DNA of 64,000 bases from Methanohalophilus sp. RSK (GTDB lineage: Archaea > Halobacteriota > Methanosarcinia > Methanosarcinales > Methanosarcinaceae), in the NCBI RefSeq assembly GCF_003722075.1, contig NZ_RDSK01000015.1, positions 62,001-126,000 of the forward strand, given 5' to 3'. The stretch's first letter is position 1; every line of letters begins with the position of its first letter. The notes under the pieces were generated by a model. It was not told where the DNA came from, ran no database searches, and saw nothing but the letters and a program-made list of their open reading frames with translations. The translations under genes were made by a program, and so were the position numbers. This document shows positions 1 through 64,000 of the stretch, one piece after another.

Positions 1-78
1 AAGCCGAATGAAAAATTTAAATCGTTACTGGATCAATTACTAAATAACGATGGAAGAATGCGGGATATGAAATCGTGA
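1..78 (+). CDS. 3' end of a truncated gene, unidentified
   Basis: Frame 1 is open from the window edge to a TGA at 76-78 and ends in ...NDGRMRDMKS. Only 25 residues are visible, mostly charged and helix-like. No family can be named. It is followed by a gene on the same strand at 163, so it may be the last part of a neighbouring gene, but a chance open frame cannot be excluded. Confidence 0.35.
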   Translation, partial: KPNEKFKSLLDQLLNNDGRMRDMKS

Positions 79-162
79 AATGAATTTATTATGATTACAG
101 GGAAGGGGGATAGCACCGGTATCTGAAAACGGTTAAATAATTGAATTGGTTAACAGGTAACA

Positions 163-546
163 ATGAAGTTCACAAAATCAATTGTTGCTACTTTCTTCCT
201 TTCTGCAATACTACTTACCAGTGGATGTGCAGATGACACAAATCGTTCAATAGTCCAATCAGGTGTTGTAGAAATAGAAGGGGAAAATATCAAGGAAACC
301 GTCCAGTATGACGAGGAAAACATCGATCTGTACATAAATGGTGACTCCATCAACGTTGTGGTGGAATGGGGTACCCGGGTTGATAATGTCACTATTACCG
401 GCAACAATATAGAAGTTCTATTCAAAGATGGATCGAGTATTGAGGAAATTTACCTGAGTGGGTCAGGTATAACCGTTATGGTTCCAAAAGCCCAGTATCC
501 GGTTGTACACAAGGAGGGAAATGATGTGGGAGTGATATATTATTGA
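163..546 (+). CDS. small secreted lipoprotein, beta-rich, unknown function
   Basis: The 127-residue product starts with a charged and hydrophobic signal peptide ending in a lipobox (LLTSGC, Cys near residue 22), so it should be exported and lipid-anchored on the outside of the membrane. The rest is a run of short repeats of alternating polar and hydrophobic residues (IEGENI, LYINGDSINVVVEW, VTITGNNIEVLF), typical of a small beta-solenoid or DUF3060-like fold. No catalytic residues are evident. It stands alone between a truncated gene and the convergent cysS gene. Confidence 0.7.
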   Translation: MKFTKSIVATFFLSAILLTSGCADDTNRSIVQSGVVEIEGENIKETVQYDEENIDLYINGDSINVVVEWGTRVDNVTITGNNIEVLFKDGSSIEEIYLSGSGITVMVPKAQYPVVHKEGNDVGVIYY

Positions 547-586
547 TTCAATTTCCCAATTCAAGACAGAAGTGCAAATAATCTTT

Positions 587-2005
587 TTATAAGCACTTTT
601 GTCTCTTTACATTAGGCCCCTCACAGGTATCCTGCACAACAAATCCCTTTTGCACAATTTTATCCCTTAAAGCATCTGCTGTTTCCCAATCCCTGTCATT
701 TCGGGCCTGCTCACGGATCTTTACAAGCTCCATGATCTCTTCTGGCACTTCCTCTCCTTCTTGTGCAAAAAGGCCAAAGGTATCTGCAAACTTCCTGTAG
801 AGGGAAAGAAGGTTTTCAAGTACATCCTTATTTCTGCCGGCTTCAAGGTACTGGTTGGAAATACGGGATAGTTCATGATAAACTGCAATTGCTTTCGGGA
901 TGTTCATATCATCTTCCAGAGCATTCCTGAAGTCATCTTCAAGATTGCCAGGCAGACCTATCATTTCCTGATCAGTAGGATATTCATTATCATCTGCACT
1001 CTTTATAGCGAACTCCAGATTTTCCAGTGTTTCCCTGAGCTTGAAATAGCTATTTTGTGCATTCCGGGCAAAGGAGTCGGAAAAATCCAGTTTCTTCCTG
1101 TAATGCACGGACATAAACATAAAGCGCACAACTTCCCCACCATATTTGTCAACCAGTTCGGGGAGAGTGAAAACATTGCCCTTTGACTTACTCATTTTCT
1201 CGCCGTCAACTATCAGGTGTTCCCCGTGTATCCAGTACCTCACAAAGGGTTTTCCTGTAGCCCCTTCGGACTGGGCAATTTCATTTTCATGATGGGGAAA
1301 TATCAGGTCCACTCCACCTGTATGAATATCAAGGGAAGGTCCAAAATGATTCATTGACATTACCGAGCATTCCGTATGCCATCCGGGCCTGATCTTACCC
1401 CAGGGACTTTCATAGTAAATACCCCTTTCAATCTCTTCCTGTGTGGATGCTTTCAGCAAAACAAAATCACGGGGATTATCCTTGTCGTATTCATCGACAT
1501 CAACCGATGCTCCCATCTTAATTGAATTGAAATCCAGTTTTGAAAGCTTACCATACTCCGGGAAAGCCGAAATCCTGTAATACACCGAGCCCTCTTTTTC
1601 ATAGGCAAGCCCTTTTTCCATCAGCATTTGTGCCAGCTCTATCATTCCATCCACATTTTCAGTGGCCCGGGGATAAGCAGAGGCTATTTTTATGTTTAGC
1701 ATATCAAGTCCGCAGAAAAATTCTTCCGTATATTTTTCTGTAAATTCTTTCAGGGATATGCCCGCTTTCTTTGAATCCCGGATCGTCTTATCGTCGATAT
1801 CCGTTATGTTCATTACAAGATTCACAGAATAGCCCAAATACTCCAGGATACGTACCAGATTATCGGTCATCAAAAAGGTTCGATAATTGCCTATATGCGG
1901 AATATTGTACACCGTCGGACCACAGGCATATATTGTAACTTCATCCTCTTTTAAAGGCTTGAAAACTTCCTTTTTCCTTGTTAAAGTATTATACAATCGT
2001 AACAT
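587..2005 (-). CDS. cysS: cysteinyl-tRNA synthetase
   Basis: Class I aminoacyl-tRNA synthetase that charges tRNA-Cys with cysteine in the cytoplasm. The 472-residue length is normal for the family. The N-terminal zinc Cys (YACGPTVYN, Cys28), the HIGN form of the HIGH motif (37-40), the WHTECS zinc segment and the KMSKSKGN loop (near residue 270) are all present, followed by the DALR and C-terminal anticodon-binding region. Many methanogens also make Cys-tRNA by the SepRS/SepCysS route; this gene shows that the direct route exists here. It lies downstream of rtcA on the same strand with a 60-bp gap. Confidence 0.97.
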
Positions 2006-2065
2006 TCAAACAACCACCTGTTACACTAATTTACGCCTTTCTATTTTAATCAATACATTTTACTT

Positions 2066-3121
2066 TCAACTAGTTAATGGCTGCACCAGCACTACCCATA
2101 AATCTTGCTCTTTCAATACAGAAAATTTGACCTTCAGGAATCTGTTCACAATATCCATATTTGTTCTGGCATGACTGGTTACAGATGTTGTTTTAAAGCG
2201 CGATTGACCATTGGCCAGTGCCATATAGGGGATCACTTGATCACACATAAATTCATCAACTGTTGCACCTGTATCAATGCACCGTGAAAGATTTTCTGCA
2301 GCATCAATTCCTACGTCCTCAGCCCTGACACCACGCTTCCCGAGACTATCCATCCCGACAACGGAATTTTCAAAAACAGCCCAGAGGATTACTCCTGACC
2401 CGGTGGAATAAGAGGGCGAATATTGGGCATCAATATTTATTGGTACATCATATCTCTGCACAAGATAATCCTGTATAGAATCAACTTCCCTTACAGATAC
2501 ATCTGCCCTTTCGAGGTCCGATGATGAATGGGCAATTCCTTTTATCTCCAGCAGTTTTCCTCTTTCATAAAGATCAATAGCTTTAATGCCATATTTCGGT
2601 GGTGCTACCTTGACCAAGACCTGAGCTCCTCCACGAGGATAGTAACCCTCCCTGAGAATCCGGATAGTCACATTAAAACCCATCCTTGAAAGAAATGGAC
2701 AGAGCACATGCTGTATATAAGCAAGAGGGGGACTCCATTTCCCAGAGGTGGCACCTCCATGAATAGAGACCTGCATTGCTTGGTCTGCCAGGGTCATCGG
2801 AATCAGAAGGGCCTGCAGGACAAGGCCGATTGAACCTGCTGTAGGAATTTCTATTTTTATGTGATCGGATATTATTGGACCCGGCATGAACTCAATTTCC
2901 GTTGAGTTTACCGAAACTCCCCTCACTTCTGCATTACACAACTGTGCAACCGCCATAATTGCGGCCACATGCTGGGCTCGCAGACCCGGAACTTTTCTTT
3001 GTGCACGAATATTGATTATTTTCACAGGTATCCCGGTGACTGCAGAAAGAGCCACAGATGTTCTTATTATCTGTCCACCCCCTTCTCCAGTGGAACCATC
3101 TACTAAAATACGATCAGACAT
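2066..3121 (-). CDS. rtcA: RNA 3'-terminal phosphate cyclase
   Basis: Converts RNA 3'-phosphates to 2',3'-cyclic phosphates using ATP, through an adenylylated histidine. The 351-residue protein begins with the family signature DGSTGEGGGQIIRTSVAL and carries the C-terminal catalytic histidine in SHARTNMDIV (His317). The length is typical. It precedes cysS on the same strand. The 470 bp upstream hold a candidate small RNA gene rather than another protein gene. Confidence 0.95.
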   Translation of the reverse strand: MSDRILVDGSTGEGGGQIIRTSVALSAVTGIPVKIINIRAQRKVPGLRAQHVAAIMAVAQLCNAEVRGVSVNSTEIEFMPGPIISDHIKIEIPTAGSIGLVLQALLIPMTLADQAMQVSIHGGATSGKWSPPLAYIQHVLCPFLSRMGFNVTIRILREGYYPRGGAQVLVKVAPPKYGIKAIDLYERGKLLEIKGIAHSSSDLERADVSVREVDSIQDYLVQRYDVPINIDAQYSPSYSTGSGVILWAVFENSVVGMDSLGKRGVRAEDVGIDAAENLSRCIDTGATVDEFMCDQVIPYMALANGQSRFKTTSVTSHARTNMDIVNRFLKVKFSVLKEQDLWVVLVQPLTS

Positions 3122-3369
3122 AGAAATTAATCATACTTCTTTACTTAATATTTTACCTGAACGCTCCTATAATTATCTTCAGGATTTTCCTATAAATATC
3201 CACTACAGGCTGTTAGAAACAACCTACTCCTTCTATTCCCTTTGCCTGCTTTGTCCTCAACTCTCCCCTTATATTTTCATAGTATCTGGTGGTGACGGCA
3301 GGAACTAAGGGGCTTTCTTCTTCCAGGACTTTGCAGGATAATAATACAAAATATACAGAAAAACACAGG

Positions 3370-3488
3370 AGAAATGAGAGCAAGGATTTCAATCCATTAC
3401 TCTCATCGTACCACCACTCCATATCAGCCAAACCCCCGTTTCAGGCTGAATACAAGGTGAGAGTCATGCTGCTAAACTCCCCCTTACC
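3370..3488 (-). ncRNA. candidate structured small RNA, copy A
   Basis: This intergenic stretch folds, read on the minus strand, into three hairpins. P1 pairs 3476-3481 with 3459-3464 (GGGAGU/ACUCUC), with an outer GGU/ACC extension. P2 pairs 3444-3449 with 3424-3429, is extended by GTTT/AAAC, and has a CCCC/GGGG tetraloop. P3 pairs 3400-3406 with 3374-3380, with an inner GGAT/ATCC stem. Between P2 and P3 lies the linker GGAGTGGTGGTAC (plus-strand 3408-3420), which recurs in the same place in copy B at 12.4 kb. One P1 pair is G-U on the minus strand but A-C on the plus strand, which favours minus-strand RNA. A TATA box lies about 30 nt upstream and U-rich sequence follows P3. No convincing protein is encoded here. 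Not identified with any known family. Confidence 0.55.
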
Positions 3489-3506
3489 AAAATTGGTTGA
3501 TAGATT

Positions 3507-3522
3507 TCTATATATAATAAAT
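3507..3522 (-). promoter_or_regulatory. TATA box for candidate small RNA A
   Basis: On the minus strand the sequence reads TTATTATATATAGA, a strong archaeal TATA element. It is centred about 25-35 nt upstream of the first stem of candidate RNA A, the expected distance to a start site. It lies just beyond the 3' end of the VTT-family gene. Confidence 0.5.
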
Positions 3523-3594
3523 GGATAGAAATAGATGGAGTGCCTTAAAAAACATGTGCTATTAAAATTTTTAAACCAATATAATCCAGAGAAA

Positions 3595-4260
3595 TTACAG
3601 TATACCATAACCCAATCTGGAAAATTCTACAAGTAGCACTATAAGTACGAAATTACCCACAAAAAGAGGTGGAATCAATTTTTTCACCGGGAATCCACCA
3701 AATGCAAGGCCTATCGCTAAAATGTCGCTGGGCAGAGGAGTCAAAGAATATAAAAATATAAGAAGAATAATCAGTTTATCATTGATTTGTTCCATTTTTA
3801 CAGCCAGATTGATTACTTTTGTTTCATATTTTCCCGGTACACATTGTTTCCCTTTCCTGCCCATGTAATAGAATAGCAAGTCACCCAGAGTGAGACCCAG
3901 ACTTGCAATCAGCCCCAACCAGACTGGATTTACTTCAGACAAAGCTATTGTTATAAGAACAGTATAAAATGTAGTGGAAGTAAATGTGGAAACTCCGCCA
4001 ATTAAAGACAACAGGAAAATAGCCAGATACGTATTGCTAATACCCAAAGTTGATACTATCAATTTTGGAGGATAGTAATGAAGAAAAATTGACCACGTAA
4101 TAATAAAAAGAGCTATTAAAACAAAAATAATAATATTATTATGTCGACTGGATGTGTTATTCATCCGCTTTTTGCATAACCCTATCAGATAAGCTGAATA
4201 ATCTGCTCTTTTTCCTGTCTTTTTTGTCGACATTGGTCCCTGCGAAATATTAGGTAACAA
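3595..4260 (-). CDS. VTT-domain (DedA/SNARE-associated type) membrane protein
   Basis: A polytopic membrane protein of up to 221 residues with about five hydrophobic segments. The central part (LLSLIGGVSTFTSTTFYTV ... LGLTLGDLLFYYMGRKG ... FLYSLTPLPSDILAIGLAFGG) has the layout of the VTT/DedA superfamily, including the re-entrant G-x-x-x-G-D segment and the TPLPSD motif. These proteins are membrane transporters or scramblases with varied roles; the substrate cannot be told. The true start may be the later Met at residue 33 (MNNTSS), because the first 32 residues are charged and unlike the family. Confidence 0.7.
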   Translation of the reverse strand: MLPNISQGPMSTKKTGKRADYSAYLIGLCKKRMNNTSSRHNNIIIFVLIALFIITWSIFLHYYPPKLIVSTLGISNTYLAIFLLSLIGGVSTFTSTTFYTVLITIALSEVNPVWLGLIASLGLTLGDLLFYYMGRKGKQCVPGKYETKVINLAVKMEQINDKLIILLIFLYSLTPLPSDILAIGLAFGGFPVKKLIPPLFVGNFVLIVLLVEFSRLGYGIL

Positions 4261-4310
4261 TTAAAATTTGATTTCAGAAATTAAAAATACAATATAGAAT
4301 ATACAATTAT

Positions 4311-4502
4311 TTAATGCCTGTGTAGCTTACCCTTCAGGCCACTGCAATCCAAAAATTTGTTATATGCTTCTGTTGTGACACAAAAGTAGGCAGGAACACG
4401 AAAGCCATTTTCAAGAAGCATGTGCAAAGAATAAGCTTTGCCTCCGATAATAGCCATATGCTCTTGCCGGATTCCTTTCATAGGAATTACAAGATTTGTC
4501 AT
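4311..4502 (-). pseudogene. N-terminal fragment of a PEP synthase/PPDK-type protein
   Basis: The 63 residues match only the start of the nucleotide-binding domain of phosphoenolpyruvate synthase/pyruvate phosphate dikinase proteins (GGKAYSLHMLLENGFRVPAYFCVTT). The frame stops after SGLKGKLHRH, where a full protein would continue for several hundred residues. The missing part is not found in the neighbouring DNA, so this looks like a deletion remnant. Its ATG overlaps the stop of the upstream flavin-binding gene (ATGA), so the two were probably one operon. Confidence 0.65.
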
Positions 4503-4938
4503 AGCATATCGATCTCCACAACATTCTGGACACTTGTAGCCACAATATATTTTTCGCCTTGGAATTTCATCAGTGCAGATGAAGGGTTCTTAAGGAAACT
4601 GATAAGATAGGGATGTTTGGTCAGATAAAGATTGACCATTTCAGGGTCTTTTTCTATTTCTTCCACCTTTCCCATTGCATTCACAACAGTGGCTTCCTTA
4701 AAGTCAGATACCGTATTGGATCGATTATCGATCAGTAAGGACGCTTCCCGGGAAGAACTCAAATTTGAATATTTCCTCGTAAATTTCGGTGTAACAAAAA
4801 GAAGATACTTGAAATTTTCACTGCAGCAAATGCCACAAGATTGGTATAGGGCTGGCCATCATTCTGTGTAGCCAACACTCCAAGTAATTGGCCTGTAAGC
4901 AGGTGAGACATTGTTTTTTCAGGATCAGATACTTCCAT
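4499..4938 (-). pseudogene. pyridoxamine 5'-phosphate oxidase-like FMN-binding protein, frameshifted
   Basis: Two adjacent frames give one continuous PPOX-type split-barrel protein. The first (from MEVSDPEKTMSHLL) runs to YTNLVAFAAV, and the second continues FKYLLFVTPKFTRKYSNL and SSSREASLLIDNRS to VQNVVEIDML. The change of frame falls near 4800-4830. The family binds FMN or related cofactors and often acts in redox or detoxification. With the shift the protein would be cut at about half length. A single-base error in the sequence is the alternative. It ends with a 4-bp overlap on the PPDK fragment. Confidence 0.75.
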
Positions 4939-5108
4939 TAGAAACTCCTCATTAAACCCTAAAATAAGATTAATCTGTGAGTATTTATGCATTATCGGTA
5001 AGAAATGTGTTGCCAATTACAATCATAGGGGGAAGGTTTTTAGTCTAATGTATTGAAAATGATTTATAGGGTAATTGGTGCTTTTAAAAAATAGAGGAGA
5101 GTACAGGA

Positions 5109-5318
5109 ATGAAAATAGTCAAATGCAGGGACCTGGGTTTCAAATGTAATTTCATGGCCACAGGCACCAAACAAGAAGAAGTGGAAAAAAAGATGCTTGA
5201 CCACATCAAGCAAGTCCATGGAGAAGAACTGGAAAAGATGTCTGAAGACGAGATGAAGGAGATAAAGTACCGGATATCAACCCTCACCGGACGAGGGTGT
5301 GGATGTGGTGCACTATAA
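5109..5318 (+). CDS. DUF1059 small protein
   Basis: The 69-residue protein has the typical DUF1059 pattern: an N-terminal CRDLGFKCNF, a central helix (EEVEKKMLDHIKQVHGEE) with a conserved His, and a charged end. Here it carries an extra C-terminal GRGCGCGAL, cysteine-rich and possibly metal-binding. Function unknown. A good ribosome site (GAGGAGA) precedes the ATG. It is followed by a carboxymuconolactone-decarboxylase-like gene on the same strand after about 70 bp. Confidence 0.85.
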   Translation: MKIVKCRDLGFKCNFMATGTKQEEVEKKMLDHIKQVHGEELEKMSEDEMKEIKYRISTLTGRGCGCGAL

Positions 5319-5386
5319 AGTGTATTCTTTGAATTAATCAATCCGTATTACAGTATTTACATTCAAAACTAGCAGGAGCAATCAAA

Positions 5387-5686
5387 ATGACAGATGATCC
5401 CCTCAATACTATAAAAAAAGCAGATCCAGACCTGTTTGGTTTAATCGTGCAAAGCGGTGAATTGACATTTTCCGAAGAAGGCATACCCCTACAGTACAAA
5501 TTCCTGATTGCAATGGCACTTGATGCATCAAAAGGAGCTGAGAACGGAGTCAGAAACCTTGCAACACAGGCAATCAATGCCGGAGCGACAAAAGAGGAAG
5601 TGATGCAGGCAGTAAGAATAGCCAACTATATTTCAGGAATAGGAAGCGTATATACTGCTGCAAATGCATTGAAGGATATTGTCTGA
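5387..5686 (+). CDS. carboxymuconolactone decarboxylase (AhpD-like) family protein
   Basis: A 99-residue all-helical protein with the family signature (LATQAINAGATKEEVMQAV and LIAMALDASKGAENGV). Redox-active AhpD members have CxxC where this protein has KGAENGV, so it lacks the peroxidase cysteines and is more likely a decarboxylase-fold protein of unknown role. It sits with a DUF1059 gene upstream and converges on the cytochrome c gene. Confidence 0.85.
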   Translation: MTDDPLNTIKKADPDLFGLIVQSGELTFSEEGIPLQYKFLIAMALDASKGAENGVRNLATQAINAGATKEEVMQAVRIANYISGIGSVYTAANALKDIV

Positions 5687-5725
5687 AACCCGCAGGCAAC
5701 ATCCTTCAGTATACCTTTTGGTCAA

Positions 5726-6289
5726 TTACAGGGTTTTCAAATATTCAATCAGGTCATTGAGATCCTTTTCTGACATGTCCCATCGCGGCATCGTATAATC
5801 CAGCCTCTCTCCTGAAGGCTCAATTCCTTGTTTAATAGCCGTCTTGATGGTTTCATCAGTATAAATGGGATGAACTTCATGTTCATCTTCATGATGTGCC
5901 TCAGCAGTCAAGGCTTCATAGGTAATATCAGGAGGCACTGCAGTACCCATCATTATCGGCACACCACCTTTTCCGTCAACACCGTGGCAACTTACACAGC
6001 TACCACCATGTACGCTTAACCAGTGAGGACCACCCTGAAATGGTATTCTTTGCCCGTTTTCATTAAAACCCGTATAATATATCATTTCACCGTTACTATC
6101 AAATTCGTTGATAATGTCAGAATTCGATGGCGATGACGGAGACGTTTCCAAATCACCCGGATACATATTTCCCGATTGTTGCCCTCCGTATTGCTGGTAG
6201 GAGGGTGGAGTATAAAGGAGATTCATCATTCCAACAAAAATTAATACAACTCCAACAAACAATAGTAATATCAACATATTCCTTGACAA
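5726..6289 (-). CDS. membrane-anchored monoheme c-type cytochrome
   Basis: The 187-residue product has one N-terminal membrane anchor (residues 5-27), a Pro/Ser/Gly-rich linker and a class I cytochrome c domain with a single haem site, CVSCH (near residue 98), and a likely distal Met ligand in YTMPRW. A histidine- and acid-rich insert (AHHEDEHEVHP) lies between them. The domain should face the outside. c-type cytochromes are not universal in methanogens; those known in Methanosarcinales are mostly multihaem. It is followed upstream by a small membrane protein gene (29-bp gap), suggesting a two-gene unit. Partner enzyme unknown. Confidence 0.85.
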   Translation of the reverse strand: MSRNMLILLLFVGVVLIFVGMMNLLYTPPSYQQYGGQQSGNMYPGDLETSPSSPSNSDIINEFDSNGEMIYYTGFNENGQRIPFQGGPHWLSVHGGSCVSCHGVDGKGGVPIMMGTAVPPDITYEALTAEAHHEDEHEVHPIYTDETIKTAIKQGIEPSGERLDYTMPRWDMSEKDLNDLIEYLKTL

Positions 6290-6317
6290 ATTTAGTCCTC
6301 CTTCTGTCTATTATTCC

Positions 6318-6560
6318 TTAAATTAACCTGTTGTATATTGTTGCAAATAAATAACCGAAAATGAAAGAGATGGTCGCAGCTTCCAGCATGCCTGCAATGA
6401 TACCCGTGACATTAAGTGAAAAAAACATGTGCCACCGGGACATCATCTCAACAGCTCCGGTGTATATACCTAAATTTCCCGATATACCAAGTAAAAGCAT
6501 TAACAGTGCAGCAAGGGCTGCAAGCGCAAGCCCAAAAACAAGTGGTTTTATTTCCTGCAT
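6318..6560 (-). CDS. small two-helix membrane protein
   Basis: About 80 residues (MQEIKPLVFGLALAALAALL...) with two to three hydrophobic helices and conserved small residues. It resembles the small archaeal membrane proteins often labelled holin-like, although a lysis role is not implied. It lies directly upstream of the cytochrome c gene on the same strand and may be a membrane partner. An in-frame Met 27 bp upstream would add nine residues. Confidence 0.6.
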   Translation of the reverse strand: MQEIKPLVFGLALAALAALLMLLLGISGNLGIYTGAVEMMSRWHMFFSLNVTGIIAGMLEAATISFIFGYLFATIYNRLI

Positions 6561-6758
6561 AATTATTTCCCGTCTAATTCCCATCATAATTACTTCGTTG
6601 GACGTTAAATATTAAACGGACAAGGAGCGTGTGATCTAAAAAAGCAAACGAAATATAAAACCTACAAGCAGTAAATACTTATACTTTGTAGAAAAATATA
6701 TATTAGTAGAAATAAGAATGAAGATAGTGAACATACTTATTTTCAGGGAAGGGGGACA

Positions 6759-8396
6759 ATGACAGATGCGGGAAATATCAACAACTTGTTGTTGCTAAAA
6801 AAGATTGTATATGATATGGGGAAATACAATTATAATTTTGAAAAAGCAGTATTATCCATTCTTGAAAATATTCTGATTTTTGATGACATCGATGCAGCCG
6901 GAATATATACTGTAAATAATGAAAACGAAAACCTGGAACTAGTGACTTATTCCGGAAGCGTTTCAAGTGAATTTGTTTCCTTTGTCAGGACTATTGGAAA
7001 AGACTTCCCTCTTCGGAAAAAATTGAATTGGGGAGTGAATACGTATTTAAACTACAGGGATTCGAAATGGCAGCCGCAATTCACATCCGAGGGATTGAAG
7101 GCTGTTGGGAACCTGCCAATTTTAAATGACGATAAACTAATCGCATCATTAATCGTTGTTTCAAAAAAGTGTCCTCATATAACAGAACAGACCAGGGAAT
7201 TCATGGATTTTATTGCCACCCATATTGGAGACCTGATTACTGAAAATTGGCAAAAAGAAGAACTTAACAAAATGACTTGCTGTTTTGAAGAATCAAGAAA
7301 GGACCTTCTGGTGAAAAACCAGGCAATCGAATCCAGCATAAATGGAATTGCCATAGCAGATCTGGATGGAAATATTACCTATGTTAACAATGCATGCATG
7401 CAAATGTGGGGATATAACGATAAGCAAGAAATTATTGGCAACCATGTTGGAAAGTTCTGGGCAGAAGAAACCATTTTAAGCTGCCTGCAAAACATACCGG
7501 AAAACAAGGGCTCTATTTAGGAAAAAAGCGCAATTAGAAAGGACGGTACCACATTCCCCGTACAGGTATCCAGAACGGTAATCAGTAATGAAAAAGGCAA
7601 GCCTGTTTCTTATATGGGTTCATTTATTGACATAACTGAAAAGAAGAAAATAGAAGAAGAACTCATTGAAGCAAAATTTGTAGCCGAATCGGCAAACAGG
7701 GCTAAAAGTGAATTTCTTGCAACAATGAGCCATGAGCTGAGAACTCCCCTGAATTCAATCATAGGTTTTTCCCAGGTCATGAAAACTGAAAAAGCAGGAA
7801 GACTTAATGATAAACAGGATCACTATCTTAACAATATATTTCGTAGTAGTAAACATCTCCTCCAAATAATAAATTCGATACTCGACCTTTCAAGAATCGA
7901 ATCCAAATTTGTAGAACTAAAATATACAAATGTAGATATCAACGCAGTTTTTGATGAACTTCTTGAAATACTGTATCCATTTGCGGATGAAAAATCTATA
8001 GCAATACACATCGAAAATAAAAGTGATACGAAACTTCTTACAGTGGATGAACAAAAATTTAAGCAAATGCTATATAATTTACTCAACAATAGCATAAAGT
8101 TCACAAATCCGGGAGGATATGTTGAAGTTGTTGTCAATGAAAACAGCGGTTGGCTGCACATATCCATAAAGGACAATGGCAGGGGGATACCTAAAGATAA
8201 AATTAAAGCAATTTTCCTGCCATTCCATCAGTTAGATCAATATGAAACCAGATCTTATGGCGGAACCGGTCTGGGACTTGCCCTTGTTAAAAAATATGTA
8301 GAAATGCATGGTGGACAAATCGATGTGGAAAGTGAAGTTGGAAAAGGGAGTACTTTCCATCTGGCTATACCTGTAAAAAATCATGGCGTGAGATAA
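6759..8396 (+). CDS. GAF-PAS sensor histidine kinase with an internal TAG codon (possible pyrrolysine)
   Basis: Soluble sensor kinase: GAF domain (about 20-170), PAS domain (about 185-300), then a HisKA domain with phospho-acceptor [14 protein letters not shown] and an HATPase domain ([34 protein letters not shown]). The frame holds one TAG at 7518-7520 (residue 254) in the PAS domain: ...[26 protein letters not shown]... Both sides are in the same frame and the PAS sequence runs straight through, so no frameshift is needed. In a pyrrolysine-using organism the codon may be read, giving 545 residues; otherwise the product stops before the kinase. A strong ribosome site (AAGGGGGA) precedes the ATG. 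The stop overlaps the next gene by one base. Confidence 0.8.
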
Positions 8397-8902
8397 TGAT
8401 ACGGAATTTCAGGGGAAAGGAGCCTGCGCTGCATGACAGTGTATTTGTTGCAGACTCTGCGGAAGTTATAGGAAATGTCAGGGTTGACAGGGACTCAAGT
8501 ATCTGGTTTAATGCCACAATACGTGCGGATGTGAATGAAATAAATATAGGAAAAGGGACCAGTATCCAGGATAATGTGGTGATCCACAATGACACGTCCC
8601 GAATGGTCAAGATTGGTGATTATGTCAGTATTGGGCACGGAGCGGTGTTACATAGTTGTAAAATCGGAAATAATGTGCTGATAGGTATGAATTCAACTAT
8701 ACTTGAAGGTGCGGAAATAGGCGATAATTCAATTGTTGGTGCCAATGCACTGGTAGCACCCGGAAAAAGGTTCGGGCCTGCAAATGTAATTACAGGAATT
8801 CCGGGAAGGATTAGAAGGGAAGCAAACGATAAAGACATAAGGATGATTGAAGAAAATGCTGCAGTTTATATCGAACTTATGAAGGAATACAAAGAACAAT
8901 GA
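8396..8902 (+). CDS. gamma-class carbonic anhydrase-like (CamH-type) hexapeptide-repeat protein
   Basis: A 168-residue left-handed beta-helix built of hexapeptide repeats, as in gamma carbonic anhydrases (reversible CO2 hydration, trimeric, zinc or iron at subunit interfaces). The metal histidines are in VVIHND and in SIGHGAVLHSC (spaced as H-x4-H). It lacks the acidic loop of Cam, so it fits the CamH type. An acyltransferase of the same fold is a less likely alternative because the three histidines are kept. It overlaps the kinase stop by one base and is probably co-transcribed with it. Confidence 0.85.
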   Translation: MIRNFRGKEPALHDSVFVADSAEVIGNVRVDRDSSIWFNATIRADVNEINIGKGTSIQDNVVIHNDTSRMVKIGDYVSIGHGAVLHSCKIGNNVLIGMNSTILEGAEIGDNSIVGANALVAPGKRFGPANVITGIPGRIRREANDKDIRMIEENAAVYIELMKEYKEQ

Positions 8903-8966
8903 TACCTCCAAAGAAGAGATATCAACACCTTGGAGTGCAATTTTGCCAGGCAAGGGTAACTTTGTA

Positions 8967-9859
8967 TCATAAATGAACATAGTCGTAGGACATCTGCATT
9001 AATTTCCTGATTGTTTCTTCATTATCTACAAGATCCTTTTTTACCAACCGGATTCTCTGAAGCCCACGCCTACGGCTGTAATCCATAAGGTCTAAGCCTG
9101 ATTCAAGAAGCTCGTTTTGGATATCTTCTGAGTCTTCAAGTTTTAATCGCATAACCAGGTAACTTTTCCTTGCTTTAAAACTTACAAAATTGTCTGCCGA
9201 ACCATCTTTTGCCAAACCAATATAGTATTTGTTGTATTTGAGTTCAAAGGTTGGATCAATCTCTTTGATTAAGCGAAGTAAACTATCTGCCAGTTCCACT
9301 GTTTCTTTAGATCCTTTATTTTCCCAATAATATCTATCTACAACTTCAGTTACTTCTTCATCTTCATCGATAAGGCCAAGCTCAAATTCATCCAGTATCT
9401 TTGTGAAAGTCAGAGCAAGGCCGGCAGTATTTTCCACTTCATAAGCATTCATCTGGATGGCAATGATAGGTATGTTTCCGTTAAAGAGCTGGATTACATT
9501 AAAAAAGCGACTTGTAATATCTTCAGCTATAATCACAGCACAATGATCATATTGTGGATATTTCTTTCTTTCATTGTCCCAATACTCGATAGTCCTCATT
9601 ATGTGAGATTCATCTGTTTTACCTAATTGAATTTCAACTTCATATCTTTTTAAAGAATCAGGTCCTGAAGCAATAGATCAAGCCTGCCAGCACCTCGATG
9701 ATTGCGTTCTATATCTTTTAGAATCAAATCTCCAAGGCCCAGCATTGAAGGATCGGAAGATATTTGCTCCTGTATCCATTTTTCATTTATACGAGGAATT
9801 CGTTTCAATGATACTTTTTTAAGGTTTATTAACCGCACACCGACCACACCCCAATACAT
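8967..9859 (-). pseudogene. PD-(D/E)XK nuclease-like protein, frameshifted
   Basis: The first part (MYWGVVGVRLINLKK ... RGAGRLDLLLQD) and the main part (MRTIEYWDNERKKYPQYDH ... YDYVHL) join if one base is gained near 9662, giving ...LLLQD-PDSLKRYEVEIQLGKTDESHI-MRTIEYW... This restores a nuclease-like core, with an Asp in GRLDLLL and the E-I-Q in YEVEIQLG standing for the catalytic D...ExK/Q. The rest is of unknown type. Because of the shift, the downstream 210 residues alone lack the catalytic Asp. A sequencing error or real decay are both possible. No partner gene is evident. Confidence 0.6.
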
Positions 9860-9971
9860 TACTATAGCATAGATATGTGGAAGTCAAGATATAAAAATTA
9901 TTTTTACCAAAATTCTGAACATGTCCAACAAAAACAGCATAAAATCATTAAACTTTTAATTAACAAACATA

Positions 9972-10361
9972 TTATAGATATTGAGAGCATTGGGTAAAAT
10001 ACTGTAATGCTGCTCCATAACTGCTTTCAGGAACCACTCTCAAATCTACATGACCGCCGTTTTGCAGTATTATTGTACTGCGTGTCTTACCCCGGGATTC
10101 AACCTCGTCCATATCTTCAAAATTAACAAAGGCATCCATGACTTCTTCAGGATCCAAAGCAACAACCAGTATATCAATATCCCCGATCGTTTCCTTCATC
10201 CGCCGCAGAGATCCAGCGTAATCTATTTTTTTTAGGGTAGCGTTTTCTTCCATATAGGATATAATTTCTTCAGCCAAATCCATTGCTTTTGGCAAAAGCA
10301 TGCGTTCATGGCTTTTTTCGTATTGGGAAATTGCTTTATCCAGATTTTCTTCAGTCTTTTT
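9972..10361 (-). pseudogene. DNA polymerase X fragment (palm domain only)
   Basis: The frame from KTEENLDKAISQYEKSHERM through AGSLRRMKETIGDIDILV to DLRVVPESSYGAALQYFT matches the nucleotidyltransferase palm of bacterial/archaeal-type PolX, including the GSLRR and DIDIL catalytic Asp pair. The N-terminal HhH region and everything after QYFT, including the thumb and PHP phosphatase domain, are missing. The 5' end is fused out of frame to the DNA ligase gene, so a deletion joined two neighbouring repair genes. Confidence 0.7.
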
Positions 10362-11590
10362 CCCGGCCTGTAAGTGGATTTAGCCTTTACTGACTTAATA
10401 ATTATGCCTTCCATTCCCTTCTCTACACAAGAATCGAAAAAACGCTGTATCCGGGAGAAATCTGCACTCACAACCCGACCTGCAAGTTTTACTTTTTCTG
10501 TTTCTACGAGATTTTCTTCCAAAACTTGTCTTCTTTCAGGATAAGACCTGTTCATCAGGGAATTACCATCGAGATATATAACATCAAAGAAAAAAACGGT
10601 AACAGGTATTTTTTCCACATATTCCTTGACATGATACTTTCGCCTGCGCTGCATAAGCTCCTGAAAAGGAAGGAACTCCCCTTGCCTATAAGCAACTAGT
10701 TCTCCATCTAAGACAATTTTTTCAGCTTTTACACTTTCACGAACAGCCTCGATGACATCAGGAAACTGTGCAGAAATATCAGTTAGCCGCCTTGAGAATG
10801 CCTTTATATTATTCCCGTCCACATGTATCTGAACCCTTTCTCCATCATATTTTTCCTCTGCTGCCATGGTTGCGGAGAATTTCTCATTCAGCTCCTCCAT
10901 AGTATCTACCCTGCTGGCTAGCATCATCTGGACAGGCCTGCCAATTTTAATGGAAAACTTTCCCAACGAACTCATCCCGTGCTTTGCCAGAGACTCGCCA
11001 AGCTGACCGATATCAGTACATATATTGTATGTATCTTCCACTTTGACTGTATTATTCCGGCTACCTGTAAAGGCCAGAGCCAGAGATTCCAGAAGAAATT
11101 TCTCACCAAAACCCAGCCTCAGATTTCCCTGTGCAATACGCATAATATATCTGGATTCCAAAGGCCTGGCCTGTGACAGGACTTCTGCGAGTAGATTTAT
11201 CTTTCTTTTTTGACTGCCCTTTCCCGAAACGTCCCTTATCTGCACAAAATGCTGAAAGACATACTTGAGTGTAAGTGAACTTCGCTGTCTATCATTAAGA
11301 TCAGAAGCCACATCCCCCAGATCTCCTTGATTCTCAAATGCTATCTCTACTTTTTCCTTATCCACATCATAGGCCTGGGAGATTGCCTTTATACCATATT
11401 TATCTCCAATTCCCAAATCAATTTTTTCAAAACGGGGACCGATTGTACCCAGTGCTAGATATGCAGTTATTTTCACCTCTGCAGGGTCAATGTTTTGAAA
11501 ATGCTCTGCCAGCAGTTCAATTATTTTCTTATGAGATGTAGAATTATCTAATTTTTCATAAAGTTCCACCAGTTTCCGAAATGACTCCAT
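10232..11590 (-). pseudogene. ATP-dependent DNA ligase, 3' truncated by fusion to polX
   Basis: ATP-dependent DNA ligase with the N-terminal DNA-binding domain, the adenylation motif EKYDGER (nucleophile Lys), LDGEL, FFFDVIYLDG and EGIIIKS. Homology ends at KSTYRPGKR; the following W-L-K motif V and the OB domain are gone and replaced by about 40 out-of-frame residues from polX. Without motif V and the OB fold, end-joining should fail, though self-adenylation might remain. The cell must have another replicative ligase if this deletion is real. It is the first gene after a 230-bp gap from the PRC-barrel gene. Confidence 0.75.
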
Positions 11591-11821
11591 GGCCCCCCAC
11601 CTTAAAAGATCCTGTATAAATTTGTGTTTACTAACAGAAATAGCTTTAGATGGCCCATATAGGCGATACTTTTAACAACCATCAAAAAAGAAGAATGTAC
11701 GGAAGGTATGGGGGCTGATTTGTAGCTGTGGTGAAAGAATTTGTTTCATTCTGGTTTAACCGCAGGTATAAGAAATCAGAATATCCTGTCAACATGCCTT
11801 CATTTAATAGGAGTGGGTAAA

Positions 11822-12166
11822 ATGAATGGAAGTGCACCTAAATTTTTGTCAGCAAGTACAATCGAAAAAGACAAAGTAGAAGATTTAAACGGTGAAGACA
11901 TTGGCCATATAAAAGAACTGATGATTGACCTGGACTTCGGTACGGTTGCCTATGCAGCCCTTTCCTTCAAAGACAAGTTATTTGCAGTTCCCTGGGAAGC
12001 GTTGTCTCTGAAAGAAGGCGAGCACAGGTTTGTATTTCATCACGACAGATCTCTGCTTGAAGAGTCAGAAGGATTCAATAAAGATAATTGGCCTTTGTCC
12101 AATGAGCGCAAATGGCTGACGGATGTCTATGCAAAATATGGATTTACTCCTTACTGGGAGAAATAA
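11822..12166 (+). CDS. PRC-barrel domain protein
   Basis: About 114 residues. The central part (VEDLNGEDIGHIKELMIDLDFGTVAYAALSF ... FAVPWEAL) is a classical PRC-barrel, a small beta-barrel found in photosynthetic reaction-centre H subunits, RimM and many archaeal stress proteins. The start is chosen at the ATG after a GGAGTG ribosome site; the longer frame from 11741 adds unlikely residues. No partner is obvious and the function is unknown. Confidence 0.85.
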   Translation: MNGSAPKFLSASTIEKDKVEDLNGEDIGHIKELMIDLDFGTVAYAALSFKDKLFAVPWEALSLKEGEHRFVFHHDRSLLEESEGFNKDNWPLSNERKWLTDVYAKYGFTPYWEK

Positions 12167-12354
12167 TCTCCCAGTTAAGTTTTATATTGGATCGTGTTTT
12201 TCATACTACACTTTTTTCCTACCAGACATCAATGTACCATAATAAGTGCAATACTGTAATTTTCTTACACACAAAACACAAAAACAGCTTAGGCCCTGAC
12301 TTTTAGAAGAATATTAACTGAATGATTAGTAGATATTTAGAGTAAAATATGAAG

Positions 12355-12482
12355 TAGTGGGAACATCGCTGCTATAATGTTCCCACTTTTGTACCACCAC
12401 TCCTTTCAACCGTTCCTTATCAACGGTTGGCTTGACTTATAGGAGAGTTTTTTTCGTAACCCCCCATCCACTCTCTTAATTA
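12355..12482 (-). ncRNA. candidate structured small RNA, copy B
   Basis: Second copy of the element at 3.4 kb, in the gap between convergent genes. Minus-strand hairpins: P1 GAGAGU (12475-12470) with ACUCUC (12448-12443); P2 CAACCGUU with AACGGUUG (12429-12422 with 12414-12407); linker GGAGTGGTGGTAC (plus 12391-12403); P3 with 11 perfect pairs (12356-12366 with 12377-12387). The stems differ in sequence from copy A but stay paired, while the linker and its spacing to P2 (3 nt) and P1 (38-39 nt) are kept, as expected for a structured RNA. An AT-rich TATA-like element lies about 30 nt upstream (12498-12512). The strand is inferred. Confidence 0.55.
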
Positions 12483-12598
12483 TAGGATGTTGTCCCTAAA
12501 TTAAATAAATTACGGGTAACTTTTATCAGTATGTTATTGGACAGTTGATAATTATTCCATATCTACAATTTTCTAATATCAAAACATGTAAAGGAAAG

Positions 12599-12635
12599 TT
12601 GCAGGTCAAGCAAAAAGTACTCTTATGACCTGCAA
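12599..12635 (-). terminator. terminator-like hairpin after the hydrolase gene
   Basis: A perfect 10-bp stem (TTGCAGGTCA/TGACCTGCAA) with a 17-nt loop lies 16 bp past the stop of the alpha/beta hydrolase gene and is followed on that strand by pyrimidine-rich sequence. It probably ends the PRTase-hydrolase transcript. Confidence 0.5.
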
Positions 12636-12650
12636 CCGAAGGAAATTCAA

Positions 12651-13313
12651 TTAGTCTGTGATTAAATATTCAAGAAACCAATTTCCTGCGATCTTTGCTA
12701 CCTCTTCCAGTGCTCCTTGTTCTTCAAAAAGATGGGTGGCACCTGGGATGATCTGGAGTTCTTTCTTGCAGTTTAACATTTTTAATGCCTCACGATTCAT
12801 GTCTATAACCTGATAATCTTTCCCTCCAACTATCAGAAGGGTAGGCGCTTTTACACCCGGAAGGGCCTGTTCTGCCAGATCAGGTCTGCCTCCCCTGGAA
12901 ACCACAGCACCAATTTTATCTGAACGTTTACTGGCTGCACTAAGGGCAGCTGCAGCACCTGTACTGGCTCCAAAATAACCGATATTCAAATTTTTGGTAG
13001 CCGGGTTTTGGAGGACCCAATCAGTGGTTCCTATAAGACGTTCAGAAAGAAGATCTATATCAAATCTCAAGTGTGCGGTGACATTGTCGATTTCTTCTTC
13101 CTTTGGAGTTAATAGATCAAAGAGAAGAGTACCCATTTTATTCTGCCGCAGCGTTTTTGCAACGGTTTTGTTACGTATACTATGTCGACTACTTCCACTG
13201 CCATGAGCAAATATAACTAATCCCTCAGCACCTTCAGGGACTTCCAAATCACCCTCAAGGATAATAGAATCCATCTGGATACGTACAGTTTCCTGAATTT
13301 CAGTAACAACCAT
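12651..13313 (-). CDS. dienelactone hydrolase-like alpha/beta hydrolase
   Basis: A 220-residue alpha/beta hydrolase with the oxyanion segment IFAHGSGSSRHS, nucleophile elbow GASTG (Ser near 115), acid in LLIVGGKDYQV and catalytic His in PGATHLF. Members of this clan are often fused to, or encoded beside, a phosphoribosyltransferase, as here: its start lies 2 bp after the upstream PRTase stop. The physiological substrate is unknown. Cytoplasmic; no signal peptide. Confidence 0.88.
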   Translation of the reverse strand: MVVTEIQETVRIQMDSIILEGDLEVPEGAEGLVIFAHGSGSSRHSIRNKTVAKTLRQNKMGTLLFDLLTPKEEEIDNVTAHLRFDIDLLSERLIGTTDWVLQNPATKNLNIGYFGASTGAAAALSAASKRSDKIGAVVSRGGRPDLAEQALPGVKAPTLLIVGGKDYQVIDMNREALKMLNCKKELQIIPGATHLFEEQGALEEVAKIAGNWFLEYLITD

Positions 13314-13315
13314 AT

Positions 13316-13978
13316 TTAGTCCTCCCCTTGCTTTTGTAATGACATACTTTTTTCCAGCATGTCACAGACTTCCTCATCGCTTACCTGCCTGAAGTCCTCA
13401 TACCAGGCACCTACACCATAGAAAGGTTCCGGAGTGGCACCACAGATTATATTGTCAACTTCCTTTTCAAAAACCCTGCATGTATCTAAGGAGGCAACCG
13501 GGACAGCAATTACTATATTTGATGGGTTTTTGGAACGCAATGCTTTAATTGCAGCTAGCATAGTGGCACCCGTAGCCAAACCATCATCTATCAGAATCAC
13601 AGTACGATCCTTTATTTCCGGACGTTTGCGATCTCCCCGGTATAGCCGTTCTCTTCTATGTAGCTCTCTACGTTCATCAGCCGCAACTTTGGCAATCATT
13701 CTGTCTGAGATACCAAAATACCTGATTATATCTTGATTCAGTACACGGACATCCTCGGAATCGATAGCTCCCATTGCCAGTTCTTCATTCCCGGGAACAC
13801 CCAGTTTCCGAATCAGAAAAATGTCCATAGGTATTTTCAGTTGTTTTGAAATTTCATATGCAACCGGCACTCCACCCCTGGGAAGAGCAAGCAAAATAAC
13901 GTCCTTCCTGTTTGCATACTCACTTAATTCGCCAGCCAGTTTGAGCCCGGCATCCACCCTATTTTTGTATATCTGCAT
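13316..13978 (-). CDS. phosphoribosyltransferase family protein
   Basis: A 220-residue type I PRTase with the PRPP-binding signature VILIDDGLATGATM (about 123-136) and an N-terminal LLALPRGGVPVAYEI segment typical of the orphan PRTases paired with dienelactone-hydrolase-like proteins. The base or nucleotide used is not known; a salvage or nucleotide-signalling role is possible. It forms a tight operon with the downstream hydrolase. A perfect palindrome overlaps its likely promoter. Confidence 0.88.
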   Translation of the reverse strand: MQIYKNRVDAGLKLAGELSEYANRKDVILLALPRGGVPVAYEISKQLKIPMDIFLIRKLGVPGNEELAMGAIDSEDVRVLNQDIIRYFGISDRMIAKVAADERRELHRRERLYRGDRKRPEIKDRTVILIDDGLATGATMLAAIKALRSKNPSNIVIAVPVASLDTCRVFEKEVDNIICGATPEPFYGVGAWYEDFRQVSDEEVCDMLEKSMSLQKQGED

Positions 13979-13993
13979 AATCTACCCTCAACT

Positions 13994-14005
13994 CCCATAT
14001 ATGGG
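13994..14005. promoter_or_regulatory. 12-bp palindrome CCCATATATGGG upstream of the PRTase operon
   Basis: A perfect palindrome containing a TATA-like core, 16 bp from the PRTase start codon. It could be an operator, or a TATA box in an otherwise short leader. Direct evidence is only the sequence symmetry and position. Confidence 0.35.
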
Positions 14006-14395
14006 TGGGTTTAGCATCTATTTAGGAATTTTCCGTCATATAGAGAACCTGCAATAATTACAACTGCAAACGTGTTGAAATTAGAATCGGAACATATGAT
14101 TAGCCGAAATTATTATTAATGATTCTCATTGACACACTCCATATTTATGGAATGGAAAATAATAATTTTTTGGCCTTATGTTTGCAATGTAGTTTATGAT
14201 AAAATAAGGGAGCAATACAATCAATTCAAGCAACTAGCATTTTTATTTATATCTAAACTGCACACTTCAGATAACAGTAGAACAAATATCCATTATTAAC
14301 ATATAATAGCAATTAACTTAAAGTTTAATATTAATCCAACTTGAACTGATAAAGAACAACAATAACAAGAGATATATTGTTATTTTACTAAATTG

Positions 14396-14456
14396 TTCAT
14401 GAATAATATTGTTCATAATTAATAAATCCGGATTTTTTTATATAGATGCGAATCCT
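14396..14456 (+). promoter_or_regulatory. 61-bp conserved upstream segment, copy 1 (dyad plus TATA box)
   Basis: This segment is identical, base for base, to 20946-21006 and sits at the same distance before a paralogous gene. It contains the dyad ATGAATAATATTGTTCAT (8 of 9 pairs; 14399-14416) and a TATA-like TTTTTTATATAG about 20 bp further on. It fits a regulator site next to a promoter. The same bases can also be read as part of a longer coding frame from a TTG at 14409, so part of the conservation might be coding. Confidence 0.55.
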
Positions 14457-14489
14457 AGTGTATCATATAGGAAGTATCTGTGGAAAATC

Positions 14490-14825
14490 ATGAGCCAAAA
14501 AAGCAAAATCTCCGGAAAGGGCACATTTAAAAGCCACCCAGCATGTTATCTTACAGCAAATGCAGGAATATTGTCAGTAGCATCCATATTCTTCTGGCAC
14601 ATATTTACAAATACAGGTGCAAAAATGGTTCAGACCCTGGGATCTGCTGGTATCATAATTGAGCCGGCCATGTTCGGTGAAATGTTCCAGTATCCGATAT
14701 ACGCAGCAATAGGACTCTGTGCATGGGCAATGATAATAATTGCACTGGCATCCACCCCAATAATATTCAATAGTCGGTTTTTCTCATACAGGAAAAATAT
14801 TCCTGCCATTCATCCCGGGAATTAA
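14490..14825 (+). CDS. small membrane protein, paralogue 1 of a pair
   Basis: A 111-residue protein with about two hydrophobic helices (GILSVASIFFWHIFTNTG and YAAIGLCAWAMIIIALAS) and a conserved end, FSYRKNIPAIHPGN. It is closely related along its full length to the gene at 21040. I do not recognise the family. The ATG at 14490 is preferred because a TATA-like element lies inside the upstream extension. However, the stretch just before it encodes KYLWKIM in both copies with silent differences, so translation could start earlier, at the TTG at 14409. Confidence 0.65.
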   Translation: MSQKSKISGKGTFKSHPACYLTANAGILSVASIFFWHIFTNTGAKMVQTLGSAGIIIEPAMFGEMFQYPIYAAIGLCAWAMIIIALASTPIIFNSRFFSYRKNIPAIHPGN

Positions 14826-15024
14826 ACCAATCCCGGCAATAAATATTTCTCTATTTAATTTCAGTATTAGTTGTACTGATTTATCCATTCAGGAAAACAC
14901 TTATTCGCCCTGATTTTTCAGTAAACCTACCCTAGATTTATGCCGTGCAAACTGCGGGCATAAGAATCCATTCAATTTTATAATCTTAAAGCAATAATAG
15001 AAATCGAAATTAATTTTCTAAAAA

Positions 15025-18010
15025 TTATTCACCAATCGGAATTGTGAAAGTAAAAGTACTACCCTTACCAACTTCACTGTCCAGCCAGATATCCCCACCA
15101 TGCATTTCTACGTATTTTTTAACAAGGGCAAGGCCCAGACCGGTTCCACCATAGGTTCTGGTGCTTGATGAATCTGCCTGGCGGAATGGATCAAATATTT
15201 CTTCATGCTTTTCTTTTGGAATGCCAGTACCATTATCTGAAACAGATACATGGATTTGGTCATCGATAACTTTTAAGTTGACCTTGACTTCACCCTTTTG
15301 CGGTGTGAATTTTATTGCATTGCTCAGCAGATTATACATGATCTCTTTGAACTTCATCCTATCTGCGTTTATTTCTAAATTTTCAGGTTCAAGAGTATGT
15401 TCCAGGTTAATAGATTTCTTTTCTGCCATCGGCTGCACCAGTACAATAGTATCCTCGATCGTATCTGGAACATTGAGGACTTCAGGCATATAATCCATAT
15501 TTCCAGATTCCAGTTTTGAAATATCAAGGATATTATTGATCAGCTCCAGAAGATGGTTTCCTCCTTTGAGAACATTAAATATGTATTTGGATTGCCTTTC
15601 ATTAAGATCCCCAAATTTTTCATCTGAAAGTACCTGTGAAAAACCGATAATTGAATTAAGAGGGGTGCGGAGTTCGTGGCTCATGTTTGCGAGGAATTCT
15701 GATTTGGTCTTGCTTGCTTCTTCAGCAAGGACCTTCGATTGGATAAGAGCCTTTTCAACTTTTTTTCTCTCGGTTATATCGATGGTATTGCCATAGACCT
15801 GCAACCTACCATTATGATTGAATACCTTTCCAGAGGAATAAAACCATGCATCTGTTCCGTCTGCTTTTTTTACTTCATATTCCCGAGATATCGTTTCGCC
15901 GGGACGGGCAATTGCCTGTGTGAAGGCATCCATTACACCATCCATATATTGGGGTTTGATGTAACTGAAATATTTGTCCCACTGGTTATTAATCGTATTT
16001 GGAGGAAGAGCCAATAATTTATCTACAGCTTCGGAAATATATGTATTTATAAAGTTACCATTTTTATCGATGTCAGATTTCCAGATAACATTGGGGACAT
16101 TTGCATTGATCAACTCAATCTGATTCAATTTGTCTTTAATTTCCTCTTCCATTTTTTTGCGCTCTGTGACATCCCTTGCACTGCAAAGAGCTGCATATTC
16201 CCCTTTGTAATTAATAGAAGTCATCGCGAACTCTACATACAAAGTATCCCCACTTTTTGTAAATACTTTAACCTCATATGTAGAAGGGACATCTTTACCC
16301 GATGCTCTTCTTAGTGCGTAGTTTTGCAATCTTTCCCTATCATCCGGGTGAATGAGATCCCAGTCACTCATTTCGTATAATTCATCTTTTGTATATCCAA
16401 CGAGCTTACAGACAGTATCATTCACAAAAAGCAGCTTGTTATCTTTTTGAATAAATATAGCATCGTGACTATTTTCAGTTACAGCCCGATAAAGAGCCTC
16501 CCTCTCCTGAAGCTTCTTTTCTGATTTGATCAACGTTTCTTTGTCACTTTTGCTTTTAAGCAAATGGGTAATGTTTTGGCCAACCAGCTTCAACAGGTCC
16601 CTGTCAGTATCGGTCCATATTCGATACTCATGCACAGCATCAAAACCCAGGAAACCAATAAGCTGGCCTTCCTGAATCATAGGTACAGTGATAAGGGATC
16701 GAATGTTTTGTGATTCAAAATGTTCACGTTCTAGTTGTGCCTGTTGGGGCAGGGATGCAACATCATGTACGTAAAATATCTCACGGTTGAGTATATATTC
16801 AGCAAGCCACGGCAATTCTTCACTCAGCTGAATATCCTGAAGGTTGTCTAACTGTGGCTCAATACCCTCATTGCACCATTCGTGGGGTGTTTGCCATACG
16901 CTCATATCCTCCCCTGAAGAGGAACACATAAGCACGGTCAGCCCCGGTGAAAGCCCCAATAGAACCCAGAGCACGCTCGATCCCCGTATCAACTTCATCC
17001 ACACTCAATGTCACAAAATCCGACGATATCTCACTAATGAGGTGTTCAAAATCAGCCTTTTTGCGCAGTTCTTTTTCAGCACGTTCACTTTTCAGGCCCT
17101 GACCGATTACAGTAGATACCACCTGAAGCATGGAGACGTCCTCTTCATTCCATTTTCCCGTACCTATTACATTATCCATCCCGATAAAGCCCGATATTTT
17201 CCCATCAACATATACAGGTAATACTATGAGAGATTTGATGTGCTGCATTTCAAGGATTTCACGTTCTGCAGAAGCTTCAATTGGTAATGAAGAAACATCG
17301 GTGATATGGATGTATTCACCTTTCCTGAGTCTCTGCATCCACCAGGGAAACATATCAACAGGCAATTCCTGAAGGTGCTCTTTCTGGGGATCTACGCCTT
17401 CCATACACCATTCGTGTGTATTGTCCATCACCTTTCCATGATCATGGAACAAAAACAGGTACGCTCTGCTGGCACCACACAAATTTCCAATTTTTCCAAG
17501 GGACTTCACGATTGCACTATCAATATTATCCGGTGCTATGAATAAAGATGATACTGACGAAATTGTATCTTCGATAGCAAACTTTCTTTGAGATACAATT
17601 TCAGATTCTTTTATTCCCGTTATATCTATATGCTGCAGAAGAACACTTATCGGATAGGTCTTTGAAAGCGGCGTGGCTTTCAATAAAAACCAGCGTTTTT
17701 CATCGGGACTGTGGCATGGATATTCAACTTTAAATGCATCTATTTTCCCGCTTATTACATCCCTTATTCCTTCTGCTGCAACAGAAACCCCGTTTGAATC
17801 CTCACCTTTTGCTTCATCGCATACCTTCAGGTAATTTGTACCTTCATTGTATTCTTCAGGATTCGGATAATTATTCGCAGAGAACTGTTTCCAGCTTTTA
17901 TTTGCGTAAGAAATAATTCCATTCGCAGATAGGATTGCGACATTGTCTTCCCATAAATCAAAAACATCAGTTGTGAATCTTTTTTCACTATAATTTTTCT
18001 GGAAAGACAT
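15025..18010 (-). pseudogene. PAS/GAF multi-domain sensor histidine kinase, frameshifted
   Basis: Two frames form one kinase of about 995 residues. The 5' part (from MSFQKNYSEKRFT) has a PAS-like domain, a GAF domain with RAYLFLF ... NTHEWCMEGVDP and the start of a second GAF (ADRAYVFLF). The second frame resumes at SGEDMSVWQTPHEWCNEG, finishes that GAF and continues with two PAS domains and a HisKA/HATPase module ([44 protein letters not shown]). The shift is near 16912-16925. The first GAF shows what the joined sequence should be, so the reading is firm. Whether this is decay or a sequence error cannot be told. No receiver gene is adjacent. Confidence 0.85.
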
Positions 18011-18284
18011 ACAGAAATCCTCTGTTAAGAAATTGAGTGGATACTTTTTAATAAGTATATACAATGACTCTTATAATAATTTAATTGACCTTTAATCTGT
18101 TCAGGTTGTATAATAAATTACAAGAATGAAATCTGCTCAGTTCAATCGAATATACATTAAGAAAAAAAGTTAAAATCTACCTGTGTAAAATATTGATATA
18201 CTTAATTTAATTTTCGTGGATTTGCCATTAAAACGGTAAACATCTTCATTCCTGAATAAAAAATAGATTTTAAAAGCCGAGCAA

Positions 18285-19331
18285 TCATGCCAGGGAATTG
18301 CTCTTATCTGCTATTTCATCGTTTAGAGGATCAAGTTCATCATGATATGATTCTATGTAATTAGAAACCTCTTCAGCTTCTGGATACCTGGCAATATGAT
18401 ATATAGCATCCCCTTCATGAACCAGGGGCAGATTTGTCTTTCCGATTACAATCCCACAAAATGAACTCATAACTTTTGTCTCAACCTCACCCAGAGGGTC
18501 ACCTACATAAGCCAGTAAATCTCCTTTTCTGACCAATGTTCCCAGAGGAGAAATCGAACGCAATATTCCGCTTGTAGGAGATCTGATCCATTGGGTCGAT
18601 TTAGATATCACAGTCTCATAACCTTTCTTTTTTCTGGCCTTTGTCCTCATACCTAAATGATGCATAACTCCAAGTATACCCCTGACACCTGCCCGAATTG
18701 CGACCTCATCAAAACGAAGTGCCTCACCTGCTTCATATAATAAAAATGGTATATTTTTCTCACGAGCAGCTTCACGCAATGACCCATCACGCAGTTCAGT
18801 ATTAATTATGACCGGTACGCCAAACGCACGGGCTAAAGCTTCTGTTTCTGTATCATCTACCAGGCACGCACGTATCTGGGGTAAATTATCCCGGGCAACA
18901 GCTCCTGTATGAAGATCAATTATATGGCTGCAATGTTCTACTATTTCTTCCATCAGGATATTTGCCAATCGGGATGCCATTGAACCTTTCTTAGAACCCG
19001 GAAAAGAGCGGTTCAGATCTCGCCTATCCGGTAAATAACGAGACTGGGAGACAAAACCAAAAACATTTACAATTGGTATAGTAATAAGAGTGCCTTTGAG
19101 GTTATTGATCGTTTTATGTGCAAGGACACGACGAATAATTTCTACACCGTTAATCTCATCCCCGTGAATAGCAGCACAGACGAGTAGACAGGGCCCGGGT
19201 TTGCGTCCATGTATAATATGAACTGGCATTGAAGCCGATGTATGAGTATAAAAGCTGGGAATCGGTAATTCAATGGATTTTCTTGTTCCCGGTTGAACCG
19301 TATTCCCTGCGATTGTTATTGGTGGTTGCAT
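18285..19331 (-). CDS. succinylglutamate desuccinylase/aspartoacylase family (M14-like) protein
   Basis: A 348-residue zinc carboxypeptidase-like protein of the AstE/AspA family. Metal-binding segments are CAAIHGDEINGVE (His and Glu) and HIIDLHTG (His), with the substrate-binding Arg-rich DRRDLNRSFPG between them. The C-terminal half has a lipoyl-like beta-barrel (SPTSGILRSISPLGTLVRKGDLLAYVGDPLGEV) seen in this subfamily. It follows rimK by 3 bp and completes a RimK-type ligase, retropepsin and AstE operon, so it probably trims or transfers amino-acid or acyl tails on the same target. The target is unknown. Confidence 0.85.
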   Translation of the reverse strand: MQPPITIAGNTVQPGTRKSIELPIPSFYTHTSASMPVHIIHGRKPGPCLLVCAAIHGDEINGVEIIRRVLAHKTINNLKGTLITIPIVNVFGFVSQSRYLPDRRDLNRSFPGSKKGSMASRLANILMEEIVEHCSHIIDLHTGAVARDNLPQIRACLVDDTETEALARAFGVPVIINTELRDGSLREAAREKNIPFLLYEAGEALRFDEVAIRAGVRGILGVMHHLGMRTKARKKKGYETVISKSTQWIRSPTSGILRSISPLGTLVRKGDLLAYVGDPLGEVETKVMSSFCGIVIGKTNLPLVHEGDAIYHIARYPEAEEVSNYIESYHDELDPLNDEIADKSNSLA

Positions 19332-19334
19332 CGA

Positions 19335-20240
19335 TTAACCTTTTCCTCTGGTTCGTGTCTTACCAAATTTACTGTTTTTCTCAATATAATCAATTATCAT
19401 ACCTGCAATATCTTTGCCAGTACTGGATTCTATACCTTCCAAACCGGGACTGGAGTTTACTTCCATCACCACAGGTCCATGATTGGAACGTAAAAGATCA
19501 ACACCTGCAACATTAAGCCCCATTATTTTTGCAGCACGCACAGCAGTTGACCGTTCTTCAGGTGTGATTCTGATAGTAGTTGCTGTTCCTCCTCTGTGAA
19601 TGTTTGAACGGAATTCATCTTTGGGACCTTGTCTTTTCATGGATGCCACAACTTTACCCCCAACAACAAAACAGCGTATGTCGGCACCCTTGGATTCCTT
19701 TATGTATTCCTGGACCAGGATATTTGCATTTACACCCATAAATCCTTCAATAATACTTTCTGCAGCTTTTTGTGTTTCTGCAAGCACTACACCTATACCC
19801 TGTGTACCTTCAAGAATCTTAACAACAAGTGGAGCGCCACCAACCATTTTTACCATGTCTTTTACATCATCGGGTTTGCTTGCATACACAGTCACAGGCA
19901 AACCTATACCCCTGCGGGAGAGTAACTGTAAAGAGCGTAGTTTGTCCCTGGAACGGGTAAGTGCAACTGATTCATTCAAAGGAAAAACACCCATCATCTC
20001 AAATTGTCGCAAAACTGCAGCACCATAGAATGTAACAGATGCACCTATACGGGGAATTACCGCATCAAAATCGTTCAATTCCTCGCCTTTATAGTGAATG
20101 GAAGGTTTGTGAGAAGTAATATTCATGTAAGCACGCAATACATCTATAACCTGAATTGTATGCCCATTCTCTTCTGCTGCTTCAATTAATCGACGAGTTG
20201 AGTAAAGTTTCTTATTCCTTGACAATAAAGCAATTTTCAT
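19335..20240 (-). CDS. rimK: RimK-type ATP-grasp alpha-L-glutamate ligase
   Basis: A 301-residue ATP-grasp ligase with [15 protein letters not shown] (phosphate-binding loop), [20 protein letters not shown] and the Mg-binding [15 protein letters not shown]. RimK-like enzymes add glutamate to ribosomal protein S6 or to cofactors; archaeal members include MptN (tetrahydrosarcinapterin) and CofF (coenzyme F420). The operon with the retropepsin-like gene (4-bp overlap) and the AstE-like gene points to the protein-modifying RimABK type rather than to cofactor synthesis, but this is inference. Confidence 0.85.
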
Positions 20241-20728
20241 TCGTTTACCTCGGGTCTTATCCCATATAGTTCGTATAATGTTTTTTTATCCAGTTTCCCA
20301 CACATAAATGATGCAGTCGGATTTACCATTGCTCTTTTCTTAAGTGCATTACGCCCCAGTAACATCTTGAAACGCATAGTATCCCGGCCAGTAAGCGTTA
20401 GTTCAATGGGGTACATATAATTTTCAAAAACAACAGGTGTTTCGATGACATAACGCATCTCCCTATGACCACCAGAATCGGTCACCTGACGTCTATCCTT
20501 AAGTGGAACTTTGCATTCAATATAGAAATTTAAGTTTTTTTGAATGGGATGAACCAGAAATCGAACCATATCAATATTATTCTCTCTGTAAAGCTCGATA
20601 TCAAACGCATGCAATGCAGATGTTCTGGCGCCTGTATCTACTTTCGCTTTTATGGCATACAGTCCTAATTCGGGTAGTGCAACCCATTCTCTCCATCCAA
20701 GCATCAAGCCCTGTTCTTTTTTAGTCAT
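20237..20728 (-). CDS. retropepsin-like ATP-dependent zinc protease family (RimB-type)
   Basis: A 163-residue protein with the single-domain aspartic-protease signature [13 protein letters not shown] (Asp-Thr-Gly near residue 33) and a C-terminal [15 protein letters not shown]. This is the family labelled ATP-dependent zinc protease, or RimB in Pseudomonas. It is probably a dimeric retropepsin-type protease. The gene opens the operon and overlaps rimK by 4 bp. Confidence 0.85.
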
Positions 20729-20945
20729 AAGACATCTTCACTGTGAACTTTTTTGACATATCATTCTAGGTAAAAATAACCTATTCCTTAACAAAGTGGT
20801 GTTTACACAAATGACACATCTATTTTCATAATTTTAAGAAGCAAATCCAACTTAGAGTATATATATGTTTTTATAAGATTTTTATTGATTTCAAAATATA
20901 CTTACTATAACATGGTGTCTAAATTATGCTTTATCCACAGAAATA

Positions 20946-21006
20946 TTCATGAATAATATTGTTCATAATTAATAAATCCGGATTTTTTTATATAGATGCG
21001 AATCCT
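20946..21006 (+). promoter_or_regulatory. 61-bp conserved upstream segment, copy 2 (dyad plus TATA box)
   Basis: Identical to 14396-14456. The dyad ATGAATAATATTGTTCAT lies at 20949-20966. Sequence further upstream differs between the copies, so the conserved block has a sharp left edge. Confidence 0.55.
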
Positions 21007-21039
21007 GATGTGTGCTATACTAAGTACCTATGGAAAATC

Positions 21040-21375
21040 ATGATTCGAAAAAACAAACTCTCCAAAACGGGCATTTTTAGAAGCCATCCAGCATTTTATC
21101 TTACATCAAAAACGGGAATATTGTCAGCAGCATCTATATTCTTCTGGCAAATGTTCACACACACAGGTATCAAAATGATTCATACCCTGGAAGATGTGGG
21201 TCTCATAATAGATTTGACTACGTTCGGGGAACTGTTCCAGTATCCAGTATATGCAGCAATCGGATTCTGCACATGGGCATTGATAATAATTGCACTGGCA
21301 GCCACACCTATAATTCTTAACAGTCGGCTTTTCTCATACAGGAAAAACATTCCTGCCATTCATCCCGGAAATTAA
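21040..21375 (+). CDS. small membrane protein, paralogue 2 of a pair
   Basis: A 111-residue paralogue of the protein at 14490, with the same two hydrophobic helices (GILSAASIFFWQMFTHTG, YAAIGFCTWALIIIALAA) and the same C-terminus FSYRKNIPAIHPGN. The most variable part is the middle (HTLEDVGLIIDLTT). The C-terminal tail and the upstream block are the most conserved, which suggests a shared partner and shared control. Function unknown; the start-site uncertainty is the same as for paralogue 1. Confidence 0.65.
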   Translation: MIRKNKLSKTGIFRSHPAFYLTSKTGILSAASIFFWQMFTHTGIKMIHTLEDVGLIIDLTTFGELFQYPVYAAIGFCTWALIIIALAATPIILNSRLFSYRKNIPAIHPGN

Positions 21376-21646
21376 GTCAATCTCCGGGAAAATTTTGAAA
21401 ATCAGACTTTTTGATAAAACTTTTCAATATAACCTTCTTTTGCATGATAAAAATCACTTTCCGTGAATTCTGAACATAGATAATTTCTCGTCCTATTTCC
21501 TGCTTTGTGAAGAATAATTGCTATAATAAATTGAGTGTTAACTAAATCCAACCAAAGTTTCCACTAACTTCACGAGGAGACCTATAGAATTTAAGTTAAT
21601 TTAACCGGTATTCAAATACCAAACTACAAAATAGAAATAAAATAGG

Positions 21647-21675
21647 GATTTGGGTATTTCCCAAATCGTTTTTTT
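21647..21675 (+). terminator. hairpin with T-run between convergent genes
   Basis: GATTTGGG and CCCAAATC form a perfect 8-bp stem with a 5-nt loop, followed by G and seven T on the plus strand. It lies between paralogue 2 and the TRAM gene and may stop transcription from both sides. Confidence 0.5.
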
Positions 21676-21689
21676 CAAAATCAGAAGAT

Positions 21690-21893
21690 TTAAACTACTT
21701 CACCGAATGCGAATTTACGCATTACTTTGGTGACTTTAACAGTGACTTCATCGCCGACTTCTGTGTTTGGAACAAAGATGACAAAGCCGCTAACTCTTGC
21801 AATGCCGTCTCCTTCTCTTGCGATATCTTCGATGGTCACTTCATAACTTTCGCCAGCTTCTACTGGTGCACTTGAATCCATATTGTTAAACAA
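21690..21893 (-). CDS. TRAM-domain RNA-binding protein
   Basis: A 67-residue single TRAM domain (YEVTIEDIAREGDGIARV, GFVIFVPNTEVGDEV, TKVMRKFAFGEVV). Stand-alone TRAM proteins of methanogens act as RNA chaperones, some of them cold-induced. The start is taken at the TTG at 21893, 10 nt after an AGGACG site, because relatives begin MF; an ATG at 21881 is the alternative. The gene lies directly downstream of the DEAD-box helicase, a plausible partner in RNA unfolding. Confidence 0.88.
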   Translation of the reverse strand: MFNNMDSSAPVEAGESYEVTIEDIAREGDGIARVSGFVIFVPNTEVGDEVTVKVTKVMRKFAFGEVV

Positions 21894-22088
21894 ATATTAC
21901 ACGTCCTTTCTAATGAGGCTTAAAACAGATAATTAACTAGTTGGAAAACATAGGAAAATAGTAAAAACGTATAAACCTAATATTTATCTCAGTAGCCTTG
22001 ATCTCTTAAAAGCAAACATACTACGATGTTATGGTATATATACTTTTTGAATAGGAATGGGAGAAAAATAAACCTCCCTGCAAGAGGA

Positions 22089-23384
22089 TTATTTCTTATC
22101 TTCCGCTAACAATATTTTCACAAGTGCAGCTGCGATATCCACTGAAGCATAATCTTCCTCCAGTAAATTTTCGACCCAGTGCTCATATTTGCCAATATGC
22201 CCATCATCGATTATCTTCTTGACGTTTTGTGACAGCTTTTCCGCCCTGATATCTTCAACATCACTCTGGGAAGGAACATTTTTCCTTATAATCTTTGCCT
22301 TTGTGTGTTTCTGTATATTTTTGATCTTACGGGTGTCCTTACCGGAAGCAAAGGTTATTGCAATTCCTTCTTTGCCTGCCCTACCGGTTCTGCCTATCCT
22401 GTGGACATATGATTCTTCATCTTGGGGAATGTCATAGTTGAAAACAGCCTCGATGTTCTCCACATCGATACCACGGGCAGCAACATCAGTTGCAACGAGT
22501 GTCTCAATTTCTCCTTTCCTGAAATTAGACATGACACGTTCCCTTTGCGCTTGCCTCATATCACCATGCAGTCCATCTACAAGATAACCTCGTGCCTTGA
22601 GAGTTTCAACCTGCTTATCGACGTTTTTCTTGGTATTACAGAAAACAAGAGAGGACTTGAAATTGTAAATATCTATCAAACGGCACAAAATTTCGGTCTT
22701 TGCATTGTTTTTGACTTCGAAATAGAATTGTTCAATCTGGGGGACCGTTAGTTTCTTATGAACCGTCTTTACCATCTGGGGATTTTGCAGGTATTTCTTT
22801 GTGAGTTTAATAATTGGCTTGGGCATCGTGGCAGAAAATAGAACTGTTTGTTTCTGGCCGGGCACGCGACTGAGAATAAATTCAATGTCCTCCCTGAAAC
22901 CCATATCAAGCATTTCATCAGCTTCATCAAGCACCAGCATTTTCACACCATCAAACTTCAGTGTCTTTCTCTGGATATGGTCCATAACTCGCCCGGGAGT
23001 ACCAATTACAATGTGTACCCCTCTTCTCAAGGCCTTAATCTGCCTGTCTATTGGTTGACCACCGTAAACAGGTAACATTTTGGTATTCTGGTACTTGGCA
23101 AGGTTGCTCATCTCCTCAGCAACCTGATTTGCCAGCTCCCTGGTTGGACAGAGGACCAATACCTGAACCTTCTTACTCTTGACATCCAGCATTTCAAGAG
23201 CAGGTATACCGAAGGCAGCAGTTTTACCGGTACCGGTCTGCGCCTGTCCTATTACATCCTTACCTTCCATAAGATAGGGGATAGATTGAGATTGAATAGG
23301 GGTGGGTTCCTCAAAACCCATATCTTCAACTGCACGTTCAATATTTTTCGATAAATTCAAATCTTTAAAAGTTAATGATTCCAT
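22089..23384 (-). CDS. DEAD-box ATP-dependent RNA helicase
   Basis: A 431-residue helicase core with the Q-motif (FEEPTPIQSQSIP), Walker A AQTGTGKT, DEAD, SAT and HRIGRTGRAG motifs and a short C-terminal tail, like bacterial CshA/DeaD and archaeal cold-responsive helicases. It unwinds RNA in mRNA turnover or ribosome assembly. The start is at MESLTFKDLNLS; the reading frame extends 26 codons upstream without homology. It stands upstream of the TRAM gene. Confidence 0.95.
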   Translation of the reverse strand: MESLTFKDLNLSKNIERAVEDMGFEEPTPIQSQSIPYLMEGKDVIGQAQTGTGKTAAFGIPALEMLDVKSKKVQVLVLCPTRELANQVAEEMSNLAKYQNTKMLPVYGGQPIDRQIKALRRGVHIVIGTPGRVMDHIQRKTLKFDGVKMLVLDEADEMLDMGFREDIEFILSRVPGQKQTVLFSATMPKPIIKLTKKYLQNPQMVKTVHKKLTVPQIEQFYFEVKNNAKTEILCRLIDIYNFKSSLVFCNTKKNVDKQVETLKARGYLVDGLHGDMRQAQRERVMSNFRKGEIETLVATDVAARGIDVENIEAVFNYDIPQDEESYVHRIGRTGRAGKEGIAITFASGKDTRKIKNIQKHTKAKIIRKNVPSQSDVEDIRAEKLSQNVKKIIDDGHIGKYEHWVENLLEEDYASVDIAAALVKILLAEDKK

Positions 23385-23679
23385 GGTAAAATTCCTTTTA
23401 TATTCTGCTATCACAGTATCCTGAAAAATTGCCTGACACAGAATAGGTGCCTGTATAGGCATCTTTGGGGATAATGATGATCAATTAGATGTACTTGTTC
23501 TAAATGTTTCTTTAAACAAAAAGAGGCATGGTCCATAACAACGGCAAGTATATAAAGGTTGTCGGTAAGCAAGGCAATCCCATAAATTGGTTTTACTAAA
23601 AACTGGATATATTTAGTGGTATTTTACAACGAGCCTATACTGAAAGCAAAAAATAGGAAAGTATATCGAAGAAAAATAA

Positions 23680-24462
23680 TCAAATATCCGCAGACTCACT
23701 TTGTTTACTGCCTGTTTCCTGTTCTTCCACCACGTCCCTCTGCTGTGCCACTGCTTCGGCGTGTGCAACCGCTCCGCGAAGCCCTTTACGTCTTCTGTCC
23801 AGGGAACGCAAAGATTCTCCTCTGCCGTATAGAAGAAGTACATCATTAACTTCAATACGCGTGGACGCTACAGGGGCTCCAATGTATTTACCGCCGGGTT
23901 TCTGGATACCAAGAATAAGTACTCCCTCATCCACAAGGTTCAACTCATTTAGGACTTTACCGGCTAGCCAATCTTCAGAGCCAACTTCCAGTTCTGAAAC
24001 CTGATAATCCCCACCCAGGTAAATCAGGCTTGCAGAATCCGATGTCTGGATATCGGTCCATCTGGTAAGAGAAAAAGTGATAACACGGCTGAGGAATCTA
24101 TCAGTGTTTTTGCTACGGGTAAGGATTAAAATTGTTAGCATACCAAGTGTAATGACAATGACATAACTTAGCAATGTATCAGAAGCAGGATTCAGAAAGA
24201 CAAGGACTACAGAAGCCATCAGGGTTATTATTCCTGCATTCCCCACAAGCATAAGCAACATCAGTATCCTGCGCCTTACAGGATGATTCATCATTTTTTC
24301 GGATTCCGTGGTTGTAAAACCCGCACCTGTAAGTGCAGATCTTGCCTGGAAACGTGAGACTTCGCGGGAAAGACCGGTTAGGGTTAACGCAATAGTGGCT
24401 ATACGATTGATAAAAAGAGATAAAATAATTACCACAAAAACCGTAACAAATGCCGCTATCAT
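23680..24462 (-). CDS. membrane protein with C-terminal TrkA-C (RCK_C) domain
   Basis: 260 residues. The N-terminal part has three or four membrane helices (AAFVTVFVVIILSLFINRI, MLLMLVGNAGIITLMAS, LLSYVIVITLGMLTILIL). A TrkA-C ligand-binding domain follows (about 165-225: LAGKVLNELNLVDEGVLILGI ... RIEVNDVLLLYG). The tail is highly charged. It has no full K+ channel filter, so it is probably a regulatory or accessory membrane protein sensing a nucleotide or ion. A 53-residue membrane peptide is encoded just upstream. Confidence 0.8.
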   Translation of the reverse strand: MIAAFVTVFVVIILSLFINRIATIALTLTGLSREVSRFQARSALTGAGFTTTESEKMMNHPVRRRILMLLMLVGNAGIITLMASVVLVFLNPASDTLLSYVIVITLGMLTILILTRSKNTDRFLSRVITFSLTRWTDIQTSDSASLIYLGGDYQVSELEVGSEDWLAGKVLNELNLVDEGVLILGIQKPGGKYIGAPVASTRIEVNDVLLLYGRGESLRSLDRRRKGLRGAVAHAEAVAQQRDVVEEQETGSKQSESADI

Positions 24463-24568
24463 TTAGAAGTCTTCTCCTTGTGTCCTATTGGACCTGAAGC
24501 CATTTATTATTTTCTGAGTAAAATGAACCATAAAGTGGAAGGAAAGGAATAGGAGAGGAGGAAAATAA

Positions 24569-24587
24569 GGCAATTCAGTGAATTGCC
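24569..24587 (-). terminator. hairpin after the 53-residue peptide gene
   Basis: GGCAATTC and GAATTGCC pair perfectly around a 3-nt loop, 10 bp past the stop of the small gene and before the TrkA-C gene. Pyrimidine-rich sequence (TTATTTTCC) follows on the minus strand. Its position supports the small gene as a separate transcript. Confidence 0.45.
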
Positions 24588-24596
24588 CTTTAATAA

Positions 24597-24758
24597 TCAG
24601 CCGATGAGGTTGGCATAAGCGATCAACCTGTACAGAGAAAACAATCCAAATGCCAGAATAACCATCATGAAAACCATTTCATTAATGGTAATGCTACGGT
24701 TTGCTTGTCTGGTAAGATCACTTTTCTCCTGTATAGATTCATTTTGGTAAATTTCCAT
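24597..24758 (-). CDS. 53-residue single-pass membrane peptide
   Basis: ATG to TGA encodes a charged N-terminal half (MEIYQNESIQEKSDLTRQAN) and one hydrophobic helix (MVFMMVILAFGLFSLYRLI) ending in AYANLIG. A GGGGGT ribosome site precedes the ATG and a hairpin follows the stop, so it has the signals of a real gene. No family recognised. Its neighbour on the same strand is the TrkA-C membrane protein, a possible partner. Confidence 0.55.
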   Translation of the reverse strand: MEIYQNESIQEKSDLTRQANRSITINEMVFMMVILAFGLFSLYRLIAYANLIG

Positions 24759-25070
24759 TTACTAACCCCCGTTTATCTATTAGTCACATATATTGTGATG
24801 TTTAATCGTTATAAATATCTATAATGATTTACCATTGATAAACTTTATGCCTATTATAAACCACACCCAAAATTTGCCGACATCCGCAAGTAAATAATGT
24901 GAAAAACTCGCATCTATGCCATTTTCATATAATCTAATTCTTCTGTACTCCAGCATAGACGATACATTATGTACAAGCCTCATCAATTCGACAAAGGCTT
25001 CAGAAAAGACAGCAGCAAGCAAATCTTTGTGTCGAGTATGTATATGCAGCATAAATAAAAACAGTTCTTC

Positions 25071-25949
25071 ATGAAAAAATGTGGAAAATCTCGGATCAAT
25101 GATGCACATTGCCATTACGGAACAAATTCAATCTTTATGACAATGGCGCTAAGGCCTACCACCAGAATAAGTAATAACATACAGAGGCTGCAGGAGAACA
25201 TGGATAAGAACAATGTTGAAAACTGTGTTCTTTTTGCACAACCAGAACCATCAAACACTTTCGGACATTTCTGGAAAGGTCTTTTCTACCATCTCAAAAA
25301 CAAATCTCCAGACCCTGATGAACCATACTCTGGTTGGAAGATAGATTACACCAGAGCAAACGATGAAATATGGGCAATTGATGATGACCGGGTCGCTTTT
25401 ATACCGTTTATAGCTGCAAATGATAGTGCCGAAAATATTGCAAAATATGAAGATGAATACGAAAAACCTCCTGCAGGGATAAAGTATTATGGAATCTATG
25501 GAAATATGCCTGGTGATTCAATCCTGAGTTATATGAATGAAAACTACATGAACCTCCTTTTACACATCCCTATGGCGTGTAATAAAGATCCTTATAAATT
25601 GCTGGATAAAGTGGAACAATATACGGATATTAATTTTCAGCTTGCACATCTGGGAGATGGTATCCCTGAAATTATAAATGCACTCAATGATCTTGATAAT
25701 CTCTATCTGGATACTGCAATGTCAAACCACGAAGCATACAGATACATGTATAAAAATCATGACACGACTACTGAGGATATAATAACCAGCCAGCCAGAAG
25801 GAAAAGTCCTTTTTGGTTCAGATGAACCCTGGGGAAACCTGCAGGAACAACTCCAGAACATAGTTAAACTACAGGAAGACGGAACCTTTTCGACAAAGGA
25901 TGTTGACAGGGTACTGTACAAAAATGCAGCACATTTATGGGATTTCTGA
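25071..25949 (+). CDS. amidohydrolase-2 family metal-dependent hydrolase
   Basis: 292 residues. The N-terminal NDAHCHYG is the H-x-H metal-binding motif of the amidohydrolase superfamily, and the later FQLAHLGDG, LDTAMSN and VLFGSDEPWGN supply the third His and the catalytic Asp. TIM-barrel enzymes of this branch decarboxylate or hydrolyse small acids; the substrate is unknown. The first Met follows AT-rich DNA with no strong ribosome site, so the start is uncertain by a few residues. A hairpin terminator follows. Confidence 0.8.
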   Translation: MKKCGKSRINDAHCHYGTNSIFMTMALRPTTRISNNIQRLQENMDKNNVENCVLFAQPEPSNTFGHFWKGLFYHLKNKSPDPDEPYSGWKIDYTRANDEIWAIDDDRVAFIPFIAANDSAENIAKYEDEYEKPPAGIKYYGIYGNMPGDSILSYMNENYMNLLLHIPMACNKDPYKLLDKVEQYTDINFQLAHLGDGIPEIINALNDLDNLYLDTAMSNHEAYRYMYKNHDTTTEDIITSQPEGKVLFGSDEPWGNLQEQLQNIVKLQEDGTFSTKDVDRVLYKNAAHLWDF

Positions 25950-25981
25950 ACTGCAAGATAATTTAAAATAATAATACAGCC

Positions 25982-26001
25982 CAAACTATTATTATAGTTT
26001 G
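25982..26001 (+). terminator. hairpin after the amidohydrolase gene
   Basis: CAAACTAT and ATAGTTTG form a perfect 8-bp stem with a 4-nt loop, 33 bp past the stop codon. Confidence 0.4.
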
Positions 26002-26033
26002 ATTTGTGTATTATTCTTTTAAGGAGGATAAAG

Positions 26034-26166
26034 ATGGCAAAAAAGATGTGTTCCTGGAAATACAAAGGAATTTAAAAAACTTATTAAGAATCCTTCGTAT
26101 TACTGCAATAAATATGGCCGTGTTGCAAAGGATGACGAGAATCTCTGCAAAGCCAAAAAACTATAA
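26034..26166 (+). pseudogene. small Cys-rich (zinc-ribbon-like) protein, frameshifted
   Basis: A perfect AAGGAGG site precedes ATG and MAKKMCSWKYK; the frame then stops after GI. In the next frame it continues EFKKLIKNPSYYCNKYGRVAKDDENLCKAKKL, which has the C...C-x-x-C...C layout of a small zinc-ribbon protein seen in Methanosarcinales, but with Tyr in place of the third Cys (CNKYGR). Both the frame change and the lost Cys suggest a dead gene. It lies between the amidohydrolase and mdh genes. Confidence 0.6.
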
Positions 26167-26301
26167 AATGGCTTTGAAGAGGTAGTTTTAATCTCTCGCA
26201 TTATTAAAACCAACCTTATAGGCAATTGCCTCCATAAGAGTTTACTTTTTGACTTGTCTGTGCCGTTTTCTACTACAAAAAATTCTCCAAACTGCGAGAT
26301 A

Positions 26302-27225
26302 TCAGATGTCCAGATTGTCGATCCTTTCCTTTATGCTTGCGGAAGATTCTTTTAGTACCTGTTTCTGTTCTTCAGTCAGTTCCAGCTCTATTATACCTTC
26401 AACACCCCCACAACCAATTTTTGCAGGTACACCGAAATATATTCCTTTCTGGCCATATTCCCCCTCCAGATAAGCAGAAACAGGTAAGATTCTCTTTTCA
26501 TCTCTCAGAATTGATTCAACCATCTGGACTATGGCAGCAGAGGGTGCATAAAAGGCGCTACCCTGTTTGAGAAGAGCAACTATTTCAGCACCACCATGGA
26601 TTGTACGTTCTACAAGCCCTGCAATGACATCTTCTCCAAGCAATTCTGGCAGAGGCGTCCCGAATACTGAAGAATGCTGGGGAAGGGGAAGCATCTGGTC
26701 CCCATGACCACCTATCACCATTGCTTCAACATCTCTTTTGGAGCAGGCAAGTTCATCGGCAATAAAACTGGCAAAACGTCCTGTATCAAGTATTCCACTC
26801 ATTCCAAATACACGATTTGATTCAAAACCAGTGACTTCCAGGGCCACATAAGTCATTACATCAAGAGGATTGGTAACAGCAATAACAATACAATGAGGTG
26901 CATATTCTCTGACATTCTCACAAACATCTTTCATGATCTTAGTATTGATATTTATCAGATCAGCCCGGCTCATTCCGGGTTTTCTTGCAGCCCCGGCAGT
27001 TATGATAACAATATCTGAATCAACAATGTCCGCATAGTCATTACTGCCTTTGATTTTGGTATCATATCCTACTATAGCTCCTGCCTGCATAAGGTCCAGG
27101 GCTTTTCCCTGAGGTAAACCTTCAACTATATCCACAAGGACAATGTTACCGAATTCCATTTCGGCAAGTCTCTGCACAGTAGTTGCACCAACATTCCCTG
27201 CTCCTATTACTGAGATTTTAACCAT
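26302..27225 (-). CDS. mdh: malate dehydrogenase
   Basis: 307 residues of the lactate/malate dehydrogenase family. The NAD(P)-binding VIGAGNVGATTVQRLAE and acidic VLVDI are at the N-terminus, and the substrate Arg pair (RKPGMSR) and catalytic His (GGHGDQMLPL) follow. Oxidises malate to oxaloacetate in the partial tricarboxylic acid pathway. The Arg at the substrate loop indicates malate rather than lactate. Monocistronic, with an AT-rich upstream region. Confidence 0.93.
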   Translation of the reverse strand: MVKISVIGAGNVGATTVQRLAEMEFGNIVLVDIVEGLPQGKALDLMQAGAIVGYDTKIKGSNDYADIVDSDIVIITAGAARKPGMSRADLININTKIMKDVCENVREYAPHCIVIAVTNPLDVMTYVALEVTGFESNRVFGMSGILDTGRFASFIADELACSKRDVEAMVIGGHGDQMLPLPQHSSVFGTPLPELLGEDVIAGLVERTIHGGAEIVALLKQGSAFYAPSAAIVQMVESILRDEKRILPVSAYLEGEYGQKGIYFGVPAKIGCGGVEGIIELELTEEQKQVLKESSASIKERIDNLDI

Positions 27226-27409
27226 GGCAAAAGCACCTTTGATGTGATTGTTTTAAGAGGAAATCAAATTAGATTTTTTTATAATTAAAACTATTCTTTT
27301 GCGATTAATATTGCTGTTTCGTATTAAAGGTATTTTTGAAAACATTGGTTTAAAATATACAGAAAATATAACTGGAGATGATATACAGAATGTGAATTAA
27401 CCAAAAACG

Positions 27410-28654
27410 GTGAAAAATGTGCAAGCTATCCTGATTTTCACGATAACTATAGTATTAATAACAATTCTTCTCTGGAAGATTAGATTACCCCCTTTCCTTG
27501 TCCTGACAGGTGCAGCCCTTTTTTATGGTATTTTCAGCGGGATGCAGCAAAATGCAATCGCAATGGCTACACAGGGCGCAGGCAGGGTTTTTGCACTCCT
27601 AGCAATTCCTATTTTTTCAGGGTCATTGATTGCCCTGGTAATAAGACAGGAAAATTTTGCTCAGCGGATTGTGCCGGATATGCAAAAAATATCCTCACGA
27701 CCCACCCTTACATCAGCGATTGCAGGTTACCTGTTATCCATACCCCTCATGTGCTGCCTGACAGCTTATGTGGTAATGATACCCCTTGTTGAAAACCTGA
27801 AAGTAAACTCCGAGATCAGGAAGAAATGTTATTATGCAACCGCGGTCGCAAGTACACTTTCTTTTGTCCTTCTGTATCCGCTTCCTGTCATATACAGTAT
27901 TACAAGAAATCTTAATTTTAATGTTGATGCTGGTTTCAACCTGGCTGCAATCACCATATCCATAATTCTCTTTATTTTTGGATACCTGCTTATTTCAAAA
28001 AGAGGCAGCCACAAAGACACATGGAAAGAAAGAGAATTGTCAGCAAAGGAGTCACCTATTGGATGGATTCCATTAATACTGCCCATTTTTTTCCTGACAA
28101 TTGGCTATTTTTTGCCGGGAGCTTCCCTGCTGGCAGATGTCAATCTTGCCATTATTCTTGCAGCCAGTTTCTCCCTGTTACTGGTAAAAAAAGAAAATCT
28201 GGATACCGTTTTTGAGAAAGGCAGCCGCAATGCAGGTATTATATTACTTGACCTATGCGGTGCGGGGGCACTTGGAGGAGTAATTGCTGCTAGTTCATTT
28301 GCAGAAAATACCTATAATCTTATCGGACACCTAGTACCTGCTCTTTTCATCCCGTTTATTTTCGCCGCGATAATCCAGACTGCACAGGGATCCAGGGCTG
28401 TCACCGCAATAATAACATCATCCATACTCGCCTACAGCCCCTATGTTTCAGAGGTGGCAACCATTCCCCTGATATTAATGATATCAGCTGGCACCATGGT
28501 GTTTTCCTACGTTACAGATCCATTTTTCTGGCTGATCCAGAGAACCACGGGAGATGATGTGAAAACCGTAGTATCGAATTATACCATTCCACTTGCCATA
28601 CTGGGAATATTACTCTTCACTTCAGTCTTACTGATTGATTATTTCCTGTTCTGA
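27410..28654 (+). CDS. DUF401 family multi-pass membrane protein (putative permease)
   Basis: 414 residues with about 11-12 hydrophobic segments. The fold resembles GntP/ion-transporter superfamily permeases, with two related halves and polar breaks (AAIIQTAQGSRAVTAI, SYVTDPFFWLI). DUF401 proteins are common in archaea and their cargo is unknown. The start is a GTG (GTGAAAAATGTG). The macro-domain gene follows after 40 bp and may share the transcript. Confidence 0.8.
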   Translation: MKNVQAILIFTITIVLITILLWKIRLPPFLVLTGAALFYGIFSGMQQNAIAMATQGAGRVFALLAIPIFSGSLIALVIRQENFAQRIVPDMQKISSRPTLTSAIAGYLLSIPLMCCLTAYVVMIPLVENLKVNSEIRKKCYYATAVASTLSFVLLYPLPVIYSITRNLNFNVDAGFNLAAITISIILFIFGYLLISKRGSHKDTWKERELSAKESPIGWIPLILPIFFLTIGYFLPGASLLADVNLAIILAASFSLLLVKKENLDTVFEKGSRNAGIILLDLCGAGALGGVIAASSFAENTYNLIGHLVPALFIPFIFAAIIQTAQGSRAVTAIITSSILAYSPYVSEVATIPLILMISAGTMVFSYVTDPFFWLIQRTTGDDVKTVVSNYTIPLAILGILLFTSVLLIDYFLF

Positions 28655-28694
28655 AGTGACAACAATTATTAACCAGTAAAAAAGACCACAGATT

Positions 28695-29216
28695 ATGGAT
28701 AAACAGATAATCAAGATAATTAAAGGTGACATCACAGAACAGGAAGTTGATGCCATTGTTAATGCAGCCAATAATTCCCTGCTGGGCGGAGGAGGGGTTG
28801 ATGGAGCAATACACAAAGCTGCAGGACCTAAACTGCTGGAAGAGTGCAGGACACTGAACGGTTGTGCAACAGGTGAAGCGAAAATCACGCAAGGCTATGA
28901 CCTGCCGGCAAAATGGGTCATACACACAGTGGGACCTGTCTGGCACGGCGGAAACAATGACGAGGACAAAATGCTGACAAGATGTTACAGGAATTGTCTT
29001 GAATTGGCAGCAGAAAAAGGAATCAAAACTATCGCTTTCCCTTCAATAAGTACCGGAGTCTACCATTTTCCTATACAGTGGGCAGCTGAGATCGCCATAG
29101 ATGAAGTTATCAGTTTTCTGAACGACAGGCCTGTTTTTGACAGGATAGTATTTGTATGTTTTAACGATGAAACTTTCAGTAGCTTCAATCGGGTACTTGA
29201 TGAAAGAGTACCATAA
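28695..29216 (+). CDS. macro-domain protein (O-acetyl-ADP-ribose deacetylase type)
   Basis: 173 residues of a single macro domain with [19 protein letters not shown] (catalytic Asn/Asp and ribose loop), [13 protein letters not shown] and [11 protein letters not shown]. Members bind ADP-ribose and remove acetyl or ADP-ribosyl groups. The YmdB-like arrangement is complete. Cytoplasmic. It follows the DUF401 gene on the same strand. Confidence 0.93.
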
Positions 29217-29363
29217 ACAAAGCAGGAGATAGAGAAATGATCGGAATAATGGCTGATTATCTCTTAATGTAATAGTGATAATGTAATACTGTATTATCCA
29301 TTGAACCATTAAGTTTAAAGTATTATCTATCATATACCTTAACATAAAGGATAAGTTGTAATT

Positions 29364-29504
29364 ATGCCAAGACTTCAAGAATCAAAAAATAGGTTAAGCC
29401 TGACAGTACCCAAGTCTATTGCAGATTTGAAAGGATGGAAGAAGGGACAGAAGTTAAAGTTTGTAGAAAGGAATGGATACGTTTGTCTTATTGAAGATGA
29501 ATAA
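29364..29504 (+). CDS. 46-residue AbrB/MazE-like DNA-binding protein
   Basis: The sequence MPRLQESKNRLSLTVPKSIA, followed by DLKGWKKGQKLKF and GYVCLIED, has the swapped-hairpin pattern of AbrB/SpoVT domains (LTVPKSIA, then GWKKGQKL). Such proteins are antitoxins or transition-state regulators. It is short but complete for this fold. It begins a three-gene run with another small protein and a broken GNAT gene. Confidence 0.7.
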   Translation: MPRLQESKNRLSLTVPKSIADLKGWKKGQKLKFVERNGYVCLIEDE

Positions 29505-29619
29505 TAGGAATATTCAAATAAAATAAGTGTAAGATAATGGTATAGGAATGTGTGATACACGCCCGTCTTACATTTTTCATACTGTGACACATATTGCACA
29601 TAAAAGAGGAGGAAGAATA

Positions 29620-29763
29620 GTGGCAAAGCCTATTGAGTTAGGATTACGGTTAGAAGGTGAGGATGCTAAAGAATTCTGGGAAAACGAAAAAAAACCCGCA
29701 ACTACACAACAAAAGGAGTTAGTGAAAAACGCCAGAAAAATGTATAAGAGAATTAGGTTCTGA
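29620..29763 (+). CDS. 47-residue antitoxin-like protein paired with GNAT
   Basis: The start is a GTG at 29620, 8 nt after a GAGGAGG site; longer frames add residues with no homology. The product (MAKPIELGLRLEGEDAKEFW ... QQKELVKNARKMYKRIRF) matches a common archaeal small protein that precedes GNAT acetyltransferase genes in toxin-antitoxin-like pairs. The GNAT start follows its stop by 3 bp. Role as antitoxin is inferred from this arrangement. Confidence 0.65.
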   Translation: MAKPIELGLRLEGEDAKEFWENEKKPATTQQKELVKNARKMYKRIRF

Positions 29764-29766
29764 TAC

Positions 29767-30123
29767 ATGCCTAAAATCGATCCCTATTCCCTTATCGTTT
29801 ATCCTTTATCTAAAAAACACGATGTTTCTTTTTTTAATTCAACTGAAGAAGAGTTGAACGATTTTTTTAAAAACGATGCAAAAAACAATCAAGAACAATT
29901 AGTAAGTAGAACTTACGTTTGTTATTATGAAAAACACTTGGTGGGGTATTTTACATTAACAACCGATGTATTAGAAGTTAAAGCAATTAAAAGAGAAGAT
30001 ATGTGTGATGATTTCGCACATGACCCTTACCCCGCTGTTAAACTTGCACGGTTGGCCGTCGATCAAAATTATGAAAGAATGGGAGTGGGTCAACTTAGTT
30101 GGATTGCTAGCTGTAAGAAATAG
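29767..30123 (+). pseudogene. GNAT acetyltransferase (toxin-like), 3' part degraded
   Basis: The N-terminal 110 residues are a normal GNAT fold (SLIVYPLSKKHDVSFFNS, YFTLTTDVLEVK) up to the acetyl-CoA loop VDQNYERMGVGQ. After this the frame reads LSWIASCKK and stops at TAG. Further on, FYKAGVICLLNIKPIFINSV is clearly the family's last strand, but about 30 residues between are lost. The stop therefore comes with a deletion and shifts, and is not a simple pyrrolysine codon. A dead IS lies immediately downstream. Confidence 0.7.
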
Positions 30124-30204
30124 TATTTTTATAAAGCAGGGGTTATATGTTTGTTAAATATTAAACCAATTTTTATAAATTCTGTTAAAACGTTCCTTAG
30201 GATA

Positions 30205-30985
30205 TTAGAAAAATGTAATGTCCAGTAGTCCTTTGAAAGCAACGTTTTGTCTTTCATATCTACTTGCTATTTTCCTGTATCCCATTTTCAATCATGCAAT
30301 GAATCGTTCTATTGTCCCACTTCTCCTTTATGACTCATATTCAAGTCTTGTAGATCTTCCCCTCTTAGTATATCTCCGATTCCTGATATTTATTAATAGA
30401 AATGTTATTTTATATCGCTCTGTGTCTCTGATATTTCCTGATGTTTATCTCATCATAAGAAGAATCTGCAAGTACTTCTAACTGTCTGGTTCTTGGTCTT
30501 TTTTCAGTTTGATCTTTATATTTCCATGAACTCAACAAAGTGATTTCTGTAATGTTCTTTTCCCGAGGCTATTTGGATTGTCAAAGTAAAGCCTTTACAA
30601 CTTATACAAACATGTATCTTTATTCCATTCCTTTTTTTGTGGCCGTTGTATTCGGAATTTTACCTTTTTTGTTTCAATAAAACTGCTATCAAAATACAAT
30701 ATCCATAGAGAATTTACCCTTCTGGTAAGCTGAATCCCGAAGGGATTCCATTATCTTATTGCTATATTCCTCTGACATCTTTCAAGCCTTCTCCATGCAT
30801 TTACATGGGAGCCGTAAATAGATGGCATATCCTCTCACCTACAACCTGTAATCAGAACAAAGAGAATTCCATTGATGACATTAAGGTCGTTAGATCTCTT
30901 TTCTTCCAGTTATTGGCTGCTGTGGCAAAAACGGTTTGATGTATTTCCATTGTTCATCAGAGAGTTCTATGAACTCCATATATTT
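30205..30985 (-). pseudogene. degenerate IS5-family transposase
   Basis: Reading the minus strand across frames gives IELSDEQWKYIKPFLPQQ, VINGILFVLITGCR, DSSFIETKKVKF, GIKIHVCISCKG and a final IERFIA-LKMGYRKIASRYE, the order of an IS5-type DDE transposase. At least five stops or shifts interrupt it. The element borders the broken GNAT gene and may have caused its damage. Clear terminal repeats were not found. Confidence 0.75.
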
Positions 30986-31123
30986 CTCTCATATAATTAT
31001 TGTACTAGGTAGTATCTATACTTTTGAAATGAGCTCAATATTTAAATTTTTGAAATAAGCTCAAAAATAGTATGCATTACCCTGTATAGGTATGCAGGGT
31101 AATGACATAATTAAATAACTAAT

Positions 31124-31714
31124 TTAATATTTTTTCCCAAGTATAGGAGAACCTATAGGTATATGGAAATCGGTTGCTTTTCCTAGATGATGTGCCATCA
31201 TCCATAATCCCCATAAGGTAAGCACTATAAACAAATAACCACCTATAGTAGTTAATCTTGCTGATAAAGCACCTGTTGTGAGATGCCCTAAACCAGCAGT
31301 AATTAATGTCACACCACCGATCGGACCAATCAAAAATTCAACCCAAGGTGCCCTCAGGAGAGGTATCACCCATATTAAAAGGAAAACTCCTAATAACACA
31401 TTGAAAGATCCTAGCATTGTACTGATTCCATCAGTAACACCTATCCCATGTAAAAATACCATCAAACCAGGTGCGATCATAAATAACGTTCCAAATGTAG
31501 CAAATAGATTGCCGGCTGGTACATTTCCTTTTTTAAATAAGATTATACCAGTTGTAAATTGAGCTAGGCCTCCTGTAACTCCCACTGCCACTAACAAGGG
31601 TACTTCGGAAGTAGGAATCTTGCCCAACATTATTAAAGAGAACATTAATGTAATACTTGCTAAGCCGGCAAATCCCAATGGTGCAGGATCTGCCCAGGTT
31701 GAATCATTTGCCAT
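31124..31714 (-). CDS. mtpP: GPR1/FUN34/YaaH family transporter (MtpP-like)
   Basis: 196 residues with six membrane helices; the N-terminal ADPAPLGFAGLASITLMF is the family signature (N-P-A-P-L/GL). Family members carry acetate, ammonium and other small molecules. The start ATG follows AAAGGGGGC and overlaps the mtpA stop by 11 bp. In Methanosarcina acetivorans the operon mtpCAP, needed for growth on methylmercaptopropionate, has the same three components in the same order, so uptake of this or a related thioether is the best guess. Confidence 0.7.
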   Translation of the reverse strand: MANDSTWADPAPLGFAGLASITLMFSLIMLGKIPTSEVPLLVAVGVTGGLAQFTTGIILFKKGNVPAGNLFATFGTLFMIAPGLMVFLHGIGVTDGISTMLGSFNVLLGVFLLIWVIPLLRAPWVEFLIGPIGGVTLITAGLGHLTTGALSARLTTIGGYLFIVLTLWGLWMMAHHLGKATDFHIPIGSPILGKKY

Positions 31715-32768
31715 TTCTATGCCCCCTTTTAACATTAACATCCTTATTTTCGAAATATTCATCCCTTGCTTCTGCCATTGCTTTTAAATTTTCAAGTGGC
31801 GTTTTTGGTGCTACCCCACAACCAGCATTTAGCAAATCGATACCATTATTTAGGCTTTCAGTAGCCTCTTTTTTTACTTCTTCAGGTGTTCCACTGAATA
31901 ATGTTTGAGATGATGAAACATTACCAATTACCAAAGTGTTATTTTCATGTGCAATTTCCACTGCAGTTTTAGTATCTTTAACCTTTTCTTCAATACTTAT
32001 GCAGGTAAATCCACATTCTACCATATGTGGTATTACTAAATCGGTTTTTCCACAAATATGCAGAGCACTATATCCGTTTAGATTTTTGGCAATCTTAGAT
32101 AACCTCGGTTTCAAAAGAGCTTCAAAGTCTTCAGGAGACACTAAATCGGGTGATGCTACAGGATCTGCGAAAACAAAGGCATCTGCACCATGGTCAAAGC
32201 AAGCGTTTGCAACTTCCAGACATGCATCTGCACTTATATCCATTATCATTTCAACTCTATCACGGTCGGTACGTATCCACCTCATGAATGAATTAACATT
32301 GGAGAGATTGGATGCGAGAGTTGTAGGACCTTCACAACCTGCAATAACTGCTACTTCGTCTCCAACTTCCTCTTTCAGGATTTCAATTGCTTTCAAAAGA
32401 ACTGGGATTCTTCCTTTTTCAAGCAAATTCTTTGGTAAACTTAGACTGTCCATTGATTCACTAAATGGATGGGTTTTTATTGATGGTTGACTGGCCTTAT
32501 TTCCTGGGTCAATCTCACAACCCATCACTTCCGAAACTATAGCAATGTCATAAGGTACCCTTACAGCGTCAAATTCAGCATCATTATGTGCTGATTTTGC
32601 AAGATCAGCCATTGTTTTAGCATCGCTATCTGCTTTTGGTCTTTCAGCACCAGATACGTCCATAAAGTCTACTACACCTGCAGATGTCCATCCTCCAACA
32701 GGTGCTTTATCCACTGCTTTACCTTTCAAAGTAAATAAAATCCTTTCTTTAGAAGTCATTTCTTTCAT
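31704..32768 (-). CDS. mtpA: methylcobamide:CoM methyltransferase (MtpA-like)
   Basis: 354 residues of the uroporphyrinogen-decarboxylase-fold family that includes MtaA, MtbA and MtpA. The zinc site that activates coenzyme M is complete: His237 and Cys239 (ALHICGKTD) and Cys317 (NAGCGVAPKTPL). It moves a methyl group from a methylated corrinoid protein to coenzyme M. Its neighbours are a corrinoid protein upstream and a YaaH transporter downstream. No separate substrate-specific methyltransferase lies in this cluster, which fits mtpCAP, where these genes suffice. Confidence 0.82.
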   Translation of the reverse strand: MKEMTSKERILFTLKGKAVDKAPVGGWTSAGVVDFMDVSGAERPKADSDAKTMADLAKSAHNDAEFDAVRVPYDIAIVSEVMGCEIDPGNKASQPSIKTHPFSESMDSLSLPKNLLEKGRIPVLLKAIEILKEEVGDEVAVIAGCEGPTTLASNLSNVNSFMRWIRTDRDRVEMIMDISADACLEVANACFDHGADAFVFADPVASPDLVSPEDFEALLKPRLSKIAKNLNGYSALHICGKTDLVIPHMVECGFTCISIEEKVKDTKTAVEIAHENNTLVIGNVSSSQTLFSGTPEEVKKEATESLNNGIDLLNAGCGVAPKTPLENLKAMAEARDEYFENKDVNVKRGHRNGK

Positions 32769-32798
32769 ATATGTATCCTCCTGTTGAATACGTCCATT

Positions 32799-33440
32799 TT
32801 ATTTAATGTTGGATGCGAGCCAACTTGCAGCTTTACTTGCATCAGGCTGTGTCGAATCAGCACCAATTTTGTTTGCAAATTTTTCAGTAACCGGCGCACC
32901 ACCAACAATGACTTTTACTGAATCTCTCAAGTCCTTTTCATGGAGGATGTCGATAACTGTCTCCATGCCACTCATAGTGGTTGTCATTAAAGAACTTATA
33001 GAGATGGCCTTTGCACCATATTCTTTTGCTGTTTCAACAAAATCTTCAGGTGAAACATCGGCGCCAAGATCAATTACATTGAAATCTGATATAGATACCA
33101 TTGTTTTAACCAAACTTTTACCAATATCATGAATATCTCCTTCAATAACGCCCAAAACAACTGTATCAGACTGATTTGTGTCTTCTACTTTTAGATAAGG
33201 ATTTAATACATCCATTCCTGCATACATAGCATCGGTTCCCAGGAGAAGGTCCGGAACATAAGCTTCTCCATTATCATATTTGTTGCCGAGTATAGACATC
33301 CCTTTTGACAAACCATTTACGATGGCTTCATAAGGGTCTATACCTTCTCCTAATGCTTCATTTGCAATATCAGGTGCAGTGTATTTATCACCCTTAACAA
33401 CCACGTCAATTAATTTTTCTAGCATGTAATTTTTGTTCAC
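32799..33440 (-). CDS. mtpC: corrinoid protein (MtpC-like)
   Basis: 213 residues with an N-terminal helical cap (about 1-85) and a B12-binding Rossmann domain with EGDIHDIGKS (lower ligand His104) and ISSLMTTTMSGM. It carries the methyl group between substrate and MtpA. The start is a GTG directly after AGGAGGAATA. It is first in the operon; a TATA-like TATATATTATATTTT lies about 90 bp upstream. MtmC- or MttC-type proteins are alternatives, but the neighbours favour MtpC. Confidence 0.8.
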   Translation of the reverse strand: MNKNYMLEKLIDVVVKGDKYTAPDIANEALGEGIDPYEAIVNGLSKGMSILGNKYDNGEAYVPDLLLGTDAMYAGMDVLNPYLKVEDTNQSDTVVLGVIEGDIHDIGKSLVKTMVSISDFNVIDLGADVSPEDFVETAKEYGAKAISISSLMTTTMSGMETVIDILHEKDLRDSVKVIVGGAPVTEKFANKIGADSTQPDASKAASWLASNIK

Positions 33441-33581
33441 ACTATTCCTCCTTTAATATTACTACCTTATTTAATGATGAGTGAGATAATTCAAACTGCA
33501 TCTCATCACCTAGTTTTATATTCATTAAAATATAATATATAGTATAACCGTGAATTGATTTTATAATAACATAGATTTATT

Positions 33582-33611
33582 TTAACTGGGTTCATATATT
33601 AACTGGGTTCA
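33582..33611. repeat. 13-bp direct repeat upstream of mtpC
   Basis: TTAACTGGGTTCA occurs at 33582-33594 and 33599-33611, 17 bp apart. This lies about 150 bp upstream of the corrinoid gene and just beside the left end of the IS remnant. It could be a regulator site for mtp control, or a by-product of the insertion. Confidence 0.45.
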
Positions 33612-33632
33612 CATAATCAAAGAGGTTAATAT

Positions 33633-34522
33633 CCCGGGTTTGACAGTATCCACTCCTTGCTAAAGAAATCGTCTCCTCTTCCAACCTAAAAATTTCACTT
33701 TTTTGTCAGGAAAACCCATTTGACAGTCTTAACTATTTCACGTTAATTTCTACGATTTCATCCCTTTTTGCCTTAAAATCAGTGTATTTATGGCATCAAA
33801 ATTAGCGTAAATGTACCTTTTTGCCTTATTTTTCATGTAATCCACGGTAACTGTCAAATTCAATAAGCTATTTTTAATGAATTTTGTAGATTTGGACTTG
33901 AGTTCATCGTACTCGTATCGCATCAGCGATATGAACAATTGCGCAATGAACCCAAGAATCACAGCTCCATAAACGCTAGCATCCGTCCACACTCGCAATG
34001 GTTTGATCTCAATTTCATTCTTCAGTGAGTTGATGGTTTTCTCAATTGAATCCATCTTTCTGTATTTAGAAAGAGCCTGTTTTAGTGTCAAATTCCTGCT
34101 TAATTAAAGGCAGAAAAATCCTTCTCTGCCTGTAATCACCTTTCTAGCTCTGGAATCAAGTTGTTCCTTCTGCAATTACCCTGTACAGATTTCGTTCACT
34201 GAATTCAGGAAGAGTAAAAATACCAAGGACTTCCTCACGATTGATTCATTCGTGAGCTTTACTTATGCTGAAATTATCCGTCAGTTTTAACTTACAAGGG
34301 CTTTGAGCAGGTTGTTGATGTCAATCCCATTCTTTTTGTGTTTACCAAAAACTGAAGCAATATCGAGGATTTCGTAAAGTTGGTTTACAGCCAAGACGTT
34401 TCCGATGGGAAAGCACATATTCTTGTTAGGAATAATCTCATACGTCCTTAGTTTTTGTTGCATTTTTACCGAATACAGCAAAGCTAAGAACACTATTATT
34501 ACTTTTGACTGTCAAAGTCGGA
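33633..34522 (-). mobile_element. IS1634-family element, internally deleted and decayed
   Basis: Two pieces of one transposase are visible on the minus strand: an N-terminal part (34493-34287: KMQQKLRTYEIIPNKNMCFP ... NLLKALVS) and a C-terminal part (34091-33750: SIEKTINSLKNEIEIKPLRVW ... MKNKAKRY). The catalytic middle is gone. Imperfect terminal repeats (CCCGGGTTTGACAGT at the left, ACTGTCAAAGTCGG at the right) mark the ends. It separates the Msr-type regulator gene from mtpC. Confidence 0.7.
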
Positions 34523-34585
34523 TAGAATACCTAATCTACAAATTAGATATCTTTTATGGAAAGTAGTTAATAGTAACCTGATATA

Positions 34586-35386
34586 TTATATGTCTTTGTA
34601 TGTGATTGGTTTTGAGTTATTAAGATAATATTTAAATAAATCCTCTCCCCATGCTATAGCACTATTGTCATAACTTATCAAAGTGATGCGATTAAACCGG
34701 TGGTTTTTATCGAAGAGCCATAGCGATACAAATATGTCCGAAACTGCTACCGTTATAGGTTCAATATCCCTTTCAATTGTCCTTAAGTATAAGTTAGTAT
34801 TATTATATGAAAAAAAATTATCGAGGTCTATTTTGCAATCTTTCATTGATCTTTCAAGTACAGGTTTTGTTATAATATAGGAAATATCAGTACTTTTATC
34901 TGCAGCTTCACAGAGAACAGAAATGGTCTGTGGATTAAAAGAAGAACTGGCCATCATGAGGTATTTCGATTCAAGTGATTTTTCTATAAAATGAGGGTGA
35001 TGTTCGAATAAATGATGTCTGTCTGGTTCTATTAAATAGCAATGACCTAGTTCTCCAACCCTTTTTAGCATGTGTTCTGGTATTTCGCTAAGGTCTCGAC
35101 TTTCCCAATAATCATGATTTTCCTCGAATACTTTTGCAATGTCTAATAATTTTTGCATTTTTTCAACGATCAAATAGCCCATATCAGATAGTTTATAATT
35201 GTGATGGTCTTGAATTATCAAATCCCAATCTAATAATTTTTTTATTTGAGGTGTTAATCCACTTGAATCATAACCAAGTATATCTTTTATTTCATCAATA
35301 TCTTCAGTTCCATTATTATAAAGTAAAAGGAGTACATCTTTTCTTTTATCTGACATTAGTATAGTTTCAATCAGAGACGTTTTCAT
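34586..35386 (-). CDS. Msr-family winged-helix regulator (HTH + methanogenesis regulatory domain)
   Basis: 266 residues. The first 85 form an ArsR-type winged helix (KDVLLLLYNNGTEDIDEIKD ... LTPQIKKLLDWDLI ... YKLSDMGYLIVEKM), and the rest is the conserved C-terminal domain of methanogen Msr-type regulators (DUF1724). In Methanosarcina such proteins control methylated-sulfur methyltransferase genes and are encoded beside them. Here it lies upstream of mtpCAP on the same strand but is now separated from it by an IS remnant. A stretch with Ser/Asp in SSSFNPQTISVLCEAADKS is typical of the domain. Confidence 0.8.
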   Translation of the reverse strand: MKTSLIETILMSDKRKDVLLLLYNNGTEDIDEIKDILGYDSSGLTPQIKKLLDWDLIIQDHHNYKLSDMGYLIVEKMQKLLDIAKVFEENHDYWESRDLSEIPEHMLKRVGELGHCYLIEPDRHHLFEHHPHFIEKSLESKYLMMASSSFNPQTISVLCEAADKSTDISYIITKPVLERSMKDCKIDLDNFFSYNNTNLYLRTIERDIEPITVAVSDIFVSLWLFDKNHRFNRITLISYDNSAIAWGEDLFKYYLNNSKPITYKDI

Positions 35387-35535
35387 TTTGAAATCCCCAG
35401 ATCGTTAATGAAATATTACACCATTCAAAAAAATTCATTTTGCGATCCCTCTACAGAAAATATTTTGCTAGTCTCTTTTAAAAAGTATAACTTTACTTAT
35501 TACCTTTTCGGAATATACCTTATAACTATATATTA

Positions 35536-35665
35536 GAGATTGTCGGAAATGTCCACATTCAAGAAAATTATAACATATCCATTAAATACAGTGCAACACG
35601 GCATAGCGTTTTACTTTCAGTCATTGCTTGAAATGTTTCGATTTCACCACTTTTCCGACAGTCTC
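35536..35665. mobile_element. 130-bp MITE-like element 1
   Basis: The ends read GAGATTGTCGGAAAT and, inverted, GAGACTGTCGGAAAA (13 of 15 match), followed inwards by further inverted matches (ACATTCAAG and ACATTTCAAG). No coding capacity. Such short inverted-repeat elements move by the transposase of a related IS, which I did not find in the window. Confidence 0.55.
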
Positions 35666-35670
35666 CCGGT

Positions 35671-35903
35671 AACCCAAGTTTGACAGTTTATCCTCTTTTC
35701 TAAAGAGAATGTCTTCTCTTTTGTTCAATTTTTTACTTTTTTGCCAGGAAATTCGATTTGACAGTCTCAATAAATTCACTTAAATCGTCATGAATTGCCA
35801 ATTTTGACCTTAAAAACAGAGTATTCACCGCATCAAAATTGGCATAAATGTAGTTTTTTGTCTTCCTCTTCCATGAATCCACGGTAACTGTCAAAGTCGG
35901 GTT
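35671..35903. mobile_element. 233-bp MITE-like derivative of the IS1634-type element
   Basis: Bounded by AACCCAAGTTTGACAGT and the inverted ACTGTCAAAGTCGGGTT (15 of 17 match). Its interior is the 3' end of the same transposase seen at 33.7-33.9 kb (compare GCATCAAAATTGGC and ATCCACGGTAACTGTCAAA in both). The two copies have diverged. It starts 5 bp after MITE 1. Confidence 0.7.
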
Positions 35904-35984
35904 AAATCCCTGTTTACTCTGTTCATTTCGAAAAGTTCAAGTATGTTACTTGCTAACACTCCCCAGTATAAAAGAGGTGTAAAA

Positions 35985-36107
35985 ATGTTAGGCATAGAGG
36001 ACCCCTACATATGGAGTGCATATGTTCTGTGCATAATAAGTGCCATCGCCTGCATGGCATACGGAATTGCAAAATGGAATGAAGAGGAGGAAGAGGATTG
36101 CCTGTAA
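35985..36107 (+). CDS. 40-residue symporter accessory peptide
   Basis: ATG to TAA encodes MLGIEDPYIWSAYVLCIISA, continuing to IACMAYGIAKWNEEEEEDCL: one membrane helix followed by an acidic tail. It has an AAGAGGTG ribosome site. Its 3' end carries the GAGGAGGAAGAGG ribosome site of the symporter gene and overlaps that gene by 10 bp, so translation is coupled. Peptides of this type precede SSS symporter genes in several archaea and are thought to be symporter subunits. Confidence 0.8.
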   Translation: MLGIEDPYIWSAYVLCIISAIACMAYGIAKWNEEEEEDCL

Positions 36108-37696
36108 ACCCGGTAGTTCTCGGCGTAATCGTTCTGGTCTATCTGATGATAGTCTTCTATTGCGGATGGATTGCCTATAAACGCACAAAAGAAGTTGACG
36201 ATTACATGCTTGCAGGAAGGAGTGTGCACCCCTATATTCTGGCCCTGTCCTACGGAGCGGCATTTATCAGTACATCCGCAATCGTTGGTTTCGGGGGAGT
36301 TTCCGCAACATTAGGCATGGGAACACTGTGGCTCGTCTTCATGAATATTGTGGTTGGGATCTTTGTAGCCTTTGTCCTTTTCGGATCACGCACACGACGT
36401 ATAGGTGTGAACCTGGGAGCTGTCACATTCCCCGAACTGCTGGGCAAACGTTTCAATTCGAAATTCATACAGGGTTTTTCAGGTGCTTTGATCGGTGTAT
36501 TCATGCCCCTTTATGCAGGGATCGTACTCATCGGAGGAGCCCGTTTCATGGAAACCTCCCTGGGAGTCAATTATGACGTGGCCGTATTTATCCTCACTAT
36601 TATTGTTGCAGCCTATGTGATCACAGGAGGTTTGCTGGCAGTCATGTACACAGACGCCATGCAGGGAACCCTGATGCTTGGGGGCATGACTGTACTGCTC
36701 ATATTAACCTATGTTAACCTCGGTGGAATCACGGAAGCCCACCAGGCTCTCACCGACATGTCGTCCATGGTGCCGGCAGGTTTAGCGGCAGGCGGACATA
36801 CTGGATGGACATCAATGCCTGCGTTTGGCACACCTATATGGTGGACAATGGTATCTACAATTATACTCGGCGTGGGAATCGGCGTACTGGCACAGCCCCA
36901 GCTGGCCGTGCGATTCATGACAGTAGATAGCAAGAAATCCCTCAACAGAGCAGTATTTGCCGGCGGGCCTTTTATCCTCATGATGGCAGGAGTTGCCTAT
37001 ATCGTGGGTGCCCTTTCCAATGTGTATTTCCTCGATACGCAAGGCCAGATTGCATTGGATGTGGCAGGAGGTAATATGGACCGCATCATCCCGGAGTACA
37101 TAAACAGTGCCACACCTGATCTTTTCGTTGCAATTTTCATGGTAACCCTGCTGGCAGCTGCTATGTCAACTCTCAGTTCCCAATATCACACAATGGGAAC
37201 TGCTATTGGTCATGATTTTTATAAAGAATTCCTCAAGGGCGGTAAATCCGGAAAGACCATATCAGTAACCAGACTGGGAATCGCTGTTACAATCATACTG
37301 AGTGTTATCCTTGCCTACATGCTGCCGATCAGCATTATTGCCCGTGGTACAGCTATTTTCTTCGGCCTGTGCGCGGCTGCCTTCCTGCCCGCCTATGCAG
37401 GAGCACTGTTCTGGCCGCGTATGACCAGGGAAGGAGCAATTGCAAGTCTTCTCGCAGGAACATTCAGCAGCCTTTTCTGGCTGACCTTTGTCCATGCAAA
37501 AGAAGCCGCTCCTCTGGGAATATCACAGGCCATTTTTGGAACGGAAACCCTGCTCACAGGCACCTGGACGGTTGTGGATCCAATCCTTGTCGCCACACCA
37601 ATTGCAGCCATTACCGCCGTGGTAGTAAGCCTTGCTACCAAGCCAATGCCAGAAGAACACCTCGACAAATGTTACAGGGGATGCATCAAAAGATAA
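36098..37696 (+). CDS. sodium/solute symporter (SSS family)
   Basis: 532 residues and about 13 membrane helices with the family's N-terminal DYMLAGRSVHPYILALSYGA and the internal GGLLAVMYTDAMQGTLMLGG signature. It imports a small solute with Na+; proline, betaine and acetate are carried by relatives, and the substrate here cannot be told. The start is a TTG with an excellent ribosome site, as the ATG of the preceding peptide overlaps. The DUF1638 gene follows after 59 bp and may belong to the same unit. Confidence 0.92.
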   Translation: MPVNPVVLGVIVLVYLMIVFYCGWIAYKRTKEVDDYMLAGRSVHPYILALSYGAAFISTSAIVGFGGVSATLGMGTLWLVFMNIVVGIFVAFVLFGSRTRRIGVNLGAVTFPELLGKRFNSKFIQGFSGALIGVFMPLYAGIVLIGGARFMETSLGVNYDVAVFILTIIVAAYVITGGLLAVMYTDAMQGTLMLGGMTVLLILTYVNLGGITEAHQALTDMSSMVPAGLAAGGHTGWTSMPAFGTPIWWTMVSTIILGVGIGVLAQPQLAVRFMTVDSKKSLNRAVFAGGPFILMMAGVAYIVGALSNVYFLDTQGQIALDVAGGNMDRIIPEYINSATPDLFVAIFMVTLLAAAMSTLSSQYHTMGTAIGHDFYKEFLKGGKSGKTISVTRLGIAVTIILSVILAYMLPISIIARGTAIFFGLCAAAFLPAYAGALFWPRMTREGAIASLLAGTFSSLFWLTFVHAKEAAPLGISQAIFGTETLLTGTWTVVDPILVATPIAAITAVVVSLATKPMPEEHLDKCYRGCIKR

Positions 37697-37755
37697 GGCC
37701 AAAAGGCGCAATCTTAAAATCCCTTCCGTTTTCTCTTTTATACAGGTGATTTAAC

Positions 37756-38535
37756 CTGCCAACCCTAACAATAATAGCCTGCAGAATGTTCGAAGATGAG
37801 ATAGCATATCTCATGGAAAAGGACAATTCAGTAGATAATGTGATCATAATCGAAAATGATGAATCTTATGGTATCAGGGACAAACTCAGCAAAGCAGGAG
37901 TGGACGTTGAAACAAAAACCATGGTGAATTTGCTGAATAATCCATTGCCTGATAATCATTTCAATATAGTTATCCAGATACTTGAATTTGCCCTGCATGC
38001 AATCCCAAAAAAACTCAAGGACGAGGTATACACAAATACCAAGAGATTGACACCCATATCTGACGGTATATTGCTTTTTTACGGGTTGTGTGGCAATGTA
38101 CTCTCAGACATAGAAGAAGATTTTGCCGACCATTCCTGTCCGGTGGGAATACTAAGAGAAAACAACGGGGAAACTATCGATGATTGTATAGGTGCCGTGC
38201 TTGGAGGCAGACAGGAATATCTCGACACTCTCAAGAGTTTCAAAGGGGAAGGGGCTTTTTTCCTGACACCCATGTGGGCAGCCAACTGGAGAGATATGCT
38301 CGTCTGTTCAGGTTTTGGCAAAGATAAAAACGACATTGAAACATCGAGATATGTCTTTAATGAAGTTGGTTACAAACACGTTGCAAAGGTTGACACAGGA
38401 ATTAATTACGAAGAGGATTTCCACCAAAAGGTCGATGAGTTCGCTGATTTGTTTGACTTTGATGTATTGTATGTGCCGGCAAACCTGAATACTTTAAAGC
38501 AGTGCTACAATAATTTTAAAAAAGAATTATATTGA
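37756..38535 (+). CDS. DUF1638 protein, probable CTG start
   Basis: DUF1638 proteins occur in methylotrophic methanogens and related bacteria near methyltransferase genes, with unknown function. The family N-terminus usually resembles MPTLTIIACRMFEDE. Here this sequence is encoded only if translation begins at the CTG at 37756, which lies 6-7 nt after an AGGTGAT ribosome site; the first ATG (37786) has no such site and would cut 10 conserved residues. Later segments LLFYGLCGN (Cys), CPVGILREN, FLTPMWAANWRD and VDTGINYEEDF are typical. 259 residues. Confidence 0.8.
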   Translation: MPTLTIIACRMFEDEIAYLMEKDNSVDNVIIIENDESYGIRDKLSKAGVDVETKTMVNLLNNPLPDNHFNIVIQILEFALHAIPKKLKDEVYTNTKRLTPISDGILLFYGLCGNVLSDIEEDFADHSCPVGILRENNGETIDDCIGAVLGGRQEYLDTLKSFKGEGAFFLTPMWAANWRDMLVCSGFGKDKNDIETSRYVFNEVGYKHVAKVDTGINYEEDFHQKVDEFADLFDFDVLYVPANLNTLKQCYNNFKKELY

Positions 38536-38691
38536 ACCAAAAGTATCCGGGCTTTTTCCCGCTTTGTCCGAAAAATGAGTACTTTTCGGTCAATGGTATG
38601 ATTTTTAGGACAAAAACAGTATTATTCGGTCATGTCTCAAAATGGACAGCCACAGAGGTGTTTTGTAAATCCGATTCAAAATCAAAACTTT

Positions 38692-39672
38692 TTATTCCAC
38701 AACTATTGTCACGTTATTAGATTGAATCTTTCCTAGCCAATAAGGATCTGAAATCCGTTCACCCGTGGACGTGTGGTATTCAGCACTAAGAATGTATTTT
38801 CCTTTCTTCAAAGACCAACATTTTGAGATAAATGTATCATTTATGGACCTACCTGGAGCGAGTTCTACAATATCATTGTTTGTCAATGGTTCTCTGGAGT
38901 AAACACCACACTCATATGGTACGTAGTGGTCATGTTCTAGTGACATAAAAGCAATGTTATAAGATATTTGTTCATGCATTTTCCAAACATTAATTGTATT
39001 ATTTCCATCATTTGTTAATGTCAAGTAAATTATGAAGTTCTCTCCCTCTTCCACTTTAGTTTTTTCTGGTACTACTGTAAAATTTAACTCACCTGTTTGA
39101 TATTCAGAACGATAAATAACATGAATCCCGTCTCCCCCATATACTTGTTTGGTAGGGTGGATGTGATAGACGTTTTTATCAATACTGATTTTTCCATTAA
39201 TCGTATCCATAGTTACTAGAAACCAAGCGTTACTGTTTGTTGCACCAACAACTTTTCCTTCAAATATAGATACTCTTGGTGGATCTGATACATAGATTGT
39301 GGGTCCATTATCTACAACCATCTTTTTAGACCCTTCTGGAATGGGTACTTCATGGATTTCGATTTCAATCTCCTCATCCAATAATTTCAGATTGACTAAT
39401 CCATTTGCAGCAGTTTTTTTAAAATTTTCAGGTTTTACGGTCACAGTTTCATAATTACTTTGCAACCAATAGAGACTTCTAACTGAACTAATATCATAAT
39501 CGACTTTTTCGAAAATCTGATTTTCACTTAGGACTTCAGTAGGAATTGTAAAATTCTCATTTGGAACTGATTTTTCGTTTGATTTGGTAGAATAATCTCC
39601 AGATATACATCCTGCAGTTACTAAAGCTACAATAAGCAATAAGATAACACCAAATATCCCAATACCTTTCAA
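38692..39672 (-). CDS. secreted lipoprotein with Ig-like domain, unknown
   Basis: 326 residues. The signal peptide ends in a lipobox (LVTAGCISG, Cys near 22). The C-terminal part (about 190-320) reads as an Ig-like or BsuPI-like beta-sandwich (LNFTVVPEKTKVEEGENF, YLTLTNDGNNTINVW, KGKYILSAEYHTSTGE). The middle is not recognised. It is a cell-surface protein. Both sides are non-coding with scattered TTCGGTCA motifs. Confidence 0.7.
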   Translation of the reverse strand: MKGIGIFGVILLLIVALVTAGCISGDYSTKSNEKSVPNENFTIPTEVLSENQIFEKVDYDISSVRSLYWLQSNYETVTVKPENFKKTAANGLVNLKLLDEEIEIEIHEVPIPEGSKKMVVDNGPTIYVSDPPRVSIFEGKVVGATNSNAWFLVTMDTINGKISIDKNVYHIHPTKQVYGGDGIHVIYRSEYQTGELNFTVVPEKTKVEEGENFIIYLTLTNDGNNTINVWKMHEQISYNIAFMSLEHDHYVPYECGVYSREPLTNNDIVELAPGRSINDTFISKCWSLKKGKYILSAEYHTSTGERISDPYWLGKIQSNNVTIVVE

Positions 39673-39959
39673 ATTAAATACCCCATTTGAACACTACCAT
39701 AATACTATAAAAAGAATTTCATGTAACACTTATTTTTTACTCTATGTTTGTATGATAATTAAGAAAATCCATTTTTGGGGAGATTATAGTCCAAGAATAT
39801 AGATGTAAAAGGGAATGGCTATGAAAAGTCTAAACACATTATTCGTTCAGAAATATGAATTTCTAGTCAAAATCACTATTTTTCGGTCAAAGCGGCTTTT
39901 TCCATAAAGTTATTAAAGGTAATTCCTATTCATTAGCGGACAATAAATCAGGTGATTAA

Positions 39960-40388
39960 TTGACACGCATACTTGCAACAGGAACCTTTGATATACTACA
40001 CCCGGGTCATCTCTACTATCTGGACCAGGCCCGGAAGTATGGCAGTGAATTATATGTCCTTGTTGCGCGGGACTCAACAATTGAACATAAACCCAAACCC
40101 ATAGTTCCTGAAAAGCAACGGCTTGAAATGGTTAAAGCTTTAAAGGTTGTGGACCATGCCCTTCTGGGAAGCGAAGAAGATATGTTCAAACCCCTCGAAG
40201 AAGTACAACCGGATATCATTGTACTGGGGCACGACCAGGTATTCGATGAAAAAGAACTTGAAGACAAACTCCAAAAAAGAGGATTCAATACAAGGGTAGT
40301 ACGCCTCGGAAAACCCCATCAATGCCCCCTTTGCAGCAGTGGTGGAATTATAAAAAGAATTCTGGAAAGGAAAAGAACAGAATTATAA
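39960..40388 (+). CDS. ribL: FAD synthetase (archaeal cytidylyltransferase)
   Basis: 142 residues of the archaeal RibL type, which adenylates FMN to FAD. The nucleotidyltransferase motifs TGTFDILHPGHLYYL and the C-terminal Cys pair (HQCPLCSSGGI), typical of this air-sensitive enzyme, are present. The start is a TTG after AGGTGATT. It converges on the aspartate aminotransferase gene with a 6-bp overlap of the 3' ends. Riboflavin genes ribC and ribH lie 1.2-2 kb away. Confidence 0.9.
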   Translation: MTRILATGTFDILHPGHLYYLDQARKYGSELYVLVARDSTIEHKPKPIVPEKQRLEMVKALKVVDHALLGSEEDMFKPLEEVQPDIIVLGHDQVFDEKELEDKLQKRGFNTRVVRLGKPHQCPLCSSGGIIKRILERKRTEL

Positions 40389-41525
40389 AAGGCAATTCTC
40401 AATCCTTTCAAGAGCTTCTCTTATCCTTTCCTGTGAAATGGCGTATGAAAGCCTCACGAAATTGTTACCACTTGGGCCAAAAGCCGAACCTGGAGTCGCA
40501 GCAACGTGAGCATCTGAAAGCAATTTCTCAGCGATTTCTTCACCATTGCCGTACTCGCTTACATCCGCAAATGTATAGAATGCACCCTTTGGACGGCTAC
40601 AATGTATACCTATATCATTCAATCCATCTACAAGGACATCACGGCGTTTCCTGAATTCGGCTACCATGTCCTCAACAGGTTGCTGGTCACCTTCCAGTGC
40701 CTCAATGGCACCATATTGAGCAAACGTTGTTGCACTGCTGACAGAATGGGACTGGATCTTCTGGAAATCATGGATGAACTTTTCATGAGCAGCGACATAG
40801 CCGAGTCTCCAGCCGGTCATAGCATAGGATTTGGAAAAGCCATTTACAGTTATGGTACGGTCCTGCATCCCTTCCATAGCACCGATGCTGAGGTGTTTTT
40901 CATCATAAAGTATCTTCTCATAGATCTCATCAGAGAGAACCAGCAGATTATGATCAATAGCAAGGTCGGCGATTTCCTTTAATTTGTCCTTGCCAAAAAC
41001 ACCACCTGTAGGATTGCAGGGGGAATTGACAACTATCAGACGAGTTTTATCTGTAATGTGATCGCCAATATCATAAGGAAGAAAACCATTTTCCGGATCT
41101 GTAGGCACCCATTTAGGGTTTGCTCCTGCAAATTTAATGCATGGTTCATAGGAAACCCAGGCAGGATCGAACAGGATAGCCTCATCGCCATCATCAAGTA
41201 CAGACATCATAATTTCAAAGATTGCCTGTTTGGCTCCCGGTGTAACCATCACATTGGATGCATCCAAATCCAAATTGTTCTCTGTTTGTAGTTTTTTGGC
41301 TATAGCTTCGCGCAGCGGTTTGATACCCGGAGATGGCGAATAATGGGTTTCTCCGCTATAAAGCGCCTTGCATGCAGCATCACTGATGTGTTTGGGCGTG
41401 TCAAAATCAGGCTCACCCAGACTGAAACTAATTACATCAATGCCATCATGCTTGAGCTTATTTGCTATATTGGCTATACGGATAGTTGGGGATTCAGCCA
41501 CTCGGGCCAATCTTGAAGATGCCAT
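40383..41525 (-). CDS. class I aminotransferase (AspC-like)
   Basis: 380 residues of a fold-type I PLP aminotransferase. SLGEPDFDTP, NSPCNPTGGV, SDEIYE and the PLP-lysine motif NGFSKSYAMTGWRLGY are present, and the C-terminal Arg (NFVRLSYA) binds the substrate carboxylate. The close relatives transfer amino groups between aspartate (or aromatic amino acids) and 2-oxoglutarate. It follows ribH by 21 bp in an operon. Confidence 0.9.
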   Translation of the reverse strand: MASSRLARVAESPTIRIANIANKLKHDGIDVISFSLGEPDFDTPKHISDAACKALYSGETHYSPSPGIKPLREAIAKKLQTENNLDLDASNVMVTPGAKQAIFEIMMSVLDDGDEAILFDPAWVSYEPCIKFAGANPKWVPTDPENGFLPYDIGDHITDKTRLIVVNSPCNPTGGVFGKDKLKEIADLAIDHNLLVLSDEIYEKILYDEKHLSIGAMEGMQDRTITVNGFSKSYAMTGWRLGYVAAHEKFIHDFQKIQSHSVSSATTFAQYGAIEALEGDQQPVEDMVAEFRKRRDVLVDGLNDIGIHCSRPKGAFYTFADVSEYGNGEEIAEKLLSDAHVAATPGSAFGPSGNNFVRLSYAISQERIREALERIENCLL

Positions 41526-41546
41526 TAATAGCCCCTATGAGTTTAT

Positions 41547-41966
41547 TTAGAGACGTCTGATAAGTTTTACCGCAGCCTCTACAGCCCTCTTGGCATAATC
41601 GACCCTCTGGTGAGCCTCCATACGACTCATACCGGGACCTGCAATGCCCAGAGTTACAGGCTTGTTGTATTCCAGAGAAAGGTCGGTAATCTTTCTTGAA
41701 GCATGCTGGACCACGATCTCATCGTGACCGGTTGCACCTTCTATCACCGAACCAATGGTTACAACTGCATCGATATCATCCTTTTCACAAAGTTTCTTGA
41801 TTGCAAGCGGCATATCGTAAACACCCGGCACAAGAACGGTGTCTGTCACTTCCGCACCCAGGAACTTCGCATGTTCTATACCAAGCAATTCCATCTGGTA
41901 GGTCAAATCCCTGTTAAATTCCGCTACCACAAATCCCAGTCTAATTGTCATTATATTGTTCTCCAA
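41547..41966 (-). CDS. ribH: 6,7-dimethyl-8-ribityllumazine synthase
   Basis: 139 residues forming the icosahedral or pentameric lumazine synthase fold. Motifs [43 protein letters not shown] (His) and [15 protein letters not shown] are complete. Condenses 5-amino-6-ribitylaminouracil with 3,4-dihydroxy-2-butanone-4-phosphate. Forms an operon with ribC upstream and an aminotransferase downstream. Confidence 0.95.
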
Positions 41967-42014
41967 TGCAGATTTTGCTTCCTAATCATACTTATAAATT
42001 ATAAAATCAAACTC

Positions 42015-42485
<471 letters not shown>

Positions 42486-43631
42486 TCATTTACACAATAC
42501 TTCAATTGCAGCTTCTGTTGCAGGCCCCAGTTCTGAAACCACTCCCCTTTTCTTGAATACTACCTCAATTTGCTGGAGAGTACTGAGAATATCCCGGTAA
42601 CTTACATTGGCCATACTTCCAATACGGAAAATCTTGCCCTTAAGATGGGCCTGTCCGCCTGCAATTGTAATCCCGGATTTCATCATTTCCTTCTTCAGGA
42701 CTTCACTGTCCATACCCGCCGGGGCCTTCATTGCCGACACAGTGTTGGAATATGCACTGTATTCATTGAGCTGCGGGAACATCTCGATACCCATTGCATC
42801 CATCGCCGCACGCACAGCAGCTGCACCCTTATGGTGCCTTGCTATCCTGGCATCCATTCCCTCTTCTTCAATTATATGAAGGGATTCCTGCAGGGCGTAG
42901 AATAGGGGGATCGCAGGTGTGTAAGGAGTTTGTGTTTTTTCCTTGTCAGCACTCTTTTTGCAGGCTTTGAGATCAAGATAATAGGGAAGGTTTTCTTTTT
43001 CCATTGCGTCAAATGCAGCTTCACTTACAGAAAGCATTGAAAGGCCTGGTGGTGCACCAATACATTTCTGGGAACCAACCACTGCTACATCAACTCCCCA
43101 ATCATCAACAAATACATTATCTCCGCCCAGGGAGGTAACACCGTCCATTATAAACAGGGCCCCATATTTCTTTGCCAGTTTGCCAACCTGTTTTGCAGGA
43201 TTCAGGATACCTGCTGATGTTTCGTTGTGAACCATGGTAACGGCTTTTGCTCCTTCCTGAAGTTGTGCTTCAAGCATATCCAGGTCCACTGGAGAACCCC
43301 ATTCAAATTCCAGGGGAACGACAGAACCGTATCTGGAAGCAAGATCTTTGAAACGCTCCCCGAATTTACCATTCTCAATGGAGATTATCCTGTCATCTTT
43401 ATCTGCGATACAACCCACAGCAGCTTCCATAGAAGCAGTGCCTGAACCACTTAACACAAAAATGTCATTTTCTGTCTTGAAAACGTCAGCAAGAATTCGG
43501 CGACAGTCATCGTATATTTCAGAAAATTGTGCTCCACGATGATTGACCATCGGTTTGGACATTGCCCTGAGAACCCTGGGTGGTACTGGCACCGGGCCCG
43601 GCATCATTAATAAATTATCTTCAAGGTCCAT
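42486..43631 (-). CDS. class V aminotransferase (alanine-glyoxylate/serine-pyruvate type)
   Basis: 381 residues of the PLP fold-type I, class V group. MMPGPVPVPPRVLRAMSKP, NETSAGILNPAKQVG, DGVTSLGGDNVFVDDW and the PLP lysine in VVGSQKCIGAPPGL are complete. Substrate in methanogens is uncertain; alanine, serine and phosphonopyruvate are used by relatives. First in an operon with ribC, ribH and an AspC-like gene, which suggests the four are expressed together. Confidence 0.9.
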   Translation of the reverse strand: MDLEDNLLMMPGPVPVPPRVLRAMSKPMVNHRGAQFSEIYDDCRRILADVFKTENDIFVLSGSGTASMEAAVGCIADKDDRIISIENGKFGERFKDLASRYGSVVPLEFEWGSPVDLDMLEAQLQEGAKAVTMVHNETSAGILNPAKQVGKLAKKYGALFIMDGVTSLGGDNVFVDDWGVDVAVVGSQKCIGAPPGLSMLSVSEAAFDAMEKENLPYYLDLKACKKSADKEKTQTPYTPAIPLFYALQESLHIIEEEGMDARIARHHKGAAAVRAAMDAMGIEMFPQLNEYSAYSNTVSAMKAPAGMDSEVLKKEMMKSGITIAGGQAHLKGKIFRIGSMANVSYRDILSTLQQIEVVFKKRGVVSELGPATEAAIEVLCK

Positions 43632-43719
43632 AGACTTTCCTCTAATAGCTTTTTTAACTAATCCACACCTAATGTAGCGCTAATATTTAACTGTAGTTAA
43701 ACAGTCAGAATAAACAATA

Positions 43720-44277
43720 TTAACCGTGTAGCAACTTAATTATGTCGTGCTTGGTGATAAATCCGATAGCAACTCCTTTTTCAAGCACAAGGACTGCAGG
43801 ATAGCGTTCCAGCAGTGTAGATACAATACCAATATCAGCCTCGGGGGAAACTGCCGGAAAAGATTCACCCATCATGTCCCCTACTTTCATTTTAGATATC
43901 ATGGCGGCCTTGTTCTCAGCCATTGACTTGACAAACATGTCCTCTGAAATACTGCCTACAGGCACACCGTTATCGATCACAGGGACCTGAGAATAACCAT
44001 GCTCCTGCATTATACTGGCTGCATGATCCACCGACTCATCGGAAGATACAAAAACCACAAGGGTATGCATGATGTTCCTGACACATATCTTTTCTTTTTC
44101 AGATTGGTCAAAAGCATCAAATATTTTTCTCAATGTAGATAACCTCGGATCAACATCACCCGCCTCTATCCTTGCTATAAGGGGCTGGCTGACACCGGCT
44201 CTTTTTGCCAGGCCGCTCTGTGTAAGTCCTAGCTCTATCCTTTGCTGCTTTATGGATTGGGCAGTTGGCAGTATCAT
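43720..44277 (-). CDS. HTH-CBS transcriptional regulator
   Basis: 185 residues: an N-terminal XRE helix-turn-helix (GLTQSGLAKRAGVSQPLIARIEAGDVDPR) and two CBS domains (about 65-180) that would bind adenosine nucleotides or S-adenosylmethionine. The family is common in archaea, where it senses energy state. It sits between the flavin operon and the cation antiporter, and either could be its target. Confidence 0.9.
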   Translation of the reverse strand: MILPTAQSIKQQRIELGLTQSGLAKRAGVSQPLIARIEAGDVDPRLSTLRKIFDAFDQSEKEKICVRNIMHTLVVFVSSDESVDHAASIMQEHGYSQVPVIDNGVPVGSISEDMFVKSMAENKAAMISKMKVGDMMGESFPAVSPEADIGIVSTLLERYPAVLVLEKGVAIGFITKHDIIKLLHG

Positions 44278-44321
44278 TTAGTACTATTGATGTGAATTTT
44301 ATTATTTAAGCAATTGCTTAT

Positions 44322-45278
44322 TTATTGCATATAGAAAAAGAAAAGACCTCCTACGTATGCAATATAAGTGGCTAAGATAATAGCTCCCTCCCAGCGTGCA
44401 AGCTTGCGACCTGTCAATCCAAAAAATACGATCATTCCCATAATTAACAACATTGCAGGAAAATCATAGTATAGGGATTGGTCCTGTATCGGAAGTTCAT
44501 TGATAAGGGAAGAAGCACCCAATATAAGTGTTATGTCCATCGTATTTGCCCCAAGTATGTTACCAACGGCCAGGTCATTATGTCCCTTACGAGTAGCTGA
44601 AATAGCAGTTATCAGTTCAGGAAGAGATGTCCCAAATGCTACAAGGGTCAATCCGATTATCATCTCGGGAACACCAAGCCACATAGCAATGTCAGTACCG
44701 GAATCAATCAGGATACGACTGCCACCCACCACAAGAGCAGCACCAAGAACAAAAAAAACCACATCTTTTGAAATAGAATCGGATACTTCGCCAAGTTCTT
44801 CATTAACTTCTTCATTTGTCCCAAAGAGCAGCGATTGAAGTCTGTAATTGTAATAGAGAAAAGCAACAAAAACTATCAGTAAAAGTATACCATCAACAGG
44901 TGTGAGCATGCCATCAATGGATACTACAACCAGCAGCAAAGCCGATACAATCATAAATGCACCCCTTTTCAAAAAAGAGGAATCCTCTACAGGAATCGAG
45001 CGTAAGACTATTACTCCTCCGAGGATCAGGCCAGCATTGCATATAGCAGAACCTACAGCGTTACCAACTGTCAGACCTGTATGGCCCAGATAGGCAGCAT
45101 ATGCAGAAACAGCAAATTCCGGTGCAGTCGTTGCGAAACTAACAATAGTCGCTCCTATAATCATTTTAGGAATGCCACTTTTTTGGGATATAGAAACCGC
45201 AGACTCGGTAAACCAGTCAGCACCCTTTGTAATAAGGATCAGACCTACTATAAAAAGAGGTAAAGTATATTGCTGCAT
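44322..45278 (-). CDS. calcium/sodium antiporter (CaCA family, YrbG type)
   Basis: 318 residues, ten membrane helices in two inverted repeats. Each repeat has the alpha signature, here VSFATTAPEFAVSAYA and LVAFGTSLPELITAISA, with the conserved Glu. It exchanges Na+ (or H+) for Ca2+. The central cytosolic linker is acidic (NEEVNEELGEVSDSIS). It lies between the HTH-CBS and universal stress genes. Confidence 0.93.
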   Translation of the reverse strand: MQQYTLPLFIVGLILITKGADWFTESAVSISQKSGIPKMIIGATIVSFATTAPEFAVSAYAAYLGHTGLTVGNAVGSAICNAGLILGGVIVLRSIPVEDSSFLKRGAFMIVSALLLVVVSIDGMLTPVDGILLLIVFVAFLYYNYRLQSLLFGTNEEVNEELGEVSDSISKDVVFFVLGAALVVGGSRILIDSGTDIAMWLGVPEMIIGLTLVAFGTSLPELITAISATRKGHNDLAVGNILGANTMDITLILGASSLINELPIQDQSLYYDFPAMLLIMGMIVFFGLTGRKLARWEGAIILATYIAYVGGLFFFYMQ

Positions 45279-45337
45279 TTTTGGGATCAGCGCAATCTGG
45301 TTAATAGAGAATATAAAACTTACCCGATTAAAATTTT

Positions 45338-45775
45338 TCAGTCACCTGCAGTAATAACAAGAACCGGGCCGATATCGGCAGCAATCAACCATCTTGTGAG
45401 ACTTCCAAATGGGTCGCTACGCAATGATTCTGTCCCCATTACAGTAAGATCAACCTTGTTATCTTTTGCAATATTGATTATTTCACGACCTGGGTTTCTG
45501 CCTCTAACAACCCGGGTATGGACTTCTATGCCATATAGTTCAGCTTGCTTTGCCGCATACTCCAGATTGGCTTCTATACTTTTTATAATCAAATTGACAA
45601 GTTTTTCATGAAACTCATCCGGGAATGATTTCAAGTTGCTTGGATCCTCAACATAAATTATGATAATACACCCATTTTCCACAGATGCGATATGCAATGC
45701 GTTATCAATTACCTTTTTGGAAAGTTTCGTTTCATCAATTGGCACCAGAATATTACGATAAGTTATGTCCTTCAT
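45338..45775 (-). CDS. universal stress protein (UspA family)
   Basis: About 145 residues of a UspA fold (YRNILVPIDETKLSKKVIDN, HTRVVRGRNPGREIINIA, DLTVMGTESLRSDPFGSLTRW). The ATP-binding G-2x-G-9x-G(S/T) motif is partly altered (MGTESLRSDPFGSLTR), so nucleotide binding is plausible. The start is the MKDITYRN Met, after a GGTGG site; a longer reading would overlap the upstream VIT gene. Operon with that gene. Confidence 0.88.
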   Translation of the reverse strand: MKDITYRNILVPIDETKLSKKVIDNALHIASVENGCIIIIYVEDPSNLKSFPDEFHEKLVNLIIKSIEANLEYAAKQAELYGIEVHTRVVRGRNPGREIINIAKDNKVDLTVMGTESLRSDPFGSLTRWLIAADIGPVLVITAGD

Positions 45776-45791
45776 TTTACCACCATCCATC

Positions 45792-46316
45792 TTATGTAAG
45801 TCCAAAAGCGGTCACAACAATTACAACAAGTATACCAAGTCCAACCATTCTGACAGAATGTAGTATCAGGTTTTGCCGGGCTATTTTGCCGGAAAATATT
45901 CCAAGAGCAGCCAAAACGATTATACTGAATCCAACTGAGACCTCCAGTGCATAATTTTCCAGAAATACAAACGGCAATATCGGCACAAGAGAACCAATGA
46001 GACTGGAACCGCCATGGGCCAGAGTATCATACAGTATTTTGTTGCGTGTTTCTTTTTCAAGACTTGTAGATCCAAGATTGCGCAAGAGGGGTTTTTCAAG
46101 ATCAGCAAGATGGCCGTACTCTACCGCACTTTCTGCAAGGTAAGAACCAAGCCCATTGGTCATCGCAAGAGCAATCGCGCCCCCCAGAGCAGCATTTGTT
46201 ATGAGATCAGGGTTAGAAGAGACATTCGAAGCACCAATGACAACACCAAGGACTGCCAGTATTCCATCAATACTGCCAAGGATAATATATCTACTCTGAT
46301 CGGATTTTGGTTTCAT
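45792..46316 (-). CDS. VIT1/CCC1-family iron/manganese transporter
   Basis: 174 residues with an N-terminal region (YIILGSIDGILAVLGVVIGAS) and four further helices, as in CCC1/VIT1 proteins. It is shorter than the plant proteins because the metal-binding cytosolic domain is reduced, and acidic and polar residues remain in the helices (MTNGLGSYLAESAVE). Probably exports or stores Fe2+ or Mn2+. The downstream gene is a universal stress protein. Confidence 0.85.
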   Translation of the reverse strand: MKPKSDQSRYIILGSIDGILAVLGVVIGASNVSSNPDLITNAALGGAIALAMTNGLGSYLAESAVEYGHLADLEKPLLRNLGSTSLEKETRNKILYDTLAHGGSSLIGSLVPILPFVFLENYALEVSVGFSIIVLAALGIFSGKIARQNLILHSVRMVGLGILVVIVVTAFGLT

Positions 46317-46409
46317 TTAAGACACTCAATATTTTATGAGCACGTATCAGGACATAGGTATATGATCACAAAAAATATAACAATTTTGCATACAGGGTTT
46401 GATTATTCT

Positions 46410-46832
46410 TCATCCTGACAAAGCACAAGAATCAGAAAAATTCAAAGCCTCAGAAGAGGATTTATTTCCAGACAAAGCCTCTTCTATCATATTGCGCAGC
46501 TGTGAGTCATCAAAGGGTTTCATTATAGTTCCCACTGGTTTCAGTTCATGGACACGCTTCAAAATGGCTTTGTCAGATATACCGGTAAGGAAAATAAAAT
46601 GAGGAGCCAATTTCTGTTTGATTACTTTGGCAGCTTCAATTCCGTCTATATTGCCTTTGAGAACAATATCCATTAAAATCAAATCAGGTTTCAAATGTGA
46701 TGCCATATTTATAGCAGTTTGCCCATCTGCCACAATTCCACAAACAGTATAACCCATCTCTTCCAGTTTGAGTTTTATGCCCAGTGCAACGATCATTTCA
46801 TCCTCAACTACCAATATGCCCCCGGATTTCAT
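46410..46832 (-). CDS. single-domain response regulator
   Basis: 140 residues: a receiver domain with the acidic pair (VVEDEM), phosphoacceptor Asp (DLILMDIVLKGN), Thr (FLTGISD) and Lys (GTIMKPF), plus a short tail. No output domain, so it acts through another protein, perhaps one of the PAS/GAF kinases. A paralogue with the same layout is at 61749. Confidence 0.9.
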   Translation of the reverse strand: MKSGGILVVEDEMIVALGIKLKLEEMGYTVCGIVADGQTAINMASHLKPDLILMDIVLKGNIDGIEAAKVIKQKLAPHFIFLTGISDKAILKRVHELKPVGTIMKPFDDSQLRNMIEEALSGNKSSSEALNFSDSCALSG

Positions 46833-46910
46833 GATTATTCCTCTGTTTACTGATTTATAGAAAAAATATATGAAGTAAATTTTTAAATAGCCATTTGTTT
46901 TTGTTGCAAT

Positions 46911-46941
46911 AAAATAAAAAAAAGTACCGGCAAGACCGGTA
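46911..46941 (-). terminator. terminator after the superoxide-reductase-like gene
   Basis: TACCGG and CCGGTA form a perfect stem with a 5-nt loop, followed on the minus strand by a run of eight T then ATTTTATT. It is 23 bp past the stop codon and fits an intrinsic terminator. Confidence 0.65.
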
Positions 46942-46963
46942 TCTTAATTCCAAATATAGATTA

Positions 46964-47434
46964 TCAAACTTTCCAGCTGCATTTTTTGCCTGGTTTTTGT
47001 TTTGAGGACATAACTTCCACTTCCATGGAAGATTCCCAGAGGCCATGGACATTACAACTTTCAATTGCTTTAAAATCTGTAATCACAGAAGTCAGACCAC
47101 AATCTCCACATACATTTACACCCCTTATATGACAGACCTCAAATTCTTTTGCACCAATTAGCTCCTCATGAGGAGTCACATTAAATGTGGCCTCTGCTTT
47201 TTCTGCAGATGACCCCAGATCCACTCTGCCTATCTTCTGCTCTGCAAGATAGAGGTCTATCCATTCAATGTAGTGGTCCTCTTCCATTACATGTGGTTCA
47301 ATTCCTACAGAAACCGTTACTTCATAGGTACCCCCTGCAGTCATCATTGAAGGCCCTTCGATTACCGGTACATGTTTCTTTTCAGTCTCCGTTGGATTAT
47401 TTTCGTCTTTTATACGGTTGATATTATCAGTCAT
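46964..47434 (-). CDS. superoxide reductase-like (neelaredoxin) protein
   Basis: 156 residues. All five iron ligands of the superoxide reductase centre are present: His21 (KKHVPVIE), His48 and His54 (PHVMEEDHYIEWIDL), and Cys127 and His130 (ESCNVHGLWES). The usual Glu two residues before His21 is replaced by Lys. An insertion brings extra cysteines (Cys101, Cys109, Cys112 in CHIRGVNVCGDCG, and Cys152), which could bind a second metal or form disulfides. It would detoxify superoxide. Its start follows the mtmP-linked small genes by 52 bp; operon membership is uncertain. Confidence 0.82.
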   Translation of the reverse strand: MTDNINRIKDENNPTETEKKHVPVIEGPSMMTAGGTYEVTVSVGIEPHVMEEDHYIEWIDLYLAEQKIGRVDLGSSAEKAEATFNVTPHEELIGAKEFEVCHIRGVNVCGDCGLTSVITDFKAIESCNVHGLWESSMEVEVMSSKQKPGKKCSWKV

Positions 47435-47485
47435 CGTATCACCTACCCATAATTAAAAAATAAGTTGCCAGCACTGCTGACAACT

Positions 47486-47737
47486 TCAGAACCTGTAATT
47501 CTTAACCGAGTGGAAAAGCACCACTGCAAAGAACACCAGAATTACAGCAACCAGGCTGAAATAAGACACCGGGTCCCAGATAAATTTCATGCCTCCTGAT
47601 TCTCCCCATCCCACAAGGACGGTACCCTGCAGGATAACGGGCAATACAACACAGATACCTGCCACAATGAAGATAAACAAGATGTCAAATATCTGCATGA
47701 AGAGACTTCTTTCCTTTCCCCTGCTAGTAACTGCCAT
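47486..47737 (-). CDS. small two-helix membrane protein, last gene after mtmP
   Basis: 83 residues with two hydrophobic helices (FDILFIFIVAGICVVLPVIL and YFSLVAVILVFFAVVLFH). A very strong ribosome site (AAGGAGGAG) overlaps the stop of the gene before it, so translation is coupled. No family recognised. Its place in the monomethylamine operon suggests a role in amine uptake or energy coupling. Confidence 0.7.
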   Translation of the reverse strand: MAVTSRGKERSLFMQIFDILFIFIVAGICVVLPVILQGTVLVGWGESGGMKFIWDPVSYFSLVAVILVFFAVVLFHSVKNYRF

Positions 47738-47749
47738 ACTTACTCCTCC

Positions 47750-48037
47750 TTAGTTATAATACCTGAATGTGTACATATGTTCCTTGATAGAACTATATAC
47801 CCTTAGACATGCAGCAGTTCCGATACCCAATACCAACAGCAAGAACAAGACATAAAACGGAAACATACCCGAAAGTTCAGGTGTGCTGTTCCATACAGTG
47901 GTAATTATGGTATAGAAGATGAACGATTCTGAGAAGAACAAAATACCCATCAAAGCCACCACAACAAGAGCATCCTGCCGCAGCTTGCTCATATACCTTA
48001 CAGTATCAACATTTTCCTCTGTTTGTTTAATTTCCAA
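47750..48037 (-). CDS. small two-helix membrane protein after mtmP
   Basis: About 95 residues with two helices (VVALMGILFFSESFIFYTII and YVLFLLLVLGIGTAACLRVY). The start is placed at the TTG (MEIKQTEEN) because the AAGGAGG site then lies 8 nt upstream; other in-frame starts (48043, 48046) sit too close to it. The site itself spans the stop of the permease. No family recognised. Confidence 0.7.
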   Translation of the reverse strand: MEIKQTEENVDTVRYMSKLRQDALVVVALMGILFFSESFIFYTIITTVWNSTPELSGMFPFYVLFLLLVLGIGTAACLRVYSSIKEHMYTFRYYN

Positions 48038-48050
48038 GGTCAACACCTCC

Positions 48051-49436
48051 TTATGTCCTCACAGGGTCGGGCCATCCCATCTCTTCGCCCCAGTCATGGC
48101 TAACTTCCAGACTGCGGTATCTCCAATTGAAATAGAAATACGCAATCGCATAGAACAACAGTCCGAATATCAGATTATACCTGTATCCCCATTGCAGGGT
48201 TGACATAATCACAAGTGCCAGGAATATTGTGAAGTATGCAAGCCAGGGTTGCAACGGACCAACGAACGGACGCACTTTGTTGCTGTGTTGCGGGAACATC
48301 TTCCTGAAACGAATCAGGGAAAATGGAATCATCACATAGCAAACAAGTCCGGACGTTATCGAGAATGTGATAACCTGATCCAGAAAACCACTGAATGCAA
48401 ATGCAATCGCAATTGGCATCGTGAATATAACAGCCCTGTAAGGTGTGTTATATTTTGGATGTACAGCAGAGAACCATGGTGTCAGGAATTGGTCCCTTGA
48501 TAGGGCATACCATGATCTGGACGAGTCACAGATAGTACCGTTGGCACTTGCAAGACATGTAAAGAGAGTACCTATTGCAAGAAATACTACAAGCAACTGT
48601 ATACCGCTGTTAGTGGCTGCCTCATAAAGTGGATAGACAGATACACCAAGCTGGTCTGTGGGTATAAGGCCAGAACATACATACAGTGTCATACCGGCTG
48701 CAAGCAAAAGAGTGATCATCCCTGCCTGTTGACCCAGCGGCACTGCCCTGGAAGGATGCTTACATTCTTCAGCACTCATGGCCGCACCTTCTATACCCAG
48801 ATAGAACCAGGGACCAAATTGTAAGGCAGCAAAGATGCCTATAAAGCCGTTTGGAATAGCACCGGATATTAAGTTACCCGGGTTCCATACGCCTCCAAAA
48901 CCTGTAACACTCATGGCAAAGAATACAAGAATTGCAATGAATGCTGTAAATGTCAGTGCAAAATTAAGATTAAGCGCCGCTACAATACCTCTGTAATTCA
49001 TAAATGTCAAGAAAGTAATCACTAAAAGTGTAACCGGGAATACCTGTATCTCCGGGAATACTGATTCTCCAATTGATGCCACAACAATGGAATCTGCGGC
49101 TTCCAGAGCGATGTATTCCATATAAACAGCAAGTCCCACCAGTGCCGCTGCACCTGGACCTACAAATAATCTTGCCCAGTCATAAGGTCCTCCGGCAAGT
49201 CTGGTAGATGCACCAAGTTCACTTGCACATAGAGAAACCATCAGATACATTGTACCGGCAACAAGTAATGCCAAAAGGGAACCCAATATACCACCTTTGG
49301 CAACTGTAAAGTTCCATCCCATATATTCACCCACCAGCACAATCCCGACACCAAGTGCCCATACATGATAAGGTCTTAGTGTCTGCACAAGACTGGCAGA
49401 TTCATCAAGAGGATCATTAGTTATTTCATCGGTCAT
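48051..49436 (-). CDS. mtmP: methylamine permease (APC superfamily)
   Basis: 461 residues and 12 membrane helices of the amino acid-polyamine-organocation family. It is close in type to ethanolamine permeases, with GEYMGWNFTVAKGG in helix 1 and GIEGAAMSAEE in the conserved cytoplasmic loop. In Methanosarcina a related permease follows mtmCB and imports monomethylamine; the same place here supports that role. The ATG follows a GGGGGAAT site only 14 bp after the stop of a 32-residue peptide. Confidence 0.85.
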   Translation of the reverse strand: MTDEITNDPLDESASLVQTLRPYHVWALGVGIVLVGEYMGWNFTVAKGGILGSLLALLVAGTMYLMVSLCASELGASTRLAGGPYDWARLFVGPGAAALVGLAVYMEYIALEAADSIVVASIGESVFPEIQVFPVTLLVITFLTFMNYRGIVAALNLNFALTFTAFIAILVFFAMSVTGFGGVWNPGNLISGAIPNGFIGIFAALQFGPWFYLGIEGAAMSAEECKHPSRAVPLGQQAGMITLLLAAGMTLYVCSGLIPTDQLGVSVYPLYEAATNSGIQLLVVFLAIGTLFTCLASANGTICDSSRSWYALSRDQFLTPWFSAVHPKYNTPYRAVIFTMPIAIAFAFSGFLDQVITFSITSGLVCYVMIPFSLIRFRKMFPQHSNKVRPFVGPLQPWLAYFTIFLALVIMSTLQWGYRYNLIFGLLFYAIAYFYFNWRYRSLEVSHDWGEEMGWPDPVRT

Positions 49437-49450
49437 TCAATATTCCCCCA

Positions 49451-49549
49451 TTATTTTTTCGCTACCTTCATTGCATCAAGCAACATCCAGCCGATCATGG
49501 CGAAACATACCAGGTAAATGACACCGTTAATTATAGTCCAAGTACCCAT
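49451..49549 (-). CDS. 32-residue single-helix peptide before mtmP
   Basis: ATG to TAA encodes MGTWTIINGVIYLVCFAMIG, then WMLLDAMKVAKK: one hydrophobic helix with a basic end. An AGGAGG site lies 7 nt before the ATG. It sits between mtmB and the permease, and the permease start follows its stop by 14 bp. The arrangement resembles the 40-residue peptide in front of the SSS symporter, so a role as a permease subunit is likely. Confidence 0.75.
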   Translation of the reverse strand: MGTWTIINGVIYLVCFAMIGWMLLDAMKVAKK

Positions 49550-49581
49550 TTGGATGCCTCCTATTTTTTTATATCTCTACG

Positions 49582-49609
49582 AAAAAAAAGAGCCATAAAA
49601 TGGCTCTTT
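49582..49609 (-). terminator. terminator or attenuator between mtmB and the permease genes
   Basis: AAAGAGCCAT and ATGGCTCTTT form a perfect 10-bp stem with a 3-nt loop, 6 bp past the mtmB stop, followed on that strand by a run of T. It should reduce transcription into the downstream peptide and permease genes, so the methyltransferase would be expressed much more than the transporter. Confidence 0.7.
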
Positions 49610-49614
49610 CACAC

Positions 49615-50991
49615 TCAGAATACCAGACCGAAGTCTTCGAGTTTCTTCTTTGCCCCGTCGTATACCTTGACGTACTCGTCAGTTGGTGTAACGGTTGCAA
49701 CATCATAGCATTCCTGGAATGTCTTGCCTGCAGGTGCATTGGCATAGTCATTCTCGTAGCTTGCTACGAGTTTATCCAGAATCTGGTTGACAGTATTGAT
49801 ATCCATACCAGCGGTTGCACGTGCGACTTCTCCCATCATACGGGCTTCCATACCGGTTGTCTTGTCAGTGATTACACCCTTGGCAGCTGCAACACCGGAC
49901 AGGATCTCACGGCCTGATGCGGTATCTGTCATGGACTGAGCTGCAGCCTCAAGCAGGCACATCTCGGTGCATGGACCGGCACATGGATAGTACTGGTTAC
50001 CGGACATAAGGTCTGTGAACTCGGAAATGGTGGCACATGCCCAACCTGCGATCATAAGGGTCTCACGAGTGTTGGTGGATCCCCAGCGGATGTGCACAGG
50101 ACCGTCAAGATGCCAGCTGGCACTGCTCATGACCATGGAGTTGAGGTGAGTTGCAACATCGACGATGGTTGTTTCCTCAACACCGCCGGCGTAACCACCA
50201 AAGATTGGCATCTGTTCATCCATGATGATGTCACTGTTACCCTTGTAGTGGGCAATGACAGCGATTGCGTCAAGATCAATCTTGAGTTCGTTCAACTGGG
50301 AGACTTCGTGGCTGTCGTTGGAGTTCATACCACCGACACAGTCTGCACCGATGTTACCCTGTGCGGACAGGGAGGATTCAGGGCCCTAAACTGCCATACC
50401 CGGACGACCTGCCATGGAAGCGGCGGTCCTGATCTGGCGGGTTTCGGATTTTGATGCAAGAACCTCGTAGGGACTGCCAGGGATCGGGGATTTACCACGG
50501 GCAGAGGTCATTACACCGTTGACGATTGTGTCACATTCTTTCTCAAGAGCGTAACTCATATGCACAGGCATGAAGACATCTTCAGAAATTGGGGAACCGG
50601 TTGGACCACCCTGGACAATTGGTTTCCTCTTGTCGCCTACTTCACGTTTTTTCATGTAAACTGCGTCACGACCGGTACCAAGCTGGAATTGCCTTTGCGG
50701 ATTGTTGATTGCATCCCAGATCTCGTCCTCGGTGTATTTGACGATACGATGAGTGTCGGTACACCAGATACCACACTCAAGAAGCATCTCGAAACCGGCT
50801 TTGAACAGCCTTTCCATCTGGTCCTTGTCGGTTGGAACGAATTCCTTGCCAAAGTCAAGGTTGTATTTCTGCTTCAGTTCCATTGCCTTCACTGGGATGG
50901 TCATTAAATCCCAGTCGTCCTGGGTGCATTTCTCACCGGTCTGGGCACGGTCATAAAAATCATAGCAAGTTACGGATTTGTTAAATGTCAT
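49615..50991 (-). CDS. mtmB: monomethylamine methyltransferase with pyrrolysine
   Basis: Moves the methyl group of monomethylamine to the corrinoid protein MtmC. The frame carries one in-frame TAG at 50386-50388, codon 202, inside the invariant GRPGM-A-V-Pyl-GPESSLSAQGN; the reading then continues unbroken to TGA. The full length of 458 residues equals that of known MtmB, and the whole sequence is highly conserved (KPIVQGGPTGSPISEDVFMP, HWHLDGP-type SSASWHLDGPVHIRW). Pyl202 binds the amine in the barrel centre. mtmC lies directly upstream (17-bp gap). Annotation tools usually split this gene at the TAG. Confidence 0.98.
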
Positions 50992-51008
50992 AAATTATCC
51001 TCCAGATT

Positions 51009-51659
51009 TTATTTCATTAAGTCAAGAGCTACATTTGCTGCTTCTGCTGCATTTTCTGCTGTTGCGTCAGCACCGAGTTCCTTAATCCAGGAATCTGTGA
51101 CCGGAGCGCCACCGAACATTACTTTTACAGAGTCACGCAGTCCTTCTTCTTCAAGCAGACGCATGACGTCTTTCTGGCCGAGCATGGAAGTGGTCATCAG
51201 GGCAGAGCCGGAGAGCAGAAGTTTCTCGCCTTTGTGGGCTGCTACTTCTTCGATGACCTTGTCGTTGGGTACGTCAACACCCATGTCGATAACGGTGAAA
51301 CCGTTTGCACCGAGCATGGTTGCAACAAGCCTGTGACCTATATCATGAATGTCGCCTTCCTGGACGAACTTGATACAGGTTCCGACAGATACAGTGGATT
51401 CATCCTCTGCAAGGATTGGATCAAGAATTTCCATGGCGGCTTTCATGGCCTTGGCAGACATCATGATCTGGGGAAGGTAGACTTCGGCGGCTTCGAATTT
51501 GTCACCGATGATCTTCATACCGACAGACAGACCATCGTTGATGATCTCGAAAGGAGTTAAACCTGCATCCAGGGCTTCCTGGACAAGGGGGCCAGCACCA
51601 TTGATGTCCTGGTTGACAATCGCATCTCTGAGTTTATCATACATTTCCTGTTTTCCCAT
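51009..51659 (-). CDS. mtmC: monomethylamine corrinoid protein
   Basis: 216 residues: N-terminal helical cap (about 1-85) and B12 domain with EGDIHDIGHRLV (lower ligand His105) and SGSALMTTSMLGQ. It accepts the methyl group from MtmB and passes it to coenzyme M through MtbA, which is not in the window. The start is the ATG of MGKQEMYDK with a TAGGTGA site; a longer frame reaches into the promoter and is wrong. The gene opens the operon. Confidence 0.96.
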   Translation of the reverse strand: MGKQEMYDKLRDAIVNQDINGAGPLVQEALDAGLTPFEIINDGLSVGMKIIGDKFEAAEVYLPQIMMSAKAMKAAMEILDPILAEDESTVSVGTCIKFVQEGDIHDIGHRLVATMLGANGFTVIDMGVDVPNDKVIEEVAAHKGEKLLLSGSALMTTSMLGQKDVMRLLEEEGLRDSVKVMFGGAPVTDSWIKELGADATAENAAEAANVALDLMK

Positions 51660-51731
51660 TAAATCACCTATTTCTAACTGTACAGCAGCTGTCATATCAT
51701 AGGCTGCTGCTACAATGAACTTAAAAAGCAA

Positions 51732-51742
51732 ATTTATATAAC
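51732..51742 (-). promoter_or_regulatory. TATA box of mtmC
   Basis: On the minus strand the sequence reads GGTTATATAAATTT. It is about 75 bp before the mtmC ATG, implying a transcript start near 51707 and a leader of about 50 nt. It shows that the upstream extension of the mtmC frame is not coding. Confidence 0.55.
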
Positions 51743-52082
51743 CTATCGGGCTACGGTTTTTCAACCTACATAAAAATAGTAAACACTTCAATAATTCAAA
51801 AAGCGATTCAAAATGACAGATGTAAACAAAGCGATCATGGCATTGAAATCGACAACGTTTTTTGAAAACTAAGTTACAACCATTTCACTATAAAAGTAGA
51901 ATTTTAACCAACATTTCTAATATGGAATTTCAGTAAAATTAAGTATAATTTGAGATTGGGAATTACACCATAAATAAGCAATCATTCATCCATAAAACCG
52001 AAACGAATATGTATCGTTCTAACTGTATCATTTGTACTTGTTAGATTTACAATAAAGTAATCTAAAAGTATATGGTTAATTC

Positions 52083-53066
52083 GTGAAAATATCTACTGGT
52101 GATAATGTGATTAGTGTTAATGAAAAGGGACTTGCAATAATTGATGAAATGCTGGACTGGGAAGATGAGATCAATGTCGAATCCAAACAGCTCGAAAATG
52201 GCGCTACAATAATTGATTGTGGAATCAATGCCCAGGGTGGCTATGACGCAGGTATGTATCTTTCACGCCTCTGTCTTGCCGATCTTGCCGAGATTACTTA
52301 CACTAAATTCAACCTTGATGGACTCCCGGTACCTGCAATTCAGGTCGTAACCGATCATCCCACAGTCGCTTGCATGGGTTCCCAGTATGCGGGCTGGAGA
52401 ATTTCCGTTGGCAAGTATTTTGGAATGGGTTCAGGTCCTGCACGTGCCCTTGGACTCAAGCCAAAGGAACTTTATCAGGAAATCGATTACAAGGATGATG
52501 CCGAAGCTGCTGTACTTGTAATGGAATCCAGCAAACTGCCGGATGAGGAAGTAGTAGAATATATCGCCAAACACTGCAGTGTTGATCCGGAAAATGTCTA
52601 TATTGCAGTGGCACCTACTGCATCCATTGCAGGTTCTGTCCAGATCTCTGCCCGTATTGTGGAGACAGGTATCCACAAAATGGAATCCGTAGGATTCGAT
52701 ATCAACACAATTAAGAGTGGTTTCGGTGTGGCACCAATAGCACCTATTGTTGGTGACGATACAAAATGCATGGGTTCAACCAATGACTGCGTAATCTACT
52801 GTGGGGAAACCTACTACACAGTAGACTACGGACAGGATGATCTTGAGGAATATGTCAAAAAGACACCATCCACAACGTCCAAAGACTTTGGAAAACCTTT
52901 CTATACAACATTCAAGGAAGCAGAATTCGACTTCTTCAAAGTAGATGCAGGCATGTTCGCCCCGGCAAGAATTACCGTCAACGATGTTGCATCTAAAAAA
53001 TCATACACCGCAGGACGTATCAATCCCGGTATCCTGCTCGAATCCTTTGGAATCAAGGAGGCATAA
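52083..53066 (+). CDS. mch: methenyltetrahydromethanopterin cyclohydrolase
   Basis: 327 residues, the usual length. It interconverts methenyl- and formyl-H4MPT in the branch that oxidises methyl groups to CO2. Characteristic segments are [36 protein letters not shown] and [16 protein letters not shown]. The start is a GTG. It diverges from mtmC across 420 bp, so the methyl-transfer and methyl-oxidation arms lie back to back. The DUF2124 gene follows. Confidence 0.97.
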
Positions 53067-53092
53067 TCCTCCTTTTAATTTTGGTGATCTAA

Positions 53093-53566
53093 GTGGAAAT
53101 ACTTGAAAAATCTGAAGGAATCGGCGCATTGCTTAAGAATTTTGCATCTCTGGCTAAAGAATCGGAAAAAATCATTTTTATTGGAACTCCCGGGTTTTGT
53201 ACACCTTTTGCAGAAATTGCCGCTTATTCCCTGCGTAAAAGTTCCAGGCAAATGGGATTTGTAGCCAATACTGATATCGAAAAAGCAAAACAACTAATCC
53301 CCACGGATATGGGGATGCAACTCGGTGATACAATTGATTATTATGCTGATACGGTCGTACTGCTTGGCGGGCTTGCCATGCCCAAAATCGGAGTGGAACC
53401 AGAGGAATTGAAAACGACTCTTGAATCGATATATGAGGGGTCTCAAAAGAAATTGCTTATAGGCATCTGTTTCCAGTCAATATTTGAAAAACAGGGATGG
53501 ACCGATATCCTGAATTTCGATTACATAATTGATTCGGACATGTCAGTGTCCCTGAAGAAAACATAA
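53093..53566 (+). CDS. DUF2124 family protein
   Basis: 157 residues of a Rossmann-like fold with FIGTPGFCTPFAEIAAYSLR and VVLLGGLAMPKIGV. The family occurs in methanogens and has no known function. The start is a GTG, 26 bp after mch, in the same direction, so the two are probably one transcript and DUF2124 may have a role near H4MPT metabolism. Confidence 0.85.
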   Translation: MEILEKSEGIGALLKNFASLAKESEKIIFIGTPGFCTPFAEIAAYSLRKSSRQMGFVANTDIEKAKQLIPTDMGMQLGDTIDYYADTVVLLGGLAMPKIGVEPEELKTTLESIYEGSQKKLLIGICFQSIFEKQGWTDILNFDYIIDSDMSVSLKKT

Positions 53567-53576
53567 TAAATCTCCT

Positions 53577-54599
53577 TTACCATATACGTGCGTCCACGAC
53601 AACATGCCAGACGCCCGGGGAATATTTTTTGATACTGCGACACTCCATAATCTCCACATTTCTCCCCTGCATTTCCACTGCCTTTTTAATCTGCCCGATT
53701 GGTCTATCAAACATTAAATTTTCAGCCAGTGCTTCATGAAAATGCAATATACCCCCTTTTTTACTTAATGCCCCAATTGCAGCAGGCAAATAATCCGCTG
53801 TTCCTCCCACATAGCCCATAATTACCCGGTCAGCAACTCCTTGAGGTGTAATTTCTGCACAATTCCCATGCAGGGGCTGTACAATATGTTGCACATTATT
53901 CAACCTGACATTGTCTTTGAGGTAGCCAAAAGAGACAGGATTCAGTTCAATCGAGTATATTTTTTCAGGTTGGGAATGTACGGCCATCGGGAGACTGAAA
54001 TAACCAATTCCAGCAAACATATCAACAACAATCTCCCCGGTTCCCAATTTACTCATCCTGTTTTTTTCCCTGAGGTTGCCTTTGGAATACATGACCTATG
54101 TCACATCAAGTTTGAAGTAACAACCGTTCTCTTTGTGTATTGTTTCAGTGGTATTGCCACTCACAAGCTGTCTTTTTGGTTGCCGTAAACTGCCATTGAT
54201 ACCCAAATCCCTTACGACAGTATCACAAGAGGGATACATATTCAGTAATTCTTCAGCAATTTCCCCTCCCCTGTGGATTATTTTTTCAGGAATGGTAACT
54301 ACTATAATGTTTCCAAGGATTTGCCAGCCGGAAGGAATTGTTTCCAGTTCCTCCGGTTTCATTATTCCGGCAAGCCTCTCTTTCAGACTCATTTGTTGAC
54401 GGTAGAACTCCGGTTGTTCCTGACGTTTTATTTCATAGCCACGTACAAAATCCGTGACTGGAATTTCGACAAAACTTTCACCTGCAACAATGCGAGATAT
54501 GAATTTTCGGTTTCCATCCAGCAACCCTTCGGATTGTAGTTTAGACCTTACTTTTTCAGTATCCCTGGCAGGTACCATAACTGCAAAATTTTCTTCCAT
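53577..54599 (-). CDS. Taw2/Trm5-family tRNA-Phe wybutosine enzyme with an internal TAG
   Basis: One frame of 340 codons interrupted only by TAG at 54096-54098 (codon 168): ...GCYFKLDVT-TAG-VMYSKGNLREKNRM... The parts before (N-terminal domain, TVVRDLGINGS) and after (SAM-binding VVDMFAGIGYFSLP, NPVSFGYLKDN, and RVIMGYVGG) make a full-length enzyme. The MGYV in the position of the Trm5 NLP motif points to Taw2, which adds the aminocarboxypropyl group of S-adenosylmethionine to 4-demethylwyosine in tRNA-Phe. Relatives usually have Lys or Arg at the TAG, and AAG to TAG is one change. Pyrrolysine insertion would give 340 residues; otherwise the gene is broken. Confidence 0.8.
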
Positions 54600-54688
54600 T
54601 CAGTTCATTGAGAGGTATGTTTTGTTATAAAATTCATTCGGAATGGAGCGAACATTTATATACCCTATTCTCCTTATAAGTTATCTGG

Positions 54689-55423
54689 ATGAACGCTACG
54701 AACCGCACGGCCCTTTTTGCTACCAATGATGGTTTCATTGCAATTAACGGTGCCGTTAAATTACAGATAATGGATTTACTGGACAAGAGGTCATGTTCCT
54801 TCGATGAAATAGTCCAAACTACGGGGAAAGCCAAATCCACTGTATCAGTACATCTTAACGATCTTAAAAAAGCAAACCTATTGCGGGAATCAGTAGACGC
54901 AGTGGATAGGCGAAAAAAGAATTATAGTTTAGCCTCAAAATACGTAGCTTGTTCACAAAAACCGCTGGATACTCACTACTATCAAAGCCTGGAAAATTTC
55001 TCCAGCACATTTTCCAGCGAAACTGATTTTTTCCAGAATGTTTTCTGCGCTTTCAAGGCAGGTTTTGAAGCCCAGGGCATTGATCATAATCCTATAGTCA
55101 AACATATAGGAAGTGACATCGGCAAACAGATTGCAAATACTTTTGAGCAAGGCGATTTCTTTGACAGCCTTGAAGAGGTACGCTCCTTCTGGAAATGCTA
55201 TAAACTGGGAAAAGTACAGATCGAAGATACAGATCCTCTTACTATCAAAGTAAAAGATTGTTTTGAATGTATGTCAATGCCTGTTCTTGGCCACCCAATA
55301 TGCTCTTTTGATGAAGGAATGCTGGAAGGCATCCTATACAAGATCACCGGTGAGAGACATTCAATAAAAGAAATAGAGTGTTATGCAACAGGGGATAACC
55401 ATTGCCTTTTCATCAAGGTATGA
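54689..55423 (+). CDS. HTH-V4R regulator (ArsR-type HTH plus 4-vinyl reductase domain)
   Basis: 244 residues. An N-terminal winged helix (KLQIMDLLDKRSCSFDEIVQ, TTGKAKSTVSVHLNDLKKAN) is followed by a V4R domain (about 95-244) ending in CYATGDNHCLFIKV, with Cys-rich FECMSMPVLGHPICSF that could bind a metal or small hydrocarbon. Archaeal regulators of this kind occur near methanogenesis and energy genes. It diverges from taw2 with a 90-bp gap. Confidence 0.88.
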   Translation: MNATNRTALFATNDGFIAINGAVKLQIMDLLDKRSCSFDEIVQTTGKAKSTVSVHLNDLKKANLLRESVDAVDRRKKNYSLASKYVACSQKPLDTHYYQSLENFSSTFSSETDFFQNVFCAFKAGFEAQGIDHNPIVKHIGSDIGKQIANTFEQGDFFDSLEEVRSFWKCYKLGKVQIEDTDPLTIKVKDCFECMSMPVLGHPICSFDEGMLEGILYKITGERHSIKEIECYATGDNHCLFIKV

Positions 55424-56110
55424 TTACTTTTCTGAACGGATTACACCCATATCAGCATTGAGTTTAGGACCGATCTCTGCAACAATACCCGGCCCATCCG
55501 TAGTTTCCCTGCATATCACGCAATGCTCCATAATTCCCAACCTTTCAGTACCATAGATATCCCTGCTGTGGCCTGTTTTCTTCAGCACTGACTTGAGCTG
55601 GGAACGTGTAACGGAATTTACAATAATCCTGTCCGTGGAAGCTTTCTTCCATTCCCATAATTTATCGGCCTGTTGGCCGGTAAATCTTACCTGTTCGCCT
55701 TCATTTGTATTGAGAATTTCCACTTTAACAGGCATATATGGAATAAGACCAAAACGAGTTGCAACCTGCTCGGGACTACCTGTACCCAGATTTTTCAGTC
55801 CGCTTGCAGTGATAGAGATCTTTTTACCAATATCTACAACTATTTTATCTTCTTTTATGGATTGTATGTAGCCGCGATATTTTTTCCCTGCTACAGGTTC
55901 ATATACAGGTGTACCATATTTTTCCTTCAGAAAATGAATCGCAAATTCCGCATCATCCCCATCCGCATCTACGGTAACCCACTTGTTTTTGGAAATACCT
56001 ATACCTAATTTCATGTCAAGGTCCTTGAGGTCATCTGCAAATTTTGCAGCAATTGCATCAAGGGTCTGTTCTGCATTTGAATATACTTTTATTAACAGTT
56101 CGATTTGCAT
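55424..56110 (-). CDS. DUF2110 family protein
   Basis: About 228 residues. The central part (YRGYIQSIKEDKIVVDIGKK) has an S1/OB-like look, so RNA binding is plausible, and the C-terminal GTERLGIMEHCVICRETTDGPGIVAEIG is conserved. Function unknown; the family is confined to archaea. Its 3' end abuts the HTH-V4R gene. The winged-helix gene at 56137 and trm1 lie upstream in the same direction. Confidence 0.8.
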   Translation of the reverse strand: MQIELLIKVYSNAEQTLDAIAAKFADDLKDLDMKLGIGISKNKWVTVDADGDDAEFAIHFLKEKYGTPVYEPVAGKKYRGYIQSIKEDKIVVDIGKKISITASGLKNLGTGSPEQVATRFGLIPYMPVKVEILNTNEGEQVRFTGQQADKLWEWKKASTDRIIVNSVTRSQLKSVLKKTGHSRDIYGTERLGIMEHCVICRETTDGPGIVAEIGPKLNADMGVIRSEK

Positions 56111-56136
56111 ATAATCCCGCACAAAAGAAGTAAAAT

Positions 56137-56724
56137 TTATTTTCTGCCCAGCAGTTTATCGAAGACATCTTTGGTGTTACCATAAGCAATGAGAACATCA
56201 TCATGTATAGGTTCCTCTGAATTCTCAATTGTATCCCCTATCATATGTATTTCCCTGCTGAAAGGACCCAGTTTCAATTTAATCCGGTCTTCACTGGCGT
56301 TTGCTTCTACCAGTTGTCCATAGATTTCCTCTATCTTATTCCTTAATGTTTTAATACGTTCCAATATTTCTTCGGACTCCCTGTTCAGTTGTGTTCCTTC
56401 ACTCTCTTCCTCTTCAACTGTTTCTACCAGTTCCCTGTACTTTTCAGGAAGATTCTCTCCGAGTGTTGTAATAAAAGCCCTGAGAGTTGTTACTACATCT
56501 ACACCATATTCAGTCAGTTCTACATATTTTATTCTACCCTCAGCTGTGAACTGCACAAGTCCCATATCGGACATTTTGGAAAGGATTTTTGTAGTATGTG
56601 CAAAAGTCGAATTTATTTGCTTTGTAATAACAGAAGCATACGTCTTTCTAAGAGACCATATAGTAAGGAGTGCCAGGGTTGGTTTTTCCTGAAGGAACAG
56701 GTTTTCTACTTCTTCGCGGGACAT
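56137..56724 (-). CDS. archaeal winged-helix transcriptional regulator with coiled coil
   Basis: 195 residues: a MarR/PadR-like winged helix (SLRKTYASVITKQINSTFAHTTKIL, MGLVQFTAEGRIKYVELTEYG) followed by an acidic coiled coil (about 115-150: VEEEESEGTQLNRESEEILERIKTLR). It probably binds DNA as a dimer. Control target unknown; trm1 lies 80 bp upstream on the same strand. Confidence 0.75.
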   Translation of the reverse strand: MSREEVENLFLQEKPTLALLTIWSLRKTYASVITKQINSTFAHTTKILSKMSDMGLVQFTAEGRIKYVELTEYGVDVVTTLRAFITTLGENLPEKYRELVETVEEEESEGTQLNRESEEILERIKTLRNKIEEIYGQLVEANASEDRIKLKLGPFSREIHMIGDTIENSEEPIHDDVLIAYGNTKDVFDKLLGRK

Positions 56725-56801
56725 TAGAAAATCACCTGATGATATCGTGAGAGCTATCTCAATAGCCTATTCTTTATATATATCTTTTTGTTGTATATAT
56801 A

Positions 56802-57962
56802 TCAATACATATTGGAGAGGATTTGCTTTATCGCACTGAGAGGGGCATTGGTCTTAAAGGACATACCACTGAAATGTGTCCTGCTGGCCTCATACCCTTT
56901 ACTCCTCAGGTCTTCAATGGTTTTTTCAATACGTGGAGCTGCCACAGAAAGCTGTTTGCATAGCCTGTGCTGATCATAAAAGAAGGGAATATCAAGTTCA
57001 TCCAGGCAGGTCTGGATTATTTTGATGGCTTTTTTCTTCTTGCCAAGGGGTCTTATTTCAATTTCTTCCATGACCTTTGAACAAAAAATACTGTCATGTA
57101 ACTTACCAAGCCAGAGAAGACCTCCTGATTTCATTTCAGTCCCACATTCCGGGCAGGTTTGTTCCATGAAAACAGAGTAGCCTTTTTTCCATTCACGGTA
57201 ACTGCAATTGTCACAATGTGTGACATAACCCAGCTCCTTTAGTGTCCGATCAGCGTTCTTAGCCCCGCTTTTAATCCCTACATAGGCCCTGACATAATGA
57301 CGCGTGGCGTGAGAGAGCAATATTTCCATTCCTTTCTCATGACGTGCCAGATGGCGGGCAATTGAACCCAGCAATATCCTCAGTCCCATTTCACTGTGAT
57401 ATTCATTGTTAAGAGGAACAGCCGCATACTTACGGATACCCGAATTCAGGTGAGCCCCGCAAAGAGGAGCAGTATCTGTAGCTGTAACCTCCAGCAGGTG
57501 TACAGCAGAGCGACTGGCAGCATCCAGATATGGAGCAGGACTTCCAAAAGGGTCCAGATCCACGATATTGAATCGTTGTTCATGGAGGAGGGTATTTGCA
57601 TTTCTGCAGGAGGTCTCAGCAATATCGGAAAGGCTATTGAGTTCGATATTTTGTTCAATAAATTTACAGGCCTCTGCATCCCAGTCATTAAGTATCGTCC
57701 TGAGACCTACCTCATTTGCTATGCGCAACCCCCTGATACCGGAGGCTGCCATTGCGTCCACATAATCGATCTCTGAGGGAGACCTTTCTTCAAAATCGAA
57801 ATGTTCCTTAACAAAAACAGAAGTTGCTGCCACGGTAATATCCCGGTTAAGTTCCATATGGGAATTATAGAAAACCGGTGAATTCACAGGCAGTTTGTCT
57901 TCAATAGCAGCAGAAGGAACCTCCACTTCGGTGGTTCCTTCTGTTATTTTTCTTGTTTCCAT
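56802..57962 (-). CDS. trm1: tRNA (guanine(26)-N(2))-dimethyltransferase
   Basis: About 386 residues. It methylates G26 of tRNA with S-adenosylmethionine. FYNSHMELNRDITVAA and DLDPFGSPAPYLDAA (catalytic segment) are typical, and a four-Cys zinc site (HCDNCSYREW and QTCPECGTEM) is complete. The ATG at 57962 is preferred; a GTG 9 bp upstream is possible. A cupredoxin-like lipoprotein gene lies just upstream. Confidence 0.93.
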   Translation of the reverse strand: METRKITEGTTEVEVPSAAIEDKLPVNSPVFYNSHMELNRDITVAATSVFVKEHFDFEERSPSEIDYVDAMAASGIRGLRIANEVGLRTILNDWDAEACKFIEQNIELNSLSDIAETSCRNANTLLHEQRFNIVDLDPFGSPAPYLDAASRSAVHLLEVTATDTAPLCGAHLNSGIRKYAAVPLNNEYHSEMGLRILLGSIARHLARHEKGMEILLSHATRHYVRAYVGIKSGAKNADRTLKELGYVTHCDNCSYREWKKGYSVFMEQTCPECGTEMKSGGLLWLGKLHDSIFCSKVMEEIEIRPLGKKKKAIKIIQTCLDELDIPFFYDQHRLCKQLSVAAPRIEKTIEDLRSKGYEASRTHFSGMSFKTNAPLSAIKQILSNMY

Positions 57963-57985
57963 GTCTTCCACATGACATGGTTTTT

Positions 57986-58447
57986 TTATTTAACCGTAAT
58001 TGTCACATTCATGCCATTCCAGGGAGGAACATAGGCTTTGAATTGGCCTGTTTCATTGAATGTATAACGGAACGTTTTGCCAAAAGCCAATTTTTGGTCA
58101 TCCCAAAGGCCTTCTTCACTTTTGATTGTGAAAAATCTCTTGGGGTCGGATTGTTGATTTCTCCAGATAACCGTATCTGTCCTGTTTATATCCAGTGATC
58201 TGGGAATTGCATTGTAGTTTCTCAAAAGAACTCTGTATTCCCGCGGAGTATAATTCTCCAATTCCGCTTCATCGGCCTCACTTACATTATCTTCTCCATC
58301 CACATCTTCATCTGGCTGGATATCTTCATCTGACTGATTATCCTCACCATTTACCGGAACCTGCTCGTCCTGATTCGTAGTATCCTGTGTTGTACAGCCC
58401 AATCCCAGCAGGGATATCACAACTAAAAGTATGATTATTTTTTTCAT
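57986..58447 (-). CDS. secreted lipoprotein with cupredoxin-like domain lacking copper ligands
   Basis: 153 residues. A signal peptide ends with lipobox LLGLGC (Cys18), then an acidic spacer rich in Asp/Glu (about 25-65). The rest (IPRSLDINRTDTVIWRNQQ, FRYTFNETGQFKAYVPPWNG) has the beta-sandwich spacing of cupredoxins, but the Cys and His ligands of the copper site are missing. Probably a surface protein without copper; the highly acidic spacer suits a salty habitat. Confidence 0.75.
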   Translation of the reverse strand: MKKIIILLVVISLLGLGCTTQDTTNQDEQVPVNGEDNQSDEDIQPDEDVDGEDNVSEADEAELENYTPREYRVLLRNYNAIPRSLDINRTDTVIWRNQQSDPKRFFTIKSEEGLWDDQKLAFGKTFRYTFNETGQFKAYVPPWNGMNVTITVK

Positions 58448-58599
58448 CCGACCACTCCTCTAATTATTTGTTAAACAATAAGTATCTCTACAGTTATCAA
58501 ACTTTCTGGCATAAATAAACAGCAGAGATATCTATTTAAATATATATGTCAATTTGTGTCGCGGTCATTTTCATTAATATATAAAAGGAGAATGCATCA

Positions 58600-59172
58600 A
58601 TGTCTGTAAAAAACCCCCTCGGTGAAAAGATAAGCCAGCTCAGACAATCCAGGGAGATGTCACAGGAAGAACTGGCAAAAGCAAGTAACAACGATGTTGA
58701 ACTGATAGACAAACTGGAAAACGGAGCTCTTGTTCCTTCACTAACACCTCTTTTTAACATTGCACGAGCCCTGGGAGTCCGACTTGGCACCTTTCTTGAT
58801 GATGCTCCCCAGAACGGCCCGGTGCTTGTAAAATCAGGCAAATCAAAACATGTTGTCCGCTTCTCTGGTAAATGTTCCAATTGCAAAGAGAGTTCACTTG
58901 AATTCAACTCACTGGCAGCTGATAAACAGGACCGTCATATGGAGCCTTTCATAATTGATGTACATCCACAACAAGGAGAACATCCCCTTTCATCCCATGA
59001 GGGAGAAGAATTTATTTATGTGCTGGAAGGTGAAATCGAGATTCTCTACGGAAAAGAGACCTACAATCTTGAAGCCGGTGACAGTATATACTACGATTCC
59101 GTAGTTCCCCACGACCTGCATGCAGTTGATGAAGATGCAAAGATAATGGCAGTTGTATACACACCTTACTAA
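58600..59172 (+). CDS. XRE-cupin transcriptional regulator
   Basis: 190 residues: an XRE helix-turn-helix ([26 protein letters not shown]) and a C-terminal cupin barrel ([43 protein letters not shown]) with metal-binding His/Glu. First gene of an operon with a thioesterase and an acyl-CoA ligase, so it probably senses an acid or its CoA ester and regulates them. It starts after an AAAGGAGAA site. Confidence 0.92.
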
Positions 59173-59181
59173 GGAATTCCT

Positions 59182-59586
59182 ATGTTCACACTAACAGTTA
59201 CCCCACGTTTTGGAGATATTGACGGCCTTCGTCATGTAAATAATACCGTGATTCCCGAATGGTTTGAAATGGGGCGAAATCCCATATTCCGGATATTTAC
59301 TCCCGATCTCGACCTCACTCCGGAGAAGTGGCGGCTTATTATGGCTCGCACAGAATTCGACTTCCTGGGAGAGATGTATTTTGACGGGGATGTCGAAATA
59401 CGTACCTATATTGCCCGCCTTGGTAATTCCTCTTTTACAATCGGGCATGAAGCCTGGCAAAGAGGAGAATTAAAAGCAAAAGGCAAAGCAGTAATTGTAC
59501 ATTATGATTTCATGGAAAAGAAGTCTTTAGCAATTCCATCTGAGATACGTACAAGGCTCGAGGAACACCTGATAGAGGAACAGTAA
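59182..59586 (+). CDS. 4-hydroxybenzoyl-CoA thioesterase-family hot-dog protein
   Basis: 134 residues of a hot-dog acyl-CoA thioesterase. [23 protein letters not shown] carries the catalytic Asp of this family. It hydrolyses acyl-CoA esters, perhaps to recycle CoA from a product of the adjacent ligase. Starts 10 bp after the regulator gene. Confidence 0.88.
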
Positions 59587-59606
59587 ACATAAAGGAGGCT
59601 GGTACT

Positions 59607-61265
59607 ATTCGTTTTGAAAACGAGACTATAACAGATGTCTTCGAAGAGATGGTTCAAAAAGATCCTCAAAAGGACTTTATGGTTTATCCGGACCGGGATC
59701 TTCGTTTTAATTACAGTCAATTCAATGAGCGTGTGAATGACCTGGCAAAAGGTTTGCTTGCCCTGGGACTTAAAAAAGGGGACCACATAGGCATATGGGC
59801 CCGCAATGTACCCGACTGGCTGACTTTCCTGTTTGCAGCTTCCAAGATCGGAGCAGTCCTTGTAACTGTAAATACCTCATACCGAAGCCACGAACTTGCT
59901 TATGTGGTAAAACAGTCCGATATGAAAGCACTGGCTATAATCGATGGATTCAGGAATGTGGACTATGTTCAGACTGTTTATGACATTGTGCCTGAACTCA
60001 AAACACAGCAAAGAGGAAATCTTACAAGCCAGGAATTCCCTGAGCTAAATCATGTAATCTATATAGGACAGGAAAAACACAGGGGCATGTACAATACCCG
60101 TGAATTGCTTCTGCTTGGAAAACATTGTTCTGACGCCGAACTTGCACAAATAAAGGCATCCACTACCGCTGATGATGTGGTCAACATGCAGTACACCTCC
60201 GGTACAACCGGTTTCCCTAAAGGAGTAATGCTGACCCATAAAAATATCCTCAACAACGGTTATTACATCGGTGAAAAACAAAAATTCACAGATCAAGATC
60301 GCCTGTGCCTGCCTGTGCCCCTATTCCACTGTTTTGGGATTGTGCTCGGCGTACTTGCGGCCCTGAGCCACGGAGCAACGCTGGTGATGCTTGAAGTATT
60401 TGATCCGCTCCTTGTACTCGCAGCAGTCCAGAAGGAAAAATGTACGGCCCTTTATGGCGTACCGACCATGTTCATTGCAGAACTCAACCATCCAATGTTC
60501 GACATGTTTGACCTGTCATCCCTGCGTACAGGAATCATGGCAGGATCACCGTGTCCCAAAGAAACCATGAAAAAGGTCATTTCGGATATGCACTGCGATG
60601 AGATCACAATCGCTTACGGGCTCACGGAAGCCTCTCCGGTAATGACCCAGACCAGTATCGATGATACCATTGAAAGGAGGGTCAGCACCGTAGGTATAGC
60701 AATGCCCCTAATCGAAGTCAAAATAGTTGACCCGGATACAGGTGAAAAACTCGGCCCGGGACAGCAGGGCGAGATATGCTGTCGCGGTTACAATATAATG
60801 AAAGGTTACTACAAAATGCCTGAAAAGACAGCCGGGACGATCGACAGGGATGGATGGCTCCACAGTGGTGATCTGGGGACAGTTGATGAATATGGATACT
60901 ACAAGATTACCGGCCGTATCAAGGACATGATCATTCGCGGCGGGGAAAATATCTACCCAAGAGAGATCGAAGAATTCCTGTACACCATAGACGGAGTCAG
61001 GGATGCACAGGTGGTAGGTATCCCTGATGAAAGGTACGGTGAGATCGTAGGTGCTTTTGTAATGCTTCAGGAAGGAGCTGACCTGAGCGAGGAAGACATA
61101 CGTGAGTACAGTATGGAGAAAATTGCACGGTACAAAGTTCCAAAACACGTATTCATTGTGGATGAATACCCAATGACAGCAAGTGGTAAAATCCAGAAAT
61201 TCAAGTTGCGTGAGATGGCAACTGAATTACTGGAAAAGGAGAAAAAGGAAGAAGAGCAGATTTAA
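59607..61265 (+). CDS. AMP-forming acyl-CoA synthetase, probable ATT start
   Basis: About 552 residues of the adenylate-forming family: [16 protein letters not shown] (P-loop), [18 protein letters not shown] and [16 protein letters not shown], plus C-terminal Lys in [13 protein letters not shown]. It activates a medium or long acyl acid to acyl-CoA. The family N-terminus ([19 protein letters not shown]) lies upstream of the first ATG (59649) and is preceded by AAAGGAGG at 59591-59598; the only possible codon at the right distance is ATT at 59607. So ATT, or a mutated start, is likely. Last gene of the operon. Confidence 0.88.
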
Positions 61266-61284
61266 TTATCACTCTTTTTAATTT

Positions 61285-61674
61285 TTACTTATAAAGCGAT
61301 ATATCATAATCCAGTGATGTTGTTTTTTTAGCACATTCACTGCCACTATGTATCATTTCATCTATACTTCTTTTCAAATTAGCAGGATGCATGGCTCCAA
61401 CTTCTGTTTTTATGAGATTTGCATCGCAGAAGTAAAGAAATGTGGGAGTACCCCTAATATTATATCTTTTTGTAATCCCGGGATTTTCCGTCGGATTAAC
61501 CATCACAAAATTAACTGAATCCGCATACTGTTTTGAATACTCCCTGAAATGAGGCTCAATAGCCCTGCAATGAGGACATGTGGGCAAAAATACCATTACA
61601 AGGGTCGGTTTATCTCTCTGCTCTACAATATCCAGCAGTGTACTGTCAGTGGCATAAGCTATTGGTTGGCCCAT
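61285..61674 (-). CDS. thioredoxin-fold protein with CPHC motif
   Basis: About 129 residues of a thioredoxin fold; LVMVFLPTCPHCRAIEPHFREYS holds CPHC, the active-site dithiol of DsbA/thioredoxin-like proteins, and the cis-Pro is in IRGTPTFLYF. No signal peptide, so probably cytoplasmic. A redox partner is not evident. It converges on the acyl-CoA synthetase gene with a 19-bp gap. Confidence 0.9.
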   Translation of the reverse strand: MGQPIAYATDSTLLDIVEQRDKPTLVMVFLPTCPHCRAIEPHFREYSKQYADSVNFVMVNPTENPGITKRYNIRGTPTFLYFCDANLIKTEVGAMHPANLKRSIDEMIHSGSECAKKTTSLDYDISLYK

Positions 61675-61748
61675 CAATTACTTATTTTGTATGAACAAAC
61701 ATAAAGATTTCTCAAACTTTAAGCCATCATCCTGAAATTATTATATTC

Positions 61749-62144
61749 TCAATTCCCTTTCTCTTTCCGGAATTTGTGAAGAGCGATTTCGATGGTAGTA
61801 CTTAAGTCCTTTTCAGTAAAAGGTTTCAATATATATCCATCCGGATCTGTTTCTTTGGCTTTCTTAAAAGTTACATCATCCGAATGGGCCGTAAGATAAA
61901 CCACCGGAAGGGAAAATCTATCTTTGATTATTTTGGTTGCTTCAATACCATCCATGTCCCCTTTAAGCCTGATATCCATAAGCACCAAATCCGGGAAAGT
62001 CCCTTCTACCTTGGTAATAGCATCCTTTCCTGTTGAAGCAATGCCTGAAACAATATAACCCAGGTCTTGCAAACGGCGTTTTATAACCATTGCCACTATA
62101 GCCTCATCTTCTACAACCAGTATTCTTGAATTATTCAATATCAC
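61749..62144 (-). CDS. single-domain response regulator
   Basis: 131 residues of a receiver domain: VVEDEAIVAM, DLVLMDIRLKGDMDG (phosphoacceptor Asp), VYLTAHSD and GYILKPF. It overlaps the upstream kinase gene by 4 bp, so the pair is a two-component system. No output domain. It resembles the regulator at 46410, which may be a duplicate. Confidence 0.92.
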   Translation of the reverse strand: MILNNSRILVVEDEAIVAMVIKRRLQDLGYIVSGIASTGKDAITKVEGTFPDLVLMDIRLKGDMDGIEATKIIKDRFSLPVVYLTAHSDDVTFKKAKETDPDGYILKPFTEKDLSTTIEIALHKFRKEKGN

Positions 62145-64000
62145 ACCTCTTTATCCCTAAAAGTAATCCTGAAACAGGTCCTGTAATCCTTAATATCAAG
62201 TTCAATATCCCCATCGATCTGGCTTACGAGATTGGAAACAAGTTGTAATCCCAGTGATTCGGTATTTCTGAAGTCGATATCAGCCGGGAAAGCACCTCCC
62301 GAATCTTCAACCTTCAGTATGAATTGACCTGCAGACTTAAAAAAGTCAATGTTAATTTCCCCATTCTCGCCCTCTATAAAAGCGTGCTGCAATGCATTTG
62401 AGGTCAATTCATTTATAATAATGCCCAGAGGCACGGCAGAATCCATATCCAGATATAGATTCTCGATATTAAGATTAATTTTGACAGTATCCTCATTAAC
62501 ATTATAGGAGTTGATGAGGTGTTCAACAAGGTCTTCGATATAATCCGATAAATTGAGACTGGTGAGGTTTTCGGAATGATACAGCTTTTCATGGATCAGG
62601 GCAATTGAACGTACCCTGTTCTCACTTTGCTTGAAAGCTTCCATAACTTCATCCGATTTGAAATTGAGAGATTCAAGGTAAAGAAGACCGGAGACGACCT
62701 GTAAATTATTTTTAATCCTGTGATGAATCTCCTTTATTCGAATCTTTTCCATCTTTTTCAAAGTCTCTTCAGCTTTTTTACGCTCATTGATATCCAGAAT
62801 GACTCCCTGTAATCTATTTGAATGGTTTGCAGAGAAGTTACCGATGAAAATTCTCTCCTCAACCCACTTGACCTCTCCATCCCGCGTAATTATACGATAT
62901 TCATAATTAAATTCCTTATCGCCTCTGTTAATTGCTTCAAGGAGATTCTGCTCAACGTTTTCAAGATCTTCAGGTACTACTATATCCGCATAGGTAATGT
63001 TACCCTTCATAAACTCATCCTGAGTATAACCAAACTGGGAAATATTCCTGGATACAAACTCTACCGGCCAGTTTTTCTGGGAATTCCACTTGAATACGAT
63101 GACCGGGCTGCGGTTTACTACAGCTTCCATTTCTGCACGCAACCGGTTTGCATCCTGCAGCGTATCAAGCACCTCATTGAGTCCTTCCGGAATCTTCTTG
63201 AAATCAATGTCTACATCCGTATTTGCCCTGATGTCAAGGTCACCTTCCAGAGCTGAATCCGAAATTGTCCTGAACTCATCCACAATCCCGTTTATCCGAT
63301 TGGTAAATGAAGCTGCGATCAGATATGCCATAAATCCCATAAAAATGATAGAAAATGTATAGATCGTAAACAGATTCGACCGCAGGGAAGCTACCCCTGC
63401 AAACATCTCATCCTTTGGGACAGAAAGAAGAATTGAATAATTGCCTGTCGAAATCGGTTCATAAAAAAGTATCACATCTTTCCCGTTTGACGGGTCTATA
63501 ATATCGACATAACCACTCTTGCCCTTTTCAATATCATTTGCAACATCATTAATTCTGGGATTATCGAACTCCCTGAGTGTTTTGGAACTAATCCAATCCT
63601 TCCTTGTTGGATGGGAAACAATAATACCCGTATTACTTACCATAAACAAATAACCGGTCTCAAACGCCTTTACACTACTAACCGTATTGTCTACGTAATC
63701 CAGACCTACATCCACCCCGCCTATACCTATGAATTCATCGTTCTCAATTATCGGGGAGACATAGCTCACAATCAAAGCACCCTGATAAAAATAGGGCTCG
63801 GTTAATACATCCTGTTTTGTCCGTTTTGGTAACTGGTAATAATCTGATGTCCTGTAATCAACAAGTGGTTCAACATCTATATCCTCCCCTATCCTGTTCC
63901 AGTAGGGAAGAAACCTTCCCGTCCCATCGTGAGCTGTGGTATTAACGTAACGTTCATCCTCTCCGTCAAAAGCATCAGGTTCAAAGCCACTATAAGTCCC
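62141..64000 (-). CDS. Cache-PAS sensor histidine kinase (5' end outside window)
   Basis: The frame is open to the window edge. The visible product has an extracellular dCache domain (FIGIGGVDVGLDYVDNTV), one membrane helix near the middle (FSIIFMGFMAYLIAASF), a HAMP-like segment, a PAS domain and a HisKA_2-type dimerisation region with HHRIKNNLQVVSGLL (phospho-His) and an HATPase. It should sense an external ligand. It shares a 4-bp overlap with its response regulator. Upstream residues and start are missing. Confidence 0.9.
   Translation of the reverse strand, partial: GTYSGFEPDAFDGEDERYVNTTAHDGTGRFLPYWNRIGEDIDVEPLVDYRTSDYYQLPKRTKQDVLTEPYFYQGALIVSYVSPIIENDEFIGIGGVDVGLDYVDNTVSSVKAFETGYLFMVSNTGIIVSHPTRKDWISSKTLREFDNPRINDVANDIEKGKSGYVDIIDPSNGKDVILFYEPISTGNYSILLSVPKDEMFAGVASLRSNLFTIYTFSIIFMGFMAYLIAASFTNRINGIVDEFRTISDSALEGDLDIRANTDVDIDFKKIPEGLNEVLDTLQDANRLRAEMEAVVNRSPVIVFKWNSQKNWPVEFVSRNISQFGYTQDEFMKGNITYADIVVPEDLENVEQNLLEAINRGDKEFNYEYRIITRDGEVKWVEERIFIGNFSANHSNRLQGVILDINERKKAEETLKKMEKIRIKEIHHRIKNNLQVVSGLLYLESLNFKSDEVMEAFKQSENRVRSIALIHEKLYHSENLTSLNLSDYIEDLVEHLINSYNVNEDTVKINLNIENLYLDMDSAVPLGIIINELTSNALQHAFIEGENGEINIDFFKSAGQFILKVEDSGGAFPADIDFRNTESLGLQLVSNLVSQIDGDIELDIKDYRTCFRITFRDKEV

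Follow-up and report, generated by a model that had tools for sequence, protein, structure and literature searches.

Paralogous three-hairpin small RNAs in Methanohalophilus with a conserved linker complementary to the loop of a second, more widespread hairpin RNA family: a possible case of RNA sponging

The window analysed here is a stretch of 64,000 nucleotides from Methanohalophilus sp. RSK (contig NZ_RDSK01000015.1, positions 62,001 to 126,000). Two of its intergenic regions carry related structured elements on the minus strand: copy A, whose neighbours encode a VTT-domain protein and an RNA 3'-phosphate cyclase, and copy B, whose neighbours encode a PRC-barrel protein and an alpha/beta hydrolase. 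A sequence-only reading had described them as two copies of a small RNA with a common layout, in which a TATA-like box precedes a hairpin P1, a hairpin P2, an identical linker and a hairpin P3. The order P1, P2, linker, P3 was recovered at both sites, and GGAGTGGTGGTAC occurs exactly at 3408-3420 and 12391-12403, both on the minus strand. P1 is present as described but is the weakest helix in this genome's own copy B, although congeners show a clean stem of ~8-9 bp at that place. Better limits than those first proposed are about 3493-3356 for A (formerly 3370-3488) and 12476-12340 for B (formerly 12355-12482). In the list below, R1 denotes a covariance model trained on A and a third paralogue, C, alone, and R2 a broader model of the same family, referred to as family 1.

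3557..3577, minus strand: AT-rich element upstream of A, possible regulator site (upstream alignment of classes A, C, D, E and G)
3508..3517, minus strand: TATA-like box of A, at a fixed distance before the model start across the family
3356..3493, minus strand: copy A, predicted small RNA of ~138 nt, class A (R1 E=1.2e-34, as a seed member; R2 E=1.7e-25)
3459..3481, minus strand: P1 of A (stem GGGAGTT/GACTCTC, against GGAACTT/AAGTTCC in class C)
3424..3449, minus strand: P2 of A (in 7/7 modelled pairs both partners vary among family members)
3406..3420, minus strand: linker GGAGTGGTGGTACGA of A, read from the sequence
3405-3417, minus strand: linker core GTGGTGGTACGAT of A, exact complement of the family-2 loop (see below)
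3375..3405, minus strand: P3 of A (outer helix paired in 97.6% of cells over the members)
3359..3374, minus strand: 3' tail TTTCTCCTGTGTTTTT of A, likely terminator, near-invariant in classes A and C
12500..12509, minus strand: TATA-like box TTTATTTAAT of B
12340..12476, minus strand: copy B, predicted small RNA, class B (R1, not trained on B, E=7e-7)
12443..12475, minus strand: P1 of B, GAGAG..CTCTC, a clean stem in congeners
12407..12429, minus strand: P2 of B
12389..12403, minus strand: linker GGAGTGGTGGTACAA of B, its last positions unlike other classes
12356..12387, minus strand: P3 of B, with a stem unlike every other class
12344..12355, minus strand: T-rich 3' tail of B

A GCAGC loop motif lies in P1 of classes A, C and E (in A, at 3459-3481, minus strand) but in P3 of class B (12356-12387, minus strand). 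Elsewhere in the window, the sole Rfam match at gathering level is PYLIS_1, the pyrrolysine insertion sequence element, at 50289-50388 on the minus strand.

Two 13-nt matches in 64 kb are insufficient to prove a family, and homology was therefore tested independently. R1 recovered B, and besides its seed A found nothing else in the window up to E=10, which confirms the kinship of the two copies. A DNA search with A identified the third paralogue, C, in this genome, together with orthologues of A and C in four congeners. Orthologues of A in four congeners share 91-96% identity and those of B, likewise in four congeners, 76-82%, while paralogues share ~75% or less. Searches with R1 and R2 established that A and B are two of five family-1 paralogues in this genome (with C, E and G) and that Methanohalophilus holds seven classes, A to G; the structured family first described is thus real, but its copy number is five rather than two. 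Class D was found in five congeners and not in this genome, and class F in a single genome (G006). The additional members in this genome are:

C13:198929-199069: class C
C4:16316-16450: class E
L045:1126-1266: class G, close to E

By the same two models, family 1 was undetected in two genomes placed in Methanohalophilus (G001 and G005), and outside the genus no match was convincing by score. Weak R1 or R2 matches beyond the genus (L031-L035, L067, L083, L085-L087) appear unrelated, a pattern match on a Candidatus Sabulitectum contig is not backed by any model, and a locus with a 13/14 linker match (L065) is without the hairpins.

The structure of the RNA was assessed on 31 distinct sequences, in which 94.5% of P2 and P3 cells are paired and both sides change in 17 of 19 pairs. 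Covariation claimed for these helices from the two copies alone was borne out on 4 of 5 measures (0/500 shuffles each) and against all slid controls; the covariation score was 0.609 against 0.201 for shuffled alignments (0/500) and ≤0.151 for slid controls, values that are flattered by an alignment fitted to these helices and by a shuffle test inflated by the kinship of the sequences. The same covariation can nevertheless be seen by eye between classes whose stems are wholly different, as in P2 with CAACCG/CGGTTG in B, CAGTCG/CGACTG in D and AGCCGAA/TTCGGCT in C. In folding tests A has a z-score of -3.2 and B one of -4.2, within a range of -1.9 to -7.4 over 34 family matches. G-U cells outnumber A-C cells by 49 to 8, which identifies the minus strand as the RNA, as the sequence-only reading had held. 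The TATA-like box that it had also reported lies ~24-25 nt before the model start on the sense side in 29 of 30 members, against 7 of 30 on the other strand; its position places the start of A near 3493 and gives an RNA of ~138 nt, so that family-1 RNAs are predicted to carry their own promoter. The AT-rich element upstream of this box, common to classes A, C, D, E and G, suggests common regulation. The linker is the most conserved part of the family, and its GGAG can pair with CUCC of the 3' tail in A and C, with similar pairings visible in other classes.

The genes around the copies have little in common. C is neighboured by genes for a winged-helix protein and a CMD protein, D by one for a PolX-like protein, and both E and G lie between genes for a VWA protein and an SMR transporter. 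Because neighbours and orientations differ among A, B, C, D and E/G, with no gene in common, a cis-acting leader or riboswitch was rejected; the lack of a consistent cis arrangement fits trans-acting RNAs. A coding role was likewise discarded, since the reading frame is broken by indels between orthologues. As anticipated, the element matches no Rfam family: Rfam 15 gave nothing above gathering threshold for A or B and nothing credible at permissive thresholds. Comparison with Methanosarcina mazei sRNA154, also an intergenic structured small RNA from a methanogen of the same archaeal family, showed other stems; four sRNA154 loci from four Methanosarcina genomes gave no R2 match at E<=10 and lack the linker motif, and identity with sRNA154 was rejected. 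Taken on this evidence, family 1 is almost certainly a real family of small RNAs.

The partner of the linker was sought through its complement. Over 14 nt and with at most one mismatch, this complement occurs only at family-1 loci and one unrelated site. The 10-mer TCGTACCACC has 39 exact sites in five genomes, a count not above that of a reversed-pattern control, so that the case rests on where the matches fall: 13 are family 1 read backwards, three (at L105 and at the orthologous loci L122 and L123) apparently lie within genes, and 23 belong to long intergenic hairpins with a large loop holding AUCGUACCACCACC. These hairpins form a second small RNA family (family 2), whose invariant loop is the linker complement AUCGUACCACCAC; the complementarity runs over as many as 13 nt, and it falls on those columns that are invariant in family 2. 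The sequence-only reading had suggested that the linker pairs with mRNAs near ribosome sites. This is unsupported as it was put, and since exact complements of the linker core lie almost only in the family-2 loop, pairing between two small RNAs is the better reading.

Methanohalophilus genomes each have some four or more copies of family 2, this genome having four (C2:37392, C5:19935, C13:188704 and C17:81562), and relatives occur across the Methanosarcinaceae. The covariance model of family 2, R3, which includes the loop and thereby favours finding loops that match, gave matches in each of the eight Methanohalophilus genomes scanned and, within the Methanosarcinaceae, in several further genera; beyond the genus the score comes largely from the loop, and the stem and the TATA-like box recur there too. 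The outer stem covaries (0.365 against 0.239 shuffled, 0/500). G-U and A-C counts (23:23) carry no strand signal, and the antisense strand folds better on average; with the wobble counts uninformative, strand assignment rests on the TATA-like boxes: on the CGUACCACC strand, 28 of 32 loci have one ~30 nt ahead of the stem, against 2 of 32 for the opposite strand. Family-2 loci gave nothing credible in Rfam. The loop, UCAUAUCGUACCACCA, is usually little changed in other genera, and because it is kept in genera without convincing family 1, it must also serve another partner. G001 and G005, in which family 1 was undetected, both have family 2; in G005 the loop is altered to CAUACCACCACC, a single case that hints at a change of the two families together.

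Several further features of family 2 were recorded. Tandem copies occur in G067 and others, and those of one G067 locus (L192, 1138-1958, minus strand) are ~363 nt apart; GTGGTGGTA recurs in the spacer between them and is a complement of the family-2 loop, equalled by 7/500 shuffles. A diverged family-2-like hairpin (L042, 775-885, plus strand, E=3.6e-4) precedes class D by several hundred nucleotides and shares its strand, with weaker matches at the corresponding place in other congeners. A palindrome resembling ATCATAATGAT is found upstream of the TATA-like box in L104, L113, L116, L117 and L192-L197, across genera, and is a possible regulator site.

Duplex predictions gave -28.5 to -28.9 kcal/mol for the linker of A with the family-2 loops of its own genome, over 12-13 consecutive Watson-Crick pairs and with 0 of 200 shuffles as good; A thus has the complementarity to a conserved, exposed segment of another small RNA that is looked for in a sponge. 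With these loops, classes C, D, F and G reach 0-2/200. Copy B of another genome (G007) forms up to 14 consecutive pairs, the B of this genome is moderate (6-13/200), and class E pairs weakly. When whole family-1 and family-2 RNAs are cofolded, the predicted complexes are more stable than the monomers by 1.5 to 15.6 kcal/mol. The TATA-like boxes place the complementary strands in the predicted transcripts of both families, which would probably pair in the cell. The antisense strand of A resembles family 2 weakly (R3 E=0.034), and part of the complementarity could therefore stem from shared ancestry through an inversion, by which one family may have given rise to the other.

In another genus, one locus (L084 of G097, 1501-1627, minus strand) is a possible distant relative of family 1, in which GGAGTGGTGG is flanked by hairpins resembling P2 and P3 and there is a T-rich tail; its score is marginal, most of its genus is without a clear homologue, and its pairing with its own family-2 loop is marginal as well (39/500 shuffles). 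A further candidate (L089, G076) was dismissed, as it does not pair with its family-2 loop (229/500).

The reading we prefer, with a probability of roughly one half, is that family-1 RNAs act on family 2 as sponges or antagonists. Family 1 would consist of stand-alone, multi-copy small RNAs of ~138 nt with three hairpins and a single-stranded linker in common; the linker would base-pair with the invariant loop of the long family-2 hairpin and thereby occupy the loop that family 2 would use on its own targets. On this proposal contact with the common partner is made by the linker alone, which would explain why it is kept among paralogues whose stems drift. Family 2, being far more widespread and keeping its loop without family 1, is taken as the older regulator, with family 1 as sponges at the level of the genus. 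Since GGUGGUACGAUAUGA, complementary to the family-2 loop, looks like a ribosome-binding site with an AUG after it, family 1 may mimic the start region of a target. A slightly less probable extension is an all-RNA network, in which several three-hairpin RNAs with one linker would titrate several long-hairpin RNAs with one exactly complementary loop, the dosage being set via separately regulated copies.

The same linker-loop complementarity would serve equally if control ran in the reverse direction, with family 1 as the regulator and family 2 as its decoy, or if both acted jointly on mRNAs. Family 1 is the more elaborate of the two, and its class-specific loops could contact separate targets; yet the wider distribution of family 2, kept where family 1 was not found, makes this arrangement unlikely. 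Rather unlikely, too, is that the linker is a site for a common protein or the ribosome and that the match to family 2 stems from inversion ancestry instead of pairing in the cell. Protein binding would likewise leave a conserved linker between stems that diverge, the linker's GGAG is Shine-Dalgarno-like, and the weak R3 match to antisense A is compatible with inversion. A pure protein site, however, has no need of an exact complement in a second RNA, and here both complementary segments are kept and the promoter-like boxes put the complementary strands into transcripts.

Archaeal small RNAs such as sRNA154 and sRNA41 do act on mRNAs (PMC5867862), which lends some plausibility to family 1 as a trans-acting RNA whose linker pairs with mRNAs near ribosome-binding sites. 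The distribution of the 14-mer and 10-mer complements described above, the latter in family 2 or at three apparently coding sites, nevertheless renders it quite improbable; indirect control of mRNAs via family 2, or imperfect mRNA pairing by the linker, is possible. Dispersed occurrence in several copies per genome could also be expected of mobile-element remnants or of an intergenic repeat without RNA function. Against such an origin stand the small number of divergent copies with class-specific orthologues in congeners, the covariation with its G-U bias and the TATA-like box at a fixed distance, and an insertion-sequence, REP or MITE end is equally at odds with paralogues so dissimilar. A plasmid search gave no match, and the matches in viral contigs (60 to the linker, 5 to the loop and 13 to the loop complement) are at chance level with no convincing model support, so that this explanation is very improbable indeed.

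Bacterial sponges and anti-sRNAs, such as SroC or AgvB against GcvB, offer the closest parallel to the proposed sponging, as there too one small RNA is complementary to the targeting segment of another. The present case differs in that both sides are multi-copy paralogous families, that the organism is an archaeon and that the sponging is predicted from sequence. A full-text literature search for archaeal sRNA sponges gave only bacterial cases, judged by title. Within the same archaeal family, Methanolobus psychrophilus R15 has nine cold-induced, conserved small RNAs with a 'cold box' (PMC5378194). As far as their description in that source goes, they resemble the present families in being multi-copy and conserved with a common motif upstream of the promoter, and they may be relatives of family 1 or family 2.

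The analysis supports a new small RNA and shows its family to be larger than first described, with a partnership between RNAs better supported than direct pairing with mRNAs. Few archaeal small RNAs have known partners, and here one is predicted from sequence alone, through up to 13 consecutive pairs between the most conserved segments of two families in this genome. If the preferred reading is true, it would represent small RNA sponging in an archaeon, with one whole family set against another, and in family 2 Rfam would be lacking a widespread regulator of methanogens.
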